A stretch of 64,000 nucleotides of DNA, taken from positions 1 to 64,000 of the forward strand of contig SXND01000282.1 of NCBI GenBank assembly GCA_005777235.1, read 5' to 3'. This DNA comes from Pseudomonadota bacterium. Its GTDB lineage: Bacteria; Tectomicrobia; Entotheonellia; Entotheonellales; Entotheonellaceae. This document shows, piece after piece, positions 1 through 64,000 of the stretch. Numbering within the stretch: the first letter of the stretch is position 1; every line of letters begins with the position of its first letter. The translations under genes were made by a program, and so were the position numbers. A model generated the notes under the pieces. That model saw only the letters and a list, made by a program, of their open reading frames with translations. It was not told the origin of the DNA and made no database searches.

Positions 1-729
1 GCCTTTCACGGAGCGCTGCATGTCCGTGACTTCCTCAGGGCGTTCATCAATGAGCAGCACGATGAGGACAATTTCAGGATGATTTTGAGTGATGCTGTGA
101 GCCATGGACTGGAGAAGCATGGTCTTTCCAGTTCGTGGGGGAGCGACAATGAGCCCACGTTGCCCTTTGCCAATGGGCGTGAGCAAGTCCATGATGCGCG
201 TGGAGATGTCTCCATGCTTGGTTTCGAGGTGTATCCGTTCATCAGGGTAAAGCGGCGTGAGGTTATCGAAGAGAATCTTATCTTTGGTAAAGTCGGGGTT
301 TTCGTAGTTAATCGCTTCGACCTTGAGCAGCGCGAAATAGCGTTCACTCTCTTTGGGAGGCCGTACTTGCCCCGACACGGTATCGCCCGTGTGGAGATCA
401 AAGCGCCGAATTTGGGAAGGGGAAACATAGATGTCGTCTGGACCTGGGAGGTAGTTGTAACTCGGTGCTCGTAAGAAACCAAAACCATCCGGCAAGATTT
501 CCAGCACCCCTTCACCAAAGATCAAGCCATTCTTCTCGGTCTGTGCTTCAAGAATTTTGAAGATCAGTTCTTGCTTCCGGAGTCCGCTCGCCCCTGTGAC
601 ATTGAGCTGTTTCGCCACCTCCGATAACTCTGAGATACTCATCTCTTTTAATTCAACGATGTTTAAACGCCCTTTGTGGAGCACACTGCTGATATCGATC
701 ACAGTCTCTTCTGCTGGCATAGGACTCAT
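1..729 (-). CDS. rho: Transcription termination factor Rho (C-terminus beyond window start)
   Basis: Reverse-strand translation from ATG at 729: [63 protein letters not shown]...[39 protein letters not shown]...[23 protein letters not shown]...[13 protein letters not shown]; Rho_N, RNA-binding and P-loop motifs. Absent from the ORF track because it runs off the edge. Confidence 0.97.
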
Positions 730-1577
730 CAACCTCCAGGTCACTTGCATGATGGATCATCGAATGGACGCAGATCGGGAAGGGCCGGGAAAGCCATCGC
801 GCAGCCGTCACACGCACCACAAGACGGCTGGGACTCTCCAGCACATAGCCTCCAGCCTCCCGCGAGGACTTGAGGCAAGGGAGTGGCGCATCGCCATGCG
901 GACAGCAGCGAGCAACCACCATGTTATGTAGATCGGTACAAGACATCTTCTTCAATATGGGTAACTAACAAAGGTGAGAAATACCACGGTATCATATTGA
1001 CCATGGACAGGCAAAACGTCTATTTGCGTGTGGGGTGGCTCTCTGTCACGGTACACGAGACAACACACACCAGCGATTCCCGCCAGCTGTACGCTTTCAC
1101 TGCCCTACGGAGCCTTATACATACAGGAAACATGCGGCTGATAGCCAGTGTGACATCCTCAGCTCTGAGATCGCTATGGGGGTAACCGGCAATTACGACC
1201 TACATCAGAGGAATGTTGAAACGGCGGAAGTGCGAGATGTAATCTAACATCCTGAGGACTCTGAAGTAGGAGTCGTCTAACTATACGCAGGCTAGACACG
1301 GGTGTCAACTGTTTTCTGAGCCACACGGCCCCCTCGTATCGCTGCGAGAGGATTGGCACTCGACGCGGTGATGGCGCGTCCAAGCCCGAAGGCAAGGTGG
1401 TGACTGACGATAGAGGCCGGCCAACGCACGCCCATACGGTCGCTCTCGCCCCACAATACCGCCGGGACGTGCGCGTGCGGCCACAGGAGAAGGGTCAGCG
1501 ACATCGTCCGGCGCTACACACGAGAGGTGTAGCGTCCTGGTGCCGTCTGACGGTGAATACGCTACAATACGTACGCT

Positions 1578-1611
1578 CTCTAGAGATGACAGGGCTCTAG
1601 AGATGACAGGG
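1578..1611 (+). repeat. Perfect 17-bp tandem duplication (ctctagagatgacaggg x2) at the start of the downstream CDS
   Basis: Direct reading; creates two ATGs 17 nt apart. Confidence 0.9.
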
Positions 1612-2979
1612 CTGCATTATTGTACTTGCTGTCGAGGGACATATCACGTGCGACATCGCCCGCTCCATTGCTCCTCCTGGCTGATTGTTGGTGTGACAGT
1701 GCTCGGTGTGTGGCTCTACGGGCTGGCAAGACCGGCAATGGCGGAAGAGCCCGCGCAGCCGTTATTGACGGCGTTTGAGGAGGTACTTCAGCATGTGATA
1801 ACGCTACGGCGTCTTCCGGTGCAAGGCCCCATCCAGCGTGCCGTGCGGACCCGTGAGGCGATTCGGGCAGCGGTGCTGACCCTGGCGCAGGAGGCCCTGT
1901 CGCCGGATGAGTGGGAGGCGGAGCGTAAGTCGATGGTCCAATGGGGTCTCTTGGCACCAGACTTTCGCCTCAAGGAGTTTGTCCTCGACCTCCTCACCGA
2001 ACAGGCCGCCGGCTATTATGATCCCAAACAGCGCACGTTTTTTATCGCAGATTGGTTGCCACAACTTGTCCAAAAGCCAGTGATGGCGCATGAGCTGGTG
2101 CACGCCATCCAGGATCAGCATTACGATTTGCAGCGCAATTTTGATCTCGTCAAGGACCACTCGGACCTCACGCTGGCCCGCAAAGCCCTCATTGAGGGTG
2201 ATGCCACCGCAGTCATGTTGATGTATCTGCTCGAACCCATGGGCCTGACCATGGACGACATGCCGGATCTACACACGTTAATCCAAGCTGGGGGGGCCTT
2301 ACTTGGCGACCAATTTCAGGTGTATGCCAAAGCCCCGCTGATTCTCCGGCAACAGCTGGTGTTTCCCTATGTGCATGGTTTGCGCTTTGTCAAAGCGGCT
2401 CTGGAGCGCGGCGGATGGGAAAGCCTCCAGCGGGTGTATCAACAGCCACCGGTGTCAACCTCCCAGATTCTGCATCCTGAGCAATACTTTGCGGCAGCGC
2501 CTGTGTTGCCGCAGGAGGTGACGTTGCAACTCCCGGATGACGCCCTGCCGCCACCCTGGAAAAAACTGCGGCGTGACGTGCTCGGCGAGTTTTTACTCTC
2601 GGTCATCCTCCAACAGTTCTTGCCGGAAGAGGAGGCGCGTCAGAGTGTCGTGGGGTGGCGTGGCGATCGCTATGAGCTGTTTGAGCAGGGCGAGACCGGG
2701 CACTTGCTCCTGGTATCAGTCACCGCCTGGAACTCCGTGAGCGAGGCGCAGCAATTTGCCCAGAGCTATGGCAAACTCCTGGCGTTAAAATACCCCGGCG
2801 GGACTCGGCACGACTTGGAGGACAAGAGCGGCCATCTCTGGCACCAGGCGTCTCGCCGCGTGTTGCTCCGCCAACGTGACCGCCTGGTGCATATTGTGGA
2901 AGGCGCCAGCGCCGAGGATGTCACCCGCGTGCAGACGCTGCTCGATGGTGTGACGGCGGGGCCCACTCCTGCGCGGTAA
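1603..2979 (+). CDS. Secreted putative zinc metallopeptidase-like protein (HELVHAIQDQH)
   Basis: N-terminal hydrophobic signal (WLIVGVTVLGVWLYGLARPAMAEE) and HExxH motif MAHELVHAIQDQHYDL; longer ORF begins at 1540. Confidence 0.75.
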   Translation: MTGLHYCTCCRGTYHVRHRPLHCSSWLIVGVTVLGVWLYGLARPAMAEEPAQPLLTAFEEVLQHVITLRRLPVQGPIQRAVRTREAIRAAVLTLAQEALSPDEWEAERKSMVQWGLLAPDFRLKEFVLDLLTEQAAGYYDPKQRTFFIADWLPQLVQKPVMAHELVHAIQDQHYDLQRNFDLVKDHSDLTLARKALIEGDATAVMLMYLLEPMGLTMDDMPDLHTLIQAGGALLGDQFQVYAKAPLILRQQLVFPYVHGLRFVKAALERGGWESLQRVYQQPPVSTSQILHPEQYFAAAPVLPQEVTLQLPDDALPPPWKKLRRDVLGEFLLSVILQQFLPEEEARQSVVGWRGDRYELFEQGETGHLLLVSVTAWNSVSEAQQFAQSYGKLLALKYPGGTRHDLEDKSGHLWHQASRRVLLRQRDRLVHIVEGASAEDVTRVQTLLDGVTAGPTPAR

Positions 2980-3006
2980 CGGCCGTGCGTCACACCAAAC
3001 TTTACC

Positions 3007-3816
3007 ATGAATCATAGACATATGACGCCTTCTGAGTTTTTTTCCCCTGAGATTGAAGCACGCATTGCGCCAGGAGACTTTGTCGGGCATTTCCTGGCCC
3101 AACGCGGTCTCACGAGCGCCAGCGTTGGGCTACGCCCGACCGTCGTCCTCCCGCTGATCCCGGTGCTGGAACATCGACTCTTACGGGCTCTCGGCGCGCC
3201 TGCCGCCCAACCTACACCGATCCAACGTCAAGCCCTGTATCAGCCCGCCGATGTCCCCTTTGCCCTGATTGCCTCCCCGATGGGGGCTCCGATGGCCGTC
3301 ATGCTGCTGGAGCAGCTGATCGCGCTGGGCGCCCGGTGTGTCATCTATCTGGGCTTTTGCGGCGTCTTAGTGCCACCCTATCGTATTGGCGATCTGGTGC
3401 TGCCCACGTATGGCGTGCGTGAGGAGGGCACGTCGTATCACTACGTGCCCGCTGCGGTAGTGCCCCGCACCTCGCCCCAGATCCAGACGGTGCTCCAGGC
3501 ACAGGCGCTGCAGCATGGGACCGCTCTGACATCGGGCCCCATATGGACGACAGATGCGCCCTACCGCGAAACGCCGCAGAAGATCCAACGCTTCCAGGAC
3601 GCGGGCATTCATGCTGTGGATATGGAAATGGCGGCACTCTGTGCCGTAGCGCAGTATCGTGGCTGTGCGCTGGGAGCGCTGCTCATCGTCTCGGACGAAT
3701 GCTATCATCCGACCTGGAAACCCGGTTTTGGCTCCCCGCGTCTGCGCCAGGCGTGTGACCAGGCGGTCACGGTGGTGCTGGCCGCCGCACGGGTGCTGGG
3801 GACGACGTATGCTTGA
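3007..3816 (+). CDS. Nucleoside phosphorylase family protein (PNP/UDP type)
   Basis: IASPMGAPMAVMLLEQLIALGARCVIYLGFCG and AVDMEMAALCAVAQYRGCALGALLIVSDE motifs. Confidence 0.85.
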   Translation: MNHRHMTPSEFFSPEIEARIAPGDFVGHFLAQRGLTSASVGLRPTVVLPLIPVLEHRLLRALGAPAAQPTPIQRQALYQPADVPFALIASPMGAPMAVMLLEQLIALGARCVIYLGFCGVLVPPYRIGDLVLPTYGVREEGTSYHYVPAAVVPRTSPQIQTVLQAQALQHGTALTSGPIWTTDAPYRETPQKIQRFQDAGIHAVDMEMAALCAVAQYRGCALGALLIVSDECYHPTWKPGFGSPRLRQACDQAVTVVLAAARVLGTTYA

Positions 3817-3843
3817 GAGGGTCGCGGCGTCGCGGCGCACCTC

Positions 3844-5574
3844 TTAGCGTGGCAAGGCCATCTGTACCGCTGTCTGAAAGGCGCGGTGGCGTGGGAAGCG
3901 CTGGCAAATCTCGGCACACAGCTCCTCGGCTTCTTGCGCCATGCCCTGCAAGCGTCCGACTTCGACACAAGCGGCCAAGAGCAGCGCCGCCTTGTCATAA
4001 CTCCCCCGGTGCTGATTGCTCACAATCGCCTCGATACGCTGCTGCGCCACGTCGAGACACCACGTCAGTAGCATGACAGGCTGTTGGGGACTCGTCCACG
4101 GCGTCATGGGTAACGACGCGGTGTAGACGTGCTGCAAACGGACCAACAGGCTGGCGGCATCCACGTCCACGCCATACCAGGGTTCGGCCCCAACGCTGCT
4201 TTGGAGAGCCAACTGCCACAGTTGGGTCAGATTGTGCGGCAGCGTCTCAGGGAAGACCCCGGACAGCTGGACGAGGCAACACGCCACCACCAGCCCTTGA
4301 ATGTTGTACCCGCTGCTCCAGCCGAGCACTTGTTCTCGTGCCGCCAGTTGCTGGGCCGTGTCCCAGTTCCCGGCCAGCAGGTGCGCATGGGCGAGGAGCG
4401 TTTTGCTGGGAAGCATCGGGCCCTCGTGGACTGCCTGTGCCGTAGGATCGATGGCCTGGGGGGCGGGATGCTCTCGTGCGTGCTGCAGGTGCAGGGCCGC
4501 TTCATGCATGCGCGCGGTCCGTGCAATCCCCTCTAGGGCGATCTCCCAGACATCTAGCAGGCGCACCAACGTGGGCGCGGCCCGCAAGGCTTCCCACCGT
4601 CCGATCCGTAGGGTCTCTATCTCCTGGAGATGCGAGGCAGCTGTGCAGAGGTAATCCGCCACCTCGGCCCGCAGCGCCAGCCCCTCGGGCAGGGCCCGTA
4701 GCGCCTCGTGGGCTGCCGCTAGGACTGCGGGCATGTTCTCTTCTGCCACTAATGCAGCACACCAATCCACATAGGCATGCGGATGCTGCTGCCCCTCAGC
4801 GCGTGCGAGTGCAGCGAGACCGGCGGTCCCCTGTCCCAGACGCACCACTTCACGGAGCCAGGCGTCGGCATCACTCCCGGGCTGCGTACGCAGGTATGCC
4901 AGCCAATCAGCGAAGAATTGCGCGTGGTCCGGCAACGGCTGGGCGGCAATCTGCATCACGTCTTCTAGGCGCGGACGTGGGCCGGCCACCCATGCCTGCA
5001 CGGCACCCATCTCCTGGAAGAGGACGGCGGGACGCTGCGCGGGAGGCTCGGTGTCATAGACCGCTCGCAGGTAACGTGTCCGCGCGGCGCGCATGTCCAC
5101 ATCGGGGAGATCGTCAACGCGGACCCCACGTCCATACTCATCTTCGAGCCCGAAGAGCTGAAACAGCTCATAGTATGCCGAGCGTGCCAGGCTGACGTTG
5201 CCAGTGTCGAAGAGCAACATCGTACGCTCAAAAAGGTCCGTAAGCGGCTCGACGAACGCGACATACGGCCCCAAACTGTCTTCTTCATGGTAGTCGTCCC
5301 AGCCCTCGGCAGACTGGATGGCGGTATTGAGCTCGTCGGCCCTGTTGGCGATGTCTGCCAACAGGGCCACGGTAATGCTTTCAGTCTGGGCCACCGCCAC
5401 CGTGGCGCCAGCTGACTGCAACAAATCCAGAAACGCCTGCCGTGAGGCCGCGGGCGTGCCCTGAGCAAACACGCGCACAATAGAACGCAGTTCTTTTGCG
5501 GAGTACACCGCGAGTCGTTGTTCGACCGCATCGAGAAAGGCTTGCAAGGACCATCGACCCTCTGGGGGTACCAT
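3844..5574 (-). CDS. Conserved hypothetical alpha-helical/TPR-like protein
   Basis: 576-aa ORF, Ala/Leu-rich helical repeats; no confident family. Confidence 0.7.
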   Translation of the reverse strand: MVPPEGRWSLQAFLDAVEQRLAVYSAKELRSIVRVFAQGTPAASRQAFLDLLQSAGATVAVAQTESITVALLADIANRADELNTAIQSAEGWDDYHEEDSLGPYVAFVEPLTDLFERTMLLFDTGNVSLARSAYYELFQLFGLEDEYGRGVRVDDLPDVDMRAARTRYLRAVYDTEPPAQRPAVLFQEMGAVQAWVAGPRPRLEDVMQIAAQPLPDHAQFFADWLAYLRTQPGSDADAWLREVVRLGQGTAGLAALARAEGQQHPHAYVDWCAALVAEENMPAVLAAAHEALRALPEGLALRAEVADYLCTAASHLQEIETLRIGRWEALRAAPTLVRLLDVWEIALEGIARTARMHEAALHLQHAREHPAPQAIDPTAQAVHEGPMLPSKTLLAHAHLLAGNWDTAQQLAAREQVLGWSSGYNIQGLVVACCLVQLSGVFPETLPHNLTQLWQLALQSSVGAEPWYGVDVDAASLLVRLQHVYTASLPMTPWTSPQQPVMLLTWCLDVAQQRIEAIVSNQHRGSYDKAALLLAACVEVGRLQGMAQEAEELCAEICQRFPRHRAFQTAVQMALPR

Positions 5575-5815
5575 ACAAAACTCCTCAGATGGCTGTGACG
5601 TCGCACGGCGTGAGCATCGCCTGCAATCGGGTGATGATAAGTCTTGCCGTGCACTATAGCCCGAGGTGGCGGGAGCTGTCTAGCCCAGGGAGCACGGACG
5701 CCACCCTTGCCGCAGTATCAGGGGACGACGGATGGCAGGTGGTTCCTTGCAGATGCTGCAGTAGGAGTGTGGCGCAATGCGGAGGCTGGCACTGAAGCCG
5801 TAGGCGACACCTCGC

Positions 5816-5853
5816 GCCCCCCTGCCCTCTGGGTATGACAGAGGCAGGGGGGC
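5816..5853. other. Strong stem-loop (gccccccctgc..cagaggcaggggggc type)
   Basis: gcccccctgccctctg/cagaggcaggggggc: about 15-bp arms with a one-nt bulge, intergenic. Confidence 0.6.
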
Positions 5854-5887
5854 TGGGCAACGCCTCAAACGTCGGGGGAAGGGTATG

Positions 5888-6263
5888 TTAGGCGGACGGA
5901 TGCTGTAGCAAGCGACACTGGCGTATCCGCCACGCTAAGAGTCCGATGACGCCAAGCAGACACAACGCCAGGCTCCCTGGTTCGGGGACCGCAGCAGCCC
6001 CAACCTGCACATTGTCCACCCATAAAATACCACCACCCGCCTGGATCCTTTCCCCCGTGAAGCCGTCGAACCCCACCGCGCCATTGGCGAAGGAGGCATA
6101 GGCGCCGCCAGCGAAGGAGGTTAAGTCGAGATCGGCACGGAGGATCTCATCGACGAAAATCTGGAGATGCTGAGTGAAGAGATCAAAAGCTACTGCAAAG
6201 TTGTGCCACTGCGTGTCGCTAATCCCACGCTGGGTCCGTTGACGCTCGCTTGCGGCCAGCAGC
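5888..6263 (-). pseudogene. 5'-truncated PEP-CTERM (LamG-like) protein remnant
   Basis: Frame reads ...ISDTQWHNFAVAFDLFTQHLQIFVDEILRADLDLTSFAGGAYASFANGAVGFDGFTGERIQAGGGILWVDNVQVGAAAVPEPGSLALCLLGVIGLLAWRIRQ; VPEPGSLALCLLG..WRIRQ sorting signal; open frame runs into the 3' end of the HlyD gene with no start of its own seen. Confidence 0.7.
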
Positions 6264-7541
6264 TTAAAAACCCGCCGGGGCGTTGCGCAGCAGTTCGGCG
6301 CGCAGCAAGAAGCTGCCCTCTGTCACCACCAGGTCACCAGGCTCGACCCCGCCCCGGATGGTGGCAAAATCTCTATGCGGTGGGCCGGTGTGGATGGCCC
6401 GGGCGACAAAGGTACCCGCCTCGTCCGGGGTGGTGACAAAGACCACCTGCCGCTCTCCAAGCGTCTGCACCGCGGCGCGTGGCACCACGATAAGGCGTTC
6501 GTGGCGTGTAGTCAACACCATGGTCACGTAGAGGCCAAGACGCAACTGGCCACGCGGATTGGCCACTTCGACCCGCAGTTTCACCGTGCGCGTCTGGGGG
6601 TCTATACGCTGATCTATATAACTGACACGCCCGTGCAGGGTCAGGCCCGGTGCGGACGGGCTAGTCATCACAGCGCTGGCGCCTAGGGACACCAGCGGCA
6701 CGTCCGGCTCGTAAAGGTCGCCGATCACCCAGACCTTTGACAGATCCGTGACCACGAACAGCTCTTGCCCCATGCTGACCACCTGGCCGAGATTCGCGGT
6801 GCGGCCGGTGATCACACCAGCTATCGGGGCGTGCACCACGACCTCGGCCATCACCTGATGCGGATGCTGTAGCGCCGCGAGCTGTGCCGGAGTGAGCCCT
6901 AGGAGACGGAGGCGCTGGCGGGCGGCTTCCACGTCAGCGGCATGGTTGGCGTGCAGCGCCGTGACGTCTTCGAGTTCCTGCCGGCTGGCCGCGCCAATCT
7001 CCACCAGTTGCTGCGTGAGCTGCAGCTTCTGCTGTGCCGCCGTGCGCGTGGCCTGCATGGCGAGATATTTGGTTTGCGCCTCCGCCAGCTCTGTACTGAG
7101 CAGCGTCGCCAGCGGGGCGCCGCGCTTGACGGTGGTGCCAAGCTCCACATGCACCTGCGTGACAATCCCCCCGAGCACCGGCACGACTTTCACCTCACGG
7201 TAGGCGTCCGCCGTCACCGTGCCCGGCACCTGTATCACCTGCTGCGCCGCGATCACCTCCACCCTGGCCGTCGTAATCCCTGCCCGGCTCACGGCTTCGG
7301 GCGACAGGATGACCTCCGTGGCAGCGGCTGGAGCACTGGCCAGGGCTGGCGCCGCCGTCCATGGCACAGCCGGGGCAGGCGTTGGGGGTGGCACCAGGCT
7401 CCAGGGCAGGACGCTCCCGAGATAGTGCGGCCCCAGGAAGGCGCCGCTGGCCCCCAGAGCCATGAGACCCAGGGCCGCGACGCTCCATGTTAGACCACGC
7501 AGCAGCCGATGGTGCTGCGTCCTCGCGCTTTGTTGCTCCAT
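6264..7541 (-). CDS. Efflux RND transporter periplasmic adaptor subunit (CusB/HlyD family)
   Basis: Signal anchor, QVIQVPGTVTADAYREVKVVPVLGGIVTQVHVELGTTVKRGAPLATL, barrel-sandwich hybrid motifs; next to CusA and TolC genes. Confidence 0.9.
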   Translation of the reverse strand: MEQQSARTQHHRLLRGLTWSVAALGLMALGASGAFLGPHYLGSVLPWSLVPPPTPAPAVPWTAAPALASAPAAATEVILSPEAVSRAGITTARVEVIAAQQVIQVPGTVTADAYREVKVVPVLGGIVTQVHVELGTTVKRGAPLATLLSTELAEAQTKYLAMQATRTAAQQKLQLTQQLVEIGAASRQELEDVTALHANHAADVEAARQRLRLLGLTPAQLAALQHPHQVMAEVVVHAPIAGVITGRTANLGQVVSMGQELFVVTDLSKVWVIGDLYEPDVPLVSLGASAVMTSPSAPGLTLHGRVSYIDQRIDPQTRTVKLRVEVANPRGQLRLGLYVTMVLTTRHERLIVVPRAAVQTLGERQVVFVTTPDEAGTFVARAIHTGPPHRDFATIRGGVEPGDLVVTEGSFLLRAELLRNAPAGF

Positions 7542-7557
7542 GCTGCTCTCCTTGGGA

Positions 7558-8868
7558 TTACCGGGCCGGTGTACCTACCGTACGTTCGATCTCAAGCACA
7601 GCGTCATACACCTGTTTCAAGGACTCCGTGTAGCCAGTTGCGATGTCGAGATAGCGGCGTTGCTCAGCAATCAGGTCGAGTAACGACCAGCGCCCAAGTT
7701 CATAGGCTTGGCGCACCACCGCCAGGTTCTGGCGTGCCACCTCGTGTACGCCGTGTGTATAGATGTCGAGAGCGTGTTGGCTGGCGTCATACTGGGTAAA
7801 GGCGGCAGTGACCTCTTGACGAATCGTCAGGGTGACTAGAGTCAGGCGGCGTTGGGCCGCGGTCACTGAGGCCAGCGCCGCGGCAATGTTGCCCTGGTTC
7901 TGCTGGCGTACGGGTAGGGTGATGGCAACACCAGCGCCGACATAATGAAAGACATCTTGGATGGGCTGCGTCCCGCCACGCGCTGTCAGGCCGCGCAGAT
8001 CGTAGCCCGCATCCTGGCGCATATAGCCGACGTTGACGCTGGCGTCCCAGCGGCCTTCGGCCTGCTCTTTGCGCACCGCCGCCTCGGCCATGGCCACCTC
8101 AGCCTGAGCCATCAGCAGATCTGGACGCGTTGCCAGAGCCTGCGCCAGAGCCTGCGCCAGACCCGCGTCACGCTCCAGGAGAACCGGCGGCGTACGCAAG
8201 TCACCCTGGAGCCGCAATGGGGCGTCCGGCCCCAGGCCCAGCAGGGTTTTGAGGTATAAGGCCTGCACCTCGACCTGGCTGGCGCGCAGGTGGCGGCTGG
8301 CATCGAGGCGATTGACCTCCACCCGCAGCAGATTGGCCTCCAGCGGTGGCGCGGCCCCCCGGCTGACACGACTCTGCAGCAGGCCGAGGGCCTGCTGGTT
8401 GATCTGTAAAAGTTCCTCGGTCAAGCGCAGGTTGCGCTGCGCCGCCAGCAGCTCCCCGGCCTTCAGGCGCACCTCAGCCCGCAGCCGCCGCGCCCGCTCC
8501 GCCACTTGGGCGCGCTTCATCTCGAGTTCGCCGCTTGCTACCCCAAGGCGCCCGGCTTGCCGGCCATTGAGATCGAGCGGCAGCGTCACACTGGCCGTGA
8601 GGTTGTTGTCCGGACCCGCGACATTGTGCTGCACGCCCAGTTCCAGCACAGGATTCGGGCGCAATCCGGCCTGTTGCAGGCGCCCCTGCGCCGCACCCAC
8701 TTCCGCCTGCGTGGCGTGCAGCTCCAGGTTGTCCGCCAGGGCCTGCGCCACGAGGTCGTCCACCGTGACCTCTCCCAGCGCCCGCGCCACCTGTGCCCAG
8801 CCTGTATCAAAGATGAGCACGGCCCACCCGAGGAGCCCGACCAGCAAGAGCGTTCTGTACAGTGACAT
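7558..8868 (-). CDS. TolC family outer membrane efflux protein (CusC/CzcC-like)
   Basis: MSLYRTLLLVGLLGWAVLIFDTGWA signal; repeated TolC helices (ELHATQAEVGAAQGRLQQAGLRPNPVLELG); ORF track extends to 9018. Confidence 0.9.
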   Translation of the reverse strand: MSLYRTLLLVGLLGWAVLIFDTGWAQVARALGEVTVDDLVAQALADNLELHATQAEVGAAQGRLQQAGLRPNPVLELGVQHNVAGPDNNLTASVTLPLDLNGRQAGRLGVASGELEMKRAQVAERARRLRAEVRLKAGELLAAQRNLRLTEELLQINQQALGLLQSRVSRGAAPPLEANLLRVEVNRLDASRHLRASQVEVQALYLKTLLGLGPDAPLRLQGDLRTPPVLLERDAGLAQALAQALATRPDLLMAQAEVAMAEAAVRKEQAEGRWDASVNVGYMRQDAGYDLRGLTARGGTQPIQDVFHYVGAGVAITLPVRQQNQGNIAAALASVTAAQRRLTLVTLTIRQEVTAAFTQYDASQHALDIYTHGVHEVARQNLAVVRQAYELGRWSLLDLIAEQRRYLDIATGYTESLKQVYDAVLEIERTVGTPAR

Positions 8869-8980
8869 GGGGATGGTCCTTCTACTGGCGGTATCGGGAG
8901 CACCCTGGTGCCGCGTCACGTTGACCCTTGCTAGCGCCTGAACCGCGCTCAGTGGACACCTTCCTACGCCAGTGCCCCCC

Positions 8981-9039
8981 CTGGGAGCGCCGGGCTCCAG
9001 CCCGGCTCCGGAAGCCATGCTGGAGCCCGGCGCTCCCAG
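8981..9039. repeat. Dispersed palindromic repeat family A, copy 1
   Basis: ctgggagcgccgggctccagcccggctccggaagccatgctggagcccggcgctcccag; 59 bp. Confidence 0.85.
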
Positions 9040-9082
9040 GGGAAACCCTGGAAAACTTGCAGCGTATTTCTACAATGGACAT

Positions 9083-9499
9083 CTAGCGCACCGAAACGGA
9101 AAAACGCGTCGAACCCTTGCCCGCTGGCCCATCCCAGACCACCGTGACTTGCCGGGCCCCACTGTCTGGAAAGCTAATCGTCCCCAGGTAGCGCCCTGGG
9201 GTTTTATCGGGCGTCAGTGTCGCACCAGCCAGCATTGGCGCCATACCCGGCATGGGCATGCTGGTGCTCAGCGTGACTTTCCCCACGTCCACTGGCTGTT
9301 TAGTCGACGCCGCGCTGAATTCCAGCACAAACGTGTTCTTGCCCTGCGCCCATTGCCCTGACGCGCTCAGCAGCGTGACCACGAGTTCCTGGGCCTTCTG
9401 GCTTTGGATCATTTTCAGATCAGTGCTCCAGACCGTTCCCAGGGACAGACCTGCGAGCACGACGCTCCCCAATACCGTGCGTACCATGATGCGTTGCAT
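9083..9499 (-). CDS. FixH/YtkA-like domain exported protein
   Basis: Signal peptide, then ELVVTLLSASGQWAQGKNTFVLEFSAAS...PDKTPGRYLGTISFPDSGARQVTVVWDGPAG; lies between cusA and tolC. Confidence 0.75.
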   Translation of the reverse strand: MQRIMVRTVLGSVVLAGLSLGTVWSTDLKMIQSQKAQELVVTLLSASGQWAQGKNTFVLEFSAASTKQPVDVGKVTLSTSMPMPGMAPMLAGATLTPDKTPGRYLGTISFPDSGARQVTVVWDGPAGKGSTRFSVSVR

Positions 9500-9502
9500 G
9501 TC

Positions 9503-12500
9503 TCACTCCTCTTGTGTTGTGGATAGACTGAGGGCGCGGTCGGTCTCAACCACCTCCCTCTGTTCCTCCCGACGCAGCTCGCGCTCCCGCAGCCAATAAA
9601 AGATCACGGGCGTCACCAGCAGCACGTGGATGAGGGAGCTCACCATGCCGCCTAACACAGGCGCGGCCAGAGGCTTCATCACCTCCGCCCCGGTCGAATG
9701 ACTCCACATAAGTGGCAGCAGCCCCGCTACCACGGTCGAGACCGTCATCACCTTGGGGCGCAAGCGCAGCAGTGCCCCCGCGGTGACCGCCTCCAGCAGC
9801 GCCGCCCGCGTCAGCCGTCCGCCCAGAGCCTGGCGCTGACGCACCACGGCCTCTTCCAGATAGATCACCATCACCACCGCGGTCTGCACCGCGGTGCCAA
9901 ACAGCGCAATAAAGCCGACCAGCACGGCGACTGAGATGTTGTAGTCCAGGGCGTAGACCAGATAAATCCCCCCGGACAAGGCAAAAGGCACCGCCAGCAG
10001 CACATGCGCCGCCTCCAGCAGCGAGTGATAGGTCAGATACAGCAGGAGATAAATGACCGCCAGCACTACTGGGATGACGATTTGCAAACGCTGGCGGGCC
10101 CGCAGTTCATGCTCATACTGCCCGCTCCACTCCAGGTACGAGCCCTGCGGCAGTGGTACGGTCGCTGCCACCAGCGCTTTGGCCTCGGCCACAAAGCTGC
10201 CCACGTCCCGCCCGCGCACATTGAGCAGCACTGTGACCACCAGCAGGCCGTTTTCGCTGCTGATCATCGACGGGCCACTCACCTGCTTGAGGTCCGCCAC
10301 CTGCCCCAGAGGGATCTGCACGCCGTTAGGCGCTGGCACTGGCACACTGGCCAGGGCCTCGGGACTGCTGCGATACGATGGGGCGTAGCGCACGCGCACC
10401 GGGAAACGCTGGCGCCCTTCGATGGTCATGAACAGGTTGGTCTCACCGACGGCTGTCTCAATCACGTCCTGGATAGCGCCCACTGTAAGTCCATAGCGCG
10501 CCGCGGCCAGCCGATTGATGCGGATGTCGAGATACGGCGCCCCGGTGACCTGCTCGGGATAGACGTCCGCCGCCCCAGGAACACGCTGCAGCACCGCAGC
10601 TACGGCCCGGGCCCTCTCTTCCAGGACGGACAGATCCTGGCCAAAGAGTTTGACGCCGACTTCCGAGCGAATGCCCGTGGTCAGCATGTTGATGCGGTTA
10701 ATAATCGGCTGCGTCCAGATATTGGCCACGCCCGGTATGGTGGTGGCCGCATCCAATTCGCCGATGAGTTTTTCACGGGTGATGCCAGGCCGCCACTGCG
10801 CCACGGGCTTGAGATGGACTACGGTTTCCGTCATGTTCAGCGGCGCCGGGTCCGTCGACGTATCGGCCCGGGCGATCTTGGCGACCACGGTCGCCACTTC
10901 CGGTACACGTTGGATGGCCTCATTCTGCTGTCGGACAATGGCGATAGCCTGCGGCAGCGCGATGGCCGGGTCGGTGATCGGCATAAACATCAGGTCGCCC
11001 TCATTGAGCGGCGGCATGAATTCCCGCCCCAGGCTCGGCACCAGGCCCAGAGCGCCAGCCAACACCAGCACCGCCGCCCCGATAGTAAGCAGGCGGTGTC
11101 GCAAGGCCCAGCGCAGCAGCGGACGATAGAGCCAGACCAGCGGCCGCATGACCGGATTGGCCGTCTCGCTGTGCATCGTGCCGCCGAGCAGCAGCGTGCA
11201 TAGCACCGGCACCAGCGTCACCGACAGCAGCGTGGCGCCTGCCACGGCAAACGTTTTCGTGAAAGCCAGCGGATGAAACAGCTTGCCCTCCTGGCCGGTC
11301 AGGGCAAAGACCGGCAGGAAGGCCAGCAGGATAATCGCCATGGAGAAAAAGATCGGTCGCCCCACCAGCTGCGTGGCCTGGCGCACGGCAACCGCCACCG
11401 CACGGCGGTCGCGGGTATCGACCTGATGCTGCTCTAGGAAGCGGAAGGCGTTCTCCGTCACCACAATAGCCGCATCTACCAGCACACCAATGGCAATGGC
11501 GATCCCCGCCAGGGACATGATATTGGCACTGATGCCTAGGTAGCGCATGCCCAGAAAGGTGATCAGTACGGCCAGGGGTAAGGGCAGCGTGACAATCAGC
11601 ACCGAGCGCAGATGCATGAGAAACACCAGATGCGCCAGGGTGACAATAAGCGTTTCTTCGAGCAGGGCGCGTTTAAGCGTGTCCACCGCCCGCACGATGA
11701 GGTCCGAGCGGTCGTAAAAGGGCACGATAGTAACGCCACGCGGCAGTCCGGCAGCCAGAGCGGTGATTTTCGCTTTCACCTGCTGGATGACGTCAATGGT
11801 GCTCACCCCATAGCGTGCCACCACCACGCCGCCGACCGCCTCGGTGCTGCCTTTGATTAGGGCGCTAGCGCGAAACGCCTCGCCGATTTTCACCTCGGCC
11901 ACCTGGCGCACCAGCAGAGGCACGCCGTTCTCGGCGCTGATGACAATCTGCTCCAGGTCGCTGAGGCGCTCAATAAGTCCCAGACCACGGATGACAGTCC
12001 AGGTGCCGTTGGCTTCGACGACATTGCCGCCGACGTTACGATGGCTGCGCAGCACGGCATCGACCACGGCAGAGAACGGGATACGGAAGGCGCGCAGGCG
12101 GTTGGCGTCCACATCAATCTGATACTGCCGCACCACGCCACCGACACTCGCCACCTCCGCCACACCGGGCACGGCGTTGAGTTGATAGCGGATGAACCAG
12201 TCCTGCAGGGCGCGCAGATCGGCCAGCGCATAGCCTGGCCCTTCCACCGTGTACCACAACACGTGGCCCACGCCCGTGGCATCGGGGCCGAGCGTCGGCA
12301 CCACCCCTGACGGCAACGCTTTGCCTGCCAAGCTCAGGCGCTCCAACACCCGCGTGCGGGCAAAGTAGATATCGACCGCGTCGTCAAAAATAACGTTAAT
12401 CATGGAAAAACCGAAGGCGGAAGACGAGCGCACCACGCGCACGCCGGGCAGCCCTTGCAGACTGACGGTGAGCGGATAGGTAATCTGGTCCTCAATTTCC

Positions 12501-12676
12501 TGCGGCGAGCGCCCTGGCCAATCCGTGAAGACAATCACCTGGTTGTCCGACAGATCGGGAATGGCGTCAATGGGGACGGTGCGCAGAGCCCAATAGCCCC
12601 AACCAGCAACGAAGAGGAAACCCGCCACAACGAGAAAGCGGTTGCGTAGAGCCGCGTCGATAAGCCAGTGAATCAT
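9503..12676 (-). CDS. cusA: Heavy-metal efflux RND permease CusA/CzcA family
   Basis: [19 protein letters not shown]...[36 protein letters not shown]...; full RND topology; ORF track extends to 12982 but this ATG fits the family. Confidence 0.95.
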
Positions 12677-12797
12677 GCGTGTGTGCCCTCTCTCCCCACC
12701 ACACCGGCGTGGACGGATCCCACGCGCAGCGCGGCACCAGCGCGCGCCAAGCTGCCAGCGCGCTCGTGCTCCTAACCATGGTACGATATGAGATGTC

Positions 12798-13064
12798 TTA
12801 TGCAAGAGACCGGGCGAGGAATTCCGGCGGTGGTGTGGGAACCGGCGTACAGGGATGGAGCAGACAAGGCATCGTACACAGCACGAGACGAGTGACCGGG
12901 AGCGGCACAGAGACCACGCGGTCGGAGACGACACTGGGTGAGGTGGCACACACGCCTGGACAGCTTGATCCCATGCTGACACAGCAGGTGCATGACAAGC
13001 TCACGAGAGCTGCCATAGCCCACAGGGTCACGGTCAGGATGGCGATCAGGCGGTGTCGAGGCAT
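12798..13064 (-). CDS. Small Cys-rich exported protein upstream of cusA
   Basis: [40 protein letters not shown]...[17 protein letters not shown]; hydrophobic signal plus 8 Cys, co-oriented with cusA. Confidence 0.45.
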
Positions 13065-13178
13065 GCAAGAAACTCCACTGCGTGCGACCTCTCTCCAGAG
13101 CATGTGAGTGGTAGTATACGCCACATCAGGGGCATTGTGCTAGGATGCTGTGCACGGCATTATCCGTCTGGCGTGTCG

Positions 13179-14096
13179 ATGTGGCCTGGCCCTAGGTTCG
13201 AAGGAGCGTGTGTGGAGCAACGGATTCCTGTCTTGGTAGTGTCGGGGTTTTTGGGGGCGGGGAAAACGACCCTGGTGTGCCATCTTCTGCAAGAGGCCCA
13301 GCGCACGGGGGTCCGGGTCGCCGTGGTCTCTAACGAATTCGGCGCTTTGGGCATTGATAAAGCCCTGCTGGGGGAAGGTGACAACGCCTATGTCGAACTC
13401 GAAGGCGGCTGCGTGTGCTGTCAACTATCCGACAGCCTCATTGAGACTTTGCAGATGCTGCGGGAACGGGTGCAGCCCGAGCGTATCATCATTGAAACGT
13501 CCGGCGTGGCGCTGCCCTTTGACACGCAGCTGCACCTGTGGCGGGAACCGGTTGCAGCGTGGGTCGGCGATGACATGGCCGTGGTGGTAGTCAATGCCGA
13601 GCAGCTAGCCGCGGGACGCGACCTCGAGGGCACGTTTGAAGATCAAGTGTCGTCAGCGGATCTCCTGCTGCTCAACAAGACGGACCTCGTGACGCCCGAC
13701 GCTTTAACCCAGGCCGCCGCCGTACTGCAGAGCCTCGCCCCCGATACCCCAACGGTACGCGCCGTGCAAGGTTGGGTCGATCCAGCGCTGCTCTTTCCCC
13801 CCGATCTCGCGAGCCTGCGCGCCGAGCGTCGGGCCACCCCGCCCGAGCCGCACGCGCATCATCATGACATGTTTGAGGCCACGGAACTGCCGATCGCTGC
13901 CGGCGTGAGCCCAGAGGCACTGTGTGCGCATCTCCAGCAGCTCGGGGCCTTGCGCGCCAAGGGGTTTGTCGAAACCTCGCAGGGGGTGCGCCTCGTGCAG
14001 GGGGTGGGACGGCGTATCGAACTGCTGGCGCCTACGCTGCCACCACCCTCTGAGTTGCTCGGGCGGGTGATGGTGATTACCCGCAGAGCCAGGTGA
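13179..14096 (+). CDS. CobW/COG0523 family GTPase (G3E)
   Basis: RIPVLVVSGFLGAGKTTLVCHLLQ, EGGCVCCQLSDSL, LLLNKTDLV, His-rich EPHAHHHD segment; alternative GTG start at 13212. Confidence 0.9.
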   Translation: MWPGPRFEGACVEQRIPVLVVSGFLGAGKTTLVCHLLQEAQRTGVRVAVVSNEFGALGIDKALLGEGDNAYVELEGGCVCCQLSDSLIETLQMLRERVQPERIIIETSGVALPFDTQLHLWREPVAAWVGDDMAVVVVNAEQLAAGRDLEGTFEDQVSSADLLLLNKTDLVTPDALTQAAAVLQSLAPDTPTVRAVQGWVDPALLFPPDLASLRAERRATPPEPHAHHHDMFEATELPIAAGVSPEALCAHLQQLGALRAKGFVETSQGVRLVQGVGRRIELLAPTLPPPSELLGRVMVITRRAR

Positions 14097-14156
14097 GGCC
14101 GACATCTGCTCTGGACTTGACGTACTCCCCATGGCTGAAGCCAGGGGATTCTGGGA

Positions 14157-15319
14157 TCAACCATCCACGCTGGCCGAAGCCAGGCTGACAGGATGTCCCC
14201 CACAGGAAGACGCCCCTTCCTGATCGAGATTGATGGCCGCGTTCAGATCGCGGCGATGGGTCTTCTTACACGCGACACAGGTCCAGACCCGATCACGGAG
14301 CGTGATAGGCTCGTTGACGTGTCCACAGGCGGCACACAACTTGGTCGAGGGAAACCAGCGCCCCACATGCTGCACCAGCACGCCCGTTTTTGCGGCAACA
14401 TGGTGCAGGATGTCGACGAAACTGGCAAAGCCCAGGTCCGACACCTTGCGGCCCCACAGGGCTTTCATGCCGCTCAGGTTCAGCGTCTCCAGACGGATGA
14501 TGTCGTACTGCCTGCACAGGTCGTGCGCCAGAGCCCAGTGAAACGCCTGACGGACATGGGCCACACGCCGGTGCACCCGCGCCAGATGCAGCTTGGCCTG
14601 GTGGCAATTGCACGAGCCGCGTTGTTTGCGTGCCAACTTCCGGCTGGCTGTCACCAGGGCCTTCAGACGCTGCTTGAAGGGTTGCGGAGCGTGGTACTCC
14701 GTCCCATCACTGCCGGTGAGATACGTCGTCAGCCCGAAATCAAAGCCTGCACTGTTACCTGTCATGACTCGATCACTAGGCTCAGACTCGACAAGGCAGG
14801 AAAAATACACAAACAGTTCTCCCAGGGTATCACGCTTGATGGTCACCGTCTTGATGGTGCCTTCAATCTCGCGGGACTTCGCGAAGCGATACACCGTGGT
14901 CCCGATCTTCAGCCGGTTGCCACCACGCAGCTTCCAGCTGGCTTGCGTCAAGGTGAACGACTTGGCCTTACGAACCTTGCGAAAGGTCGGTGGACCCACA
15001 CGCCGCGTCGTCTTTCCGGATTTGCGCTCCTTCAGGCTCTGGAAGAAGCGTTGATAGCCCTTGTCGATACGACGGGCAATGTCCTGGATGGCTTGCGAGC
15101 CGAGTTGTCGCCACCAGGCGTACTTGGGCAACCGCTTCAGCTTGGCCAGGTGGGCGTGGAGTGTATACAGCGCCAGCGATTTTTTGTACCGGCGGTATAC
15201 CGGCGATGCAACGCAATACAGGAGTTGTGAATCGCCCCGCCGACGTTGATCTGGCGATGCAACCGTTTACTGCGCTTTCTCAGGTACAGTTTATACTTAA
15301 ATGTCTGGTGGTCGCTCAC
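14157..15319 (-). pseudogene. tnpB: TnpB (IS605 OrfB) RNA-guided nuclease, disrupted by a one-base frameshift near 15196
   Basis: GTG at 15319: VSDHQTFKYKLYLRKRSKRLHRQINVGGAIHNSCIALHRRY in one frame; RRYKKSLALYTLHAHLAKLKRLPKYAWWRQLGSQAIQDIARRI... in the other. RuvC-like FDFG, ETLNLS and RDLNAAINL and zinc-finger CAACGHVN..CVACKK all in the 14157-15131 ORF. Confidence 0.85.
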
Positions 15320-15462
15320 GTGATCCCTTCGCGTTTGGCGTGGGCACGGATTATCACTTCCAGCATGGCCGTCATACTGATGGCCGATTTGTCTGCCAGT
15401 GCCCGCAAGAGCCGCTTGGCTTCCTTGCTGAGTCGAAGACTGGTGGCGTGTGGTTTTTTCAT
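15316..15462 (-). CDS. 48-aa ribbon-helix-helix-like protein, GTGA overlap with tnpB start
   Basis: MKKPHATSLRLSKEAKRLLRALADKSAISMTAMLEVIIRAHAKREGIT*; below the ORF-track size cutoff; stop TGA overlaps tnpB GTG. Confidence 0.7.
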   Translation of the reverse strand: MKKPHATSLRLSKEAKRLLRALADKSAISMTAMLEVIIRAHAKREGIT

Positions 15463-15619
15463 ACCGCAAGTCACCACTGTTTTTGCGGTAGTTTCAACCC
15501 TGTTGGCCGAGGACGGCCAAACCTCCTTATATCCCCATGTCTACAGCCAGGGGCTTTGCGGAGGTCTTGGTAAACCAAGCGATGCGTACGTCCGGCCTGC
15601 TCGATCACTCAGTGCAACT

Positions 15620-18109
15620 TCAAATGGACAGTGATCGGGAACTGGGGACGACCCGGACCAGACGCAACCCGAGACTGTTGTCGCGATTGCCGGGCGCGCT
15701 GCCGGTGCGATAGGCCGCGCGCGCGTCGAGAAAATCGTCGTCCCACGACCCGCCGCGCACGACGCGCCGGGCGCTTGAAGTGGGATGAACCTCCTCACGA
15801 CCATCTACAGCGTCGTAGGGATAATCGGCAAACAGGCTACTAGTCCAGTCCCAGGTATTACCAATCATGTCCACCAACCCCTCGGGAGGTGCCCCGCCCG
15901 GAAACACGCCGATGGGCGTAGTCCGGCGGACATGTGCCTCAAAGACATTGCAGCAAGAGGCCTCGAAGTCGTCACCGAAGGCATAACGCCGCCCTTCTCG
16001 TCCACGGGCCGCCGCCTCCCACTCGGCCTCCGTAGGCAAACGAAAGGTCACGCCAGTCTGAGCACTCAGCCAGGCACAATAGGCGCGTGCCTCAAACCAG
16101 CACAGCCCCACCACCGGTTGTGCCGGCTTATTGAAGGCGTCGTCATTCCAGTACGCTGGCTGGGTTTGACGCCCTGGCGGATACCAGGTGTCCAACTGCG
16201 TTGTAAAAGCCTCGTCGCTCATGCTCACCCAGCTTTCCCAGCTCTCCAGTCGTTTCGACGTCATACGCCCTTGCTGCGGCCACTGCCGTATCTCCTCCAA
16301 ATGTTCCCGTACAGTCTTCCGGTTCTCGTGCCACTGCTGCTTCGCCCCCTCTGCCGTGCTCTCACCGCACCGCCAGGCTTGCGCCTCAGTCCCCTCCCAC
16401 CAGCGCTCCTCGTCATAACCACCGGCCTGCATAAACAGCGCCCACTCAGCATTGGTCACCGGGAATTGCCCCAGGGCAAACGGCGCCAGCTCCACCGCGT
16501 GCACCGGCGCTTCAGGCGCGTAATGTCCCTCGTCACTGCCGATACGATACGTGCCGCCGGGGATAGCGATCATGGGCGGCAGCAGGTACGCCCCATACCG
16601 CCCCTGGCGCCGTTCAAAGCGCGGATCTCCCAGGGGCCCCAGGGCCAGCCCGGCGGCAGTGCGGGCGCGCAGATCGGCTGTGGGGTCTTGCGTGCGCGCC
16701 ACCAGGGCCTGGCGCAGCCGTCCCCGCAGCGCCTCCGACACCTGCACCTTCGGCTGCGCCGCACAGCGCCCAGCCAGCGGCAGGTTCGCCTCCATCAACG
16801 CCGCGATAAAGGCATCCGACTGGCGCGCCATCGCCGCCGCCAGTACGGTGGTCTCCTCCCAGCCAGTCCCGGGCAGGGGCGGCAGCGGGTCGCTGTCGGC
16901 CAGCGTCGCCAGCGTGGTCTGCAGATCCGGCACCACCTCCGTGGCACGCCAGGGCTGCTGCACCAGGGCTGGTTGTGACGCAAGAGCCAGACGGCGGGCA
17001 GCAAAATACTCTTGCAACAACTGATGCACGAACAGCACGGCGTCCTGCGGCTGATCTTCATCCACCACGCCTAGGGCTTCGCCCGCGTGCAGGATGTCCA
17101 CGGCGCGGGGGTGATCGAGCAGCGCCACGGCCTCGTCATAGGCCAGGCGCACCTGGGTCGACTCCTGGACCGCGCCGCGCTGCTGCATCTGCCAGGCCAG
17201 GGTGCTCAGGCGTGGCAACAGCAGGCCACGCTCGGGCAACACTGGCGGTGGCGGCTGGCCGTACTGCAACAGGCGCTGCCGGTTACGCGCTTCCAACATG
17301 TCGGGGAGGAACAGCGGGTGGTCGCCCTCGACCTCGCGACGTAGGGCTTGCCACACAAAGCCGGTGAACAGGGCGGCGCGTCCGCGTGGGATGTGGCCGT
17401 CGCTACTCTGCTGCACCAGCAATTTCAGGTAATATGGTGAGCGCAGCAGCTCCAGTTGCGGCGTGCCGCGCAGCTGCTGCCACAGGGCGGCGGCGATGGC
17501 CTCGGGGCAGTAGCGCTGCACAAAGGCCTCCACCTGCGCATCGGACAGCGCCTCAATGCGTACCTGCGGCACGGGCAGGGTCTTGGAGGACAGCGTCACA
17601 CTGTAATCCAGGCTGCGACAGGAAAACAGCACCCGTGTGCCTGGAGTCTCCTGCGCCAGAGTGTGCAGCCAGTCACGCCACAGGGGGATCAAATCCGCCG
17701 ACATCTCGTTCAAGGCATCCAACAATAGGGTGAGGCGGCGTTCCCGTAACAGCGTCTCCAGGGGTGGCAGCGCTGGCTGCCTGACCGCCCAGCGTGCCGC
17801 CAGCCAGGCACCGGGTTGCAGCAACGGCACGCCGGTACGCGGCGGCTTATAGTCGTTGAGCGGTACAAAGAAGGTCAGGGGGGCCTGGCTGAGATCGCCG
17901 CCAGCGGTGAGCACTGTACGGGCCGTGTCGAGTTCATAATGCCGCAACAGAGTACTTTTGCCGGCCCCCGGTGGTCCCAGCACCACCACAGCGGGATCGT
18001 CCGCCACGCGGGCCAGCACCTCGTGCAGGTCATGAAACGACTCGTTGCTGCTCTGGAAGTGCACTCCCGGCGCGTCTGGCCCCTGATCGAGCAGCAGGGT
18101 GAGGTGCAC
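15620..18109 (-). CDS. NACHT-type NTPase with C-terminal FGE-sulfatase/C-lectin-fold domain
   Basis: Walker A GPPGAGKSTLLRH, Walker B LTLLLDALNEM; C-terminal IPGGTYRIGSDEG...PVTNAEWALFM...VGLCWFEARAYCAWLSAQTGVTFRLPTEAEWEAAARG...DMIGNTWDWTSS...RRVVRGGSWDDDFLDARAAYRT...RDNSLGLRLVRV. Confidence 0.9.
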   Translation of the reverse strand: MHLTLLLDQGPDAPGVHFQSSNESFHDLHEVLARVADDPAVVVLGPPGAGKSTLLRHYELDTARTVLTAGGDLSQAPLTFFVPLNDYKPPRTGVPLLQPGAWLAARWAVRQPALPPLETLLRERRLTLLLDALNEMSADLIPLWRDWLHTLAQETPGTRVLFSCRSLDYSVTLSSKTLPVPQVRIEALSDAQVEAFVQRYCPEAIAAALWQQLRGTPQLELLRSPYYLKLLVQQSSDGHIPRGRAALFTGFVWQALRREVEGDHPLFLPDMLEARNRQRLLQYGQPPPPVLPERGLLLPRLSTLAWQMQQRGAVQESTQVRLAYDEAVALLDHPRAVDILHAGEALGVVDEDQPQDAVLFVHQLLQEYFAARRLALASQPALVQQPWRATEVVPDLQTTLATLADSDPLPPLPGTGWEETTVLAAAMARQSDAFIAALMEANLPLAGRCAAQPKVQVSEALRGRLRQALVARTQDPTADLRARTAAGLALGPLGDPRFERRQGRYGAYLLPPMIAIPGGTYRIGSDEGHYAPEAPVHAVELAPFALGQFPVTNAEWALFMQAGGYDEERWWEGTEAQAWRCGESTAEGAKQQWHENRKTVREHLEEIRQWPQQGRMTSKRLESWESWVSMSDEAFTTQLDTWYPPGRQTQPAYWNDDAFNKPAQPVVGLCWFEARAYCAWLSAQTGVTFRLPTEAEWEAAARGREGRRYAFGDDFEASCCNVFEAHVRRTTPIGVFPGGAPPEGLVDMIGNTWDWTSSLFADYPYDAVDGREEVHPTSSARRVVRGGSWDDDFLDARAAYRTGSAPGNRDNSLGLRLVRVVPSSRSLSI

Positions 18110-18228
18110 AAAGCGCTTGTCCAGGGCATGGCGCTCGCCGGACCAGCGCTCGACGCAGGTGGTGTAATAGGTGCGATACGCCTCGTCATCTGGACCCGAG
18201 GGGGGAGACGTGGATCCTGGCCCCGGGT

Positions 18229-18573
18229 CTACGAAGGGTGCGGCAGGCCCTCCAGCAGATCGGCCCGACCAATGGCACGCACGGCGTCAGGGAGTTTGCC
18301 CAGATGGCGGCGCGCCTCCAACCGCTCCCAGACACCACGCGGCTCGTTGCCCTGGCTAAAGCGAGCTTTTTCGTGGGCCTGCATGCCAACATGATCGGCG
18401 AGATCCTGCCAATCTGCCCCCAGGCGGTGGCAAAAATCGAGCTTCACCTCGCCCAGGGTACGCGGGGGTGCTGGGCGAGCTGCCGGCGGCTCCCAACCGG
18501 CGCCGTACACCAGGCCACGGTGCTCATAGCCGTGCTTATCACGGAACGTAAACGGCGTCCACGGCCCGTTCAT
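18229..18573 (-). CDS. Small protein with death-like/effector-associated (EAD-type) domain
   Basis: VKLDFCHRLGADWQDLADHVGMQAHEKARFSQGNEPRGVWERLEARRHLGKLPDAVRAIGRADLLEGL; resembles adaptor domains of NACHT/STAND systems. Confidence 0.55.
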   Translation of the reverse strand: MNGPWTPFTFRDKHGYEHRGLVYGAGWEPPAARPAPPRTLGEVKLDFCHRLGADWQDLADHVGMQAHEKARFSQGNEPRGVWERLEARRHLGKLPDAVRAIGRADLLEGLPHPS

Positions 18574-18612
18574 GGATGCAGGAACACGCTCGTGGTATTG
18601 GACAGCGGCACG

Positions 18613-19083
18613 CTACTCGGTGTGGAACAGCGCCGTCATGGCCAGCGCCAGGGGCTGCGCCTGCTGCCCGGCGTAATCTTTGAACGGCTGATAGCTCAAA
18701 AAACGGGCCGCCCGTGCAAACGCCTCGCTGTGGTACTGGTCCTCGATCAGCGTCACGGCGCCCAGATCCAGCGCCCCGTAGAGCCGCAAGGGCAGGGCCA
18801 CGCTATCCTGGGCGTTGTGGGCCGCGAGGAGGTCATTGAGGCGGAAGGCATAGGCCAGGGCCTCTGGTGGCGCGGCGCCAATGAGCAAGAAATAATAGCC
18901 ATCCCCGGTGCCATGACGGCGCCAGGTGCTCCACAGCGCGCCCTCGGGAATGAACGCACGGGCGGCCTCGGTGGCCATATCTTGCAGGCGGCGCACGATG
19001 AGTGCCTGCGTGTCGGCGTTGTAGGTGGTGAAACCCCGCACGTCAATATAGACAATTGGGATGCGGTCCCAGCGCTCGGTCAT
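18613..19083 (-). CDS. Class III nucleotidyl cyclase-like catalytic domain protein
   Basis: IPIVYIDVRGFTTYNAD, RRHGTGDGYYFLL, GALDLGAVTLIEDQYHSEAFARAARFL; both metal-binding Asp positions appear present. Confidence 0.65.
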   Translation of the reverse strand: MTERWDRIPIVYIDVRGFTTYNADTQALIVRRLQDMATEAARAFIPEGALWSTWRRHGTGDGYYFLLIGAAPPEALAYAFRLNDLLAAHNAQDSVALPLRLYGALDLGAVTLIEDQYHSEAFARAARFLSYQPFKDYAGQQAQPLALAMTALFHTE

Positions 19084-19186
19084 ATGGGCTGCTCCTCTTT
19101 CGCACATCTCTGGGGCCAGAGATGCTGCTCTCTTGTCCTAAGTACCTGGCCATAAGTTTGCGCCATGTGCGTCTGGCGGTCCTACC

Positions 19187-19243
19187 CTGGGAGCGCGGCC
19201 ATCCTGGCCGCTTCCGGAGCGGGCGAGACGCCCGCGCTCCCAG
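19187..19243. repeat. Dispersed palindromic repeat family A, copy 2
   Basis: ctgggagcgcggccatcctggccgcttccggagcgggcgagacgcccgcgctcccag. Confidence 0.85.
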
Positions 19244-19292
19244 GAAAAACCAGGCAAGAATTTTTGTCCAGGGACTTCGAACCTCTCTGTAA

Positions 19293-19320
19293 TAGGGGCC
19301 ACCGGCCGGTCGCTCCTACG
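19293..19320. repeat. Palindromic repeat family B, degenerate copy
   Basis: taggggccaccggccggtcgctcctacg, compare the perfect copy at 42006-42037. Confidence 0.6.
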
Positions 19321-19344
19321 ACGCAGGGAGGTCTTTGCACCGTG

Positions 19345-20154
19345 TTACCGCAAGCCCTTCTCCCGCAGCAGCGCCTCGGCCCAGGCGGTGTCTGCGGGCG
19401 ACAACGGGGCTGGCGGCGCGACGTGATAGGCCAGCAGGCGGGCATAGGGCGCGCCATCATAGCAGCGCTGGAACACCGCTTGCAGATCCAGCACCACATC
19501 GCCATCCGGCTGGCGCAGGGGCAGAGCGATGCGTGGCAAGGGCTGGCGCACGGTGCGCGGATAGAGCTGGTAAACGCCAGGACGAGCCGAGCGATGCACG
19601 CAGACCAGGTAATCGAACGGGCGCACGCTGATCAGGCACGACTCTGGCACTGCGAGCACATGCAAACCGTGCCGCAGCAGGTCAATTTCGACGAGATTGG
19701 CAGCGCTAGCGAGGACATCGATTTGCTTACGCAGATACGTGTGGTACGTGCGGCTGCCGCCGGCCTTGTTGGCGGGGCTGAGGACTTCCATCACCGTGAC
19801 CACCTGCCCGGTGCTCTCGGCGCGAATTTCGACAAAGCGCTGGCGTTTGTTGGGACTTTCTTCGACTTCAACCGCCTGATCGGCGGCCACCGCCACGGCC
19901 ACCCCGCCGCCTGGTGTGTCCGGCTCGCCCTCAGCGCCTGCTGGCCCGGTGGGTTCGCGGGCCACAGTCACGTCCGGATAATAGAAACGCGGCGGCGTTT
20001 CCACGATGATACGTTCCTCAATCAGCGCGTAATAGCCCGTTGGCAAGCGCAGTTGCAGGGCTTCGCTGATACAATAGAGCAGTCGATGGTGCACATCTTG
20101 CCAGAGCCCTGCAGACTCCAGGTACGGATCCATACCAGGGAATGGACTGGGCAT
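19345..20154 (-). CDS. DUF4058 family protein
   Basis: MPSPFPGMDPYLESAGLWQDVHHRLLYCISEALQLRLPTGYYALIEERI...YPDVTVAR. Confidence 0.9.
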   Translation of the reverse strand: MPSPFPGMDPYLESAGLWQDVHHRLLYCISEALQLRLPTGYYALIEERIIVETPPRFYYPDVTVAREPTGPAGAEGEPDTPGGGVAVAVAADQAVEVEESPNKRQRFVEIRAESTGQVVTVMEVLSPANKAGGSRTYHTYLRKQIDVLASAANLVEIDLLRHGLHVLAVPESCLISVRPFDYLVCVHRSARPGVYQLYPRTVRQPLPRIALPLRQPDGDVVLDLQAVFQRCYDGAPYARLLAYHVAPPAPLSPADTAWAEALLREKGLR

Positions 20155-20177
20155 CGCTCGCCCTCCTTTCGTGTACG

Positions 20178-21125
20178 TTAAAACCGCAACCGCAGCCCGA
20201 GTGCGGGGGCCTGCAAGGCCCGCAGCGTCAGCGTTGGCGGGGCATGCGTGGTCCGCAGGTGGTCGGCCCAGGCTTGCTGCTGCGTGCGGTTTGCCGCCCT
20301 GGTGGCTTCCATGGCGCTGCTAATGCCCCCCAAATACCAGCCCGTTTCAAAAAACAGCAAGATGGCGGCCGACACTTCCAGTCCTTCATGCAAGGCATAC
20401 GCCGCACCGCCGAGGAACACGCCATTGAGCATAAAGGCGGTCAGCGCCTGCCAGGGTTTGCCGGCGTAGAGATGCCCAGCCCCCGGCAGCACCCCGGAGA
20501 GGATACCGGCCACGCGGGGCGATTTCGGCACGGGGAGCGCTTGCAGGCGGAGATCCTCTTGCAGGGCCATGGCCTGCTGCGCCAAAGGGTCGCGGGCCGG
20601 TAAGGTGGCGAACACCTGCTGTCCTTGCGCCAGCTGGCCGTCCAGGGTCCAGGAGAGGCCCAGAAGATATTTCGTGTGCGACACCAGTGGCCCAGTAGGG
20701 AACGCTTCCAAAAAACCCTGCCAGTGTTCAATGGCCTGACGATATTGGCCCTGGAGAAAACGCAGCTCGCCGAGCTTAAACGCCGCCACACGTGTGGTAT
20801 CCGTCGGGTCGTCCGCTAGGCGCCAGCGCTGAAAGTGGGTGAACGCCTCCTCGGTGGCCGCGTCTTCCTGCAGGGCGAGGCCAATGAGCAGCTCTGCCAT
20901 CGGTTGGCGGGCGTGCTGTGGAAAGAGCAGAGAAAAACGTTTGAACTCCGTAATGGCCCGATAGTAGTCGCCAAGGTGGAACAGATGCAGACCGAAGTCG
21001 TAGATCTGGCTGTCGGGCGTGTCGCCAGGCTGGGCCTGCGCCGGCAAGGCGTGCGCGCCAGCCCACAGGAGCGTGAGACCGAGATACAGCGCCGACAAGG
21101 GACGCAGCAGAGCACGCAAACGCAT
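20178..21125 (-). CDS. Exported TPR protein with C-terminal membrane domain (LSGVLPGAGHLYAGKPWQAL)
   Basis: Signal peptide, TPR-like repeats, VAGILSGVLPGAGHLYAGKPWQALTAFMLNGVFLGG. Confidence 0.7.
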   Translation of the reverse strand: MRLRALLRPLSALYLGLTLLWAGAHALPAQAQPGDTPDSQIYDFGLHLFHLGDYYRAITEFKRFSLLFPQHARQPMAELLIGLALQEDAATEEAFTHFQRWRLADDPTDTTRVAAFKLGELRFLQGQYRQAIEHWQGFLEAFPTGPLVSHTKYLLGLSWTLDGQLAQGQQVFATLPARDPLAQQAMALQEDLRLQALPVPKSPRVAGILSGVLPGAGHLYAGKPWQALTAFMLNGVFLGGAAYALHEGLEVSAAILLFFETGWYLGGISSAMEATRAANRTQQQAWADHLRTTHAPPTLTLRALQAPALGLRLRF

Positions 21126-21361
21126 GGGCAATTCTCCAACATTGGGCGGGAACACGACCTACGGTATGATAGCCTGTGTATAGTGTCGGACCATAGCCGC
21201 TGCCCATGGCCCAGCAGCCCCAAACCCTAGCAAGGCCCACTAGCCCTGTCAATCCGCGCCACGGGCGTGCCGCCACGGCGTGGGGATTTTGCCCGTGCCT
21301 TTTCTAGGGGGTAGTGATATAGTGTGCCGCTCTTTTTCTTTTTGCAGGGAGGTGTATCGCT

Positions 21362-21673
21362 GTGTGGAATGATATTGCGTATGCGGCGGGACCACAAGCA
21401 GCTCGAGGCATGGGCGACCTGTTTAACTCACTCTTCTTGTTCTTGCCACTGATCGCGATCTTTTACTTCATGATCTTTCGTCCGCAACAGAAACAACGGA
21501 AGGCTCTGCAAGAGCTACTCGCCAATCTCAAGAAAGGTGACAGTATTGTGACGCGCGGCGGGATTGAGGCGATCATTGACAAGGTGGAAGAAAAACGGTT
21601 ACGTATCGAAGTCGCCAACGGCGTCAGAATGTGGATGCACCGGGATTACGTCGATCGGTTAGACACCAAGTAG
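21362..21673 (+). CDS. yajC: Preprotein translocase subunit YajC
   Basis: FYFMIFRPQQKQRKALQELLANLKKGDSIVTRGGIEAIIDKVEEKRLRIEVANGVRM; GTG start; precedes secD. Confidence 0.95.
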   Translation: MWNDIAYAAGPQAARGMGDLFNSLFLFLPLIAIFYFMIFRPQQKQRKALQELLANLKKGDSIVTRGGIEAIIDKVEEKRLRIEVANGVRMWMHRDYVDRLDTK

Positions 21674-21700
21674 TATCTGGCAGGCCACAAAGGAGGCAGG

Positions 21701-23248
21701 GTGGGTCGAGAACTCCTGCTCAAGCAGGGTATTATTGTCTTGGCGATTGCGGCAAGCCTGTTTTTTGCGATGCCGCCACGCGATAAAATTCATCTGGGTC
21801 TGGATTTGCAAGGTGGCCTGCATCTGGTGCTGGAAGTCCAGGTCAACAAAGCCGTGGAGCGGGCACTGGAACGTCGCAGTGACGTGTTGCGTCGGGATCT
21901 AGTGGCCAAGGGCTTGAGTGTCGTCGCCCTGGAACCCTATGGCTTGCAGGGCATTCGTATTGTCTTAAATACCCCGTCTGACCTGGCCACGGTTGAGGGC
22001 GCGGTGCGCAACCAGGATCCCGACGGTGTGGTGCGCCAGCAAACGCCAGAAATCTGGCTGTATGACCTCGCCGCGGCCGAGCTGCAGCACATGCGGACTA
22101 GTGCGGTGGATCAGGCCCTCGAAAAAATTCGCAACCGCATTGATGCGTTTGGGGTGAGCGAGCCGAGCATCAGTAAACAGGGGACGCAGCGTATTGTCGT
22201 GCAATTGCCGGGACTGCAAGACACCCAGCGGGCCATTGACTTGATCGGCAAGACGGCCCAACTTGAATTGAAGATGGTGCATTCGCAAGCCTCAGACGCC
22301 AAGGCCACCCCGCCGCCAGGGACGCAATTGTTGCCCGTCAAAAAGAAGGATGCCAAAACCGGGCAATTTGTCGAATCTGGGCACTATTTCGTCGAACGGC
22401 GCGCCCAGGTGAGCGGCGACATGCTGGCAGATGCGCGTGCTATCCCCGATCAAATGAATACGCAGTATTACGTGTTGATGCGCCTCAATAGTCGTGGCAA
22501 GAAGGCGTTTGAGCGTCTGACGCGTGAAAACGTCGGGAAAGCGCTGGCGATTGTGCTGGACGACGTCATTTTCTCTGCGCCCGTCATCCAAGAACCTATC
22601 CCCGGTGGTGAAGCCCGCATTACCGGCAATTTTACCCCAGAAGAAGCCCGGGATCTGGCTATTGTGTTGCGCGAGGGGGCCCTGCCAGCCCCGGTGACGA
22701 TTATTGAGAATCGAGTGGTTGGCCCCTCACTGGGCAGTGACTCGATTACCCAGGGTATTCGTGCCGCCCTCCTCGGGGGCACGCTGGTTGTGCTCTTCTT
22801 AGTGGGCTATTACCGCTGGTCGGGCATGATTGCCAATCTGGCCCTGGGGCTCAATCTGCTGATGCTGATGGGGGTGCTGTCACTGCCAGGCTTGGGCGCG
22901 ACGTTGACCTTGCCCGGTATCGCCGGCATCATTCTCACCATGGGGATGGCCGTGGACGCCAACGTCCTCATCTTCGAGCGTATTCGGGAAGAGCTGCGTA
23001 TGGGGAAACCGGTGCGTGCTGCCGTGGATGCCGGGTTTGATCGCGCCTTCTCAGCGATCTTAGACTCGAACGTCACGACGGTGATTGCGGCGGTTGTGCT
23101 CTTTCAATTTGGCACGGGGCCAGTCAAAGGGTTTGCTGTAACGCTGACCATTGGCATTGTGGTCAGTATGTTTACCGCCATCTTTGTCAGTAAGACCGTC
23201 TTTGAAACGATCTTCCAGATGCGCCGTGTGACGAACCTGAGTATCTAA
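21701..23248 (+). CDS. secD: Protein translocase subunit SecD
   Basis: IHLGLDLQGGLHLVLEV; MAVDANVLIFERIREELRMGK; GTG start. Confidence 0.97.
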   Translation: MGRELLLKQGIIVLAIAASLFFAMPPRDKIHLGLDLQGGLHLVLEVQVNKAVERALERRSDVLRRDLVAKGLSVVALEPYGLQGIRIVLNTPSDLATVEGAVRNQDPDGVVRQQTPEIWLYDLAAAELQHMRTSAVDQALEKIRNRIDAFGVSEPSISKQGTQRIVVQLPGLQDTQRAIDLIGKTAQLELKMVHSQASDAKATPPPGTQLLPVKKKDAKTGQFVESGHYFVERRAQVSGDMLADARAIPDQMNTQYYVLMRLNSRGKKAFERLTRENVGKALAIVLDDVIFSAPVIQEPIPGGEARITGNFTPEEARDLAIVLREGALPAPVTIIENRVVGPSLGSDSITQGIRAALLGGTLVVLFLVGYYRWSGMIANLALGLNLLMLMGVLSLPGLGATLTLPGIAGIILTMGMAVDANVLIFERIREELRMGKPVRAAVDAGFDRAFSAILDSNVTTVIAAVVLFQFGTGPVKGFAVTLTIGIVVSMFTAIFVSKTVFETIFQMRRVTNLSI

Positions 23249-23263
23249 ACGGATAGCGCCATT

Positions 23264-24349
23264 ATGATAGAACTTGTCCCGCCAGGGATACATATTGATT
23301 TTCTCGGCAAGGCCAAGGTGTGCATCACCATCTCGGCCATCGTCATCTGCATTGGCCTGGTGTCTATTGTGTGGCATAAGGGGTTCAATGAAGGGATCGA
23401 TTTTAGTGGCGGCCTCTTGGTGCAATTACGCTTTAGTCAGGAGGCCAATCTCAGCGAGGTGCGTGATGCTTTAGGCGATGTAGGGCTTGGTAGGAGCGTG
23501 GTGCAACACTTTGGCGACGCCCATGAAGTGCTCATCCGGGCCGTCCAGCTCCCAGGGGAAAGTGAGCAGGTTGGGACGCGGATTCACAAGATCTTGCAAG
23601 AGCGCTTACCCGCACAGACGGTCGAACTACGCCGCGTTGAAGTGGTCGGAGGGCAGGTCAGCGCCGATTTGCGTCGGCAGGCCCTGTTTGCCTTGTTCTA
23701 CGCAATTTTAGGCACCGTGGTGTATCTGTCTGGACGTTTTGAAGCCAAGTGGGGCGTGGCTTTCGCCCAGGCTGCGGTCCTGTTCGTTCTGACGTACGGC
23801 ATCACCCAGTGGTTTCCAGGGGTCTCGCCGACGGTCCTGATCGTCGTCGCCCTCGTGGTGTCCACGGCCTTTGGCTTGATCCTCGATCTACGCTATGCCC
23901 AGGCCGCCATCATCGCCATTTATCATGATGTGCTGGTGACCGTGGGGTTTCTCTCACTGTTTAACAAAGAGTTCGACCTGCAGATTGTCGCCGCGCTCCT
24001 GACGATTATCGGCTATTCCCTGAACGATACGATTGTGATTTTTGATCGTATACGCGAGAACATGCATGGACAGCGCCGGGCGTCGTTTGCGCAGGTGGTC
24101 AATGACAGCGTCAATCAAACCCTGAGCCGCACGCTCTTGACCACGGGCCATACCTTACTCGTGGTGTTGGCGTTGTTTCTCTTAGGGGGCGAGGTTCTGC
24201 ATGACTTTGCGTTTGCCTTGCTGGTTGGCATGATCTCAGGCACGTATTCGACGGTCTATATTGCTGGGCCGGTCCTGGTGTACTGGGAGGCCATTGTGGC
24301 CCGTTTGCAGGCGCAGCGTTTTTCGTTTGGCTTGACGCGCTCGGAGTAG
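23264..24349 (+). CDS. secF: Protein translocase subunit SecF
   Basis: FNEGIDFSGGLLVQLRF; IGYSLNDTIVIFDRIRENMH. Confidence 0.97.
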   Translation: MIELVPPGIHIDFLGKAKVCITISAIVICIGLVSIVWHKGFNEGIDFSGGLLVQLRFSQEANLSEVRDALGDVGLGRSVVQHFGDAHEVLIRAVQLPGESEQVGTRIHKILQERLPAQTVELRRVEVVGGQVSADLRRQALFALFYAILGTVVYLSGRFEAKWGVAFAQAAVLFVLTYGITQWFPGVSPTVLIVVALVVSTAFGLILDLRYAQAAIIAIYHDVLVTVGFLSLFNKEFDLQIVAALLTIIGYSLNDTIVIFDRIRENMHGQRRASFAQVVNDSVNQTLSRTLLTTGHTLLVVLALFLLGGEVLHDFAFALLVGMISGTYSTVYIAGPVLVYWEAIVARLQAQRFSFGLTRSE

Positions 24350-24422
24350 ACGCTGAGAGCCTCTCCAGGTGGGGGCGAGCAGCGAGTCGCCCCTAGGACG
24401 ACCATGCGGACGGGTTGACGGG

Positions 24423-25680
24423 TTTAGCAGATCCTTCGTAAACCCCCTGCATGTATACATGGGGATAGAAGAAGGGGCCTGTGAGTACCCTCAATGGGTG
24501 CGAACAGGGCTTGTGCCCTTCTGTGTTTTGGGCTAGACTCTATGGTATGCTTAAAGCAATGAAATACCGACTGAAACCTACAAAAAGCCAAGCGCATCTG
24601 CTGGAGAGCCAGCTTGAGGAATGCCACTTGCTCTATAACCACTTCCTGGCTGAACGCAAGACAGCTTACGAAGAACGAAAGGAGTCTCTGACCTACTACG
24701 GACAAAAAGCCACCTTGCCTCAACTCAAAGCGGCGTGCCCAGCATTGCGCCACGTGCATTCTCAGGTCTTGCAAGATGTCTCGATGCGGATCGACCTGGC
24801 TTTTAAGGCATTCTTCCGCCGTTGCAAGACTGGCGAAAAGCCTGGCTATCCACGCTTCCGTGGGTATGGTCGGTACGATGCGCTGACGTTCCCGCAGTAC
24901 GGCAATGGCTGCCAGATGGTTGATGGTGTCTTGAAGCTGTCCAAGGTCGGTGCGCTTCGCATGGTCCAGCACCGTCCGCTGGAAGGCACGCCCAAGACCT
25001 GCACCATACGGCGTAGCTCTCCAGGCAAGTGGTTCGTCACGATAGCCTGCGACGTGGAAGCAACTCCCCTGCCCACCACGGGGGAAGCGGTGGGCATTGA
25101 CGTAGGGCTCCTCGCCTTCTCCACGCTCTCGACTGGAGAAAGTACGCCGTGTCCGAAGTTCTTGCGTACCGATGAAAAAGACCTGAAGCGCACCCAGCGC
25201 AAGCTCTCGGCGACCACGAAGGGCACACCAGAACGCAAAAAGCGGTGCAATGTCGTCGGCAGGGTCCATGAGAGGATCAGCAACCGGCGCACGAACTTTA
25301 CCCATCAAGAGAGCCGTCGCATCGTCAACAGATTTGATGTCATTGCGGTAGAAGATTTGTCGGTGCACCAGATGGTGCACAATCACTGCCTCGCCAAAAG
25401 CATTCAGGATGCGGCGTGGTCGCAGTGCGCGACATTCCTCTCGTACAAGGCAGCATGGGCCGGTCGAGCGTTCGTAGCGGTCAATCCCGCGTACACGAGC
25501 CAGGATTGTTCGGGCTGTGGCCATCGTCAGAAAAAGACGCTGGCAGAGCGTGTGCACGCTTGTCCCTGTTGTGGGTTGACACTCGACCGAGACCATAATG
25601 CCGCCTTAAATATACTGACTCTGGGACAACAGAGTCTGAGACTTGTCCCTAGAAGCCCCTCGCTTTAGCCATGGGGAGTT
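24423..25680 (+). mobile_element. tnpB-only IS200/IS605 (IS1341-like) element 2
   Basis: End hairpins ccccctgcatgtatacatgggg (24443-24464) and cccctcgctttagccatgggg (25656-25676) flank tnpB; left-end sequence matches element 1. Confidence 0.75.
24547..25668 (+). CDS. tnpB: TnpB (IS605 OrfB) RNA-guided nuclease, apparently intact
   Basis: MKYRLKPTKSQAHLLESQLEECHLLYN...GIDVGLLAFST..VEDLSVHQMV..CSGCGHRQKK..CPCCGLTLDRDHNAALNIL: RuvC D/E/D and CxxC..CxxC. Confidence 0.93.
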   Translation: MLKAMKYRLKPTKSQAHLLESQLEECHLLYNHFLAERKTAYEERKESLTYYGQKATLPQLKAACPALRHVHSQVLQDVSMRIDLAFKAFFRRCKTGEKPGYPRFRGYGRYDALTFPQYGNGCQMVDGVLKLSKVGALRMVQHRPLEGTPKTCTIRRSSPGKWFVTIACDVEATPLPTTGEAVGIDVGLLAFSTLSTGESTPCPKFLRTDEKDLKRTQRKLSATTKGTPERKKRCNVVGRVHERISNRRTNFTHQESRRIVNRFDVIAVEDLSVHQMVHNHCLAKSIQDAAWSQCATFLSYKAAWAGRAFVAVNPAYTSQDCSGCGHRQKKTLAERVHACPCCGLTLDRDHNAALNILTLGQQSLRLVPRSPSL

Positions 25681-25681
25681 G

Positions 25682-26608
25682 TCACAGGCCCACCATGGTG
25701 AAGACAAGCAGCGCCTTCTGGGCGTGCAAACGGTTCTCCGCTTCGTCAAAGACCAAGGCCCGCTCGCTTTCGAGCACCTCGTCGGTAATTTCCTCACCCC
25801 GGTGGGCTGGGAGGCAATGCATCACCACTGCATGCGGCGGCGCCTCGGCGAGGAGTGCGGCGTTGATTTGGTACGGGCGCAACACCGCCTGCCGTACTGT
25901 CGCCTGGTCTTCCTGCCCCATACTCGTCCACACATCCGTGTAGATGGCGTCGGTGCCGCGCACCCCGTGTTTGGGATCTTCGACCACGGAGAGCACCGCC
26001 CCGGTCGTCGCGGCAATGGCCTGTGCCTGGCGCAGCACCGTCGCATCGGGCTGGTAAGCCGGTGGGCAGGCCAGGGTTAAGGTTAACCCCATCTGGGCGG
26101 CACCCAGCAACCATGAGTGGGCGACGTTGTTGCCATCACCCACATAGGTAATGCGCCGACCCTTGAGGTCGCCAAAATGCTCGTGCAAGGTCTGCAAGGC
26201 GGCGAGAATTTGGCAGGGATGATACGAATCCGTCAGGCCATTGATGACCGGCACGGTGGCCGCCTGTGCCAGTTCGATCACCGAGGCGTGGGCAAAGGTG
26301 CGGATGACAATGCCGTCATAGTAGCGCGACAGCACCCGTCCGAGATCTTTGAGCGGTTCGCGGATGCCCAGGACAATGTCTGCATCTTCAAAATAACTCG
26401 ACATCCCACCCAGCTGCGCCATGCCGACCTCAAATGAGGCGCGCGTCCGCAAGGAGGGTTTACTAAATAAGAGGGCGAGGGCTTTGCCGGCCAAGAGGGG
26501 AGTGGACTCGCCGCGCTTGTGACGCTGTTTGAGGTCCAGCGCTAGTGTAAGCATGTGCTGGATTTCCTCCGGCGTGACATCCGCAAGCGTCAGCAAGTCC
26601 CGTTTCAT
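25682..26608 (-). CDS. argF: Ornithine carbamoyltransferase
   Basis: FSKPSLRTRASFEVGMAQLGG, NGLTDSYHPCQILAALQT, VMHCLPAHRGEEITDEVLE. Confidence 0.97.
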   Translation of the reverse strand: MKRDLLTLADVTPEEIQHMLTLALDLKQRHKRGESTPLLAGKALALLFSKPSLRTRASFEVGMAQLGGMSSYFEDADIVLGIREPLKDLGRVLSRYYDGIVIRTFAHASVIELAQAATVPVINGLTDSYHPCQILAALQTLHEHFGDLKGRRITYVGDGNNVAHSWLLGAAQMGLTLTLACPPAYQPDATVLRQAQAIAATTGAVLSVVEDPKHGVRGTDAIYTDVWTSMGQEDQATVRQAVLRPYQINAALLAEAPPHAVVMHCLPAHRGEEITDEVLESERALVFDEAENRLHAQKALLVFTMVGL

Positions 26609-26611
26609 ACT

Positions 26612-27802
26612 CTACTCCTCAGCAAAGATACCATCCAGGGTGGTTAGGAGACCATCAACTTCCTGCTGGGTAATCACCAACGGTGGTAAGAAGCGCAGCA
26701 CGCGATCCATCGTGCAATTAATCAGATAGCCACGCTCCATGGCTTTGAGCACCATAGGCCCACCCAGCCGATCCAATTCCACGGCGACCATCAGACCGCG
26801 CCCACGGACGTCCGTGATGAAGGGATATTTCTGTTGCAAGCGCTGGAGGCCGCTCAGAAAATGCGCGCCCAGGTCTTGCACATGCTGCAACAGGTTCTCC
26901 TGTTCAATCGTCTGTAACACCGCCAGCGCCGCGCTGCACGACACCGGATTGCCGCCAAAGGTGGACCCGTGCGTCCCAGGTCCAAGAGCCTCGGCCACGT
27001 TGGCTCTGGCCATCATGACGCCAATGGGTAAGCCGCCGGCTAAGCCTTTCGCCAGCGTCATCACGTCTGGCACTACGCCCTCGTGCTGGTAGCCAAAATA
27101 GTAGCCGGTATGCCCAATGCCCGTCTGGATTTCGTCGAACATCAGCAGGATGTCACGCTGATCGCACATGCGCCGCAGGCCTTCCAGGTAACCCTGCGGT
27201 GGAATCACCACACCGCCTTCGCCCTGCACAGGCTCGACCAGCACCGCACAGGTACGCTCAGTGATGGCCTGCTCCATGGCCCCGAGATCCCCGTAGGGCA
27301 CATAGGAGAATCCGGCGAGCGTCGGCTCAAAACCCTTGCGCACTTTCTCTTGCCCGGTGGCCGCCACAGTCCCCAGGGTCCGCCCATGGAACGAATTGGT
27401 AGCCGTAATGATGTCCGTGCGGTTCTCATCAAAGCGATCATGGCTGTATTTGCGGGCAATTTTTAAGGCAGCCTCGTTGGCTTCCGCGCCACTGTTGCAA
27501 AAAAAGGACTTGCCGCCGAAGGCGTGTTCCGAGAGAAAAGTAGCCACTTCCGTCTGCGGCAAGGTGTGGTAGTAATTGGAAACGTGCAGCAGGGTGTTGG
27601 CCTGCTTGGTAATGGCTTCGACCACACGCGGATGGCAGTGGCCGAGGACACAGACCGCAATGCCACTGAGAAAGTCGGTATACGCTTTGCCATCGGCGTC
27701 CCAGACGGTTGACCCCTGGCCTCGGACGAAGGCCACCTGGTATCGTCCGTAGGTCTTGATAATGACTTGGTCAGCCTGGGCAATAATCTCTTGATTAGTC
27801 AT
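26612..27802 (-). CDS. argD: Acetylornithine aminotransferase (class III)
   Basis: DFLSGIAVCVLGHCHPRVVEAI, FCNSGAEANEAALKIARKYSHDR, LMFDEIQTGIGHTGYYFGYQHEGVVPDVMTLAKGLAGGLPIG. Confidence 0.96.
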   Translation of the reverse strand: MTNQEIIAQADQVIIKTYGRYQVAFVRGQGSTVWDADGKAYTDFLSGIAVCVLGHCHPRVVEAITKQANTLLHVSNYYHTLPQTEVATFLSEHAFGGKSFFCNSGAEANEAALKIARKYSHDRFDENRTDIITATNSFHGRTLGTVAATGQEKVRKGFEPTLAGFSYVPYGDLGAMEQAITERTCAVLVEPVQGEGGVVIPPQGYLEGLRRMCDQRDILLMFDEIQTGIGHTGYYFGYQHEGVVPDVMTLAKGLAGGLPIGVMMARANVAEALGPGTHGSTFGGNPVSCSAALAVLQTIEQENLLQHVQDLGAHFLSGLQRLQQKYPFITDVRGRGLMVAVELDRLGGPMVLKAMERGYLINCTMDRVLRFLPPLVITQQEVDGLLTTLDGIFAEE

Positions 27803-27946
27803 CGAAGCACTCCCATCCGGTGGCGATCGTGTCGCCAGGCCATTACCAGGGGAAAAGATGAGGGTGTACGGTAGCATAGTCATGGCAAACAGCGCAATGC
27901 TTTTTGTGCAGCACGCCAGCGTGGCGATGTTGTGGTGACATGGAGG

Positions 27947-29233
27947 TCAGACCCGCACGAAAAAGATCAGTCCCCCGCAGAGCAAGCGGGTGCCGGCCAT
28001 AACGAGAAACACCAGGGGCCACGGGCTGCCACTGACGTTGAGCAGCAGCCCAAACACCAGGGCTTGCAGCCCGGCGTAAAAATAGCCGTGGGCATCGAGC
28101 ACGCCGGAGGCCGTGCCAGCCATATGCCGTCCGGCTAAATCTACGGCAATGGTGGACATCGGGGACAAGCTCATGGCAAAACTGCCGATGAACAGCAGAG
28201 TCGCCCCGATGGAGACGTTGGTGGGCGGCACGACGGCAATCCCGAGCAAGGCGAGGGCGCTGACGACGACAGACAGCAGCACCATGGGACGCCGCGCGCT
28301 GCCCAGGAGCTTGTCGGAAATCAGGCCAGCACAGAGTGGGGCGAGGACGTAGCCCAGGGGAATGGCCTGGGTCACCAGCAGTGTGGATTTGAGTTCGAGC
28401 CCTGAGGCTTCAAAGTAGTACAGCGGTATCCAGGTCACCAGGCCGTAGCGCACCACATTTTCCAGACCCTTGACCTGTGAGGCGAGCACAAATTGCGGGT
28501 TAGCCAGTAATTGCTTATACGGTCCGAAGCCGTGGATGTGCTGCGCCCCAGCCGCTTCGGCGCGGCTCGACAGACTATCGTCTTCAATATACTCCGGCAA
28601 GCCGACATCCGCCGGACGATCGCGCACTAGCCGGAAGTAGAGGAGACCCGTCAGGCCAATAAGCAGTGATGGATAGCGAAAGGCCGCCCGCCAACCCCAC
28701 TCTTGGCCCACCCAACCCGTCACCCACCACATGACGAGCATGGCACTGCCCGCCGCCATGCCGACAATCCCCATGGCCTGGCCGCGTTCACGCCGTGGCC
28801 ACCATTGCGTCAGCAGGCTAATGCCCGGACTCCAACAGGCGGCGTTGACAAAGCCGTTGAGACACCATGGCAGCGCCAGGGTGAAGGCCGAGACGCTGAG
28901 GCTGGCGAGCCAGTTACACAGGGTCGTCAGCACGGCTCCAAGCATGACCCAGAGGCGCAGCCCATAGATTTCCCCCAGCCGCCCATGCACCACGTCGCCA
29001 GCCATAAAACCCCAGTAGAGTAGCGCAGTAATCCAGCCTATGGTGCGATGGTCGAGGTGCAAATCGTGCATGACCAGCGGCGCCACCTGTGACAAGTTAA
29101 AACGCCCCATATACTGGAACACATAAAAACCGGCATACACCAGCAAGACTTGCCATTTCCATTGGTGATAGAGCGCTGGCAGTTGGGCGTAAGGCAGAGC
29201 GGCTGGGACGGGTGGTGGCTGATGACGTGGCAT
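27947..29233 (-). CDS. MFS transporter (organophosphate:phosphate antiporter/UhpC-like)
   Basis: 12-TM pattern, MGRFNLSQVAPLVMHDLHLDHRTIGWITALLYWGFMAGDVVHGRLGEIYGLR. Confidence 0.85.
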   Translation of the reverse strand: MPRHQPPPVPAALPYAQLPALYHQWKWQVLLVYAGFYVFQYMGRFNLSQVAPLVMHDLHLDHRTIGWITALLYWGFMAGDVVHGRLGEIYGLRLWVMLGAVLTTLCNWLASLSVSAFTLALPWCLNGFVNAACWSPGISLLTQWWPRRERGQAMGIVGMAAGSAMLVMWWVTGWVGQEWGWRAAFRYPSLLIGLTGLLYFRLVRDRPADVGLPEYIEDDSLSSRAEAAGAQHIHGFGPYKQLLANPQFVLASQVKGLENVVRYGLVTWIPLYYFEASGLELKSTLLVTQAIPLGYVLAPLCAGLISDKLLGSARRPMVLLSVVVSALALLGIAVVPPTNVSIGATLLFIGSFAMSLSPMSTIAVDLAGRHMAGTASGVLDAHGYFYAGLQALVFGLLLNVSGSPWPLVFLVMAGTRLLCGGLIFFVRV

Positions 29234-29405
29234 GGGGATCCTTGACCTCCTCAACACGGTAGGCCTTCGATGATCACACAAGGCCATTGCTGGAGACAGG
29301 AGAGTGCCCTATGCTCTGGCCATGTGCATCGCGACAGGCGTCGCAGTGTTTGACATGCTTGCGCAATCGGGCGTTCCACGCGCCAACACCTACAGGGGAA
29401 GCCCT

Positions 29406-30824
29406 ATGCCTACTCTCCGTCCAGGATACCTCGCGTTTGTGTCAATCGTGCTTGCGACCCTGCCTACGCTTGGGATGACGATCACCCTCAATCCCCTGCC
29501 GGCCCAAGATTCTGCCATCCAGGTGCAGCTGACCTATATGGGCACGATGCCGGCGAGTCTCGCAGGATCGGTGAGGACGAATGCCACCTCTCCAGTAGCG
29601 GTCGGGAGCCATCTGCTCCTCGTTGATCAGACGGGCTTTGTCTATCAGCGCGATGTCGGCGGCGCTTTGACAACTGTCTTTACCCCCACAGATGCACCCG
29701 CTGGTTTGTCGCTCATGGGCGAAAAAATTCTCAATGTGGTCTCCAATCAGGCCGGGAATGCACTCTATGTCGCTTTCACCTCGGCGACGACGCCAGCGGG
29801 GACGCCGGTCTCCATCTCTCCACGCGGCAATGCCTCGGCGTACCAAGTCATCTATCGCTACGATTTTGATGGGACGAGCGTGTCCAATCCTCAGCCACTG
29901 CGTGCCTTCGCAGTCAACCCGACCGGGCATACAGGCGGCGGGATGGCGGTCTTGGACGACGGCTCTCTTCTCTTCACCACAGGTGACCATGGGGACGCGG
30001 GCGAGGATGGTCGCTCGTTTGCGCAAGACAGTGTGTCACACCTGAGCAAAATTGTGCAGATCAATCCCAGCACGGGAGACACCACTATTGTGGCGAAAGG
30101 TGTACGGAATGTACAGCGGCTGGCCATGACGCAACATGAGGGTAAGACCTACGTGGATTTCGTGGATATTGGGGGCAACGTTGCGGAAGAGTTGAACACC
30201 GTGTTACTCGCTGATCTCCTCGACCCGACGCGTGTGGAAAATTTTGGCTGGGGCAGGAATAGTACGGACAACCTGGCCAGAGAGGGCACGTTCTATATTG
30301 ACGCGAACGGGCAGGCGGTGAGCGCAGCCCCCTTGGGCGAAGCCGGGTTTCTCCAACCTCTGGCGCAGTGGGGACGTGAAGCGCAGAGTTTTGTCGCGGG
30401 GACGGGTTCCATCAGTTGCGCGGACGCTTTTCGCAACATTGATACGTTGTTTGGCGACTTACCATCCGGGACAGTCTATGCGATACAGAGCCGGAACGCT
30501 GGGCTCCTTGCCGATGTACGCCGGGTCAATCTCGTGGACGCCACCTTACACGCGACCACCCTGTCGGCGCTGGCTGGCGGGAGGCCAGACCCGCGTTTTT
30601 TCTGTTTTGCGGATGGCTCAGCCGGGGTGTTGTTGGAACGCACTGGCGACTTCTATCGTCTCGCAGAAATCGCTTCGATTCCAGAACCCTCGAGCCTGCT
30701 CCTCTGTGCCCTGCCTGCGCTGCTGCTGCTGATCCAGCACTCCCAACACAAGCGCCGTGGCTCAGCGCCTGTCCCCTGCGACGCAGACGAGCCTTGGAGT
30801 GGCCTCTGGGGCCAGGCTCGATGA
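29406..30824 (+). CDS. PEP-CTERM protein with glucose/sorbosone dehydrogenase-like beta-propeller
   Basis: TGGGMAVLDDGSLLFTTGDHGDAGEDGRSFAQDSVSHLSKIVQINPSTG; C-terminal IPEPSSLLLCALPALLLLIQHSQHKRRG. Confidence 0.8.
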   Translation: MPTLRPGYLAFVSIVLATLPTLGMTITLNPLPAQDSAIQVQLTYMGTMPASLAGSVRTNATSPVAVGSHLLLVDQTGFVYQRDVGGALTTVFTPTDAPAGLSLMGEKILNVVSNQAGNALYVAFTSATTPAGTPVSISPRGNASAYQVIYRYDFDGTSVSNPQPLRAFAVNPTGHTGGGMAVLDDGSLLFTTGDHGDAGEDGRSFAQDSVSHLSKIVQINPSTGDTTIVAKGVRNVQRLAMTQHEGKTYVDFVDIGGNVAEELNTVLLADLLDPTRVENFGWGRNSTDNLAREGTFYIDANGQAVSAAPLGEAGFLQPLAQWGREAQSFVAGTGSISCADAFRNIDTLFGDLPSGTVYAIQSRNAGLLADVRRVNLVDATLHATTLSALAGGRPDPRFFCFADGSAGVLLERTGDFYRLAEIASIPEPSSLLLCALPALLLLIQHSQHKRRGSAPVPCDADEPWSGLWGQAR

Positions 30825-30918
30825 TGGACGCCTGACACAGCCGCACCCACGTGTAGGCCGCCGCCGAGACACCGCCAGGCTGGCAAGGTATCAGGCCAGA
30901 CGGGGTGGCCGTCACGCC

Positions 30919-32628
30919 TCAAATAATCAGGCGCGACTCACTCCCAGCGGGGCTGCTACTGGGGCTGCTGGCACTGACGCTGGCCGGGGACTGCGCGTAC
31001 GGCAAGATAATGCGTCCGCTGCTGGGACGTGCTTTCGCCTGTTCGAGACTGCGTTCAAGTAAGGCCCCGGCAAACGGATTGCGCCGGAGCTGTTGCGGAT
31101 TGTAGTCCTCGAGCGACTGCGCTGCCGCCACGGCCCACAGGGCTTGACGTTGCCGGTCGGTGCGCAGGAGATAATAGGCCATCTCCTCCAAGCGCATCTG
31201 CATCAGGCGTCGTGAACGCTCGCCGAGCACCTCCTCCATGGCCCTGGTATGGATTTCGTTCACGCGCTCCTGGCGCATGCCCGGACTCACGACAATCTGG
31301 CTCTGCTCGATGTCCTGCAACGCGTCGCCATACTTCTGGATGACTGTCGCAGGCAGCATCCAACCAGCAAACTCCGGCAATTTTAAAAGTTCTTCGGCGT
31401 AGGTGTCATACGTTTTGGCGGTCTCAAGATCAGCATCGCTGAGACTACTGTAGATCAGCGCCCGCGCAAACGTCGTAGGGCACTCCCCGATCACATCGCG
31501 CAGCGTAAAGAAATCTTCCGGGACCGGCGTGCCGGTGTCGAGATTCATCTGATGCGCCAGGGCCACCTGATACTGACAATAGGCTGGATCGAGTTCGATG
31601 AGTGGGGCCGGACCTTGCACCTTGGCCAGAATTTCCGGCAGTTCACGCTTGGTGGCCTGCAGCCCTAAGGCATAGCGGATGCCCGTGCCGTAGTTGATCA
31701 CCAGGTAGGCCATGTTATAGCCCCCCATGGCTTTGGTACGAATCATCAGCAACATGCGTTCGCCGGTCCCGTCAATAAAGCTGGCCAGGCACTTTTCCAG
31801 ACGCTGCGTGCCACCCACGAGGACAGTGTGACGTTTTGGTTGCACCTCGGTGAAGACCACGCCCTGCGCTTTCAAACGATGCAGACTGGTCTTGACGGCT
31901 TTTTGCACCGGCTTATCGTTGTGCTCCAGGAGGATCTCTTGTAAGAGCATGGCACTAGCAGTGAGTGGCACGTTGGCCACGGCCTCGACAAACAGCAGCA
32001 AGTCCGCGCCGCTCGTCGGCGGACGGACCGCGCGCAAGACGGCCAGGGCCAGCTCGGCGTGGGCCACGCCCAAATGGCGCGCCACGTCCAATTGTAGGGG
32101 AAGCGGCAGGGCCTGCACAGCCTCGCTCCAGGGCGCGGTAAAAGCCTCGTGTTCGTCTAAAGGGGAGGTCTCCGCCGTCTGGAGCTGTTGCAACAGGTGG
32201 GCAGCCCTGGACAAGGCCGTATGCTCTGGCGATGCGACAGTCTCGCCGGCACGCTCCGCCAGTGCTAAGGCCTGCGCCCGCAGGGACAAGGGCAGGGCGG
32301 CGTGACGGCTCCACTGCTGCAGGAGGGGGGTGAAGTCTGGCGCTGGGGCAGCCTCCAGGAGCGTCAGCACCGCCCGTTGCTGCGCCGTGGGCAGGCGGGT
32401 AAAACGTTGTTCTAAAAACTTGCGAAAATCTGGGTACTCTTGGCGTAGGCTGTGCAGCATGGCCCCCGCCTCGGCTGGCGCAGGTCTGTACTCCAGGCTG
32501 GTGTCTACCAGAGCCCCAAGGCGGCTTGCCAGCGAGGGTTTGGTCACGGTCTCCATCCAGGCTATCCCTTCCCTATGCTTACAGTGCAGCGACAGCCACG
32601 CCATATCGTGGGCAGTCTCGACAGGCAT
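30919..32628 (-). CDS. Conserved hypothetical protein (helical)
   Basis: 569-aa ORF; internal Met near METVTKPSLASRLGALVD may be the true start. Confidence 0.65.
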   Translation of the reverse strand: MPVETAHDMAWLSLHCKHREGIAWMETVTKPSLASRLGALVDTSLEYRPAPAEAGAMLHSLRQEYPDFRKFLEQRFTRLPTAQQRAVLTLLEAAPAPDFTPLLQQWSRHAALPLSLRAQALALAERAGETVASPEHTALSRAAHLLQQLQTAETSPLDEHEAFTAPWSEAVQALPLPLQLDVARHLGVAHAELALAVLRAVRPPTSGADLLLFVEAVANVPLTASAMLLQEILLEHNDKPVQKAVKTSLHRLKAQGVVFTEVQPKRHTVLVGGTQRLEKCLASFIDGTGERMLLMIRTKAMGGYNMAYLVINYGTGIRYALGLQATKRELPEILAKVQGPAPLIELDPAYCQYQVALAHQMNLDTGTPVPEDFFTLRDVIGECPTTFARALIYSSLSDADLETAKTYDTYAEELLKLPEFAGWMLPATVIQKYGDALQDIEQSQIVVSPGMRQERVNEIHTRAMEEVLGERSRRLMQMRLEEMAYYLLRTDRQRQALWAVAAAQSLEDYNPQQLRRNPFAGALLERSLEQAKARPSSGRIILPYAQSPASVSASSPSSSPAGSESRLII

Positions 32629-32821
32629 GATGACGCAGGAGTGTATAGAGCCCTCGGGAGGTTGTCAAAAACTTTCCCTGCGGGCCAGCGCGGTGGCTGC
32701 GTGGCGCTGCGGAGGAGGCCCGGACCGCTCTCTAGGTTCTCACCGCCGGTGATTGCGTGTATGCTGTACGCGATGTCTGGGAAGGCAGCGCATAACGCCG
32801 ATTCTAGGGGGAGAACTCACA

Positions 32822-33235
32822 ATGGTAACGCCTGAAACGTCCTATCCTACCCAACCCATTGGCCAGGCGATCCTGGTGGTGATGATGGAAGTTGATCCTG
32901 CTCACGAGGACGATTTTAATCGGTGGTACAACGATGAGCATCTGCCGGAGCGTCTAGAAATTCCGGGCTACGTCAGCGCGCGCCGCTTTAAGCTCGAAGA
33001 AGGCGAGGGCGTGCTGCGCTATCTGTGCATCTGGGAACTGAAGGAAGACGGCAGCCCTTTACAGAGCGCGGAATATAAAGCCCAGCAGCAACGGCCTAGC
33101 GAGCTACGGGACCGAGTGCATACCTATATTACGCAGCGTATGCGGGGTCTCTACAAGCAGGTGTACCCGCCAGTCGGGGCCTTCGAGGACCACAGCGGTT
33201 TTCATCCGGAGCGCGAGGCGGGGGCGTCACGCTAA
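32822..33235 (+). CDS. EthD/DUF4286-like dimeric alpha+beta barrel protein
   Basis: AILVVMMEVDPAHEDDFNRWYNDEHLPERLEIPGYVSARRFKL. Confidence 0.75.
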   Translation: MVTPETSYPTQPIGQAILVVMMEVDPAHEDDFNRWYNDEHLPERLEIPGYVSARRFKLEEGEGVLRYLCIWELKEDGSPLQSAEYKAQQQRPSELRDRVHTYITQRMRGLYKQVYPPVGAFEDHSGFHPEREAGASR

Positions 33236-33433
33236 GTGCGGCACCCCGCGGCTCAGAGTTGAGGCTCCGGGGGCAGGGCGCGGTCTGGGCGGCCCGCGAG
33301 GAGTAAGGAAGCGACGTGAGGGACTACTGTGTATCTACCTGATGCTGGTGATGCGTCGTGTACGCCCTGCGTGTGTGACAACAAACCGCACATGGAGGAG
33401 AGCCCGGCGTTACGCGTAGAGCAGCCCACGCTA

Positions 33434-33565
33434 CTAGTGCCTTCACCGAGCTGTTGTGCCAGTTGCTGCCGGCTGGGATCGCCGGGCTCCAGCCCGGCTC
33501 CCGAAGCCACGCTGGCGCGTGGCGCTCCCAGGAGACGTTTCACATGAGCTCGGTGAAGGCACTAG
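33434..33565. repeat. Family A copy 3 (33473-33531) inside perfect 19-bp outer inverted repeats
   Basis: Arms ctagtgccttcaccgagct (33434-33452) and agctcggtgaaggcactag (33547-33565) flank the core ctgggatcgccgggctccagcccggctcccgaagccacgctggcgcgtggcgctcccag. Confidence 0.9.
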
Positions 33566-33964
33566 CGCGTCATGCGGGGCACGCATTGGGCAGCCTGGGT
33601 GAAGAGGGGCCACACCATTGGTGGCCGTACGGGTGTTCCCCATGGTCCAGGCCATCTGGCCGGGAGCCACCGCCAGAGCGTGGATCAGCACACGCATGCC
33701 GTGGCGGAGGGACACAGGCGCACGCCGTGCGCGTCTCCCCGGCTGGGCCGGTTGCGTGGGGGCTAGGCGTTCCAGCCTTACCTGCCCGTGTGGGCCGCGC
33801 CGCAGAGCCCCAGAGGCGCTGGGGTCGCCCCTGGGCTGGCGCAGGACTGACGCCATGGCCAGCGAGGCTGCGTCCGGCACAGTGTCGCACGATGTGGCAA
33901 GAGCCGCTCTCAGCGCACCGGTCGTATGAGGCGGGCGGGCGGAGGATGCCAGCGGGCGTACACC

Positions 33965-34756
33965 TCAACCCTGCCGCAACCGTTCTAACTCAGCCCGCAA
34001 GCGCGTATTGTCTGCTTCCACTGCCTCAGCGCGTGTGCGCTCGGCCTCAGCGCGTGTGCGCTCGGCCTCAGCGCGTGTGCGCTCGACCTCAGCACGTTCC
34101 CGTTCCGCATCAGCGCGTTCCCGCTCCGCTCTCACCCTCTCTTCCGCCACAGGCACCAGGGCCTCAGACGACGCAAAGAAGCGCAGCCAGGTCTCCTCAG
34201 TCCCTTGGAAGCGTCCCGCCTGAAACCCGAGCCAGAGCTGCAGGCTTTCCGACCACAGCCAGCCGCGGTTGTTCGGTGGCAACGGCACGTAGCGCGTGCC
34301 CACCAGCCGCCAGCCTTGCAGCGTGTAGCCATCGGGATTGACACAGAAATACTCAAAGGTCTTAAAAACCTGCTCGTACAGATCCTTCTTTGGGCCCAGA
34401 TCCTCAGCGGCGGTGGTGGGCGAGAGCAGTTCGACGATCACATCAGGATACCGTCCCCCCTCCTCCCAGGCGACCCACGAGCGCCGCTGCCGCGTGCGGT
34501 CTACCCCTTTGACGACGAAAAAATCGGGCCCTTTGTAGTCACGATTACGCGCCTGGGTCAGGCTGTAGTAGACAAACATATTGCCGCCCGCAAAGAAATC
34601 CGTGCGGTCGTGCCAATGCTGATCGAGCGCATCGGCCAACAAGTTGATCTGCAGGCGATGCCAGTTGCTTTCCAAGGGCTCTCCATCGTCATAGGGGAGT
34701 TCAAGGTCTGGGATGTCCGGCACCCAGATCTTCTGGACAATTTCAATCACGGGCAT
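33965..34756 (-). CDS. Uma2 family (DUF820) restriction endonuclease-like protein with charged coiled-coil tail
   Basis: FFVVKGVDRTRQRRSWVAWEEGGRYPDVIVELLSPTTAAEDLGPKKDLYEQVFKTFEYFCVNPD; tail (ERxRAEAERTRAE)n. Confidence 0.9.
   Translation of the reverse strand: MPVIEIVQKIWVPDIPDLELPYDDGEPLESNWHRLQINLLADALDQHWHDRTDFFAGGNMFVYYSLTQARNRDYKGPDFFVVKGVDRTRQRRSWVAWEEGGRYPDVIVELLSPTTAAEDLGPKKDLYEQVFKTFEYFCVNPDGYTLQGWRLVGTRYVPLPPNNRGWLWSESLQLWLGFQAGRFQGTEETWLRFFASSEALVPVAEERVRAERERADAERERAEVERTRAEAERTRAEAERTRAEAVEADNTRLRAELERLRQG
34020..34105. repeat. About 21-bp coding tandem repeat (cagcgcgtgtgcgctcggcct) in the Uma2 tail
   Basis: At least 3 near-identical tandem units read directly. Confidence 0.8.
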
Positions 34757-34793
34757 ACATCCGCCTTCCTAATGGCTGGCGCTGAGCGCGTCG

Positions 34794-37565
34794 TTACTCG
34801 CATTTCTCCACCCGCACGGCGCAGAACTTAAATTCGGGAATCTTGCCATAGGGGTCAAGCGCATCAATCGTCAACAGGTTCGCCGCCGCTTCCTTGAAAT
34901 GGAACGGCAGAAACACACTGCCGCGTGACGGCTTGTGCGAGCGCAGGGCTTTGACCGTGACCTCCCCACGCCGTGACACCACGCGCACGAACTCGCCATC
35001 CTCCACGCCGAGCGTCTCCATATCCTCGGGCGTCATCTCCAGCAGCGCTTCCGGGGCGATCTCATCCAGGGCTTTCGAGCGCCGTGTCATGGTACCGGTG
35101 TGCCAGTGCTCCAGCACCCGCCCGGTGTTGAGTACCAGCGGATACGCCTCATCCGGCAGTTCTTTGGCCGGGGCAAAGGTCGCTGGGGAAAACTTGGCTT
35201 TGCCACGCGGGAAGGTCTCCGCAAAGCGCAGCAGCATCCCCGGATGGCCCACTTCCGGGCACGGCCAGGGCACGCTCTCGCCCTCCAGACGCTCGTAGGT
35301 AATACCCGTAAACGCCGGCGTCAGCGCCACGATCTCCTGCCAGATGTCGGCCTCTGAGGCATACGGCATGGGATAGCCCATGCGCTGGGCCAGATCGGCA
35401 ATGATGTGCCAATCCACCCGCACCTGGCCTGGTGGCTCCACCGCCTTGCGCGCCAGCTGCACGCGGGCATCGGTGTTGGTGTAGGTGCCGGTCTTCTCCG
35501 GGAAACTGGTGCCTGGTAAGATGACGTCAGCATAGGCGGCGGTCTCGGTCAGGAAAATATCCTGCACCACGAGGAAATCCATGGCGGCCAGGCACTTTTT
35601 AACCTTGTTGATGTTCGGGTCGCTCAGGAAGGGATTTTCGCCCATCATGAACATGGCTTTAATGTGCCCTTCCAGGGCTGCCGACATAATTTCCACCACG
35701 GTGAGCCCTGGCAATGGATCGAGTGTCACGCCCCAGGCGCGTTCGAATTTCTGCCGGATCGGCACATCCGTGACACTTTGATAGCCGGTGTACACCATGG
35801 GGATGAGGCCGACATCCGAGGCCCCTTGCACGTTGTTCTGGCCACGCAGCGGGTGCAAACCGGTGCCGGGGCGACCAATGTTGCCAGTGAGTAGCGCCAG
35901 GTTAATCAGGCAGCGCGCATTGTCCGTGCCGGTGGTGTGCTGTGAGATGCCCATGCCCCAAAAAATCATGGCGCGCTCGGCCTTGCCGTAGGCGCGGGCC
36001 ACGTCAATGAGGCGCTGTTCGGACACGCCGGTGAGACGTGAGGTAATGCGTGGCGTGTAGTGCTGTACGGCCTCGCGCAGTTGGTCAAACTGTTCGGTGC
36101 GCTCTTCGATGAACTGCTCGTCGTACAGTCCTTCGCGAATGATGACGTGCATCAGGCCATTGATCAGCGCCACATCGGTGCCGGGGTTGAAGCGCAGGTA
36201 ATAGTCGGCATGGTCGGCCATTTCTGGGCGCCGCGGGTCAGCGACAATGAGCGTGGTGCCGGCTTTGGCGGCTTGCTTCATGAAACTGGCGGCCACCGGG
36301 TGATTGTGCGTGGTATTAGAGCCAATGATAAAAATGGCATCGGTCTCTAAGGCATCGGCAAAGGGATTGGAGACCGAGCCGCTACCAATCTGCTCCATCA
36401 AGGCGGCCACGGATGAGGCGTGGCACAGGCGGGTGCAGTGATCGACGTTATTCGTGCCGAATACCGCCCGGATGAGCTTTTGAAAGAGGTAGTTATCCTC
36501 GTTGGAGCATTTGGCTGAGCCAAAACCCGCCAGCGCCCCGCCGCCGTACTGCTGTTTAATCGCTAAAAAACGTTGCGCCGCGACATCGAGGGCTTCGTCC
36601 CAGGTGGCTTCGCGGAAGGCGTCACGTGGGTGTGCGAGACCCTCAACGGCTTTGGGGTAATAGTCGGCCTTACGAATCAGCGGCACGAGGAGGCGCTCGT
36701 TATGGTGTGTATAATCAAAGCCATAGCGCCCCTTGACGCACAGGCGGCCATGGTTCACCGGGCTCTCACGTCCGGCCACCTGCAGGATGGTGTTGTGCTG
36801 CGTATCGACCGTATAGGTGATGCTGCAGCCCACGCCGCAGTAGGGGCACAGCGAATCGACTTTGGCCACCGGGGTGTCGTGGAACATCGGCAGGGTTAGG
36901 GGCTTATCGATCAGCGCCCCGGTCGGACAGGCGGCCATGCACTCGCCGCACGACACGCAGCTCGATTGGCCCATGGGCAGATCGTGGTCGAAGGCGATCC
37001 GCGCCGTATAGCCTTTGCCGGCGCGGCCCAGGACGTCATTGCACTGGATGTCATCGCAGGCGCGGATGCAGCGGTCGCACATGATGCAGGCGTTGTGATT
37101 CACGGCAATCACTGCCGAGGACACGTCGTGGCCGTTGTCGCCGGGTCGCCCTGGGAAGCGCGGTGCGGTGATGCCTTGCTGCGCCGCCAGATCCAGCAAC
37201 AGATTGGGTTTGCCCGACAGTGGCGTCGCGTGTCCGTTGTGGGCGGGCGTGGCCTGGGGATAGTCGGACATCAGCAGCTCGGTGAGCATAGCACGCGAGC
37301 GCTGCACCGTGTCGCTCTGCGTCTGTACCACCATGCCGTCCTCCGCCTGTCGGATACACGCGGCTTGCAAGACGCGGGCGCCCTGCACTTCAACCACACA
37401 CATGCGGCACACGGCCACGGGCTGCAGTTTCGGGGAGTGGCACAGCACCGGGATGTCGATGCCGGCCTGCTGGGCCGCATCGTACAACGTGGTGCCCGGC
37501 ATAACCGTGACGGCAACGCCATCAATCGTGACTGTCAGGGTGGAAGTGGCGGTAGCTTCAGGCAT
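34794..37565 (-). CDS. Formate dehydrogenase alpha subunit (molybdopterin, NuoG-like N-terminus; Cys form)
   Basis: N-terminal 2Fe-2S CHSPKLQPVAVCRMCVVEV, ferredoxin motifs, CPYCGVGCSITYTV, NNVDHCTRLCHASSVAAL. Confidence 0.93.
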   Translation of the reverse strand: MPEATATSTLTVTIDGVAVTVMPGTTLYDAAQQAGIDIPVLCHSPKLQPVAVCRMCVVEVQGARVLQAACIRQAEDGMVVQTQSDTVQRSRAMLTELLMSDYPQATPAHNGHATPLSGKPNLLLDLAAQQGITAPRFPGRPGDNGHDVSSAVIAVNHNACIMCDRCIRACDDIQCNDVLGRAGKGYTARIAFDHDLPMGQSSCVSCGECMAACPTGALIDKPLTLPMFHDTPVAKVDSLCPYCGVGCSITYTVDTQHNTILQVAGRESPVNHGRLCVKGRYGFDYTHHNERLLVPLIRKADYYPKAVEGLAHPRDAFREATWDEALDVAAQRFLAIKQQYGGGALAGFGSAKCSNEDNYLFQKLIRAVFGTNNVDHCTRLCHASSVAALMEQIGSGSVSNPFADALETDAIFIIGSNTTHNHPVAASFMKQAAKAGTTLIVADPRRPEMADHADYYLRFNPGTDVALINGLMHVIIREGLYDEQFIEERTEQFDQLREAVQHYTPRITSRLTGVSEQRLIDVARAYGKAERAMIFWGMGISQHTTGTDNARCLINLALLTGNIGRPGTGLHPLRGQNNVQGASDVGLIPMVYTGYQSVTDVPIRQKFERAWGVTLDPLPGLTVVEIMSAALEGHIKAMFMMGENPFLSDPNINKVKKCLAAMDFLVVQDIFLTETAAYADVILPGTSFPEKTGTYTNTDARVQLARKAVEPPGQVRVDWHIIADLAQRMGYPMPYASEADIWQEIVALTPAFTGITYERLEGESVPWPCPEVGHPGMLLRFAETFPRGKAKFSPATFAPAKELPDEAYPLVLNTGRVLEHWHTGTMTRRSKALDEIAPEALLEMTPEDMETLGVEDGEFVRVVSRRGEVTVKALRSHKPSRGSVFLPFHFKEAAANLLTIDALDPYGKIPEFKFCAVRVEKCE

Positions 37566-37571
37566 GGGCGA

Positions 37572-39176
37572 TCACCTCGTGAGGTAGCGGGTAATATCGT
37601 CCTGAAAGTATTTAATGACCGATAGAATCGGATTCGGGGCGGCCTGGCCCAGCCCGCAGATAGAGGTCAGGGCCATGGTGGCGGACAGCTCTTGAATCAG
37701 CGCCAGATCAGCGGCAGAGCCCCGGCCTTGTACAATACCTTCTAAGAGCAACACGATCTTCTCCGACCCAACGCGACAGGGTACACACTTGCCGCACGAC
37801 TCATTGCGAAAGAAGCGTCCGACGTTGAGGGCCAGTTCCAGCATGCAGGTGCCCTCGGCGATGACCACCAGCGCGCCCGAGCCGAGCATCGAACCGAGCG
37901 CCGCCAGGGAGCGGAAATCGAGCGGCGTATCCGCCAGGCTGGCCGGTAAAAACCCCGACGAGGCCCCACCGGGGGCAAAGGCTTTGAGCGCACGGCCATG
38001 GCGCATGCCACCAGCCAGAGCAATCAGCTCCGTGGCGGTGGTGCCGAGCGGTACTTCGTAGACGCCCGGATGACGCACATGACCACTGACCGCCAAAAAT
38101 TTGAGACCACTAGCGCCGTTTGTGCCCTGCGCCGCCCACCACGCCCCGCCTTTGAGCACAATGCCCGGCACCATCGCAAAGCTTTCGACGTTATTGATCA
38201 GCGTTGGTTGGCCAAACAGACCCTGCACGCCGGGGAAGGGCGGTTTATTGCGTGGCTCAGCCCGCTTGTCTTCCAGGGCTTCGAGCAGCGCGGTTTCCTC
38301 GCCGCAGATGTAGCCACCGGGGCTGGTGAAAATTTCGATGGTGAGGTCGCCAAGCATGCCGGAAATCTGCAGTTGGCGCAGCGCTTTGTGCAGCGTTTCC
38401 TGCTCGCGGCTGTATTCGTGCCGGATGTAGACAATGGCCTTCTGCGCCCCCACAATGTGGGCCGCCATGGCCATACCTTCGAGGACCAGCTCGGGCATAT
38501 GTTGCAGGATGACCCGATCCTTAAACGTGCCGGGCTCGCTCTCGTCGGCGTTGCAAATGACGTATTTCGTGGTGCCGGGCGCGTTGCGCACCAGCTCCCA
38601 TTTGGTGCCGGTGGGAAACCCAGCGCCGCCCATGCCGCGCAAGCCGCTCGCCTTCAGCTCGGCCAGCACTGTCTCGGCATGGCCCTGGCGCTGCAAACGT
38701 CGTAGGGCATCATAGGTGGGGGTGCCGGTGTAAGGATTGCACGCAAACGTCCGCGCTTCCGGTGTCAAGCGCTGACGTCGCAAGGCGCGGCCGCTGCTGA
38801 GCGTCTGGAGCAGGCCGGTAATACGCTGTGAGCTGACCTCGGTGTAGATGTGCTCGTTGATCGCCATGGCCGGGGCACTGTCACACTGCCCGAGGCAGGA
38901 TGTCGGCGTGATGTGGATATCCGTCAGGCCCAGCGCTGCAGCGGTAGTCTGGACAATGTCGCTGACGTCCGCTGCCCCACGCAGCATGCACGTCATATCG
39001 GTACACACCTTGACCTCCACCCGCGGCGGGGGCTTGAGGCGGAAGTGCGGGTAAAAACTCGCGACGCCATGCAAGCGATAGAGAGGGACATTGAGACGAC
39101 GGGAGAGGGCTTGCAGCTCCGTGGCTGGCAGATAGCCGTGCTCGTCCTGAACCATCGTTAGCTCGTGCATGATCAT
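37572..39176 (-). CDS. Fused NuoE-NuoF-like NAD-reducing subunit (formate dehydrogenase beta/gamma)
   Basis: MIMHELTMVQDEHGYLPATELQALSRRLNVPLYRLHGVASFYPHFRL..VKVCTDMTCMLRGA; GMGGAGFPTGTKWELVRN..KYVICNADESEPGTFKDR; ESCGKCVPCRVG. Confidence 0.92.
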   Translation of the reverse strand: MIMHELTMVQDEHGYLPATELQALSRRLNVPLYRLHGVASFYPHFRLKPPPRVEVKVCTDMTCMLRGAADVSDIVQTTAAALGLTDIHITPTSCLGQCDSAPAMAINEHIYTEVSSQRITGLLQTLSSGRALRRQRLTPEARTFACNPYTGTPTYDALRRLQRQGHAETVLAELKASGLRGMGGAGFPTGTKWELVRNAPGTTKYVICNADESEPGTFKDRVILQHMPELVLEGMAMAAHIVGAQKAIVYIRHEYSREQETLHKALRQLQISGMLGDLTIEIFTSPGGYICGEETALLEALEDKRAEPRNKPPFPGVQGLFGQPTLINNVESFAMVPGIVLKGGAWWAAQGTNGASGLKFLAVSGHVRHPGVYEVPLGTTATELIALAGGMRHGRALKAFAPGGASSGFLPASLADTPLDFRSLAALGSMLGSGALVVIAEGTCMLELALNVGRFFRNESCGKCVPCRVGSEKIVLLLEGIVQGRGSAADLALIQELSATMALTSICGLGQAAPNPILSVIKYFQDDITRYLTR

Positions 39177-39655
39177 GGCATCGCTCTCCCTACGCGCGTG
39201 CTGCCTCTCGTCAGAGCCCCGCCAAGGTGGCAGGGAGACGCTGCGCTCTGCCGTTGAGGGCATGGTCTCGCCGCAACAGTAACGCGCTTCGTGTGAGGCG
39301 TCAACTCTGGCCAGTGGCGCAGGGCCACGCCTATACGGGGGAGCGTCCGCGCGTTGGCCAGGGTGGGGTGCCATTCGGGTGGGGCGCTGGCCGAGCTGGC
39401 CGCACCGTGTGAGGCACAACCGCGCTCTTCTTGGCGTGGGCTGTGGGGCAAGAGACACGCCAGGAGCGATGCCGCCCAGGAAATTCTTGCACGCGGCCTG
39501 CGGTTTGTTGTACGCTACGGCGCGTTTGCACACGGCGGACTTCCTTGCTCTTGTCCAGACCTATGCCAAACCAAGGCTGTACAGCATCGAGAGCACGTCA
39601 GCCCTTTGGATGACCGGCAATGACGTGTGTGACCGAGTCGATGATATGCGTAAAC

Positions 39656-41149
39656 ATGAGGTGCACGGTGAATAACCAGTACGATGTACTTATCGTTGGG
39701 GCAGGAAACGCCGCATTGTGTGCGGCGATTGCTGCGCGAGAACAGGGGGCGAGCGTACTCGTGCTCGAAAAAGCCCCAGAGTATTTTCGCGGCGGCAATA
39801 CGTATTTTACCGGTGGGATCATCCGCTGTGCCTACAACGGCATTGAGGATATTAAGAAGCTGATCCCGGATATGTCGTCGGAAGAAGAAGCCTCGGTCGA
39901 TGTCGGCAGCTATAGCGAAGATCAGTTCTACGACGATCTCATGCGCGTCACCGAAGGGCACGCGGACCCCGAGCTGGCACAACTCCTGGTCACCGAATCC
40001 TTCGCCACCCTCAAATGGTTGCAAGAACGCGGGGTGCGCTTTGTGTTAGCCTTTGGACGGCAGGCGTTCAAGCGCGAGGATAAATACTTCTTTTGGGGCG
40101 GCTTGCTGGTCGAAGCCGTGGGCGCCGGCAAAGGGCTCTCTGATCAGCAGTTTGCCGTGGCTGAACGGCTGGGCGTGGAGATCCGTTATGCCACCAAAGG
40201 CGTGCGACTGATCCAGAACAACAAAGGCCAGGTCACTGGCCTGACCGTGCAAGGGCCGGACGGTTTTGAGGATCTGCACGGCAAGGCTGTGATCTTGGCC
40301 TGTGGTGGCTTTGAATCCAACAGTGAAATGCGCACGCGCTACCTGGGGCAAGGCTGGGAACTGGCCAAGGTGCGTGGTATTCCCTACAACACCGGCGATG
40401 GCATTCGCATGGCCCTGGATATTGGCGCCCAGCCTCATGGCCATTGGAGCGGCTGTCACGCCGTGGCGTGGGATCTCAATGCCCCGCCAACGGGCGACCG
40501 CACCATCACGGAATTGTTCCAGAAACACTCGTACCCCTTCGGGCTCATTGTCAACGCCGAAGGCAAGCGCTTTGTCGATGAAGGGGCCGACTTCCGCAAC
40601 TACACCTATGCCAAATACGGGCGCGACATTCTCAAACAACCCCTGGGTATGGCCGTGCAAATCTTCGACGACAAAGTGAAACACCTGCTGCGCGACGAAT
40701 ATCGCATTGATCAGGTGACCAAGGCCGAGACCCAGACCATTGAAGAACTCGCCGACCAGTTGGGCATCGACCGCGCAGGGCTCGTGCAGACGATCAAAGA
40801 CTACAACGCTGCGGTGCAGCCGGGCGACTACAACCCAACCGTGCTGGACGGTAAGCACACCGATGGGGTGACACCACCGAAATCCAACTGGGCCCTGCCC
40901 ATTGATACACCACCGTACCTCGGCTTTGCGGTCACCTGTGGCATCACGTTTACCTTTGGCGGCCTGCGCATTGATGGCCGTGGCCAGGTGCTGGATACCG
41001 AGGGCAATCCGATCCCTGGGCTGTATGCCGCTGGGGAACTGGTGGGCGGTCTGTTCTACTATAATTATCCAGGCGGATCGGGCCTTGCCTCCGGGGCCGT
41101 CTTGGGCAAACTCGCCGGCACCAGTGCCGGAGCCGAGGTCACTGGCTAA
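39656..41149 (+). CDS. FAD-dependent dehydrogenase (tricarballylate/fumarate reductase flavoprotein family)
   Basis: QYDVLIVGAGNAALCAAIAAREQGASVLVLEKAPEYFRGGNTYFTGG; GLYAAGELVGGLFYYNYPGGSGLASGAVLGKLAG. Confidence 0.9.
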   Translation: MRCTVNNQYDVLIVGAGNAALCAAIAAREQGASVLVLEKAPEYFRGGNTYFTGGIIRCAYNGIEDIKKLIPDMSSEEEASVDVGSYSEDQFYDDLMRVTEGHADPELAQLLVTESFATLKWLQERGVRFVLAFGRQAFKREDKYFFWGGLLVEAVGAGKGLSDQQFAVAERLGVEIRYATKGVRLIQNNKGQVTGLTVQGPDGFEDLHGKAVILACGGFESNSEMRTRYLGQGWELAKVRGIPYNTGDGIRMALDIGAQPHGHWSGCHAVAWDLNAPPTGDRTITELFQKHSYPFGLIVNAEGKRFVDEGADFRNYTYAKYGRDILKQPLGMAVQIFDDKVKHLLRDEYRIDQVTKAETQTIEELADQLGIDRAGLVQTIKDYNAAVQPGDYNPTVLDGKHTDGVTPPKSNWALPIDTPPYLGFAVTCGITFTFGGLRIDGRGQVLDTEGNPIPGLYAAGELVGGLFYYNYPGGSGLASGAVLGKLAGTSAGAEVTG

Positions 41150-41166
41150 ACGGCAAGGAGCCCCGT

Positions 41167-41967
41167 ATGGCGTTGCATATTATCGTCACGGTCAAGCAGG
41201 TGATTGATCCAGAGATGCCGACGTCGGCCTATACGTTGGAGGCGGCAGGCCCACGGGTCGCGACCCCGGCAACCTTGCCGCCGGTGCTCAACGGTTTTGA
41301 TGAGCATGCTCTGGAAGCGGCCCTGCGTTTGAAAGACAGCCAGGGAGCGACGATTACCGTGTTGTCGGTGGGGGCCCAGTTCAGCCTCGACATCATGAAG
41401 AAAGCCTTGGCCATGGGGACGGATAGCCTGGTGTTATGCCAGGATCCGCTGTTCGCTAATCTGCCGGACAGCTTTGTCACGGCGCAGATTTTGCGCGCGG
41501 CTATCACAAAAATTGGCGCCTTTGACCTGATTATCTGCGGGCGCCAGGCCTCGGATTGGGATAATGCCCAGGTGCCCCTGATGCTGGCGGAACTGCTCGA
41601 TGTGCCCTGTCTGTCCCTGGCACAAAAAATCGACGCCGCCGATGGTAAAGTTGTGGTCGAACAGCTGGTCCCGGATGGCCATGTGGTGGCGGAAGCCTCC
41701 CTCCCGGCCCTGGTGACGGTGAGCAATGAACTCGGTGCGCCGCGGTATCCCACCATGCGCACCATTATGGCCGCCAATCGCAAGCGGCCCACGCTGTGGA
41801 AAGCCGCTGACCTGGCGCTCGACCCGGCTGTGCTGACCTCGCGTCTGGAGCTGGTGGACCTGGCATTTCCCATGCGCGCGCAACAGTGTGAAATCATTCC
41901 TGGCAGCGATGCGGCGGAAGCAGGCAAAAACCTTGCGCTGACGTTGCGCGCCGCTCAGTTGATCTAA
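41167..41967 (+). CDS. etfB: Electron transfer flavoprotein beta subunit
   Basis: IIVTVKQVIDPEMPTSAYTLE..LPPVLNGFDEHALEAALRLKD..LIICGRQASDWDNAQVPLMLAELL. Confidence 0.92.
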   Translation: MALHIIVTVKQVIDPEMPTSAYTLEAAGPRVATPATLPPVLNGFDEHALEAALRLKDSQGATITVLSVGAQFSLDIMKKALAMGTDSLVLCQDPLFANLPDSFVTAQILRAAITKIGAFDLIICGRQASDWDNAQVPLMLAELLDVPCLSLAQKIDAADGKVVVEQLVPDGHVVAEASLPALVTVSNELGAPRYPTMRTIMAANRKRPTLWKAADLALDPAVLTSRLELVDLAFPMRAQQCEIIPGSDAAEAGKNLALTLRAAQLI

Positions 41968-42005
41968 GCGTCTATCCTCGTAGGCCATCGACAGACCCGT
42001 CCACG

Positions 42006-42037
42006 TCGTAGGGGCGACCGGCCGGTCGCCCCTACGA
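42006..42037. repeat. Palindromic repeat family B, perfect 32-bp palindrome
   Basis: tcgtaggggcgaccggccggtcgcccctacga, fully self-complementary. Confidence 0.9.
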
Positions 42038-42292
42038 AGCAGAGAGGCAGAGAGTGTGACGACTCCGCCAGGTAAACCAGGCGGCTTCTAGGGACCAGCA
42101 CCTGCGCGTGTCACCGAACGAGAGGTACGCGACCGGGTCTCTTTACCCTACGGCCCCGTCCGGGCCGAACCGTTCTGGCGTCTACAGTGCGTTGCTCAAC
42201 ACGGCAAGTCAAGTAGGAAAAAGCTGTTGCCCTCCCGGGCAACCTTTCGTTCCCCTGTCAGCTCAAGCAGACAGTCCCCAGAAAGGGGTTTT

Positions 42293-43285
42293 ATGGCAGA
42301 GGCACATGGCGTGCTCGTCATTGGCGAAGTGAGCGATGAGCACCTACACAATACCACCAGAGAGGTGCTCGCCGCCGGGCGCGCCCTCGCCGATCAAGCC
42401 GGCACCACGCTGGCCGTGGGCTTGGCGGGGACCAGCCTGGCGGCGGCAGCGTCAGAGGCCCTGCACGCTGGGGCAGATCACGTGTACACCGTGGAACGTC
42501 CCGCCCTGCTCGACGGGGCCATAGAGCTGCATCTGGCAGCGCTCGCCGCCATCTGCCGTAGTGTGGCCCCAGCGATGATTCTCCTCGGGCGTACCGCCCA
42601 AGGGCGTGAGCTGGGACCGCGTCTGGCCTGTCGTCTGGGAGTGGGGTTACTCCAAGACTGCCTGCGCGTCGAGCTGGACACCGCCAGCGGGCATCTCATG
42701 GCCACGCGGCCCGTCTATGGCGGCAATGTCCTGGCCCGCGTGCGTTGCATGGCCACGCCACAGGTGGCCGCCCTGCGTCCTAAAGCCTACGCGCCGCTCA
42801 CACCCGATGCGACGCGCCAGGGGACGGTCACGCCCGTGAGCGTGGCCTTAGAGACCAGTAAAGCGCGGGTGACTATCGTGCGTCAGGCCCGTCAGGACAG
42901 TGCTGGCGTCAAGCTGGAAGACGCCAGTATTGTCGTCTCCGGCGGGCGTGGCCTCGGTGGGCCGGAACCGTTCCGGGATTTGGAAGAACTGGCCGGGATG
43001 CTCGGCGCCGCCCTGGGTGCCTCCCGCGCCGCGGTGGATGCCGGCTGGGTGCCGGGCAACTGGCAGGTCGGACTGACAGGGAAGACGATCACCCCTGACC
43101 TCTATATTACCGTAGGCATCTCGGGCGCCAATCAGCACATGGCCGGGTGTTCCGGGGCCAAGGTCATTGTGGCGATTAATAAAGACGCCGAGGCGAACAT
43201 CTTTCGCGAAGCGCGCTACGGGGTAGTCGGCGATTGGCAGGCGGTGCTACCGGCCTTTATGGAAGCCATTCGCGGCTTGAAGTAA
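42293..43285 (+). CDS. etfA: Electron transfer flavoprotein alpha subunit
   Basis: IVVSGGRGLGGPEPFRDLEELAGMLGAALGASRAAVDAGWVP..QVGLTGKTITPDLYITVGISGANQHMAGCSGAKVIVAINKDAEANIF. Confidence 0.95.
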   Translation: MAEAHGVLVIGEVSDEHLHNTTREVLAAGRALADQAGTTLAVGLAGTSLAAAASEALHAGADHVYTVERPALLDGAIELHLAALAAICRSVAPAMILLGRTAQGRELGPRLACRLGVGLLQDCLRVELDTASGHLMATRPVYGGNVLARVRCMATPQVAALRPKAYAPLTPDATRQGTVTPVSVALETSKARVTIVRQARQDSAGVKLEDASIVVSGGRGLGGPEPFRDLEELAGMLGAALGASRAAVDAGWVPGNWQVGLTGKTITPDLYITVGISGANQHMAGCSGAKVIVAINKDAEANIFREARYGVVGDWQAVLPAFMEAIRGLK

Positions 43286-43327
43286 GGACCACGGGTCGCC
43301 GCATCTACCTGCGACGCATTCCACACG

Positions 43328-43457
43328 CTCGTGTCTCAACCGACCTCCGTTGCGTCGTGCTCCTGGGAACGCCACGCTCCAGCGTGGCTTCCGGAGCCGG
43401 GCTGGAGCCCGGCGCTCCCAGGGGGTGGCTCTCACAAGAACTCGGTTGAGGCACGAG
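43328..43457. repeat. Family A copy 4 (43363-43421) with 17-bp outer inverted repeats
   Basis: Outer arms ctcgtgtctcaaccgac / ctcggttgaggcacgag (2 mismatches); core ctgggaacgccacgctccagcgtggcttccggagccgggctggagcccggcgctcccag. Confidence 0.85.
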
Positions 43458-43532
43458 TCTCCTCAAACGCTCGGGAAGAAGCCCCTGGCGTACGCTGCCG
43501 GGCCCCGCGCTCAAGGCCCCCGCTTGGGGCCC

Positions 43533-43570
43533 GCCCTCCAGCGGGGGGAGGCGTCGGCACGCTGGAGGGC
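43533..43570. repeat. 11-bp-arm inverted repeat
   Basis: gccctccagcg ... cgctggagggc. Confidence 0.7.
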
Positions 43571-43611
43571 GCTGGTGTGCATGCCCTGCGTATCCCCCGG
43601 CATCCTGCCTG

Positions 43612-45684
43612 TCAAGCATCGCGCCCCAACTGGCTGAGCATAAACGCAAAATCGGCCGCCAACTCGCGCAGGTGATCATAGCGCCCCGAGGCACCGCCGT
43701 GCCCAGCCCCCATGTTCGTGACCAGGAGCAGCGGGTTGCCATCGGTTTTCAGTACCCGCAGCCTGGCTGTGTATTTGGCGGGCTCCCAGTACATCACCTG
43801 ACTGTCATTGAGCGAGGTTTTGACGCGCATGGTCGGATAGGCCTGGCGCGTCAGGTTATCGTAAGGCGAGTAGCGGCGCATGTAGTCGTAATACTGCTTC
43901 AGATTGGGATTGCCCCACTCCTCATATTCCCCCACCGTTAGCGGTAGGCTGGCGTCGAGCATGGTCGAGAGTACATCCACAAACGGCACATCTGCCAGCA
44001 CCGCGTGCCACAGATCGGGCCGCATATTCGTCACCGCGCCCATGAGCAGGCCGCCAGCACTACCGCCGGCAATCACCAGGCGGTCGGAGGCCGTGTAGTG
44101 GGTGGCAATCAGATGCTCCGCCACGGCGATGAAATCGGTGAACGTGTGCATTTTGTGCAGCATGCGCCCGGCATCGTGCCAGGGCTTCCCCAGATCGCCC
44201 CCGCCACGGATATGAGCCACGGCGTAGATCAGTCCACGGTCCAGCAGGCTCAAACGGCTCGAGGAAAAATACACGTCGTTGGGATAGCCATACGCGCCAT
44301 ACCCCTCCAGCCACAGCGGGGCGCTGCCGTCGAGCGCCGTACCCACACGATACACCAGCGATACCGGCACCTCCGTGCCGTCCTCGGCGCGGGCGCTGCG
44401 GCGCTCGGTGACGTACTGCGCCGGGTCGAACGGCCCCAACACGGGACGGCGCTTGAGCAGTACCTGCTGGCGCGTCGCCATGTCGTAGTCGTAGACCGTA
44501 TCCGGGGTGGTCATCGACTGATACACATAGCGCAGCGTCTGCGTCTCCCACTCGGGATTGGCGCCGCTGCCCAGGCTATAGACCGGCTCGTCGAAGGCCA
44601 TACGGTGCGTCTCGCCGGTGGCGAGCGCCGTCATCACCACGTGTTCCAGGCCGTTGTCACGCTCGTAGAGCACGCGATAGTCCTGGAACAGGTCCACATC
44701 CTCCAGCATGACGTCAGGCCGATGCGGTACGACTTCCTGCCAGTGCGCTGACGCCAGATTGGTGAGCGGCGCCGCCACCAGACGAAAATTACGCCCGGTA
44801 TCATTGATGCGCAGATAGAAATGCGCCCCATGGTGGTCCACGTCATACTCGATATTGGCGCGACGCTTGCACACGAGACGCCAGCGCCCGTGTGGACGGT
44901 CGGCGGGAAGGTAGCGCACCTCACTCGACGTGTGGCTGCCGCTGGCCAGCAGCAGGTAGGCGCGGCTGCGTGTGCGCCCGACATGTACGCCGAAGCGCTC
45001 ATCTTTTTCCGTGTAGACCAATGTATCAGGCTCCTGGCCTAGCACATGCTTCCACACCTGGTTGGAGCGCTTGGTGACCTCGTCTTCGGTGCTGTAAAAC
45101 AGCGTCTGATTGTCCGCAGCCCAGACCACGGACGTGACGCGCTGGCGCTGCATCGGCAGCAAGGCAGCCGTACGCAGATCTTTAATAGACAACGTGAACT
45201 GCCGAAAGCCGGTGTCATCGGTGCTGAAGGCGCACAGGTGGTCGTTATCGCTCAGCGACATAGCGCCAAGGGACATGAACGCCTTGCCCTCGGCCAGGGC
45301 ATTGACATCCAGCAGGACGTGTTCCGGCGCGTCCTCACCTGCCAGCGCGGCTTTACGGCACAGGATGGGATACTGCTTTCCGGCTTCCGTGCGACTGTAG
45401 TACAACCAACTGCGCAGGCGATACGGCACAGACAGGTCGGTTTCCTGGATGCGCCCGAGCATCTCGTGATACAGCGTGTCCTCAAACGTTTTGAGCGGCG
45501 CCGTGAGCGCGCTGGCGTAGGCATTCTCCGCTTCCAGGTACGCGATGACCTCTGGGGCCTCTTTGTGACGCAACCAGGCATACTCGTCGATCCGTGTGTC
45601 CCCGTGCTTGGTCATGGGGGTTGGATGCTGTGGCGCGACGGGAGCCGTGAGAGTGGGGGAGAGCGCTGGCGTCTGAGTCGGCAT
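43612..45684 (-). CDS. ptrB: S9 family peptidase, oligopeptidase B
   Basis: HGDTRIDEYAWLRHKEAPEVIAYLEAENAY; AHIRGGGDLGKPWHDAGRMLHKMHTFTDFIAVAEHLI; IAGGSAGGLLMGAV. Confidence 0.95.
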   Translation of the reverse strand: MPTQTPALSPTLTAPVAPQHPTPMTKHGDTRIDEYAWLRHKEAPEVIAYLEAENAYASALTAPLKTFEDTLYHEMLGRIQETDLSVPYRLRSWLYYSRTEAGKQYPILCRKAALAGEDAPEHVLLDVNALAEGKAFMSLGAMSLSDNDHLCAFSTDDTGFRQFTLSIKDLRTAALLPMQRQRVTSVVWAADNQTLFYSTEDEVTKRSNQVWKHVLGQEPDTLVYTEKDERFGVHVGRTRSRAYLLLASGSHTSSEVRYLPADRPHGRWRLVCKRRANIEYDVDHHGAHFYLRINDTGRNFRLVAAPLTNLASAHWQEVVPHRPDVMLEDVDLFQDYRVLYERDNGLEHVVMTALATGETHRMAFDEPVYSLGSGANPEWETQTLRYVYQSMTTPDTVYDYDMATRQQVLLKRRPVLGPFDPAQYVTERRSARAEDGTEVPVSLVYRVGTALDGSAPLWLEGYGAYGYPNDVYFSSSRLSLLDRGLIYAVAHIRGGGDLGKPWHDAGRMLHKMHTFTDFIAVAEHLIATHYTASDRLVIAGGSAGGLLMGAVTNMRPDLWHAVLADVPFVDVLSTMLDASLPLTVGEYEEWGNPNLKQYYDYMRRYSPYDNLTRQAYPTMRVKTSLNDSQVMYWEPAKYTARLRVLKTDGNPLLLVTNMGAGHGGASGRYDHLRELAADFAFMLSQLGRDA

Positions 45685-45806
45685 GCGTCCGTCCTTTATG
45701 GGAAATGGGGATAGTGTCCAGACGCATGATAACGTAGAATAGCGCCCGGCTCCAGCAAGGGAGCTGGAGCGCGGATGGCCAGGGCAACAGACGCCAGGAG
45801 AACACG

Positions 45807-46625
45807 ATGCAGACCGCCTTTGTGCAGGCAGGGGATGTGAAGTTGCAGTATGTTGAGCACGGCACTGGGCCAGAGCTGCTCGTGCTGGTGCACGGCTATC
45901 GCTCATCGGCGCGCATCTGGCGCCTGGCCCAGGAGGCCCTCGATCCCACGCGTTTTCGGTCGGTGGCCATCAGCAATCGAGGGGCGGGGGACTCAGATCG
46001 CACGCCCTCGGAAGAGGCCTACACCGTGGAAGCATTTGCCAAAGATGTGGGTGCTGCCGTGCACGTCCTGGGCTTGCACGATTTTACCCTGATCGGACAC
46101 TCGATGGGCGGCGCCACGGTGACGCAGTATGCCCTGGATCACCCAGAGCTGTTAAAAGCCCTGGTGTTGCTCAATCCCGCGCCGTTAGCTGGTCGGCCGC
46201 TGGCGCCAGGCTGGGAGCAGCACATTCGCGACGAATTTGCCAGTGGCCGCCCCCAGGAAGAGACGGGCTCGAACATGGCCCATGTGCCAGCGGATTTTCG
46301 CCAGGCCCTGCAAGCCGACATTGCGCGCAATCCCATCGAGCGGGCCATTGGCGGACGGCGCTCTATGGCCAATTTGCAGCTGCGGCAACGGCTGCACGAG
46401 CTGTCCATGCCGGTATGCGTCATAGGCGGTGATCAGGATACCACGGTGGGCGTGCACAACATCCTGGCCGAATACCTGGCGTTGCCCGCAGCGCACCGCT
46501 TTCTGCACCTGTTCCACGGCGTGGGCCATTCGCCCAATGTCGAAGTCGCCGCCCGCTACGCCGGCGTCGTCGATCGCTTCATCAGTAAGACGGTGCCGCA
46601 GTGCCTGGCGCTGGCAAGCCGTTAA
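45807..46625 (+). CDS. Alpha/beta hydrolase
   Basis: LLVLVHGYRSSARIWRLAQEAL; TLIGHSMGGATVTQYAL; GVGHSPNVE. Confidence 0.9.
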   Translation: MQTAFVQAGDVKLQYVEHGTGPELLVLVHGYRSSARIWRLAQEALDPTRFRSVAISNRGAGDSDRTPSEEAYTVEAFAKDVGAAVHVLGLHDFTLIGHSMGGATVTQYALDHPELLKALVLLNPAPLAGRPLAPGWEQHIRDEFASGRPQEETGSNMAHVPADFRQALQADIARNPIERAIGGRRSMANLQLRQRLHELSMPVCVIGGDQDTTVGVHNILAEYLALPAAHRFLHLFHGVGHSPNVEVAARYAGVVDRFISKTVPQCLALASR

Positions 46626-46632
46626 AGGACAC

Positions 46633-47430
46633 ATGATGGCCTATCAATTTTTGCTGTATGAACACCAGGAGGGCATTGTCACCCTCACCCTCAACCGGCC
46701 AGATCGCCTCAATGCTCTGGGCGATACGCTGCGCGAGGAGCTGTACGAGGCGATTGTCCGCGCCAGCGCCGACCCGGAAACGCGGGTGATCGTCATGACG
46801 GGAGCGGGGCGGGGCTTTTGTGCTGGGGGTGATATGAAAGCGGCCCACGACGTCAATGAGGGCCGTATGACGCGGGCCATGCTCGACCGCGTGGCGCCGC
46901 TCCGCGACAAAGTGGTGCTGGCCATGCGTGATGCGCCCCAGCCCATTATCGCCGCAGTGAATGGTCCCGCCGCCGGGGCGGGCATGAATCTGGCCCTGGC
47001 CTGTGACATGCGGATTGCCTCAACCGCAGCGACGTTTGGCCAGACGTTTGTCAAGCGCGGCCTGCATGTGGATTGGGGTGGCACCTATCTGCTGCCCCGC
47101 CTCGTCGGCATGGCGAAAGCCTGTGAGTTGATTTTTACTGGGAAGATGATTAGCGCCGAAGAGGCCCATAGGCTGGGCTTGCTGAACCAGCTGGTCGCCC
47201 CGGAGGAGCTTTTGCCGACGACCTATGCCCTGGCACGCACAATGGCCGCTGGCCCACCGATTGCTATCCGTCTGGCCAAGCGGGCGCTGTATCACAATCA
47301 GGAGGTCGATTTGCGCGCCGCGCTAGAATTTGAAACGTTTGCACAAAATGTATGCCGGGAAACGGCAGACGCCCGTGAAGGCGTGCAGGCCTTTGTCGAA
47401 AAACGTCCAGCGCGTTTTCAGGGACGCTGA
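46633..47430 (+). CDS. Enoyl-CoA hydratase/isomerase family protein
   Basis: VTLTLNRPDRLNALGDTLREEL; GAGRGFCAGGDMKAAHD; AAVNGPAAGAGMNLALACDMRIAS. Confidence 0.93.
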   Translation: MMAYQFLLYEHQEGIVTLTLNRPDRLNALGDTLREELYEAIVRASADPETRVIVMTGAGRGFCAGGDMKAAHDVNEGRMTRAMLDRVAPLRDKVVLAMRDAPQPIIAAVNGPAAGAGMNLALACDMRIASTAATFGQTFVKRGLHVDWGGTYLLPRLVGMAKACELIFTGKMISAEEAHRLGLLNQLVAPEELLPTTYALARTMAAGPPIAIRLAKRALYHNQEVDLRAALEFETFAQNVCRETADAREGVQAFVEKRPARFQGR

Positions 47431-47508
47431 GGTTGGCGCGCGCTGCCGTCTTGCCTCCATGAGGCCAGCCTGTGCCGGGCAGAGCGTCGCAGCAGGCCGT
47501 CTTGAGCC

Positions 47509-47949
47509 ATGAGGTGGCATGTGCATCAGTCAGAACACCGCAATGATTCACACTATGGTATGGCTCTCGCCATTCAGGAAGCGCTCAACACTGGTGACAC
47601 GCAAGCCGCCGCAGCGGGGATCGAGGAGTTAATCGAGGCCTTGTCACGCTCAGACAAACGGGCGCTGGAAAGTTACCTGACACGGTTAATGCAACACATT
47701 TTGAAGTGGCAGGCCCAGCCAGAGCGTCGTTCGCGCAGTTGGATAGCGACGATCCACAATGCCCGCAAGCACATCCGCAAGTTGCAGGCGGACACGCCAC
47801 GTTTCACTGATCGCCTGATCCATGAACAACTTTGGGAGGATTGTCTCGACTCTGCCCACCGTGAAGCCGAAGGGGAGATCAATCGCGATCTCCCCTGGAC
47901 GGCGCTCTCGTGGGATGAGGTATTTGAGAGGCCGTGTACACTGGGGTGA
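47509..47949 (+). CDS. DUF29 family protein
   Basis: LSRSDKRALESYLTRLMQHILKWQAQPERRSRSWIATIHNARKHIRKL. Confidence 0.85.
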   Translation: MRWHVHQSEHRNDSHYGMALAIQEALNTGDTQAAAAGIEELIEALSRSDKRALESYLTRLMQHILKWQAQPERRSRSWIATIHNARKHIRKLQADTPRFTDRLIHEQLWEDCLDSAHREAEGEINRDLPWTALSWDEVFERPCTLG

Positions 47950-47999
47950 TGACCGACACACTGCGGACGGCATGGGTGTTGGTCGCATCCCGCTATAGC

Positions 48000-48875
48000 C
48001 TAGACGCGTACGTATTTATCCACACTATGGTTCGTGGTCAGGCCCAGGTAGATGTCGCCGTGGGAGTCCACCCAAAGCCCATGGGCGTGGCGGATTTCCC
48101 AGCGCGCAATCACCCCGCCATGACCATCGCGGATGCTCACAAACGGCGGCTGGCCATCGACTTCCTGCTCGCACACGTAAAACATGCCATCCTTGTCGCG
48201 GGCCAGGTCGTTCGGCCCGCCCATGCCCGTCCACATGCTGAGGAACTCGCCAGTTGCCGAGAAAATCTGGACGCGGCGATTGGCACGGTCACAGACATAG
48301 ACCTTGCCCTCGGGATCGACCAGTACACTGTGCGGCAGATGGAACTCGCCTGGGGCGTTCTTGCCGGGCTGACCCCAGGAGTGCACGAGCTGGCCATCGC
48401 GTGTGAAGCGGTGCACGCGGGCATTGCGATAGCCGTCGGAGACATAGAGGTCGCCGGAAGGACTCGGCGTCAGCTCAGTGGGATAATTAAACGGGCCCGC
48501 AGCGCGCGGTACTAGGTCACCGGGTTTTTCGCCGCCGGTGTCGGAATGCACGCCGCGCTTGCCAATGATCTGTAAGGGCTTGCCCTCCAGGGTGAAGGTC
48601 ATCGCCACGGAGTCGGAGCGATCCGTAATGTAGACGATGTCATTGACAATGGTCATGCCGTGCGGATCGGTGATGGCGCCGATGCCCCAGCACTTGAGGT
48701 AGTTGCCGTCGCGGTCAAAGACCATGACCGGCGGATCTTTGCGCTGGAACACGTAGACCCGATCTTGGGAATCCGTCGCTACGGTGCTCACGGTGCCTAA
48801 CACCTCCCCGGTGGGGAGTTTGGGAAAGTCTTGCACCAGCTCGTAGGTATATTTGCCGCTGCCAACACGTGCCAT
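48000..48875 (-). CDS. NHL-repeat six-bladed beta-propeller (peptidyl-alpha-hydroxyglycine lyase-like) protein
   Basis: DSQDRVYVFQRKDPPVMVFDRDGNYLKCWGIG..DPHGMTIV; HLPHSVLVDPEGKVYVCDRANRRVQIFSATGEFLSMW. Confidence 0.9.
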   Translation of the reverse strand: MARVGSGKYTYELVQDFPKLPTGEVLGTVSTVATDSQDRVYVFQRKDPPVMVFDRDGNYLKCWGIGAITDPHGMTIVNDIVYITDRSDSVAMTFTLEGKPLQIIGKRGVHSDTGGEKPGDLVPRAAGPFNYPTELTPSPSGDLYVSDGYRNARVHRFTRDGQLVHSWGQPGKNAPGEFHLPHSVLVDPEGKVYVCDRANRRVQIFSATGEFLSMWTGMGGPNDLARDKDGMFYVCEQEVDGQPPFVSIRDGHGGVIARWEIRHAHGLWVDSHGDIYLGLTTNHSVDKYVRV

Positions 48876-49100
48876 GCTCGTTCTCCTTCAGGGGATATCC
48901 TCGTCTGCGGGGCAGTGTAGCTGGGTCGCGTGGGCTTGGCAAGCGACCAGCGTCACGACGCAGGCAGCCTGGCCCTCGACGCTTCAGGCTGCCCGTGTTA
49001 AGGTTCCCTGAGCCCAGCGGGGGCGCTGGGGTGCGGCAGTATCGTCTGCTGGGCATTATGGGCCCGACGGGCCAGCGTTGACGGCCAGAGGGAACAAGAG

Positions 49101-50435
49101 ATGCCCACACCGCGTTGGCGCCTCCGTTGGGTGATCCTTACAGGTTGTTTTGCCCTCATAGGACTGGCAGCAGGGATCGCCTGGCTGGCCTTTCCTCATT
49201 GGACCTTCCGTATTGCCACGGGCCCCCTGCGCAGTGACAGCCAACGCCTGATGATGGCTTTTGCACGCAGTGTGGCAGAAACGCAGCCGCGTACCCGCTT
49301 CCGCATTGTGCCGCAGCCCGATGGGACGGCAAGCGCGCAGGCCCTCAACAGGGGTGAGGTCGAGTTGGCCATTGTACGCAGTGACGTGCCGGCCAGTCCC
49401 CAGGTGCGCAGCATTGCGATTGTGCAGCGTGACGTTGTGGCGCTGCTGGTGCCGCCGTACGCTCATATTGAGACCGTCGGCGGGCTGGCGAAAAAAACCA
49501 TTGGGATTGTGCAGGCTAGTGCTGGCGACGAGGCCATTCTTGACCTAATCCTCAACCATTATCGCGTGCCGCTGCAGACCGTGCAGCGCCTGCCTCTGGC
49601 GCTAGGAGAAGTGGGCCAGGTCATTGCCCGCAAACGCGTCGCCGCCGTGGTGGCGATTGGGCCCGTGGGGCCTGGTCTGCTGGCGGAGGTCATCAGCGCC
49701 ATGAGCAAAGCGGCCAAGGGCGCACCGGAGCTGGTGCCGATTGACGCAGCGGAAGTGATCGCCCAACACACCCCAGCCTTGGATGACATTGAGATGCCTG
49801 CCGGGGCGTTTGGTGGGACGCCGCCGCTGCCTGGGGAGTCAGTCACCACCCTGGCGGTGACGTGGCAGCTTGTGGCGCGGGCTACGCTCTCCAAGCCCGC
49901 GGCAGGCGAGATTGCCCGCCTCCTCTTCACCAGCAGAGCCCATCTCGTCCAAGCATTCCCGCAGGTCAATAGCCTCGAAGCCCCCGACACGGACCCGAGT
50001 GCCGCGTTCCCCGTCCATCCAGGCGCCGCAGCCTATTTTGACGGCGGGCATACGAGTATGTTCGACCAAATGCGGGAACGCTTTGAGGGGATATTCTATC
50101 TCGGGGCGATGCTGCTGAGCCTCCTGGGCTCCGTGTACGCCTGGCTGCGCAAGACCTGGCGTGGCCCAGGGGCCGACAAGGATGGGGCACATATGCAACG
50201 CCTGCTCGCCATGTTCCACGAGGTGCCAACGGCCAGTTCCGCCGACCTGGTGGCGCTGGAACAGGAAGTGCACACCATGGTCGCCTGGTCGTTGGAGTGC
50301 GTCGCGCAGGAGGCCATGGCAGCGGAGCAGTTTCAGGTGTTCTCGCAAGCTGTCATGCAGGTGCGCTACGCACTGGCGCAGCGGCGGGAGCATCTGCACC
50401 ACACACCAGCGCTGCAGGTAGGACCGGAACCGTAG
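49101..50435 (+). CDS. TAXI family TRAP transporter solute-binding subunit with C-terminal TM region
   Basis: FRIATGPLRSDSQRLMMAFARSVAETQPRTRFRIVPQPDGTASAQALNRGEVELAIVRSD; C-terminal TM IFYLGAMLLSLLGSVYAWL. Confidence 0.8.
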   Translation: MPTPRWRLRWVILTGCFALIGLAAGIAWLAFPHWTFRIATGPLRSDSQRLMMAFARSVAETQPRTRFRIVPQPDGTASAQALNRGEVELAIVRSDVPASPQVRSIAIVQRDVVALLVPPYAHIETVGGLAKKTIGIVQASAGDEAILDLILNHYRVPLQTVQRLPLALGEVGQVIARKRVAAVVAIGPVGPGLLAEVISAMSKAAKGAPELVPIDAAEVIAQHTPALDDIEMPAGAFGGTPPLPGESVTTLAVTWQLVARATLSKPAAGEIARLLFTSRAHLVQAFPQVNSLEAPDTDPSAAFPVHPGAAAYFDGGHTSMFDQMRERFEGIFYLGAMLLSLLGSVYAWLRKTWRGPGADKDGAHMQRLLAMFHEVPTASSADLVALEQEVHTMVAWSLECVAQEAMAAEQFQVFSQAVMQVRYALAQRREHLHHTPALQVGPEP

Positions 50436-50466
50436 GCCAGCAGCGCACGCCGTTGCGAGGCTGCCC

Positions 50467-50523
50467 CCGGGAACGCGGGCATCCCGTCCTCTTCCAGAGC
50501 GGCCAAGATGGCCGCACTCCCAG
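50467..50523. repeat. Palindromic repeat family A, degenerate copy 5
   Basis: ccgggaacgcgggcatcccgtcctcttccagagcggccaagatggccgcactcccag; same 57-59 bp length and end motifs. Confidence 0.6.
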
Positions 50524-50565
50524 GAGTGCTGCTCCTGCCGCACACTGGTCTCAACGACGTGCAGT

Positions 50566-51711
50566 CTAGGTCCTGGGCTGGCCCAGCGAAGCCGGGTTGA
50601 TCGGCGTCGGCATGGCGTGCACCGCCGGCAAGACCTTTTCGGCAAATAGGCGCAGGCTCTTTTCCGCCTTGGCGCGTGGCATGCCGCCGTAGAACATGTG
50701 GATCACCACCATTTCCAGGCTGATGGCTTTTTGCAGCGTCTGGATCTTGTCGATAATCTCGTCCGGGGTGCCAATGGGCTGCGTGGCGCGGCGTGCTGCC
50801 AAACCCGCATCGGCCACGCCGACGTCGGCCGTCTGGCGCTTGAGATACTCTTCATAGCCGGGGATGCCCGCAAAGCCCGGGTTATTCCATTCAAAGTAGT
50901 GATGCTGCGCTGCCAGCAGTTGATTGTGGAAATACTCCCAGCCCTCTTCGGCTTCGGCATGCGTCTCGGCGCAGTACATCCACAACAGCGTCGTCGGCTG
51001 GTCCGGCGGCAGGCCCAGCTCCGCCCGGATCGTGTTAAACTGCTGCACCTGCACGGTCATCTCGTCGAGGTTGGCCCCAGCCACAAAGAGCTGCCCCAGG
51101 CCGTTCTCCGCCGCCAGCCGCGCTGAAGCCTGGGTGGTGAAGGCTGCCTTGATACGCGTGGTGAGATCACCCTTGTGGCGTGCCTGCGGGCGAATGGTGG
51201 TGGGCGGGATCTTGTAGATCTCGCCGTCGAACGTGAAGCGCTCGGCCCCATCGGCGGCTCTGAGGGCTTTGACGACATCATAGAAATACGTGTGCGACTG
51301 CTCAATGGGATATCCCAGCGAGGCGTACTCGTGCGGCGCGATGCCACGGCCAATACCCAGATGCAGGCGCCGACCTTTTAACAGGATGTCGAGCATGGAG
51401 ACTTCGTGCGCCAGCCGTACCGGATTCCACCACGGCGCCACGATCACCGCCGTCCCCATATCCACCCGGCTGGTGCGCCCGGCCCAATAGGCCAGGTATT
51501 GCAAGGGGTTCGGCTGCATCGAATAGGCCGAGCCGTAGTGTTCAGTCGCCCAGATGGAGTCAAAACCCAGCGGCTCGACCAGCTCGCCCATGTACAGCGT
51601 GTCGTCCATGTTCTCGGCGTCTGAGACTTTGGGCGGACGGCTGTAATCCCCCGCCAGCAGGCGGTCCCAGTCGCCCTGGTTGTAGCCCGTGACCATCACT
51701 CCACAGTGCAT
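50566..51711 (-). CDS. LLM class flavin-dependent oxidoreductase
   Basis: MHCGVMVTGYNQGDWDRL...AEHYGSAYSMQPNPLQYLAYWAGRTSRVDMGTAVIVAPWWNPVRLAHEVSMLDILLKGRRLHLGIGRG. Confidence 0.93.
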   Translation of the reverse strand: MHCGVMVTGYNQGDWDRLLAGDYSRPPKVSDAENMDDTLYMGELVEPLGFDSIWATEHYGSAYSMQPNPLQYLAYWAGRTSRVDMGTAVIVAPWWNPVRLAHEVSMLDILLKGRRLHLGIGRGIAPHEYASLGYPIEQSHTYFYDVVKALRAADGAERFTFDGEIYKIPPTTIRPQARHKGDLTTRIKAAFTTQASARLAAENGLGQLFVAGANLDEMTVQVQQFNTIRAELGLPPDQPTTLLWMYCAETHAEAEEGWEYFHNQLLAAQHHYFEWNNPGFAGIPGYEEYLKRQTADVGVADAGLAARRATQPIGTPDEIIDKIQTLQKAISLEMVVIHMFYGGMPRAKAEKSLRLFAEKVLPAVHAMPTPINPASLGQPRT

Positions 51712-51934
51712 GTCGGTGTTCCTCTCTCTGCTATGGTGCGCCCGCGTTGCGGGCCGAGCGCTTGTATGTCTCTGCCGTGCGCGGCCCATTGTGGCGAGCG
51801 GGCTGAGGGATTGTCAAGTTGACATCAGCGAGAGGCCAACGCACAATCACGCGTGCTTGCTGTTCTATCTGGCATGGATGACAGGCGAGAGAGGTTGGTG
51901 AGCCCAGACCTCTGGAGGGATGTAGAGGGGAGCC

Positions 51935-52721
51935 ATGAATGACGTCGTGAAGCAAATCCTGATCGGGGCTGCTGGGGATGGCGCTGGCGGTCTGGCCTCG
52001 GCCTTTGTCCTCCATCTGTTGCAAACCGCCGGGCGGTTGGTGCGGGCGCGCTGGTACCCCGGAGCGTACCAGCGCGCTCCAACGGGCGGTCGCCGCCGCT
52101 TTTGCGGAAGCGTTGGCGACCTGGACCATCACGGCGGACGAGGCAGAGCATTATCGGATGTTGTTCGAGCACTGGCTGCTCAATCCCACCGTGTTGAGTG
52201 AATTCCGCGCCCTGCTCACGCCGATGGACAGCAGCACCCTGGATGTTGAGACGCTGCGCGCTGAATTTGAGGATGCTGGCCTCAGTGTCGAGTATCTGGG
52301 CACGGTGTCGTTCGAGGTGCTGCTGCAGGACATGGTGGGGGCGTTTTATCAGGCGGCAGCGGAGGAACCTGCCTTGCAAGAGTCGATCAAGATTGACCTG
52401 CTGCGCCAGATGGCCCAGCGCCTGGGGGCTTTGGACCGCGTGCTGCAGCGGCAGACCAGGGTGAGCGAGCTGGCGGTGGACCATCTGGCCGAGAGCCGTC
52501 GTCTGGCGCACGAGCAGGCCCGCGGGCAAGACCACACCAATGCCCTGTTGCAGCACATCTACCAGGTGTTGACCGAGGTCACCGCAGGCGGCTCGCCTGG
52601 CCAGCAGATTGCCGCCTACCAGCAGAGCGAACTGGCGTTGACTACGGCTGGCTTGCTGACCGAACCGGTGGCGTCGCCTGCCAGCAACACGATGCCAGTG
52701 CCGATGCTCGCGGGCCTGTAG
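51935..52721 (+). CDS. N-terminal helical module of NACHT locus 2, interrupted by a frame change near 52073
   Basis: Frame 1 MNDVVKQILIGAAGDGAGGLASAFVLHLLQTAGRLVRARWYPGAYQ; continues in the other frame ALQRAVAAAFAEALATWTITADEAEHYRMLFEHWLLNPTVLSEFRALL... Confidence 0.65.
52046..52077. other. Perfect stem-loop, 12-bp arms and 8-nt loop, at the frame-change point
   Basis: gcgcgctggtac cccggagc gtaccagcgcgc. Confidence 0.9.
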
Positions 52722-52733
52722 CCTATTCTCCGT

Positions 52734-55421
52734 ATGCTGCAGCACATCCACCACCAGATCACCGTGGCCAACGGGGTACCGAGTCCGGCAACGCTAGCGG
52801 CGCTCGAAACCCGCTACCGCCAGACACTCATCGAGCAGTTCCAATACTTGACCTTTGAGGGCCTGCAACCTTCCGGGGTGCCGATTGTCTTGCCGCTGGC
52901 GCAGATCTATGTGGAACTCAAGGCAGTGGCCGATGTGCCCGAGGCGGCGGATACCTACAGTGCGGAGGAACGCCGCTTGCTGTTCGAGGCCGAGGAGCAT
53001 GGCCCGCTGGCGCGTGAGGAAGCAGCCATGCACCTGGATGCACTGCGCGCGGAACGCTGGAACCGGCAGAGCCGCCAGCAAGTAGAACGCTTACAGCGTC
53101 GTTCGATCGAGGAATTGCTCTATGGCCCTCTGCATCGCGGGGTGGTGATTCTGGGCGACCCCGGCTCTGGCAAGAGCACGCTGCTGCGCTATCAGGCCCT
53201 GCGAGCAGCACAGGGGGAGGGGCCGTCGGGCCTAGCGGCAACCGCGCTGCCGATTTTTGTGCCGCTGGCGGCCTATGACAGCTATTTGCCTCGCGGCATT
53301 GCGGCGGGTTCTCTGGGAGAGTTTCTGGCCCTATACTATGACCGCTGGCACAGCCTGCCAGGGCTGGCGCCGCTGTTTCAGCAGGCTCTGGAGGCCGGGC
53401 GGGCGGTGGTCCTGCTGGATGGCCTGGACGAGGTGCTCGACACGGCGCAACGGCAGTTTGTCGCCGAGCAGGTCGGGGGGCTCATGCGACAATGGGCGTC
53501 GCGTGGCAATCGCTTTGCCGTCACCAGCCGTATTGTGGGCTATCGTGAAGCGCGTCTGGCCGGTGATCTGCCACACGTCACGGTGCTGGATTTTGGCCGC
53601 ACAGAGATTGCCCAGTTCGCCCAGCAGTGGTGTCGCACCTATGAAATCGAGCTGGCCCGAGGCGAGACCCCCAGTGTGCTGCAGCGCGCCGCCACCGAAG
53701 CGCAAGCCCTCCTGGACGATGTACGCAGCAATGCCAGTGTGGAACGCCTGGCGGCCAGTCCGCTGCTCTTGACCATGCTGGCGCTGCTGCGGCGTCATGT
53801 CGGCAAACTGCCCGATTGGCGTATTGACCTGTATGCCAGCTATGTGCGCACCTTGATCGACAACTGGCAACTGGCCCGCAGCCGTGGGGCGCGTCGACAC
53901 CTGCCCGAACGCCTTGACTTCCACACGGCGAGTGACCACTTGATCGAGCTGGCCTTCTGGCTGCAACAGCATAAGCCCAGTGGCACGGCCCGGCGTCAGG
54001 AGCTGGAGCAAGCGCTGGAGGATATCTGTCTGCGCTATGAGGGGGGCGATCCCACGACAGCGTCGCGCAGAGAACGAGTCCAGGCGCGTCAGGCAGCCGA
54101 GCGCTTTCTGCGCGCTATGCGCCATTTTGCCGGTCTGCTGGTCGAGCGTGGCCGTGACGCCTTTGGTTTCCTGCATCTAACTTTTCAGGAGTACTTCGCC
54201 GGTCGTGCCCTGGCCCGCATGAGCCCAGATGAGCGCTGGGAGGCCATGGCGCCACATCTGCACCGCCCGCGCTGGCGGGAACCCATCCTCCTGTGCGCCG
54301 GGCAGTTGGGGGTGATAGAACGCCGCCGTGATGCGGTGAGTGACCTGGCCCAGAGCATTCTCACCGCCAACAGCCCACACGAGGCGATCCTCTATCGCGA
54401 TCTTTTTCTCAGCGCAGCGCTGGCGGCTGATGACGTTGGGCTCTCGCCAACAGTGCTTGATGCCCTGACCCGGCAATTGCAACCTTTGCAGGACAGCCCG
54501 ATACCTGCAGTGCGTGATACGGCACTGGCTGGCCTGGCCCAGTTAACACGCCTGGGGCATGAGCCAGCTTTGACGCTCTTGCTGGCATCGTTACACCAGA
54601 CCGCGCTCCAGGCACACGTCATGCGTGCCGCAAAAGCTGTACTAGAGGTCGAAGCGTGTGCTCTACTCCGTCAGGCCATCGTCGCCGCCCTGGCTGATGC
54701 GGACTGGCGCGCGCGGCAGGCGGCGGTGCAGGCGCTGGCGGGGCTGGTGGGCCGTGACGCGGCGGTGCGCCAGGCCCTCGTCGCCACCCTCGCCGATACG
54801 GACTATGACGTGCGGCAGGCGGCGGTGCAGGCGCTGGCGGGGCTGGTGGGCCGTGACGCGGCGGTGCGCCAGGCCCTGGTCGCCACCCTGGCCGATGCGC
54901 ACGATGGCGTGCGGCAGGCGGCGGTGCAGGCGCTGGCGGGGCTGGTGGGCCGTGACGCAGAGATAACCCTGCATCTCCTGCCCTGGCTAGGGACAGTGGG
55001 TGAGGAGTATCTTTCTGCAGACACTGCGACGGCGACCCGGCGGTTATTGGCGATGACGTATGCAGCATGCCTCGTGCCAGGTTCAGCCCTCATAGAACAG
55101 GTGGTCGCCATGCTCAGCGCTCCTGCCTGGCAGGCACGGCAAAGCGCCGCCCGGGCTTTGATTGCCATGCCAGGTGGTCCTCCGCCTGCTATACGAGCAA
55201 GATTGTTGGGTTTGCTCAGTGACAGCCGTGGGGAAGAGAGCTGGCCCGAGCGGCTCCAGGGGTGCGCTATCCTCCTGAATGACCGAGATGGCGATCTCAG
55301 CCAGCGCGCCATCGCCATAATGCTCGAGGCCCTCGACTACGCCACGCAACCCTGGTATGACCTTCCCCAGACACTGGGACGCGCGTGCGCCAGGAGGCCG
55401 CCCGCCTTCTTGGTCAATTAG
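52734..55421 (+). CDS. NACHT NTPase with HEAT-type repeats
   Basis: Walker A LGDPGSGKSTLLRYQAL, Walker B AVVLLDGLDEV; FGFLHLTFQEYFAGRAL; RQAAVQALAGLVGRDAAVRQALVATLAD repeats; C-terminal continuation in another frame (55385-55588). Confidence 0.9.
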   Translation: MLQHIHHQITVANGVPSPATLAALETRYRQTLIEQFQYLTFEGLQPSGVPIVLPLAQIYVELKAVADVPEAADTYSAEERRLLFEAEEHGPLAREEAAMHLDALRAERWNRQSRQQVERLQRRSIEELLYGPLHRGVVILGDPGSGKSTLLRYQALRAAQGEGPSGLAATALPIFVPLAAYDSYLPRGIAAGSLGEFLALYYDRWHSLPGLAPLFQQALEAGRAVVLLDGLDEVLDTAQRQFVAEQVGGLMRQWASRGNRFAVTSRIVGYREARLAGDLPHVTVLDFGRTEIAQFAQQWCRTYEIELARGETPSVLQRAATEAQALLDDVRSNASVERLAASPLLLTMLALLRRHVGKLPDWRIDLYASYVRTLIDNWQLARSRGARRHLPERLDFHTASDHLIELAFWLQQHKPSGTARRQELEQALEDICLRYEGGDPTTASRRERVQARQAAERFLRAMRHFAGLLVERGRDAFGFLHLTFQEYFAGRALARMSPDERWEAMAPHLHRPRWREPILLCAGQLGVIERRRDAVSDLAQSILTANSPHEAILYRDLFLSAALAADDVGLSPTVLDALTRQLQPLQDSPIPAVRDTALAGLAQLTRLGHEPALTLLLASLHQTALQAHVMRAAKAVLEVEACALLRQAIVAALADADWRARQAAVQALAGLVGRDAAVRQALVATLADTDYDVRQAAVQALAGLVGRDAAVRQALVATLADAHDGVRQAAVQALAGLVGRDAEITLHLLPWLGTVGEEYLSADTATATRRLLAMTYAACLVPGSALIEQVVAMLSAPAWQARQSAARALIAMPGGPPPAIRARLLGLLSDSRGEESWPERLQGCAILLNDRDGDLSQRAIAIMLEALDYATQPWYDLPQTLGRACARRPPAFLVN
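54713..54961 (+). repeat. 99-bp (33-aa) near-identical coding tandem repeats, about 2.5 copies
   Basis: Units begin at 54713, 54812 and 54911; roughly the first 66 nt of copies 1 and 2 are identical. Confidence 0.92.
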
Positions 55422-55588
55422 AGCCTCTCTATCGTGACGAGCATATTTTTGCTCGCCTGGTGCGGGTGCTCCAGGAAGACGCAGATGCGGATGTACGTGA
55501 TGCCGCCTATGGCACCCTGCTGCGGCTGGCGGCGGCGCCTGAAGCAATGCCGCGCGATGCAGAAACCGCAGTGAGTATTGCGCGGTAG
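55385..55588 (+). pseudogene. Frame-shifted C-terminal end of the NACHT-HEAT protein
   Basis: VRQEAARLLGQLEPLYRDEHIFARLVRVLQEDADADVRDAAYGTLLRLAAAPE continues HEAT repeats in the -1 frame just before the 55421 stop. Confidence 0.65.
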
Positions 55589-55736
55589 CCTTGGGGCACG
55601 GTCAGACGGAGCTGGCTCCTCCTGTCGCTCAGCCATAGCGACCCGGCCCCAGCGGCAGGCCCAGGGCCTGGCGGGCCGCATCCTCTGCGGCGGTGTTCCA
55701 GCTCATGCCCTGGTGATGCGAGGTGGCATGCACATT

Positions 55737-55794
55737 ATGTCGAGCATCGAGACGGCGTGCGCCAAGCGTACCGGATGCCACCACGGCGCCACGA
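55737..55794 (-). pseudogene. 58-bp remnant of an LLM flavin oxidoreductase gene
   Basis: RC encodes VVAPWWHPVRLAHAVSMLDIM; aligns to 51386-51443 with only a few mismatches. Confidence 0.7.
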
Positions 55795-55817
55795 CGCCTG
55801 GGCCCGCGTATAAGCAG

Positions 55818-56417
55818 CTACGGGACAGGGCCTGGCGTGTGGCCATTGCTCCACACCGTGGCAAAGCGGCGCTGGACGGACATCACCAGCCCGAGCCACG
55901 TCACCAAGACCGTGGCGGCGACCGTGCCATAGCCCAGCAAGGTCGGCCAATCGCTGTGCAGCGCACTGCGGCTGACGGTCTTGCGAAAGGCAGTGCTAAA
56001 CGGCATGCCGTTGGCGCTGGAGCGCCAGGTCAGCGTATGCTCCCCTTCTTGGGTAAACACGGTGCTGGCCTCGTAATAGGCCGTCACGCCGGGAATCTCC
56101 GGCAAGGGCAGCAGCGACTGCGTGCCATCCGGCGCGCGCACCTCCAATTCCGCCACCAGGCCGCTGACATACTGTCCGGTCGCCGTCGATTGGATCTCGA
56201 ACACCAGGCGTGTGGCGGTACCGAGGACGGGTTGGCGTGGATAGGCGAGGAATTTGACGCGATGCCCCTGGGCAATGCCCTCCTCCTGCCACTGGTCGAC
56301 TTTCAGCGCCCACTGCACCAAATCGCCTTCAATACCCAGCCCGCCGTGATGGGCCCACACGAAAGAGCCGCAGTGCACGAGGAGCAGGGCAACCAGAAGC
56401 GTCAAGCGTTGCAGCAT
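55818..56417 (-). CDS. Exported protein with Ig-like region and C-terminal TM
   Basis: MLQRLTLLVALLLVHCGSFVWAHHGG..VFEIQSTATGQYVSGLVAELEVRAPDG..TLLGYGTVAATVLVTWLGLVM. Confidence 0.65.
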   Translation of the reverse strand: MLQRLTLLVALLLVHCGSFVWAHHGGLGIEGDLVQWALKVDQWQEEGIAQGHRVKFLAYPRQPVLGTATRLVFEIQSTATGQYVSGLVAELEVRAPDGTQSLLPLPEIPGVTAYYEASTVFTQEGEHTLTWRSSANGMPFSTAFRKTVSRSALHSDWPTLLGYGTVAATVLVTWLGLVMSVQRRFATVWSNGHTPGPVP

Positions 56418-56421
56418 GGCC

Positions 56422-56919
56422 TTATAACCTCGCATAGCGCAGCGCTTCGCCCAGGGCCACAGCCACCAGGGCCAGGAGCAGATTGAGGCGGGCGTGCATT
56501 TTCACGTGCGCCCAAGCTGGTGTGATCTGCCACACCGTGCCCGTGCCGCTGGGCGCTGGGCACGCCTGCAACACGTGTGGCAGATAGCGCCGCTCGATCA
56601 CCGCGCCGTTGATGACGATCAGCATATACAGGATGAGCTTGCTGAACAGGATCCAGCCATACGGATCGGGGAGAAACAGCAGTCCGGGCTCGTTCCACAC
56701 CAGCAAGCGCAGTAGACCACTGCCAAACAGCAGCAGCACCCCGGCGCCAAAGACGTTGGCCAGACGCGGCAGGTGCTGCGCCAAAAAGCGTGCGCCGTCA
56801 TGATCCTGCTGGCGCTCGACCACCACCGTCATGATGCCGAACCACACGTGCCCCCCCACAAACAGCAGCATGCCCATGAGGTGTACCAGGGCTCCCACAT
56901 ATTCCAGCGCATGCTTCAT
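56422..56919 (-). CDS. CopD-like integral membrane protein
   Basis: MKHALEYVGALVHLMGMLLFVGGHVWFGIMTVVVERQQ..., several TM helices. Confidence 0.6.
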   Translation of the reverse strand: MKHALEYVGALVHLMGMLLFVGGHVWFGIMTVVVERQQDHDGARFLAQHLPRLANVFGAGVLLLFGSGLLRLLVWNEPGLLFLPDPYGWILFSKLILYMLIVINGAVIERRYLPHVLQACPAPSGTGTVWQITPAWAHVKMHARLNLLLALVAVALGEALRYARL

Positions 56920-57518
56920 ACGGGCGTACCCTGCCCACGGCCACTGCGGAGTATCCCCAACGCTGTCACCAGAATCAACGTCACGGCAATGCCCAGAGCC
57001 ACCAGGCTGACGGTCATGGCGACCTGCGCCAGGCGCCAGGCTTCCTCGGCGCGCGGCGTGCTGCCAGCGGCATTGGCCACGGGCACAATCAGGGTCTGCG
57101 CGTCCCAAGTGGCCATGCTGCCGTCTTCGTAGTATTGCTCAATCTTCCACAGGTAGGTGCCCGGCGCGGTGGGATTGCGGATGAGCAACTTAAACTCGCC
57201 AAACGTTTGCGGCGGAATCTGACTCCCACTCCAGGTGACCTCCTTGACGTAGCCACGCTCATCCCGCGTTTTGGCCATCTGCCAGAGCTGGGTATGCCCT
57301 AGCATCTCAATCTCAAACTCGCGTGGCACCAGGAGACGCACCTGCACCGTCGGGACGTCGGTTTCGGTGGGCACATTGACCGTGTACGTTTCCCATTTAT
57401 TCGGGATGCTCTGGCGTGGATCGAGATCCGCATGTCCCCAGACGAGGGTCGCATAGAGCAGGAGCCCCCCCACACTTGTGAACCCCAAAACGCTGCGCTG
57501 CCAACTGGGTCTGGACAT
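56916..57518 (-). CDS. YcnI-like (DUF1775) exported protein
   Basis: WGHADLDPRQSIPNKWETYTVNVPTETDVPTVQVRLLVPREFEI...VTWSGSQIPPQTFGEFKLLIRNP, C-terminal TM. Confidence 0.8.
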   Translation of the reverse strand: MSRPSWQRSVLGFTSVGGLLLYATLVWGHADLDPRQSIPNKWETYTVNVPTETDVPTVQVRLLVPREFEIEMLGHTQLWQMAKTRDERGYVKEVTWSGSQIPPQTFGEFKLLIRNPTAPGTYLWKIEQYYEDGSMATWDAQTLIVPVANAAGSTPRAEEAWRLAQVAMTVSLVALGIAVTLILVTALGILRSGRGQGTPV

Positions 57519-57662
57519 CCTGTGTACGTCTCCTGCGTGTGCTAAACGTGTGTGTTGCGGCATAGTACACGACCGGCACGACGAAAACATCTCTTTTCAG
57601 CCTGCGAGCGGTCAGATACAATGGTGCGGCATTGACAGTATCCAGTTTGAGACACGGCAAGG

Positions 57663-58157
57663 TTGAAGGAGGAGTGCATGTCTCGCAAAATGGTGTGTGT
57701 CACCTGCACTGTCGTTTGGTGTATGGCCCTGGCACTCGGCGCTCTGGCTCCGGCCCTGGCGAACCCGCTCAACTATCCCGAATATGCGCAGCACAAGGTC
57801 GATCCCGCGATCTCCATCACGTTTGTTGGCGTTGATCGGGTTAAGGAAGCCCTGGATGCTGGCTGGCCGCAGTTATTCGTGGATGTCCGCAGTCTGGACG
57901 AGTATAACGCCACGCATCTCCCCAAGGCGGTGTCTATCCCCCTCAAGGATCTGGCCGTGCGCATGGCCGAAGTGCCGCGCAATAGCCCGGTGATCCTGTA
58001 TTGAAGCTGTCCCCATCATCTGGCCAGTCTGGCCTACGAACAATTGTATCGTGCCGGGTATCGCAACATCAACGTGTTAGACGAAGGACTCCCCGGCTGG
58101 CAGCAACGCCAGTATCCTATTGAAGGTCTGCAACGCCAGTCGCAACGTCTTGACTGA
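57663..58157 (+). CDS. Exported rhodanese-like protein with in-frame TGA (58002-58004) at the catalytic Cys position; candidate selenoprotein or nonsense allele
   Basis: ...GWPQLFVDVRSLDEYNATHLPKAVSIPLKDLAVRMAEVPRNSPVILY[TGA]SCPHHLASLAYEQLYRAGYRNINVLDEGLPGWQQRQYPIEGLQRQSQRLD*; same frame stays open and homologous after the TGA. Confidence 0.75.
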
Positions 58158-58395
58158 ACGGCGCCTAGCGCGCTGTCCCGTGGCGGGGCTTTCGCTTGAC
58201 AGCCTACTCCCCCATTGATATATTCCACATTCGCAGGGTAAAGAGTTGGTACCGGGAAATAGCGGTGATCAATGAGTATGCCTGGCATAGTCAGACTTCC
58301 CATCCCCTCTTTCTGCAGTTTGAAGTCTGAGCGGTGGTGCCTCATCACTTGCTCTTCACAGGTTTTACATTGTGTACAGGTACGGAGAACGTGGC

Positions 58396-58602
58396 ATGCC
58401 AAGAGGTTCTGTCAAGTGGTTTGACGATCGCAAGGGCTATGGTTTTATTGCTCGTGAGGGTGGAAAGGACATTTTCGTCCACTTTTCGGCGATCCAAGGC
58501 GCCGGTTTCAAGACGCTGACCGAGGGGGAAGAGGTCGATTTCGAGATTGTCAATGGTCCGAAGGGCGAACAGGCTACCAACGTCCAGAAAGCCAGTGACT
58601 AG
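58396..58602 (+). CDS. Cold-shock protein (CspA family)
   Basis: [63 protein letters not shown]. Confidence 0.97.
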
Positions 58603-58631
58603 GGATCCTGCGCGCTCTTGGGTTGATCGTT

Positions 58632-58672
58632 GCCCGCCGCCTGGAGAAGGTGCTCAGGCGTGCGGGCTTTTT
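58632..58672 (+). terminator. Rho-independent terminator after the cold-shock gene
   Basis: gcccgccgcctggagaaggtgctcaggcgtgcgggcttttt: GC-rich stem plus T5. Confidence 0.85.
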
Positions 58673-60303
58673 GCTGCCTGGCTCCCGAGCTTATGCGGCC
58701 GCAGAATCAGGTCGGCATATTCCGCCGGATCGACCAGAGCTTCAACGATGACGGGCCCGGCGGCGCGTAGCCCCTGGGCGATGGCATCGTGCACCTCCGC
58801 TACGGTGCGTACCGTCGTCACCGGCACCCCAAAATAATGACTCGGCGGCGGATACGCTCCCGACCTCAAGGGCGTGCCATAGCACGGAAAGCCTTGATGC
58901 CCCTGCTTCAGGGTGATGAGCTGTAAATGGTGATCCACCAGCACCACAAAGACCACTGGCAGTCCCAAGCGCGCCGCTGTGGCCATCTCCCCCACCATCA
59001 TCAAAAAGCCGCCATCACCGGTGATGCAGACCACCTGGCGCTCGGGATAGCACAGCTTGGTGGCCAGGGCTGCCGGAATGCCAAAGCCCATGGACGACCA
59101 GCCATTGGTCATCACCAGATGCCCAGGGGCCGCCGTGCGCCAGGCCTGGCCAATCAGGTGCGTATGGGCGCCGACATCGCACGTCAAGAAGCCGTTAGGG
59201 GGGAGTAGATCCTGCACAGCGCCTAAGACCTGCGACGGCGCCAGGCGTGTGCGTGGCGCACTGAGCTGCGCCAACATGCGCTGCCGACGCATGCCAATGG
59301 CTTCCAGATCCCAGGTATGGGCCAGCACTGGCAGGGTCGCCAAAAAGTGCCACACCGTGGCCAGATCGCCGACCACTTCGCAGGCCAGACGGCAGGACGC
59401 ATCGACATCCGCTGGCACGGTATCGACATGCAGCAGCGGCACATCCGGTAGCCAGGCTTCGTAGTTAAACTCCACCGGATCATAGCCCACCGCCAGCACC
59501 GTATCGGCCTCCTCGATGGTTTCCGCCACGATGTCGCTCAGCGCATGAAACACCACCCCAACGTAGGATGGATGCTCTTCGCGCACGAGCCCCTTGGCCA
59601 TCGGCGACAGCACCACCGGCAGCCGTTGCTGGTCGACAAACTGCCGCAAGGCCTCCCAGCCCCCGGCGCGTACGCAGGACAGCCCCAGGACCAGCAGTGG
59701 CCGCCTGGCCTGGCGCAGATGCCCGGCAAGCTCCTGCAACTGCTCCAACGTCGGCGCCGGCGCCGGACGCCCCCACTGCATGGGCACCGTGCCCGCCTCG
59801 GGCACACAGGGTTGCGGGCCCAGATCCTCGGGCAAGCCCAGATGTACCGGCCCCGGCACTTCAGCGGTGGCGACCTGTACGGCCCGACGCAGTGTCTGGC
59901 GCAGATTGTCGGCTTGCAAGCGCGTGGTCCACTTGGTCAGGGGGCGGAACAGTGCCTGGTGATCAATCTGCATCTGCAAGGTGCGCTGGCGCATGTTGGC
60001 TGGCCCTTCGGTGGTGAACGCCAGCACTGGGGCGCGATCTAGCCAGGCGGACCCGACGCCCGTGCACAAGTTCGTCGCGCCCGGGCCATAGGTGCCATAA
60101 CACGCTCCTGGACGCTGCGTCAGCATGCCGCACACGCTGGCCATGAACCCAGCGGCGGCTTCGGTGCTGGTGAGCACGTAGTCCACTGCTCCGGTGCGCA
60201 TGGCGTCCATGTACGGCGCCCAGGGACCGCTGGGTACGCCGAAGAGATGCCGCACGCCAGCTTCTGCCAGTAAGTCGATGAGGGCGGTGGCGATGGTGCT
60301 CAT
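58654..60303 (-). CDS. Thiamine pyrophosphate-dependent enzyme (acetolactate synthase/benzoylformate decarboxylase-like)
   Basis: LIDLLAEAGVRHLFGVPSGPW; CYGTYGPGATNLCTGVGSAWLDRAPVLAFT; VVCITGDGGFLMMVGEMATAARLGLPVVFVVLVD. Confidence 0.93.
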   Translation of the reverse strand: MSTIATALIDLLAEAGVRHLFGVPSGPWAPYMDAMRTGAVDYVLTSTEAAAGFMASVCGMLTQRPGACYGTYGPGATNLCTGVGSAWLDRAPVLAFTTEGPANMRQRTLQMQIDHQALFRPLTKWTTRLQADNLRQTLRRAVQVATAEVPGPVHLGLPEDLGPQPCVPEAGTVPMQWGRPAPAPTLEQLQELAGHLRQARRPLLVLGLSCVRAGGWEALRQFVDQQRLPVVLSPMAKGLVREEHPSYVGVVFHALSDIVAETIEEADTVLAVGYDPVEFNYEAWLPDVPLLHVDTVPADVDASCRLACEVVGDLATVWHFLATLPVLAHTWDLEAIGMRRQRMLAQLSAPRTRLAPSQVLGAVQDLLPPNGFLTCDVGAHTHLIGQAWRTAAPGHLVMTNGWSSMGFGIPAALATKLCYPERQVVCITGDGGFLMMVGEMATAARLGLPVVFVVLVDHHLQLITLKQGHQGFPCYGTPLRSGAYPPPSHYFGVPVTTVRTVAEVHDAIAQGLRAAGPVIVEALVDPAEYADLILRPHKLGSQAAKSPHA

Positions 60304-60548
60304 ACGGGATCCCTTGCATAGTATATCGTGTCATGAGACCAGCATGCGCAGCGCTGCCCATGGACTGCACTGTGCGGTATCCTCTGTGCCGAGGCAGGGT
60401 GCCCAAGCTGCGCCACAAAGTCAAGGGGAGGAGGCCACACTGCACAGCGTGTGACCCTACATGGCACAGCTCCATACGTGCACCGCCCGGCGCCGCCTGC
60501 TATAGTGCGCCTGTTGCACGGTACACACACCCTAGAGAAGGACACCCC

Positions 60549-62090
60549 ATGCGCTACGACACGATTATCGTCGGCGGTGGCACCGCCGGCTGCATTTTGG
60601 CAGCTCGGCTCTCCGAGGATCCAGGCCGCACCGTCCTGCTCCTAGAGGCCGGACCAGATTTTCCAGACACGGCACAACTCCCAGACATGCTGAAATACGG
60701 CTGGGGCACCATCAACCTGGAAGCGCGGCAAGCCGGGGCGCCGTACAACTGGTCGTTTGTCGGCACCGCCAACGCGCACCAGCCGGAACCCATGCCTGTG
60801 CCACGTGGCAAAGCCACTGGCGGCACCAGCGCCATCAATGGCCAGACGTTTATCCGCGGCGCGCCGGAGGATTTTGACACCTGGGCTGCCTGGGGCAACA
60901 CCGAGTGGTCGTATCAACAGGTGCTGCCGTATTTCAAAAAACTGGAGAACGACGCCGACTTCCGTGACGAGTTCCACGGCACCGACGGTCCGGTCCCGGT
61001 GCGGCGCTTTCCGCGTGAGACCTGGCCGCCGATGCAAGAGGCGTTTTATCGCGCCTGCGTCAACGCCGACTTCCCCGAATACCCCGACGTACATCACCCC
61101 GAGGCCACCGGCCTGAGCTTGCGGGCCGAAAACAACGTCGATGGTGTGCGCATGAGTACGGCTCTGACCTATCTCAACCCGGCCCGCCACCGGCTCAATC
61201 TCACCGTACGCCAGCAGGTGCTGGTACGGCGTATTGTGTTTGACGGCAAGACGGCGATTGGGGTTGAGGTCGAGAGTGGTGGCGAGCGTTTTGTGCTGGA
61301 AGGCCAGGAGATCGTGCTGAGCGCTGGCGCCGTGGCCTCGCCGCAGCTGTTGCTGCTCTCTGGCGTTGGACCACAGGAGGCCCTAGGCGCGTTGGGGATT
61401 CCGCTGGTGCAGCATCTGCCCGGCGTCGGGCAGAACATGCGGGATCATCCCAATGTGCAGGTGCGGCTGCGCCTGAAACCGGGCGTGCCCGAAGACGACA
61501 TTGCCCGCCGGGCCGTGCGGTTGCGCTATACCGCGATGGGGTCGAGTACGCCGAACGATATGATCCTGTCGCCAGCCTCGCTCAACACGGTGCATGCCAC
61601 GGGCCAGGATCCTAGCCATACGATCAACTGCGGCCTCTATCTCGCCGTGGGCGCTGGGGCGCTGGGGCTGACCTCCACCGATCCGACGGTGCAGCCGGCA
61701 ATGGAGTACCGCTATCTTGCCGACCCCTGGGACGTGCAGCGTCTGCGCGAAGCCGTGCGGCTGTGCGTGCGCCTGGTGGACGACCCGGCGTTTCAGGCCA
61801 TCCTGGAGCATGTCGTCTCCCCGAGCGCGGCGGTGCTGGCCTCGGATGCGGCCCTGGATCAGTGGCTGCTGCAGAACGTCACCAGCTCATTTCACATCTC
61901 CGGCACGTGCAAGATGGGCCTGGCGTCCGATCCCATGGCGGTGGTGGATCAACAGTGCCGTGTGCACGGGCTGACGGGCCTGCGCGTGGCCGATGCCTCG
62001 ATCATGCCGGACGTGGTGCGGGCCAATACCAACGTGACGACCATGATGATTGCCGAGCGCTGTGCCGATTTTATCAAAGCCGGCCAGTAG
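60549..62090 (+). CDS. GMC family oxidoreductase (choline dehydrogenase-like)
   Basis: MRYDTIIVGGGTAGCILAARLSEDPGRTVLLLEAGPDF; GKATGGTSAINGQTFIRGAPEDFDTWAAWGN; HISGTCKMG. Confidence 0.95.
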   Translation: MRYDTIIVGGGTAGCILAARLSEDPGRTVLLLEAGPDFPDTAQLPDMLKYGWGTINLEARQAGAPYNWSFVGTANAHQPEPMPVPRGKATGGTSAINGQTFIRGAPEDFDTWAAWGNTEWSYQQVLPYFKKLENDADFRDEFHGTDGPVPVRRFPRETWPPMQEAFYRACVNADFPEYPDVHHPEATGLSLRAENNVDGVRMSTALTYLNPARHRLNLTVRQQVLVRRIVFDGKTAIGVEVESGGERFVLEGQEIVLSAGAVASPQLLLLSGVGPQEALGALGIPLVQHLPGVGQNMRDHPNVQVRLRLKPGVPEDDIARRAVRLRYTAMGSSTPNDMILSPASLNTVHATGQDPSHTINCGLYLAVGAGALGLTSTDPTVQPAMEYRYLADPWDVQRLREAVRLCVRLVDDPAFQAILEHVVSPSAAVLASDAALDQWLLQNVTSSFHISGTCKMGLASDPMAVVDQQCRVHGLTGLRVADASIMPDVVRANTNVTTMMIAERCADFIKAGQ

Positions 62091-62112
62091 TAAGCCCAGA
62101 AGGAGCCTCAAC

Positions 62113-63342
62113 GTGCAAGCGGAGATTTTTTCTATTGGCACCGAATTGCTCATGGGCGAGCTGCTGGACACCAACGCTGGCTGGCTGGCCGCCCGCCTGC
62201 CAGCGCTGGGCATCCAACTGCAAGGGGTGTCCTTGATTGGGGACAGCCTGCCCATGCTGACGGAAGGTTTTCGGCGCGCCCTGCAACGCTCCGATCTGAT
62301 TTTGACCACTGGGGGGCTTGGGCCGACGCAAGATGACCTCACCCGCGAGGCCATTGCCGCTACCCTCAACGAGACGCCGACGGTCGACCCCGAGGGCCTC
62401 AGCACGCTTCAGCAGAATTTCCAACAGCGTGGACGCGATATGCCTGCCGCCAACATCAAACAGGCGCACCTGATTCCGTCGGCGCAGTTCGTGCCCAATC
62501 CGCAGGGCACGGCACCTGGCTGGTGGGTGGAGCGCGACGGCAAGATCATTGTTGCCATGCCCGGGCCACCGGCAGAGACGCATCCGATGTGGGAGAACCA
62601 TGTGGCGCCGCGTCTGCGCCAGCTCGCCACTGGGGAAATTACCCTCACCCGCGCCATTAAAACCATGGGACTCTCCGAAGCGGCGGTGGATGAGACCATC
62701 GCCGAGTTCTTTGGGCGTGACAACCCGTATCTGGGCATCTACTCCAAGGCCGACGGCATTCACCTGCGCATGATCGCCCGCGCCCGTGATACGACCACGG
62801 CGCAGGCCCTGATCACGCCAGTGGAGGAGGCCATTGTCACCCGGCTGGCACCATATGTCTGGGGCTACGATACGGACACCCCTGAGCAAGCAGTCGGGGC
62901 GCTCTTAACCGCGCAGTCCTTGACCCTGGCAACGATGGAGTGCTGTACGGGCGGGTATCTGGTCAACAGTCTGACCGAAGTGCCCCATAGCGCCACATAT
63001 TACCAAGGCGGGGCGGTGGTGCACAGTCCGACCACGGCCATAGCCCACGGCGTGCCGGCAGCGGTCCTCCAGCAGTACGGTGTGGTCAGCCAGGAGAGTG
63101 CCACAGCCATGGCGCAGGCGATCCGTGCCCAGCTTGGCGCGGACATTGGTATTGGCGTGACCGGGGTGCTCGGACCGGGCACGATGGAAGCGAAGCCCGT
63201 CGGGCTGGCGTATGTCGCCATCGTGATGGCCAATCATGCGGTCCACACGCAGGAAATCCGCGTACCGGCACGGCGCGTTACTATCAAACGGCGTGTGTCC
63301 AACACGGCACTGATCGAGCTGTGCAAGCTGTTGCGAGGCTAA
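62113..63342 (+). CDS. cinA: CinA family competence/damage-inducible protein (nicotinamide-nucleotide amidohydrolase)
   Basis: AEIFSIGTELLMGELLDTNAGWLAARLPALG; TTGGLGPTQDDLTREAIA; ATMECCTGGYLVNSLTEVPHSATYYQGGAVVHS. Confidence 0.95.
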   Translation: MQAEIFSIGTELLMGELLDTNAGWLAARLPALGIQLQGVSLIGDSLPMLTEGFRRALQRSDLILTTGGLGPTQDDLTREAIAATLNETPTVDPEGLSTLQQNFQQRGRDMPAANIKQAHLIPSAQFVPNPQGTAPGWWVERDGKIIVAMPGPPAETHPMWENHVAPRLRQLATGEITLTRAIKTMGLSEAAVDETIAEFFGRDNPYLGIYSKADGIHLRMIARARDTTTAQALITPVEEAIVTRLAPYVWGYDTDTPEQAVGALLTAQSLTLATMECCTGGYLVNSLTEVPHSATYYQGGAVVHSPTTAIAHGVPAAVLQQYGVVSQESATAMAQAIRAQLGADIGIGVTGVLGPGTMEAKPVGLAYVAIVMANHAVHTQEIRVPARRVTIKRRVSNTALIELCKLLRG

Positions 63343-63489
63343 CACCAACCCAGGACTATAGAAAGCCTCTCGCGCCAATCCCAGCGGCTACTCTGGCGCT
63401 CTACGATCGCCACGGAGAACGGTGTGCATAGATTTCTACGCGGTGCTGGATCAAGTCCTCGCGTTGCTCCAACAGCGTGGATTGCTCCG

Positions 63490-63873
63490 CCGTCGGTCAG
63501 ACCACTCACCTGGCGGAGCGCATGGAGCAGTTGGCGCTTCCAGGGACAATTCGCCTGCCGGTAGGTACCCTGGCGACTCATTGAGGGCCTGGTACGGGTG
63601 AGAGCGCTTGGACCCATGCCAGAGCGAGGCTTACCAGAACCCGTCGAGGTGTTTGAATTGCTCGGGCCTACGTCGGTGTGTCGTCGCCTCCAGGCGACCG
63701 CAGCGCGTGGCTTGACGCGTTTTGTCGGACGTGACCAGGACATGGCGACGCTGACCGACGTGCTGGCGCAGGCCTCCCATGGGCAGGGCCAGCTTGTGGC
63801 TCTAGGGGGTGAGGCCGGGGTGGGACCACGTCTCCTAGGGGCCGGGCTTGGAGCCTATCCCTGGAGGCTCTAA
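63490..63873 (+). pseudogene. Degraded adenylate/guanylate cyclase-AAA ATPase gene remnant
   Basis: Frame-split TTHLAERMEQLALPGTIRLPVGTLATH then VRALGPMPERGLPEPVEVFELLGPTSVCRRLQATAARGLTRFVGRDQDMATLTDVL..LVALGGEAGVGPRLLGA (eroded Walker A). Confidence 0.65.
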
Positions 63874-63901
63874 GTCCGGCTGCGTTGCAGGGGAGAGGCT
63901 C

Positions 63902-64000
63902 TTACTTGAAGTGTGGGATCACCTGCTCCGCAAACAGGCGCAAGGCGGGGGCGACTTCCTCATACGACAGGCCGCCAATATCCATGTAACACAGGAAATG
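63902..64000 (-). CDS. C-terminus of another LLM flavin oxidoreductase-like protein (cut by window edge)
   Basis: RC: HFLCYMDIGGLSYEEVAPALRLFAEQVIPHFK*; resembles SLRLFAEKVLPAVH of the 50566-51711 gene. Confidence 0.5.
   Translation of the reverse strand, partial: HFLCYMDIGGLSYEEVAPALRLFAEQVIPHFK

Follow-up and report, generated by a model that had tools for sequence, protein, structure and literature searches.

A 2005 study reported selenoproteins of the rhodanese type (PMC1088965), and these were reported once more from ocean samples (PMC2398784). In a combined review and catalogue of 2026, five forms of Sec-rhodanese are distinguished by the motifs UxxS, UxxG, CxU, UxxG, and UxxxxU, while the U-x-C arrangement is absent for rhodaneses and present for other families (PMC13188914). 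Here we describe, from a stretch of 64,000 nucleotides (hereafter the window), a rhodanese gene with an in-frame TGA, of which the predicted active loop is U-x-C-P-H-H. The best NCBIfam match of its product was NF041203 (rhodanese_LYCAU), corresponding to form 3, C-x-U (PMC13188914). Both are small, exported-looking rhodaneses with a predicted UGA-encoded Sec, in which Pro follows the Cys/Sec pair of the active loop, but in NF041203 Sec comes second in the pair and in the window rhodanese first. UxC proteins gave 46.8-48.9 bits against NF041203 (46.8 for the window rhodanese), below its cut-off of 115. Forms 1, 2, and 4 (UxxS/UxxG; PMC13188914, PMC1088965) also carry Sec in a rhodanese domain, located at or beside the catalytic column in the UxxG-type genes of the present family. 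These forms differ from the window rhodanese in having no Cys at +2, and the UxxG-type paralogue of its own genome belongs to a separate clade. TsoB (form 5, NF045694), a rhodanese/DsbD fusion-like protein of about 570 residues, is likewise a rhodanese selenoprotein but has two Sec residues (UxxxxU) as against one in the window rhodanese, which gave 19.2 bits against NF045694, below the cut-off of 805. Sec-rhodaneses are thus known as a group, and the U-x-C-P-H-H form lies outside the five catalogued; the literature consulted was open-licence, so an earlier description may exist elsewhere. As a selenoprotein, this form would extend the prokaryotic selenoproteome beyond the 2026 catalogue.

Rhodanese gene with a single internal TGA

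Reading of the forward strand identified one frame, 57678-58157, encoding a rhodanese interrupted solely by TGA at 58002-58004. No further stop is found between this TGA and 58155, and the gene, ending with TGA at 58155-58157, would direct synthesis of 159 residues including Sec109. From 57990 on, the sequence in the rhodanese frame is gtgatcctgtat-TGA-agctgtccccatcatctggccagtctggcc, the catalytic loop continuing as S-C-P-H-H after the TGA. The readthrough protein matched PF00581 (3.6e-17; 63.1 bits against a cut-off of 22.2) at residues 58-148, corresponding to 57834-58106 and spanning both sides of the TGA. The initial annotation had placed the TGA exactly at the catalytic Cys of a rhodanese, and the frame, the PF00581 match, and the alignment column all agree with this assignment. 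The column is occupied by Cys in rhodaneses generally, and the closest relatives read CxCP there. Since a strong Shine-Dalgarno-like sequence AAGGAGGAG is located just upstream, at 57666-57674, translation probably starts at ATG 57678 and not at TTG 57663, from which the gene had been drawn (57663-58157); the TGA and the stop at 58155 were correctly assigned. By inspection, a putative N-terminal signal peptide, MSRKMVCVTCTVVWCMALALGALAPALA (57678-57761), was recognized from a hydrophobic stretch and an ALA cleavage motif, with the cut before NPLNYPEY. Equivalents are present in two homologues (P0002 and P0003), and the rhodanese is probably exported to the periplasm. The AlphaFold2 model obtained from the single sequence was poor (pLDDT 52.8); its top matches by Foldseek were rhodaneses, none below E 0.001, and it is not used here for any conclusion on structure. 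Downstream of the gene, a terminator-like hairpin followed by a T-rich tail was detected at 58175-58189, as a consensus match only (shuffle mean 0.5). Because a complete Sec-decoding set is encoded in the genome, UGA is conserved at the catalytic column, and coding constraint is observed after it, 57678-58157 is very probably a real selenoprotein gene.

The predicted Sec/Cys pair and its Cys-containing relatives

Two residues after the TGA, Cys111 (58008-58010) is invariant in UxC and CxCP homologues. The latter include fusions of a rhodanese with diheme cytochrome c (L087-L116; P0006), which share the C-x-C-P-H loop and form a neighbouring clade but differ in having Cys instead of Sec and in their larger size, with two CxxCH motifs and the rhodanese as the C-terminal domain. 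This fusion is common in one bacterial phylum. Matches to the UxC/C-x-C-P-H profile with E 1e-18 or better were found in 88 of the 284 genomes of the phylum of G250, a count of rhodaneses matching the profile for which the motif was not required. Among the inspected loci with the C-x-C-P motif, 27/28 have a pair of in-frame CxxCH haem motifs, and Pfam search of one CxCP protein identified cytochrome c, cbb3-type cytochrome, and rhodanese domains. No name for such a fusion was found in a search of the open-licence literature, and no cytochrome was present among the examined neighbours of the window rhodanese gene.

The phylogenetic tree of 39 rhodanese domains separated UxC (95/92), CxU (92/74), UxxG (99/93), and CxCP (89/57) into individual branches. 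UxC, CxU, and CxCP together share a supported branch (95/87), within which the UxC clade stands beside the CxCP clade and the finer order is unsure. The genome of the window also contains a C-x-U rhodanese (L046; YCA-U-PDE), with 174 bits against NF041203 (cut-off 115), and a UxxG-type rhodanese (L045; AH-U-AGEGR), so that, as read from their sequences, one genome encodes the pair in either order, as U-x-C and as C-x-U. The gene for the C-x-U rhodanese, at 200-637 of locus L046, adjoins an ORF (684-2120) with 4Fe-4S-like Cys motifs, which by eye resembles a reductive dehalogenase. The type with H-U near a GxxR loop, to which L045 (contig C254) belongs, was found in all four genomes of the family (L045, L047, L048, and L049), and the hairpin CUGYCCUGGCAGGRCAG is near-identical in the four genes.

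We propose that SelB with Sec-tRNA(Sec) decodes the UGA at 58002, helped by a small hairpin just downstream, to give an exported rhodanese with the active loop LY-Sec-Ser-Cys-Pro-His-His. As the most likely chemistry, the selenolate of Sec109 would take the sulfane sulfur or become oxidized, and Cys111 would then resolve Sec109 via a selenenylsulfide. A thiol partner may regenerate the enzyme, or a cytochrome c, to which the diheme cytochrome c fusions among the Cys-x-Cys relatives point. In these relatives the C-x-C pair may perform redox chemistry coupled to electron transfer, and the Sec rhodanese may perform related chemistry in the periplasm. We give about an even chance to the protein being a periplasmic redox persulfide enzyme that uses two residues, as opposed to a sulfurtransferase with one thiol. 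The main competing view is that the product is a selenoprotein but an ordinary rhodanese acting through a single residue, with Cys111 playing no catalytic role. Many rhodaneses use one Cys, and the UxxG or UxxS Sec-rhodaneses do without a Cys two residues on. This view appears rather unlikely, if still of some weight, when set against the invariance of Cys111 across the UxC group and 28 CxCP homologues (the latter selected by that motif) and against the CxU family, in which Sec itself is placed at the position of Cys111. The fuller two-residue interpretation is that U-x-C-P-H-H represents a sixth Sec-rhodanese form, a redox enzyme of the periplasm that handles sulfane sulfur through a selenenylsulfide, and the standalone Sec counterpart of the cytochrome-fused C-x-C-P-H rhodaneses, with selenium allowed in either position of the same two-residue site; taken as a whole, this is offered tentatively, at a little short of even probability. 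With C-x-C as the Cys reference, the mirror pair of U-x-C and C-x-U allows tests of which residue benefits from selenium, and of whether these proteins are redox persulfide enzymes or plain sulfurtransferases.

Conservation of TGA and the downstream hairpin

Under another explanation, the TGA is a real stop and the remainder a relic, so that the gene is a pseudogene or gives a shortened product with Tyr108 as its last residue. An ordinary stop requires no special machinery, and the hairpin downstream is statistically weak (see below). The two nearest homologues (G002 and G003), from one other genus of the same family, are 44 and 43% identical over the alignment; both have TGA at the same column (LY-U-TCPHHLASLAY), with the open frame beyond it, and the consensus of the three genes is LY-U-(S/T)-CPHHLASLAY. 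Thus the search for scattered stops in relatives, a sign of pseudogenes raised by the initial annotation, instead found the TGA kept. The dN/dS ratio after the TGA (Nei-Gojobori, NG86) was 0.11 between G002 and G003; between genera it was 0.16 and 0.20, with dS close to saturation. By these values, the sequence 3' of the TGA is judged to be under purifying selection, indicating coding constraint rather than decay. The shortened form, moreover, would be without the active loop. Against these observations, decay or truncation is very improbable. The initial preference for Sec insertion over random decay is supported by the sel gene set, the conserved TGA, and the purifying selection together, and a TGA at a catalytic Cys calls for a check of Sec decoding before a gene is considered broken.

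The UxC genes found were three, from two genera only, and none was detected in the fourth genome of the family (G001, 77% complete). In the search of plasmid DNA, matches were confined to the cold-shock part of the query, and the plasmid protein search gave distant rhodaneses only, in partial-length alignments of no more than 49% identity. The scan of viral contigs gave no match, and that of named genome contigs gave a single distant rhodanese, from Cohnella.

A weak ggcc-agtct-ggcc stem 17 nt past the TGA had been pointed out earlier. It is indeed present, at 58022-58034, as a candidate apical hairpin of bacterial SECIS, GGCC-AGUCU-GGCC, with a loop (N1-GU-N-N2) 21-22 nt after the UGA. All three UxC genes carry it in the form GGCC-AGUYU-GGCC (or GGCCA-GUY-UGGCC), the loop lying 21-22 nt past the UGA. 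The paired bases are identical throughout, the sole difference being C to T in the loop; codon identity at conserved residues of these genes is 27/66. The published model of bacterial SECIS specifies 3-9 nt for the loop, which has a G near its start, 4-16 bp for the stem, 16-37 nt for the spacing, and an energy of at most -7.5 (PMC13188914). The UxC hairpin agrees with its loop, stem, and spacing terms, and fits the N1-G[GU]-N-N2 loop pattern (PMC13188914). Its energy was -6.2 kcal/mol for the apical hairpin alone and -7.4 for the 45-nt fold, the latter borderline and just short of the published limit. An equally stable hairpin was obtained in 6% of synonymous shuffles, and one with the loop consensus at 19-23 nt arose in 3.7% of such shuffles and with 0.8% of random codons. 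Within the family, the genes for SelD and for the CxU and UxxG rhodaneses have comparable hairpins 19-23 nt after their UGA. As a SECIS element, GGCC-AGUCU-GGCC remains a candidate with modest evidence, weakly significant when taken alone.

Misreading of a Cys codon, TGC or TGT, as TGA through sequencing or assembly error would be conceivable for a window whose source is a draft assembly in 284 contigs, its contamination estimated at 6.7%, but the same column holds TGA in three separately assembled genomes, two of them single-contig, and such an error is hardly credible.

Sec-decoding machinery in the genome

The initial annotation had cast doubt on Sec insertion from the lack of sel genes in the window. 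This doubt is lifted, as SelA, SelB, SelD, and tRNA-Sec were all identified elsewhere in the genome. SelA (154 bits), incomplete as cut by the contig end, adjoins SelB (378 bits) on contig C133, and tRNA-Sec with the anticodon tca (UCA) is located on contig C205 (77.6 bits). SelD (357 bits) has an in-frame TGA of its own in CAG-U-ASKMSP, the usual position of Sec in the SelD family. In the selD gene (L042), on the minus strand at 6206-7129 of contig C244 of this genome (G000), a strong hairpin lies 19 nt past the UGA (-11.2 kcal/mol), and the gene product is probably a Sec-containing selenophosphate synthetase. SelB was above the cut-off in 4/4 genomes of the family. Judged by gene content, the genome can decode UGA as Sec. 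Genome-wide reassignment of UGA to sense, known from genetic codes such as 4 or 25, would explain the in-frame TGA without SECIS, but TGA serves as an ordinary stop in the window more often than any other codon (17/41 long ORFs), and terminates the rhodanese gene itself, so that reassignment is refuted by stop usage, and the presence of the full Sec system also stands against this scarcely tenable reading.

Neighbourhood of the rhodanese gene

The downstream cold-shock gene is kept in both G002 and G003, and the gene for a TPP-dependent enzyme in the G002 region. A link to the upstream copper-type genes (DUF1775, CopD-like) was considered and dropped, as no match was found in the 16-kb regions around the G002 and G003 genes. 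Ahead of the cold-shock gene (58372-58602), a near-consensus extended -10 promoter-like site (11/12) was observed at 58196-58224. At 52734-55421, the window also encodes a large protein with an NTPase-like GDPGSGKST motif and, towards the C-terminus, near-identical repeats (AAVQALAGLVGRDAAVRQALVATLAD), each some 31 residues long.
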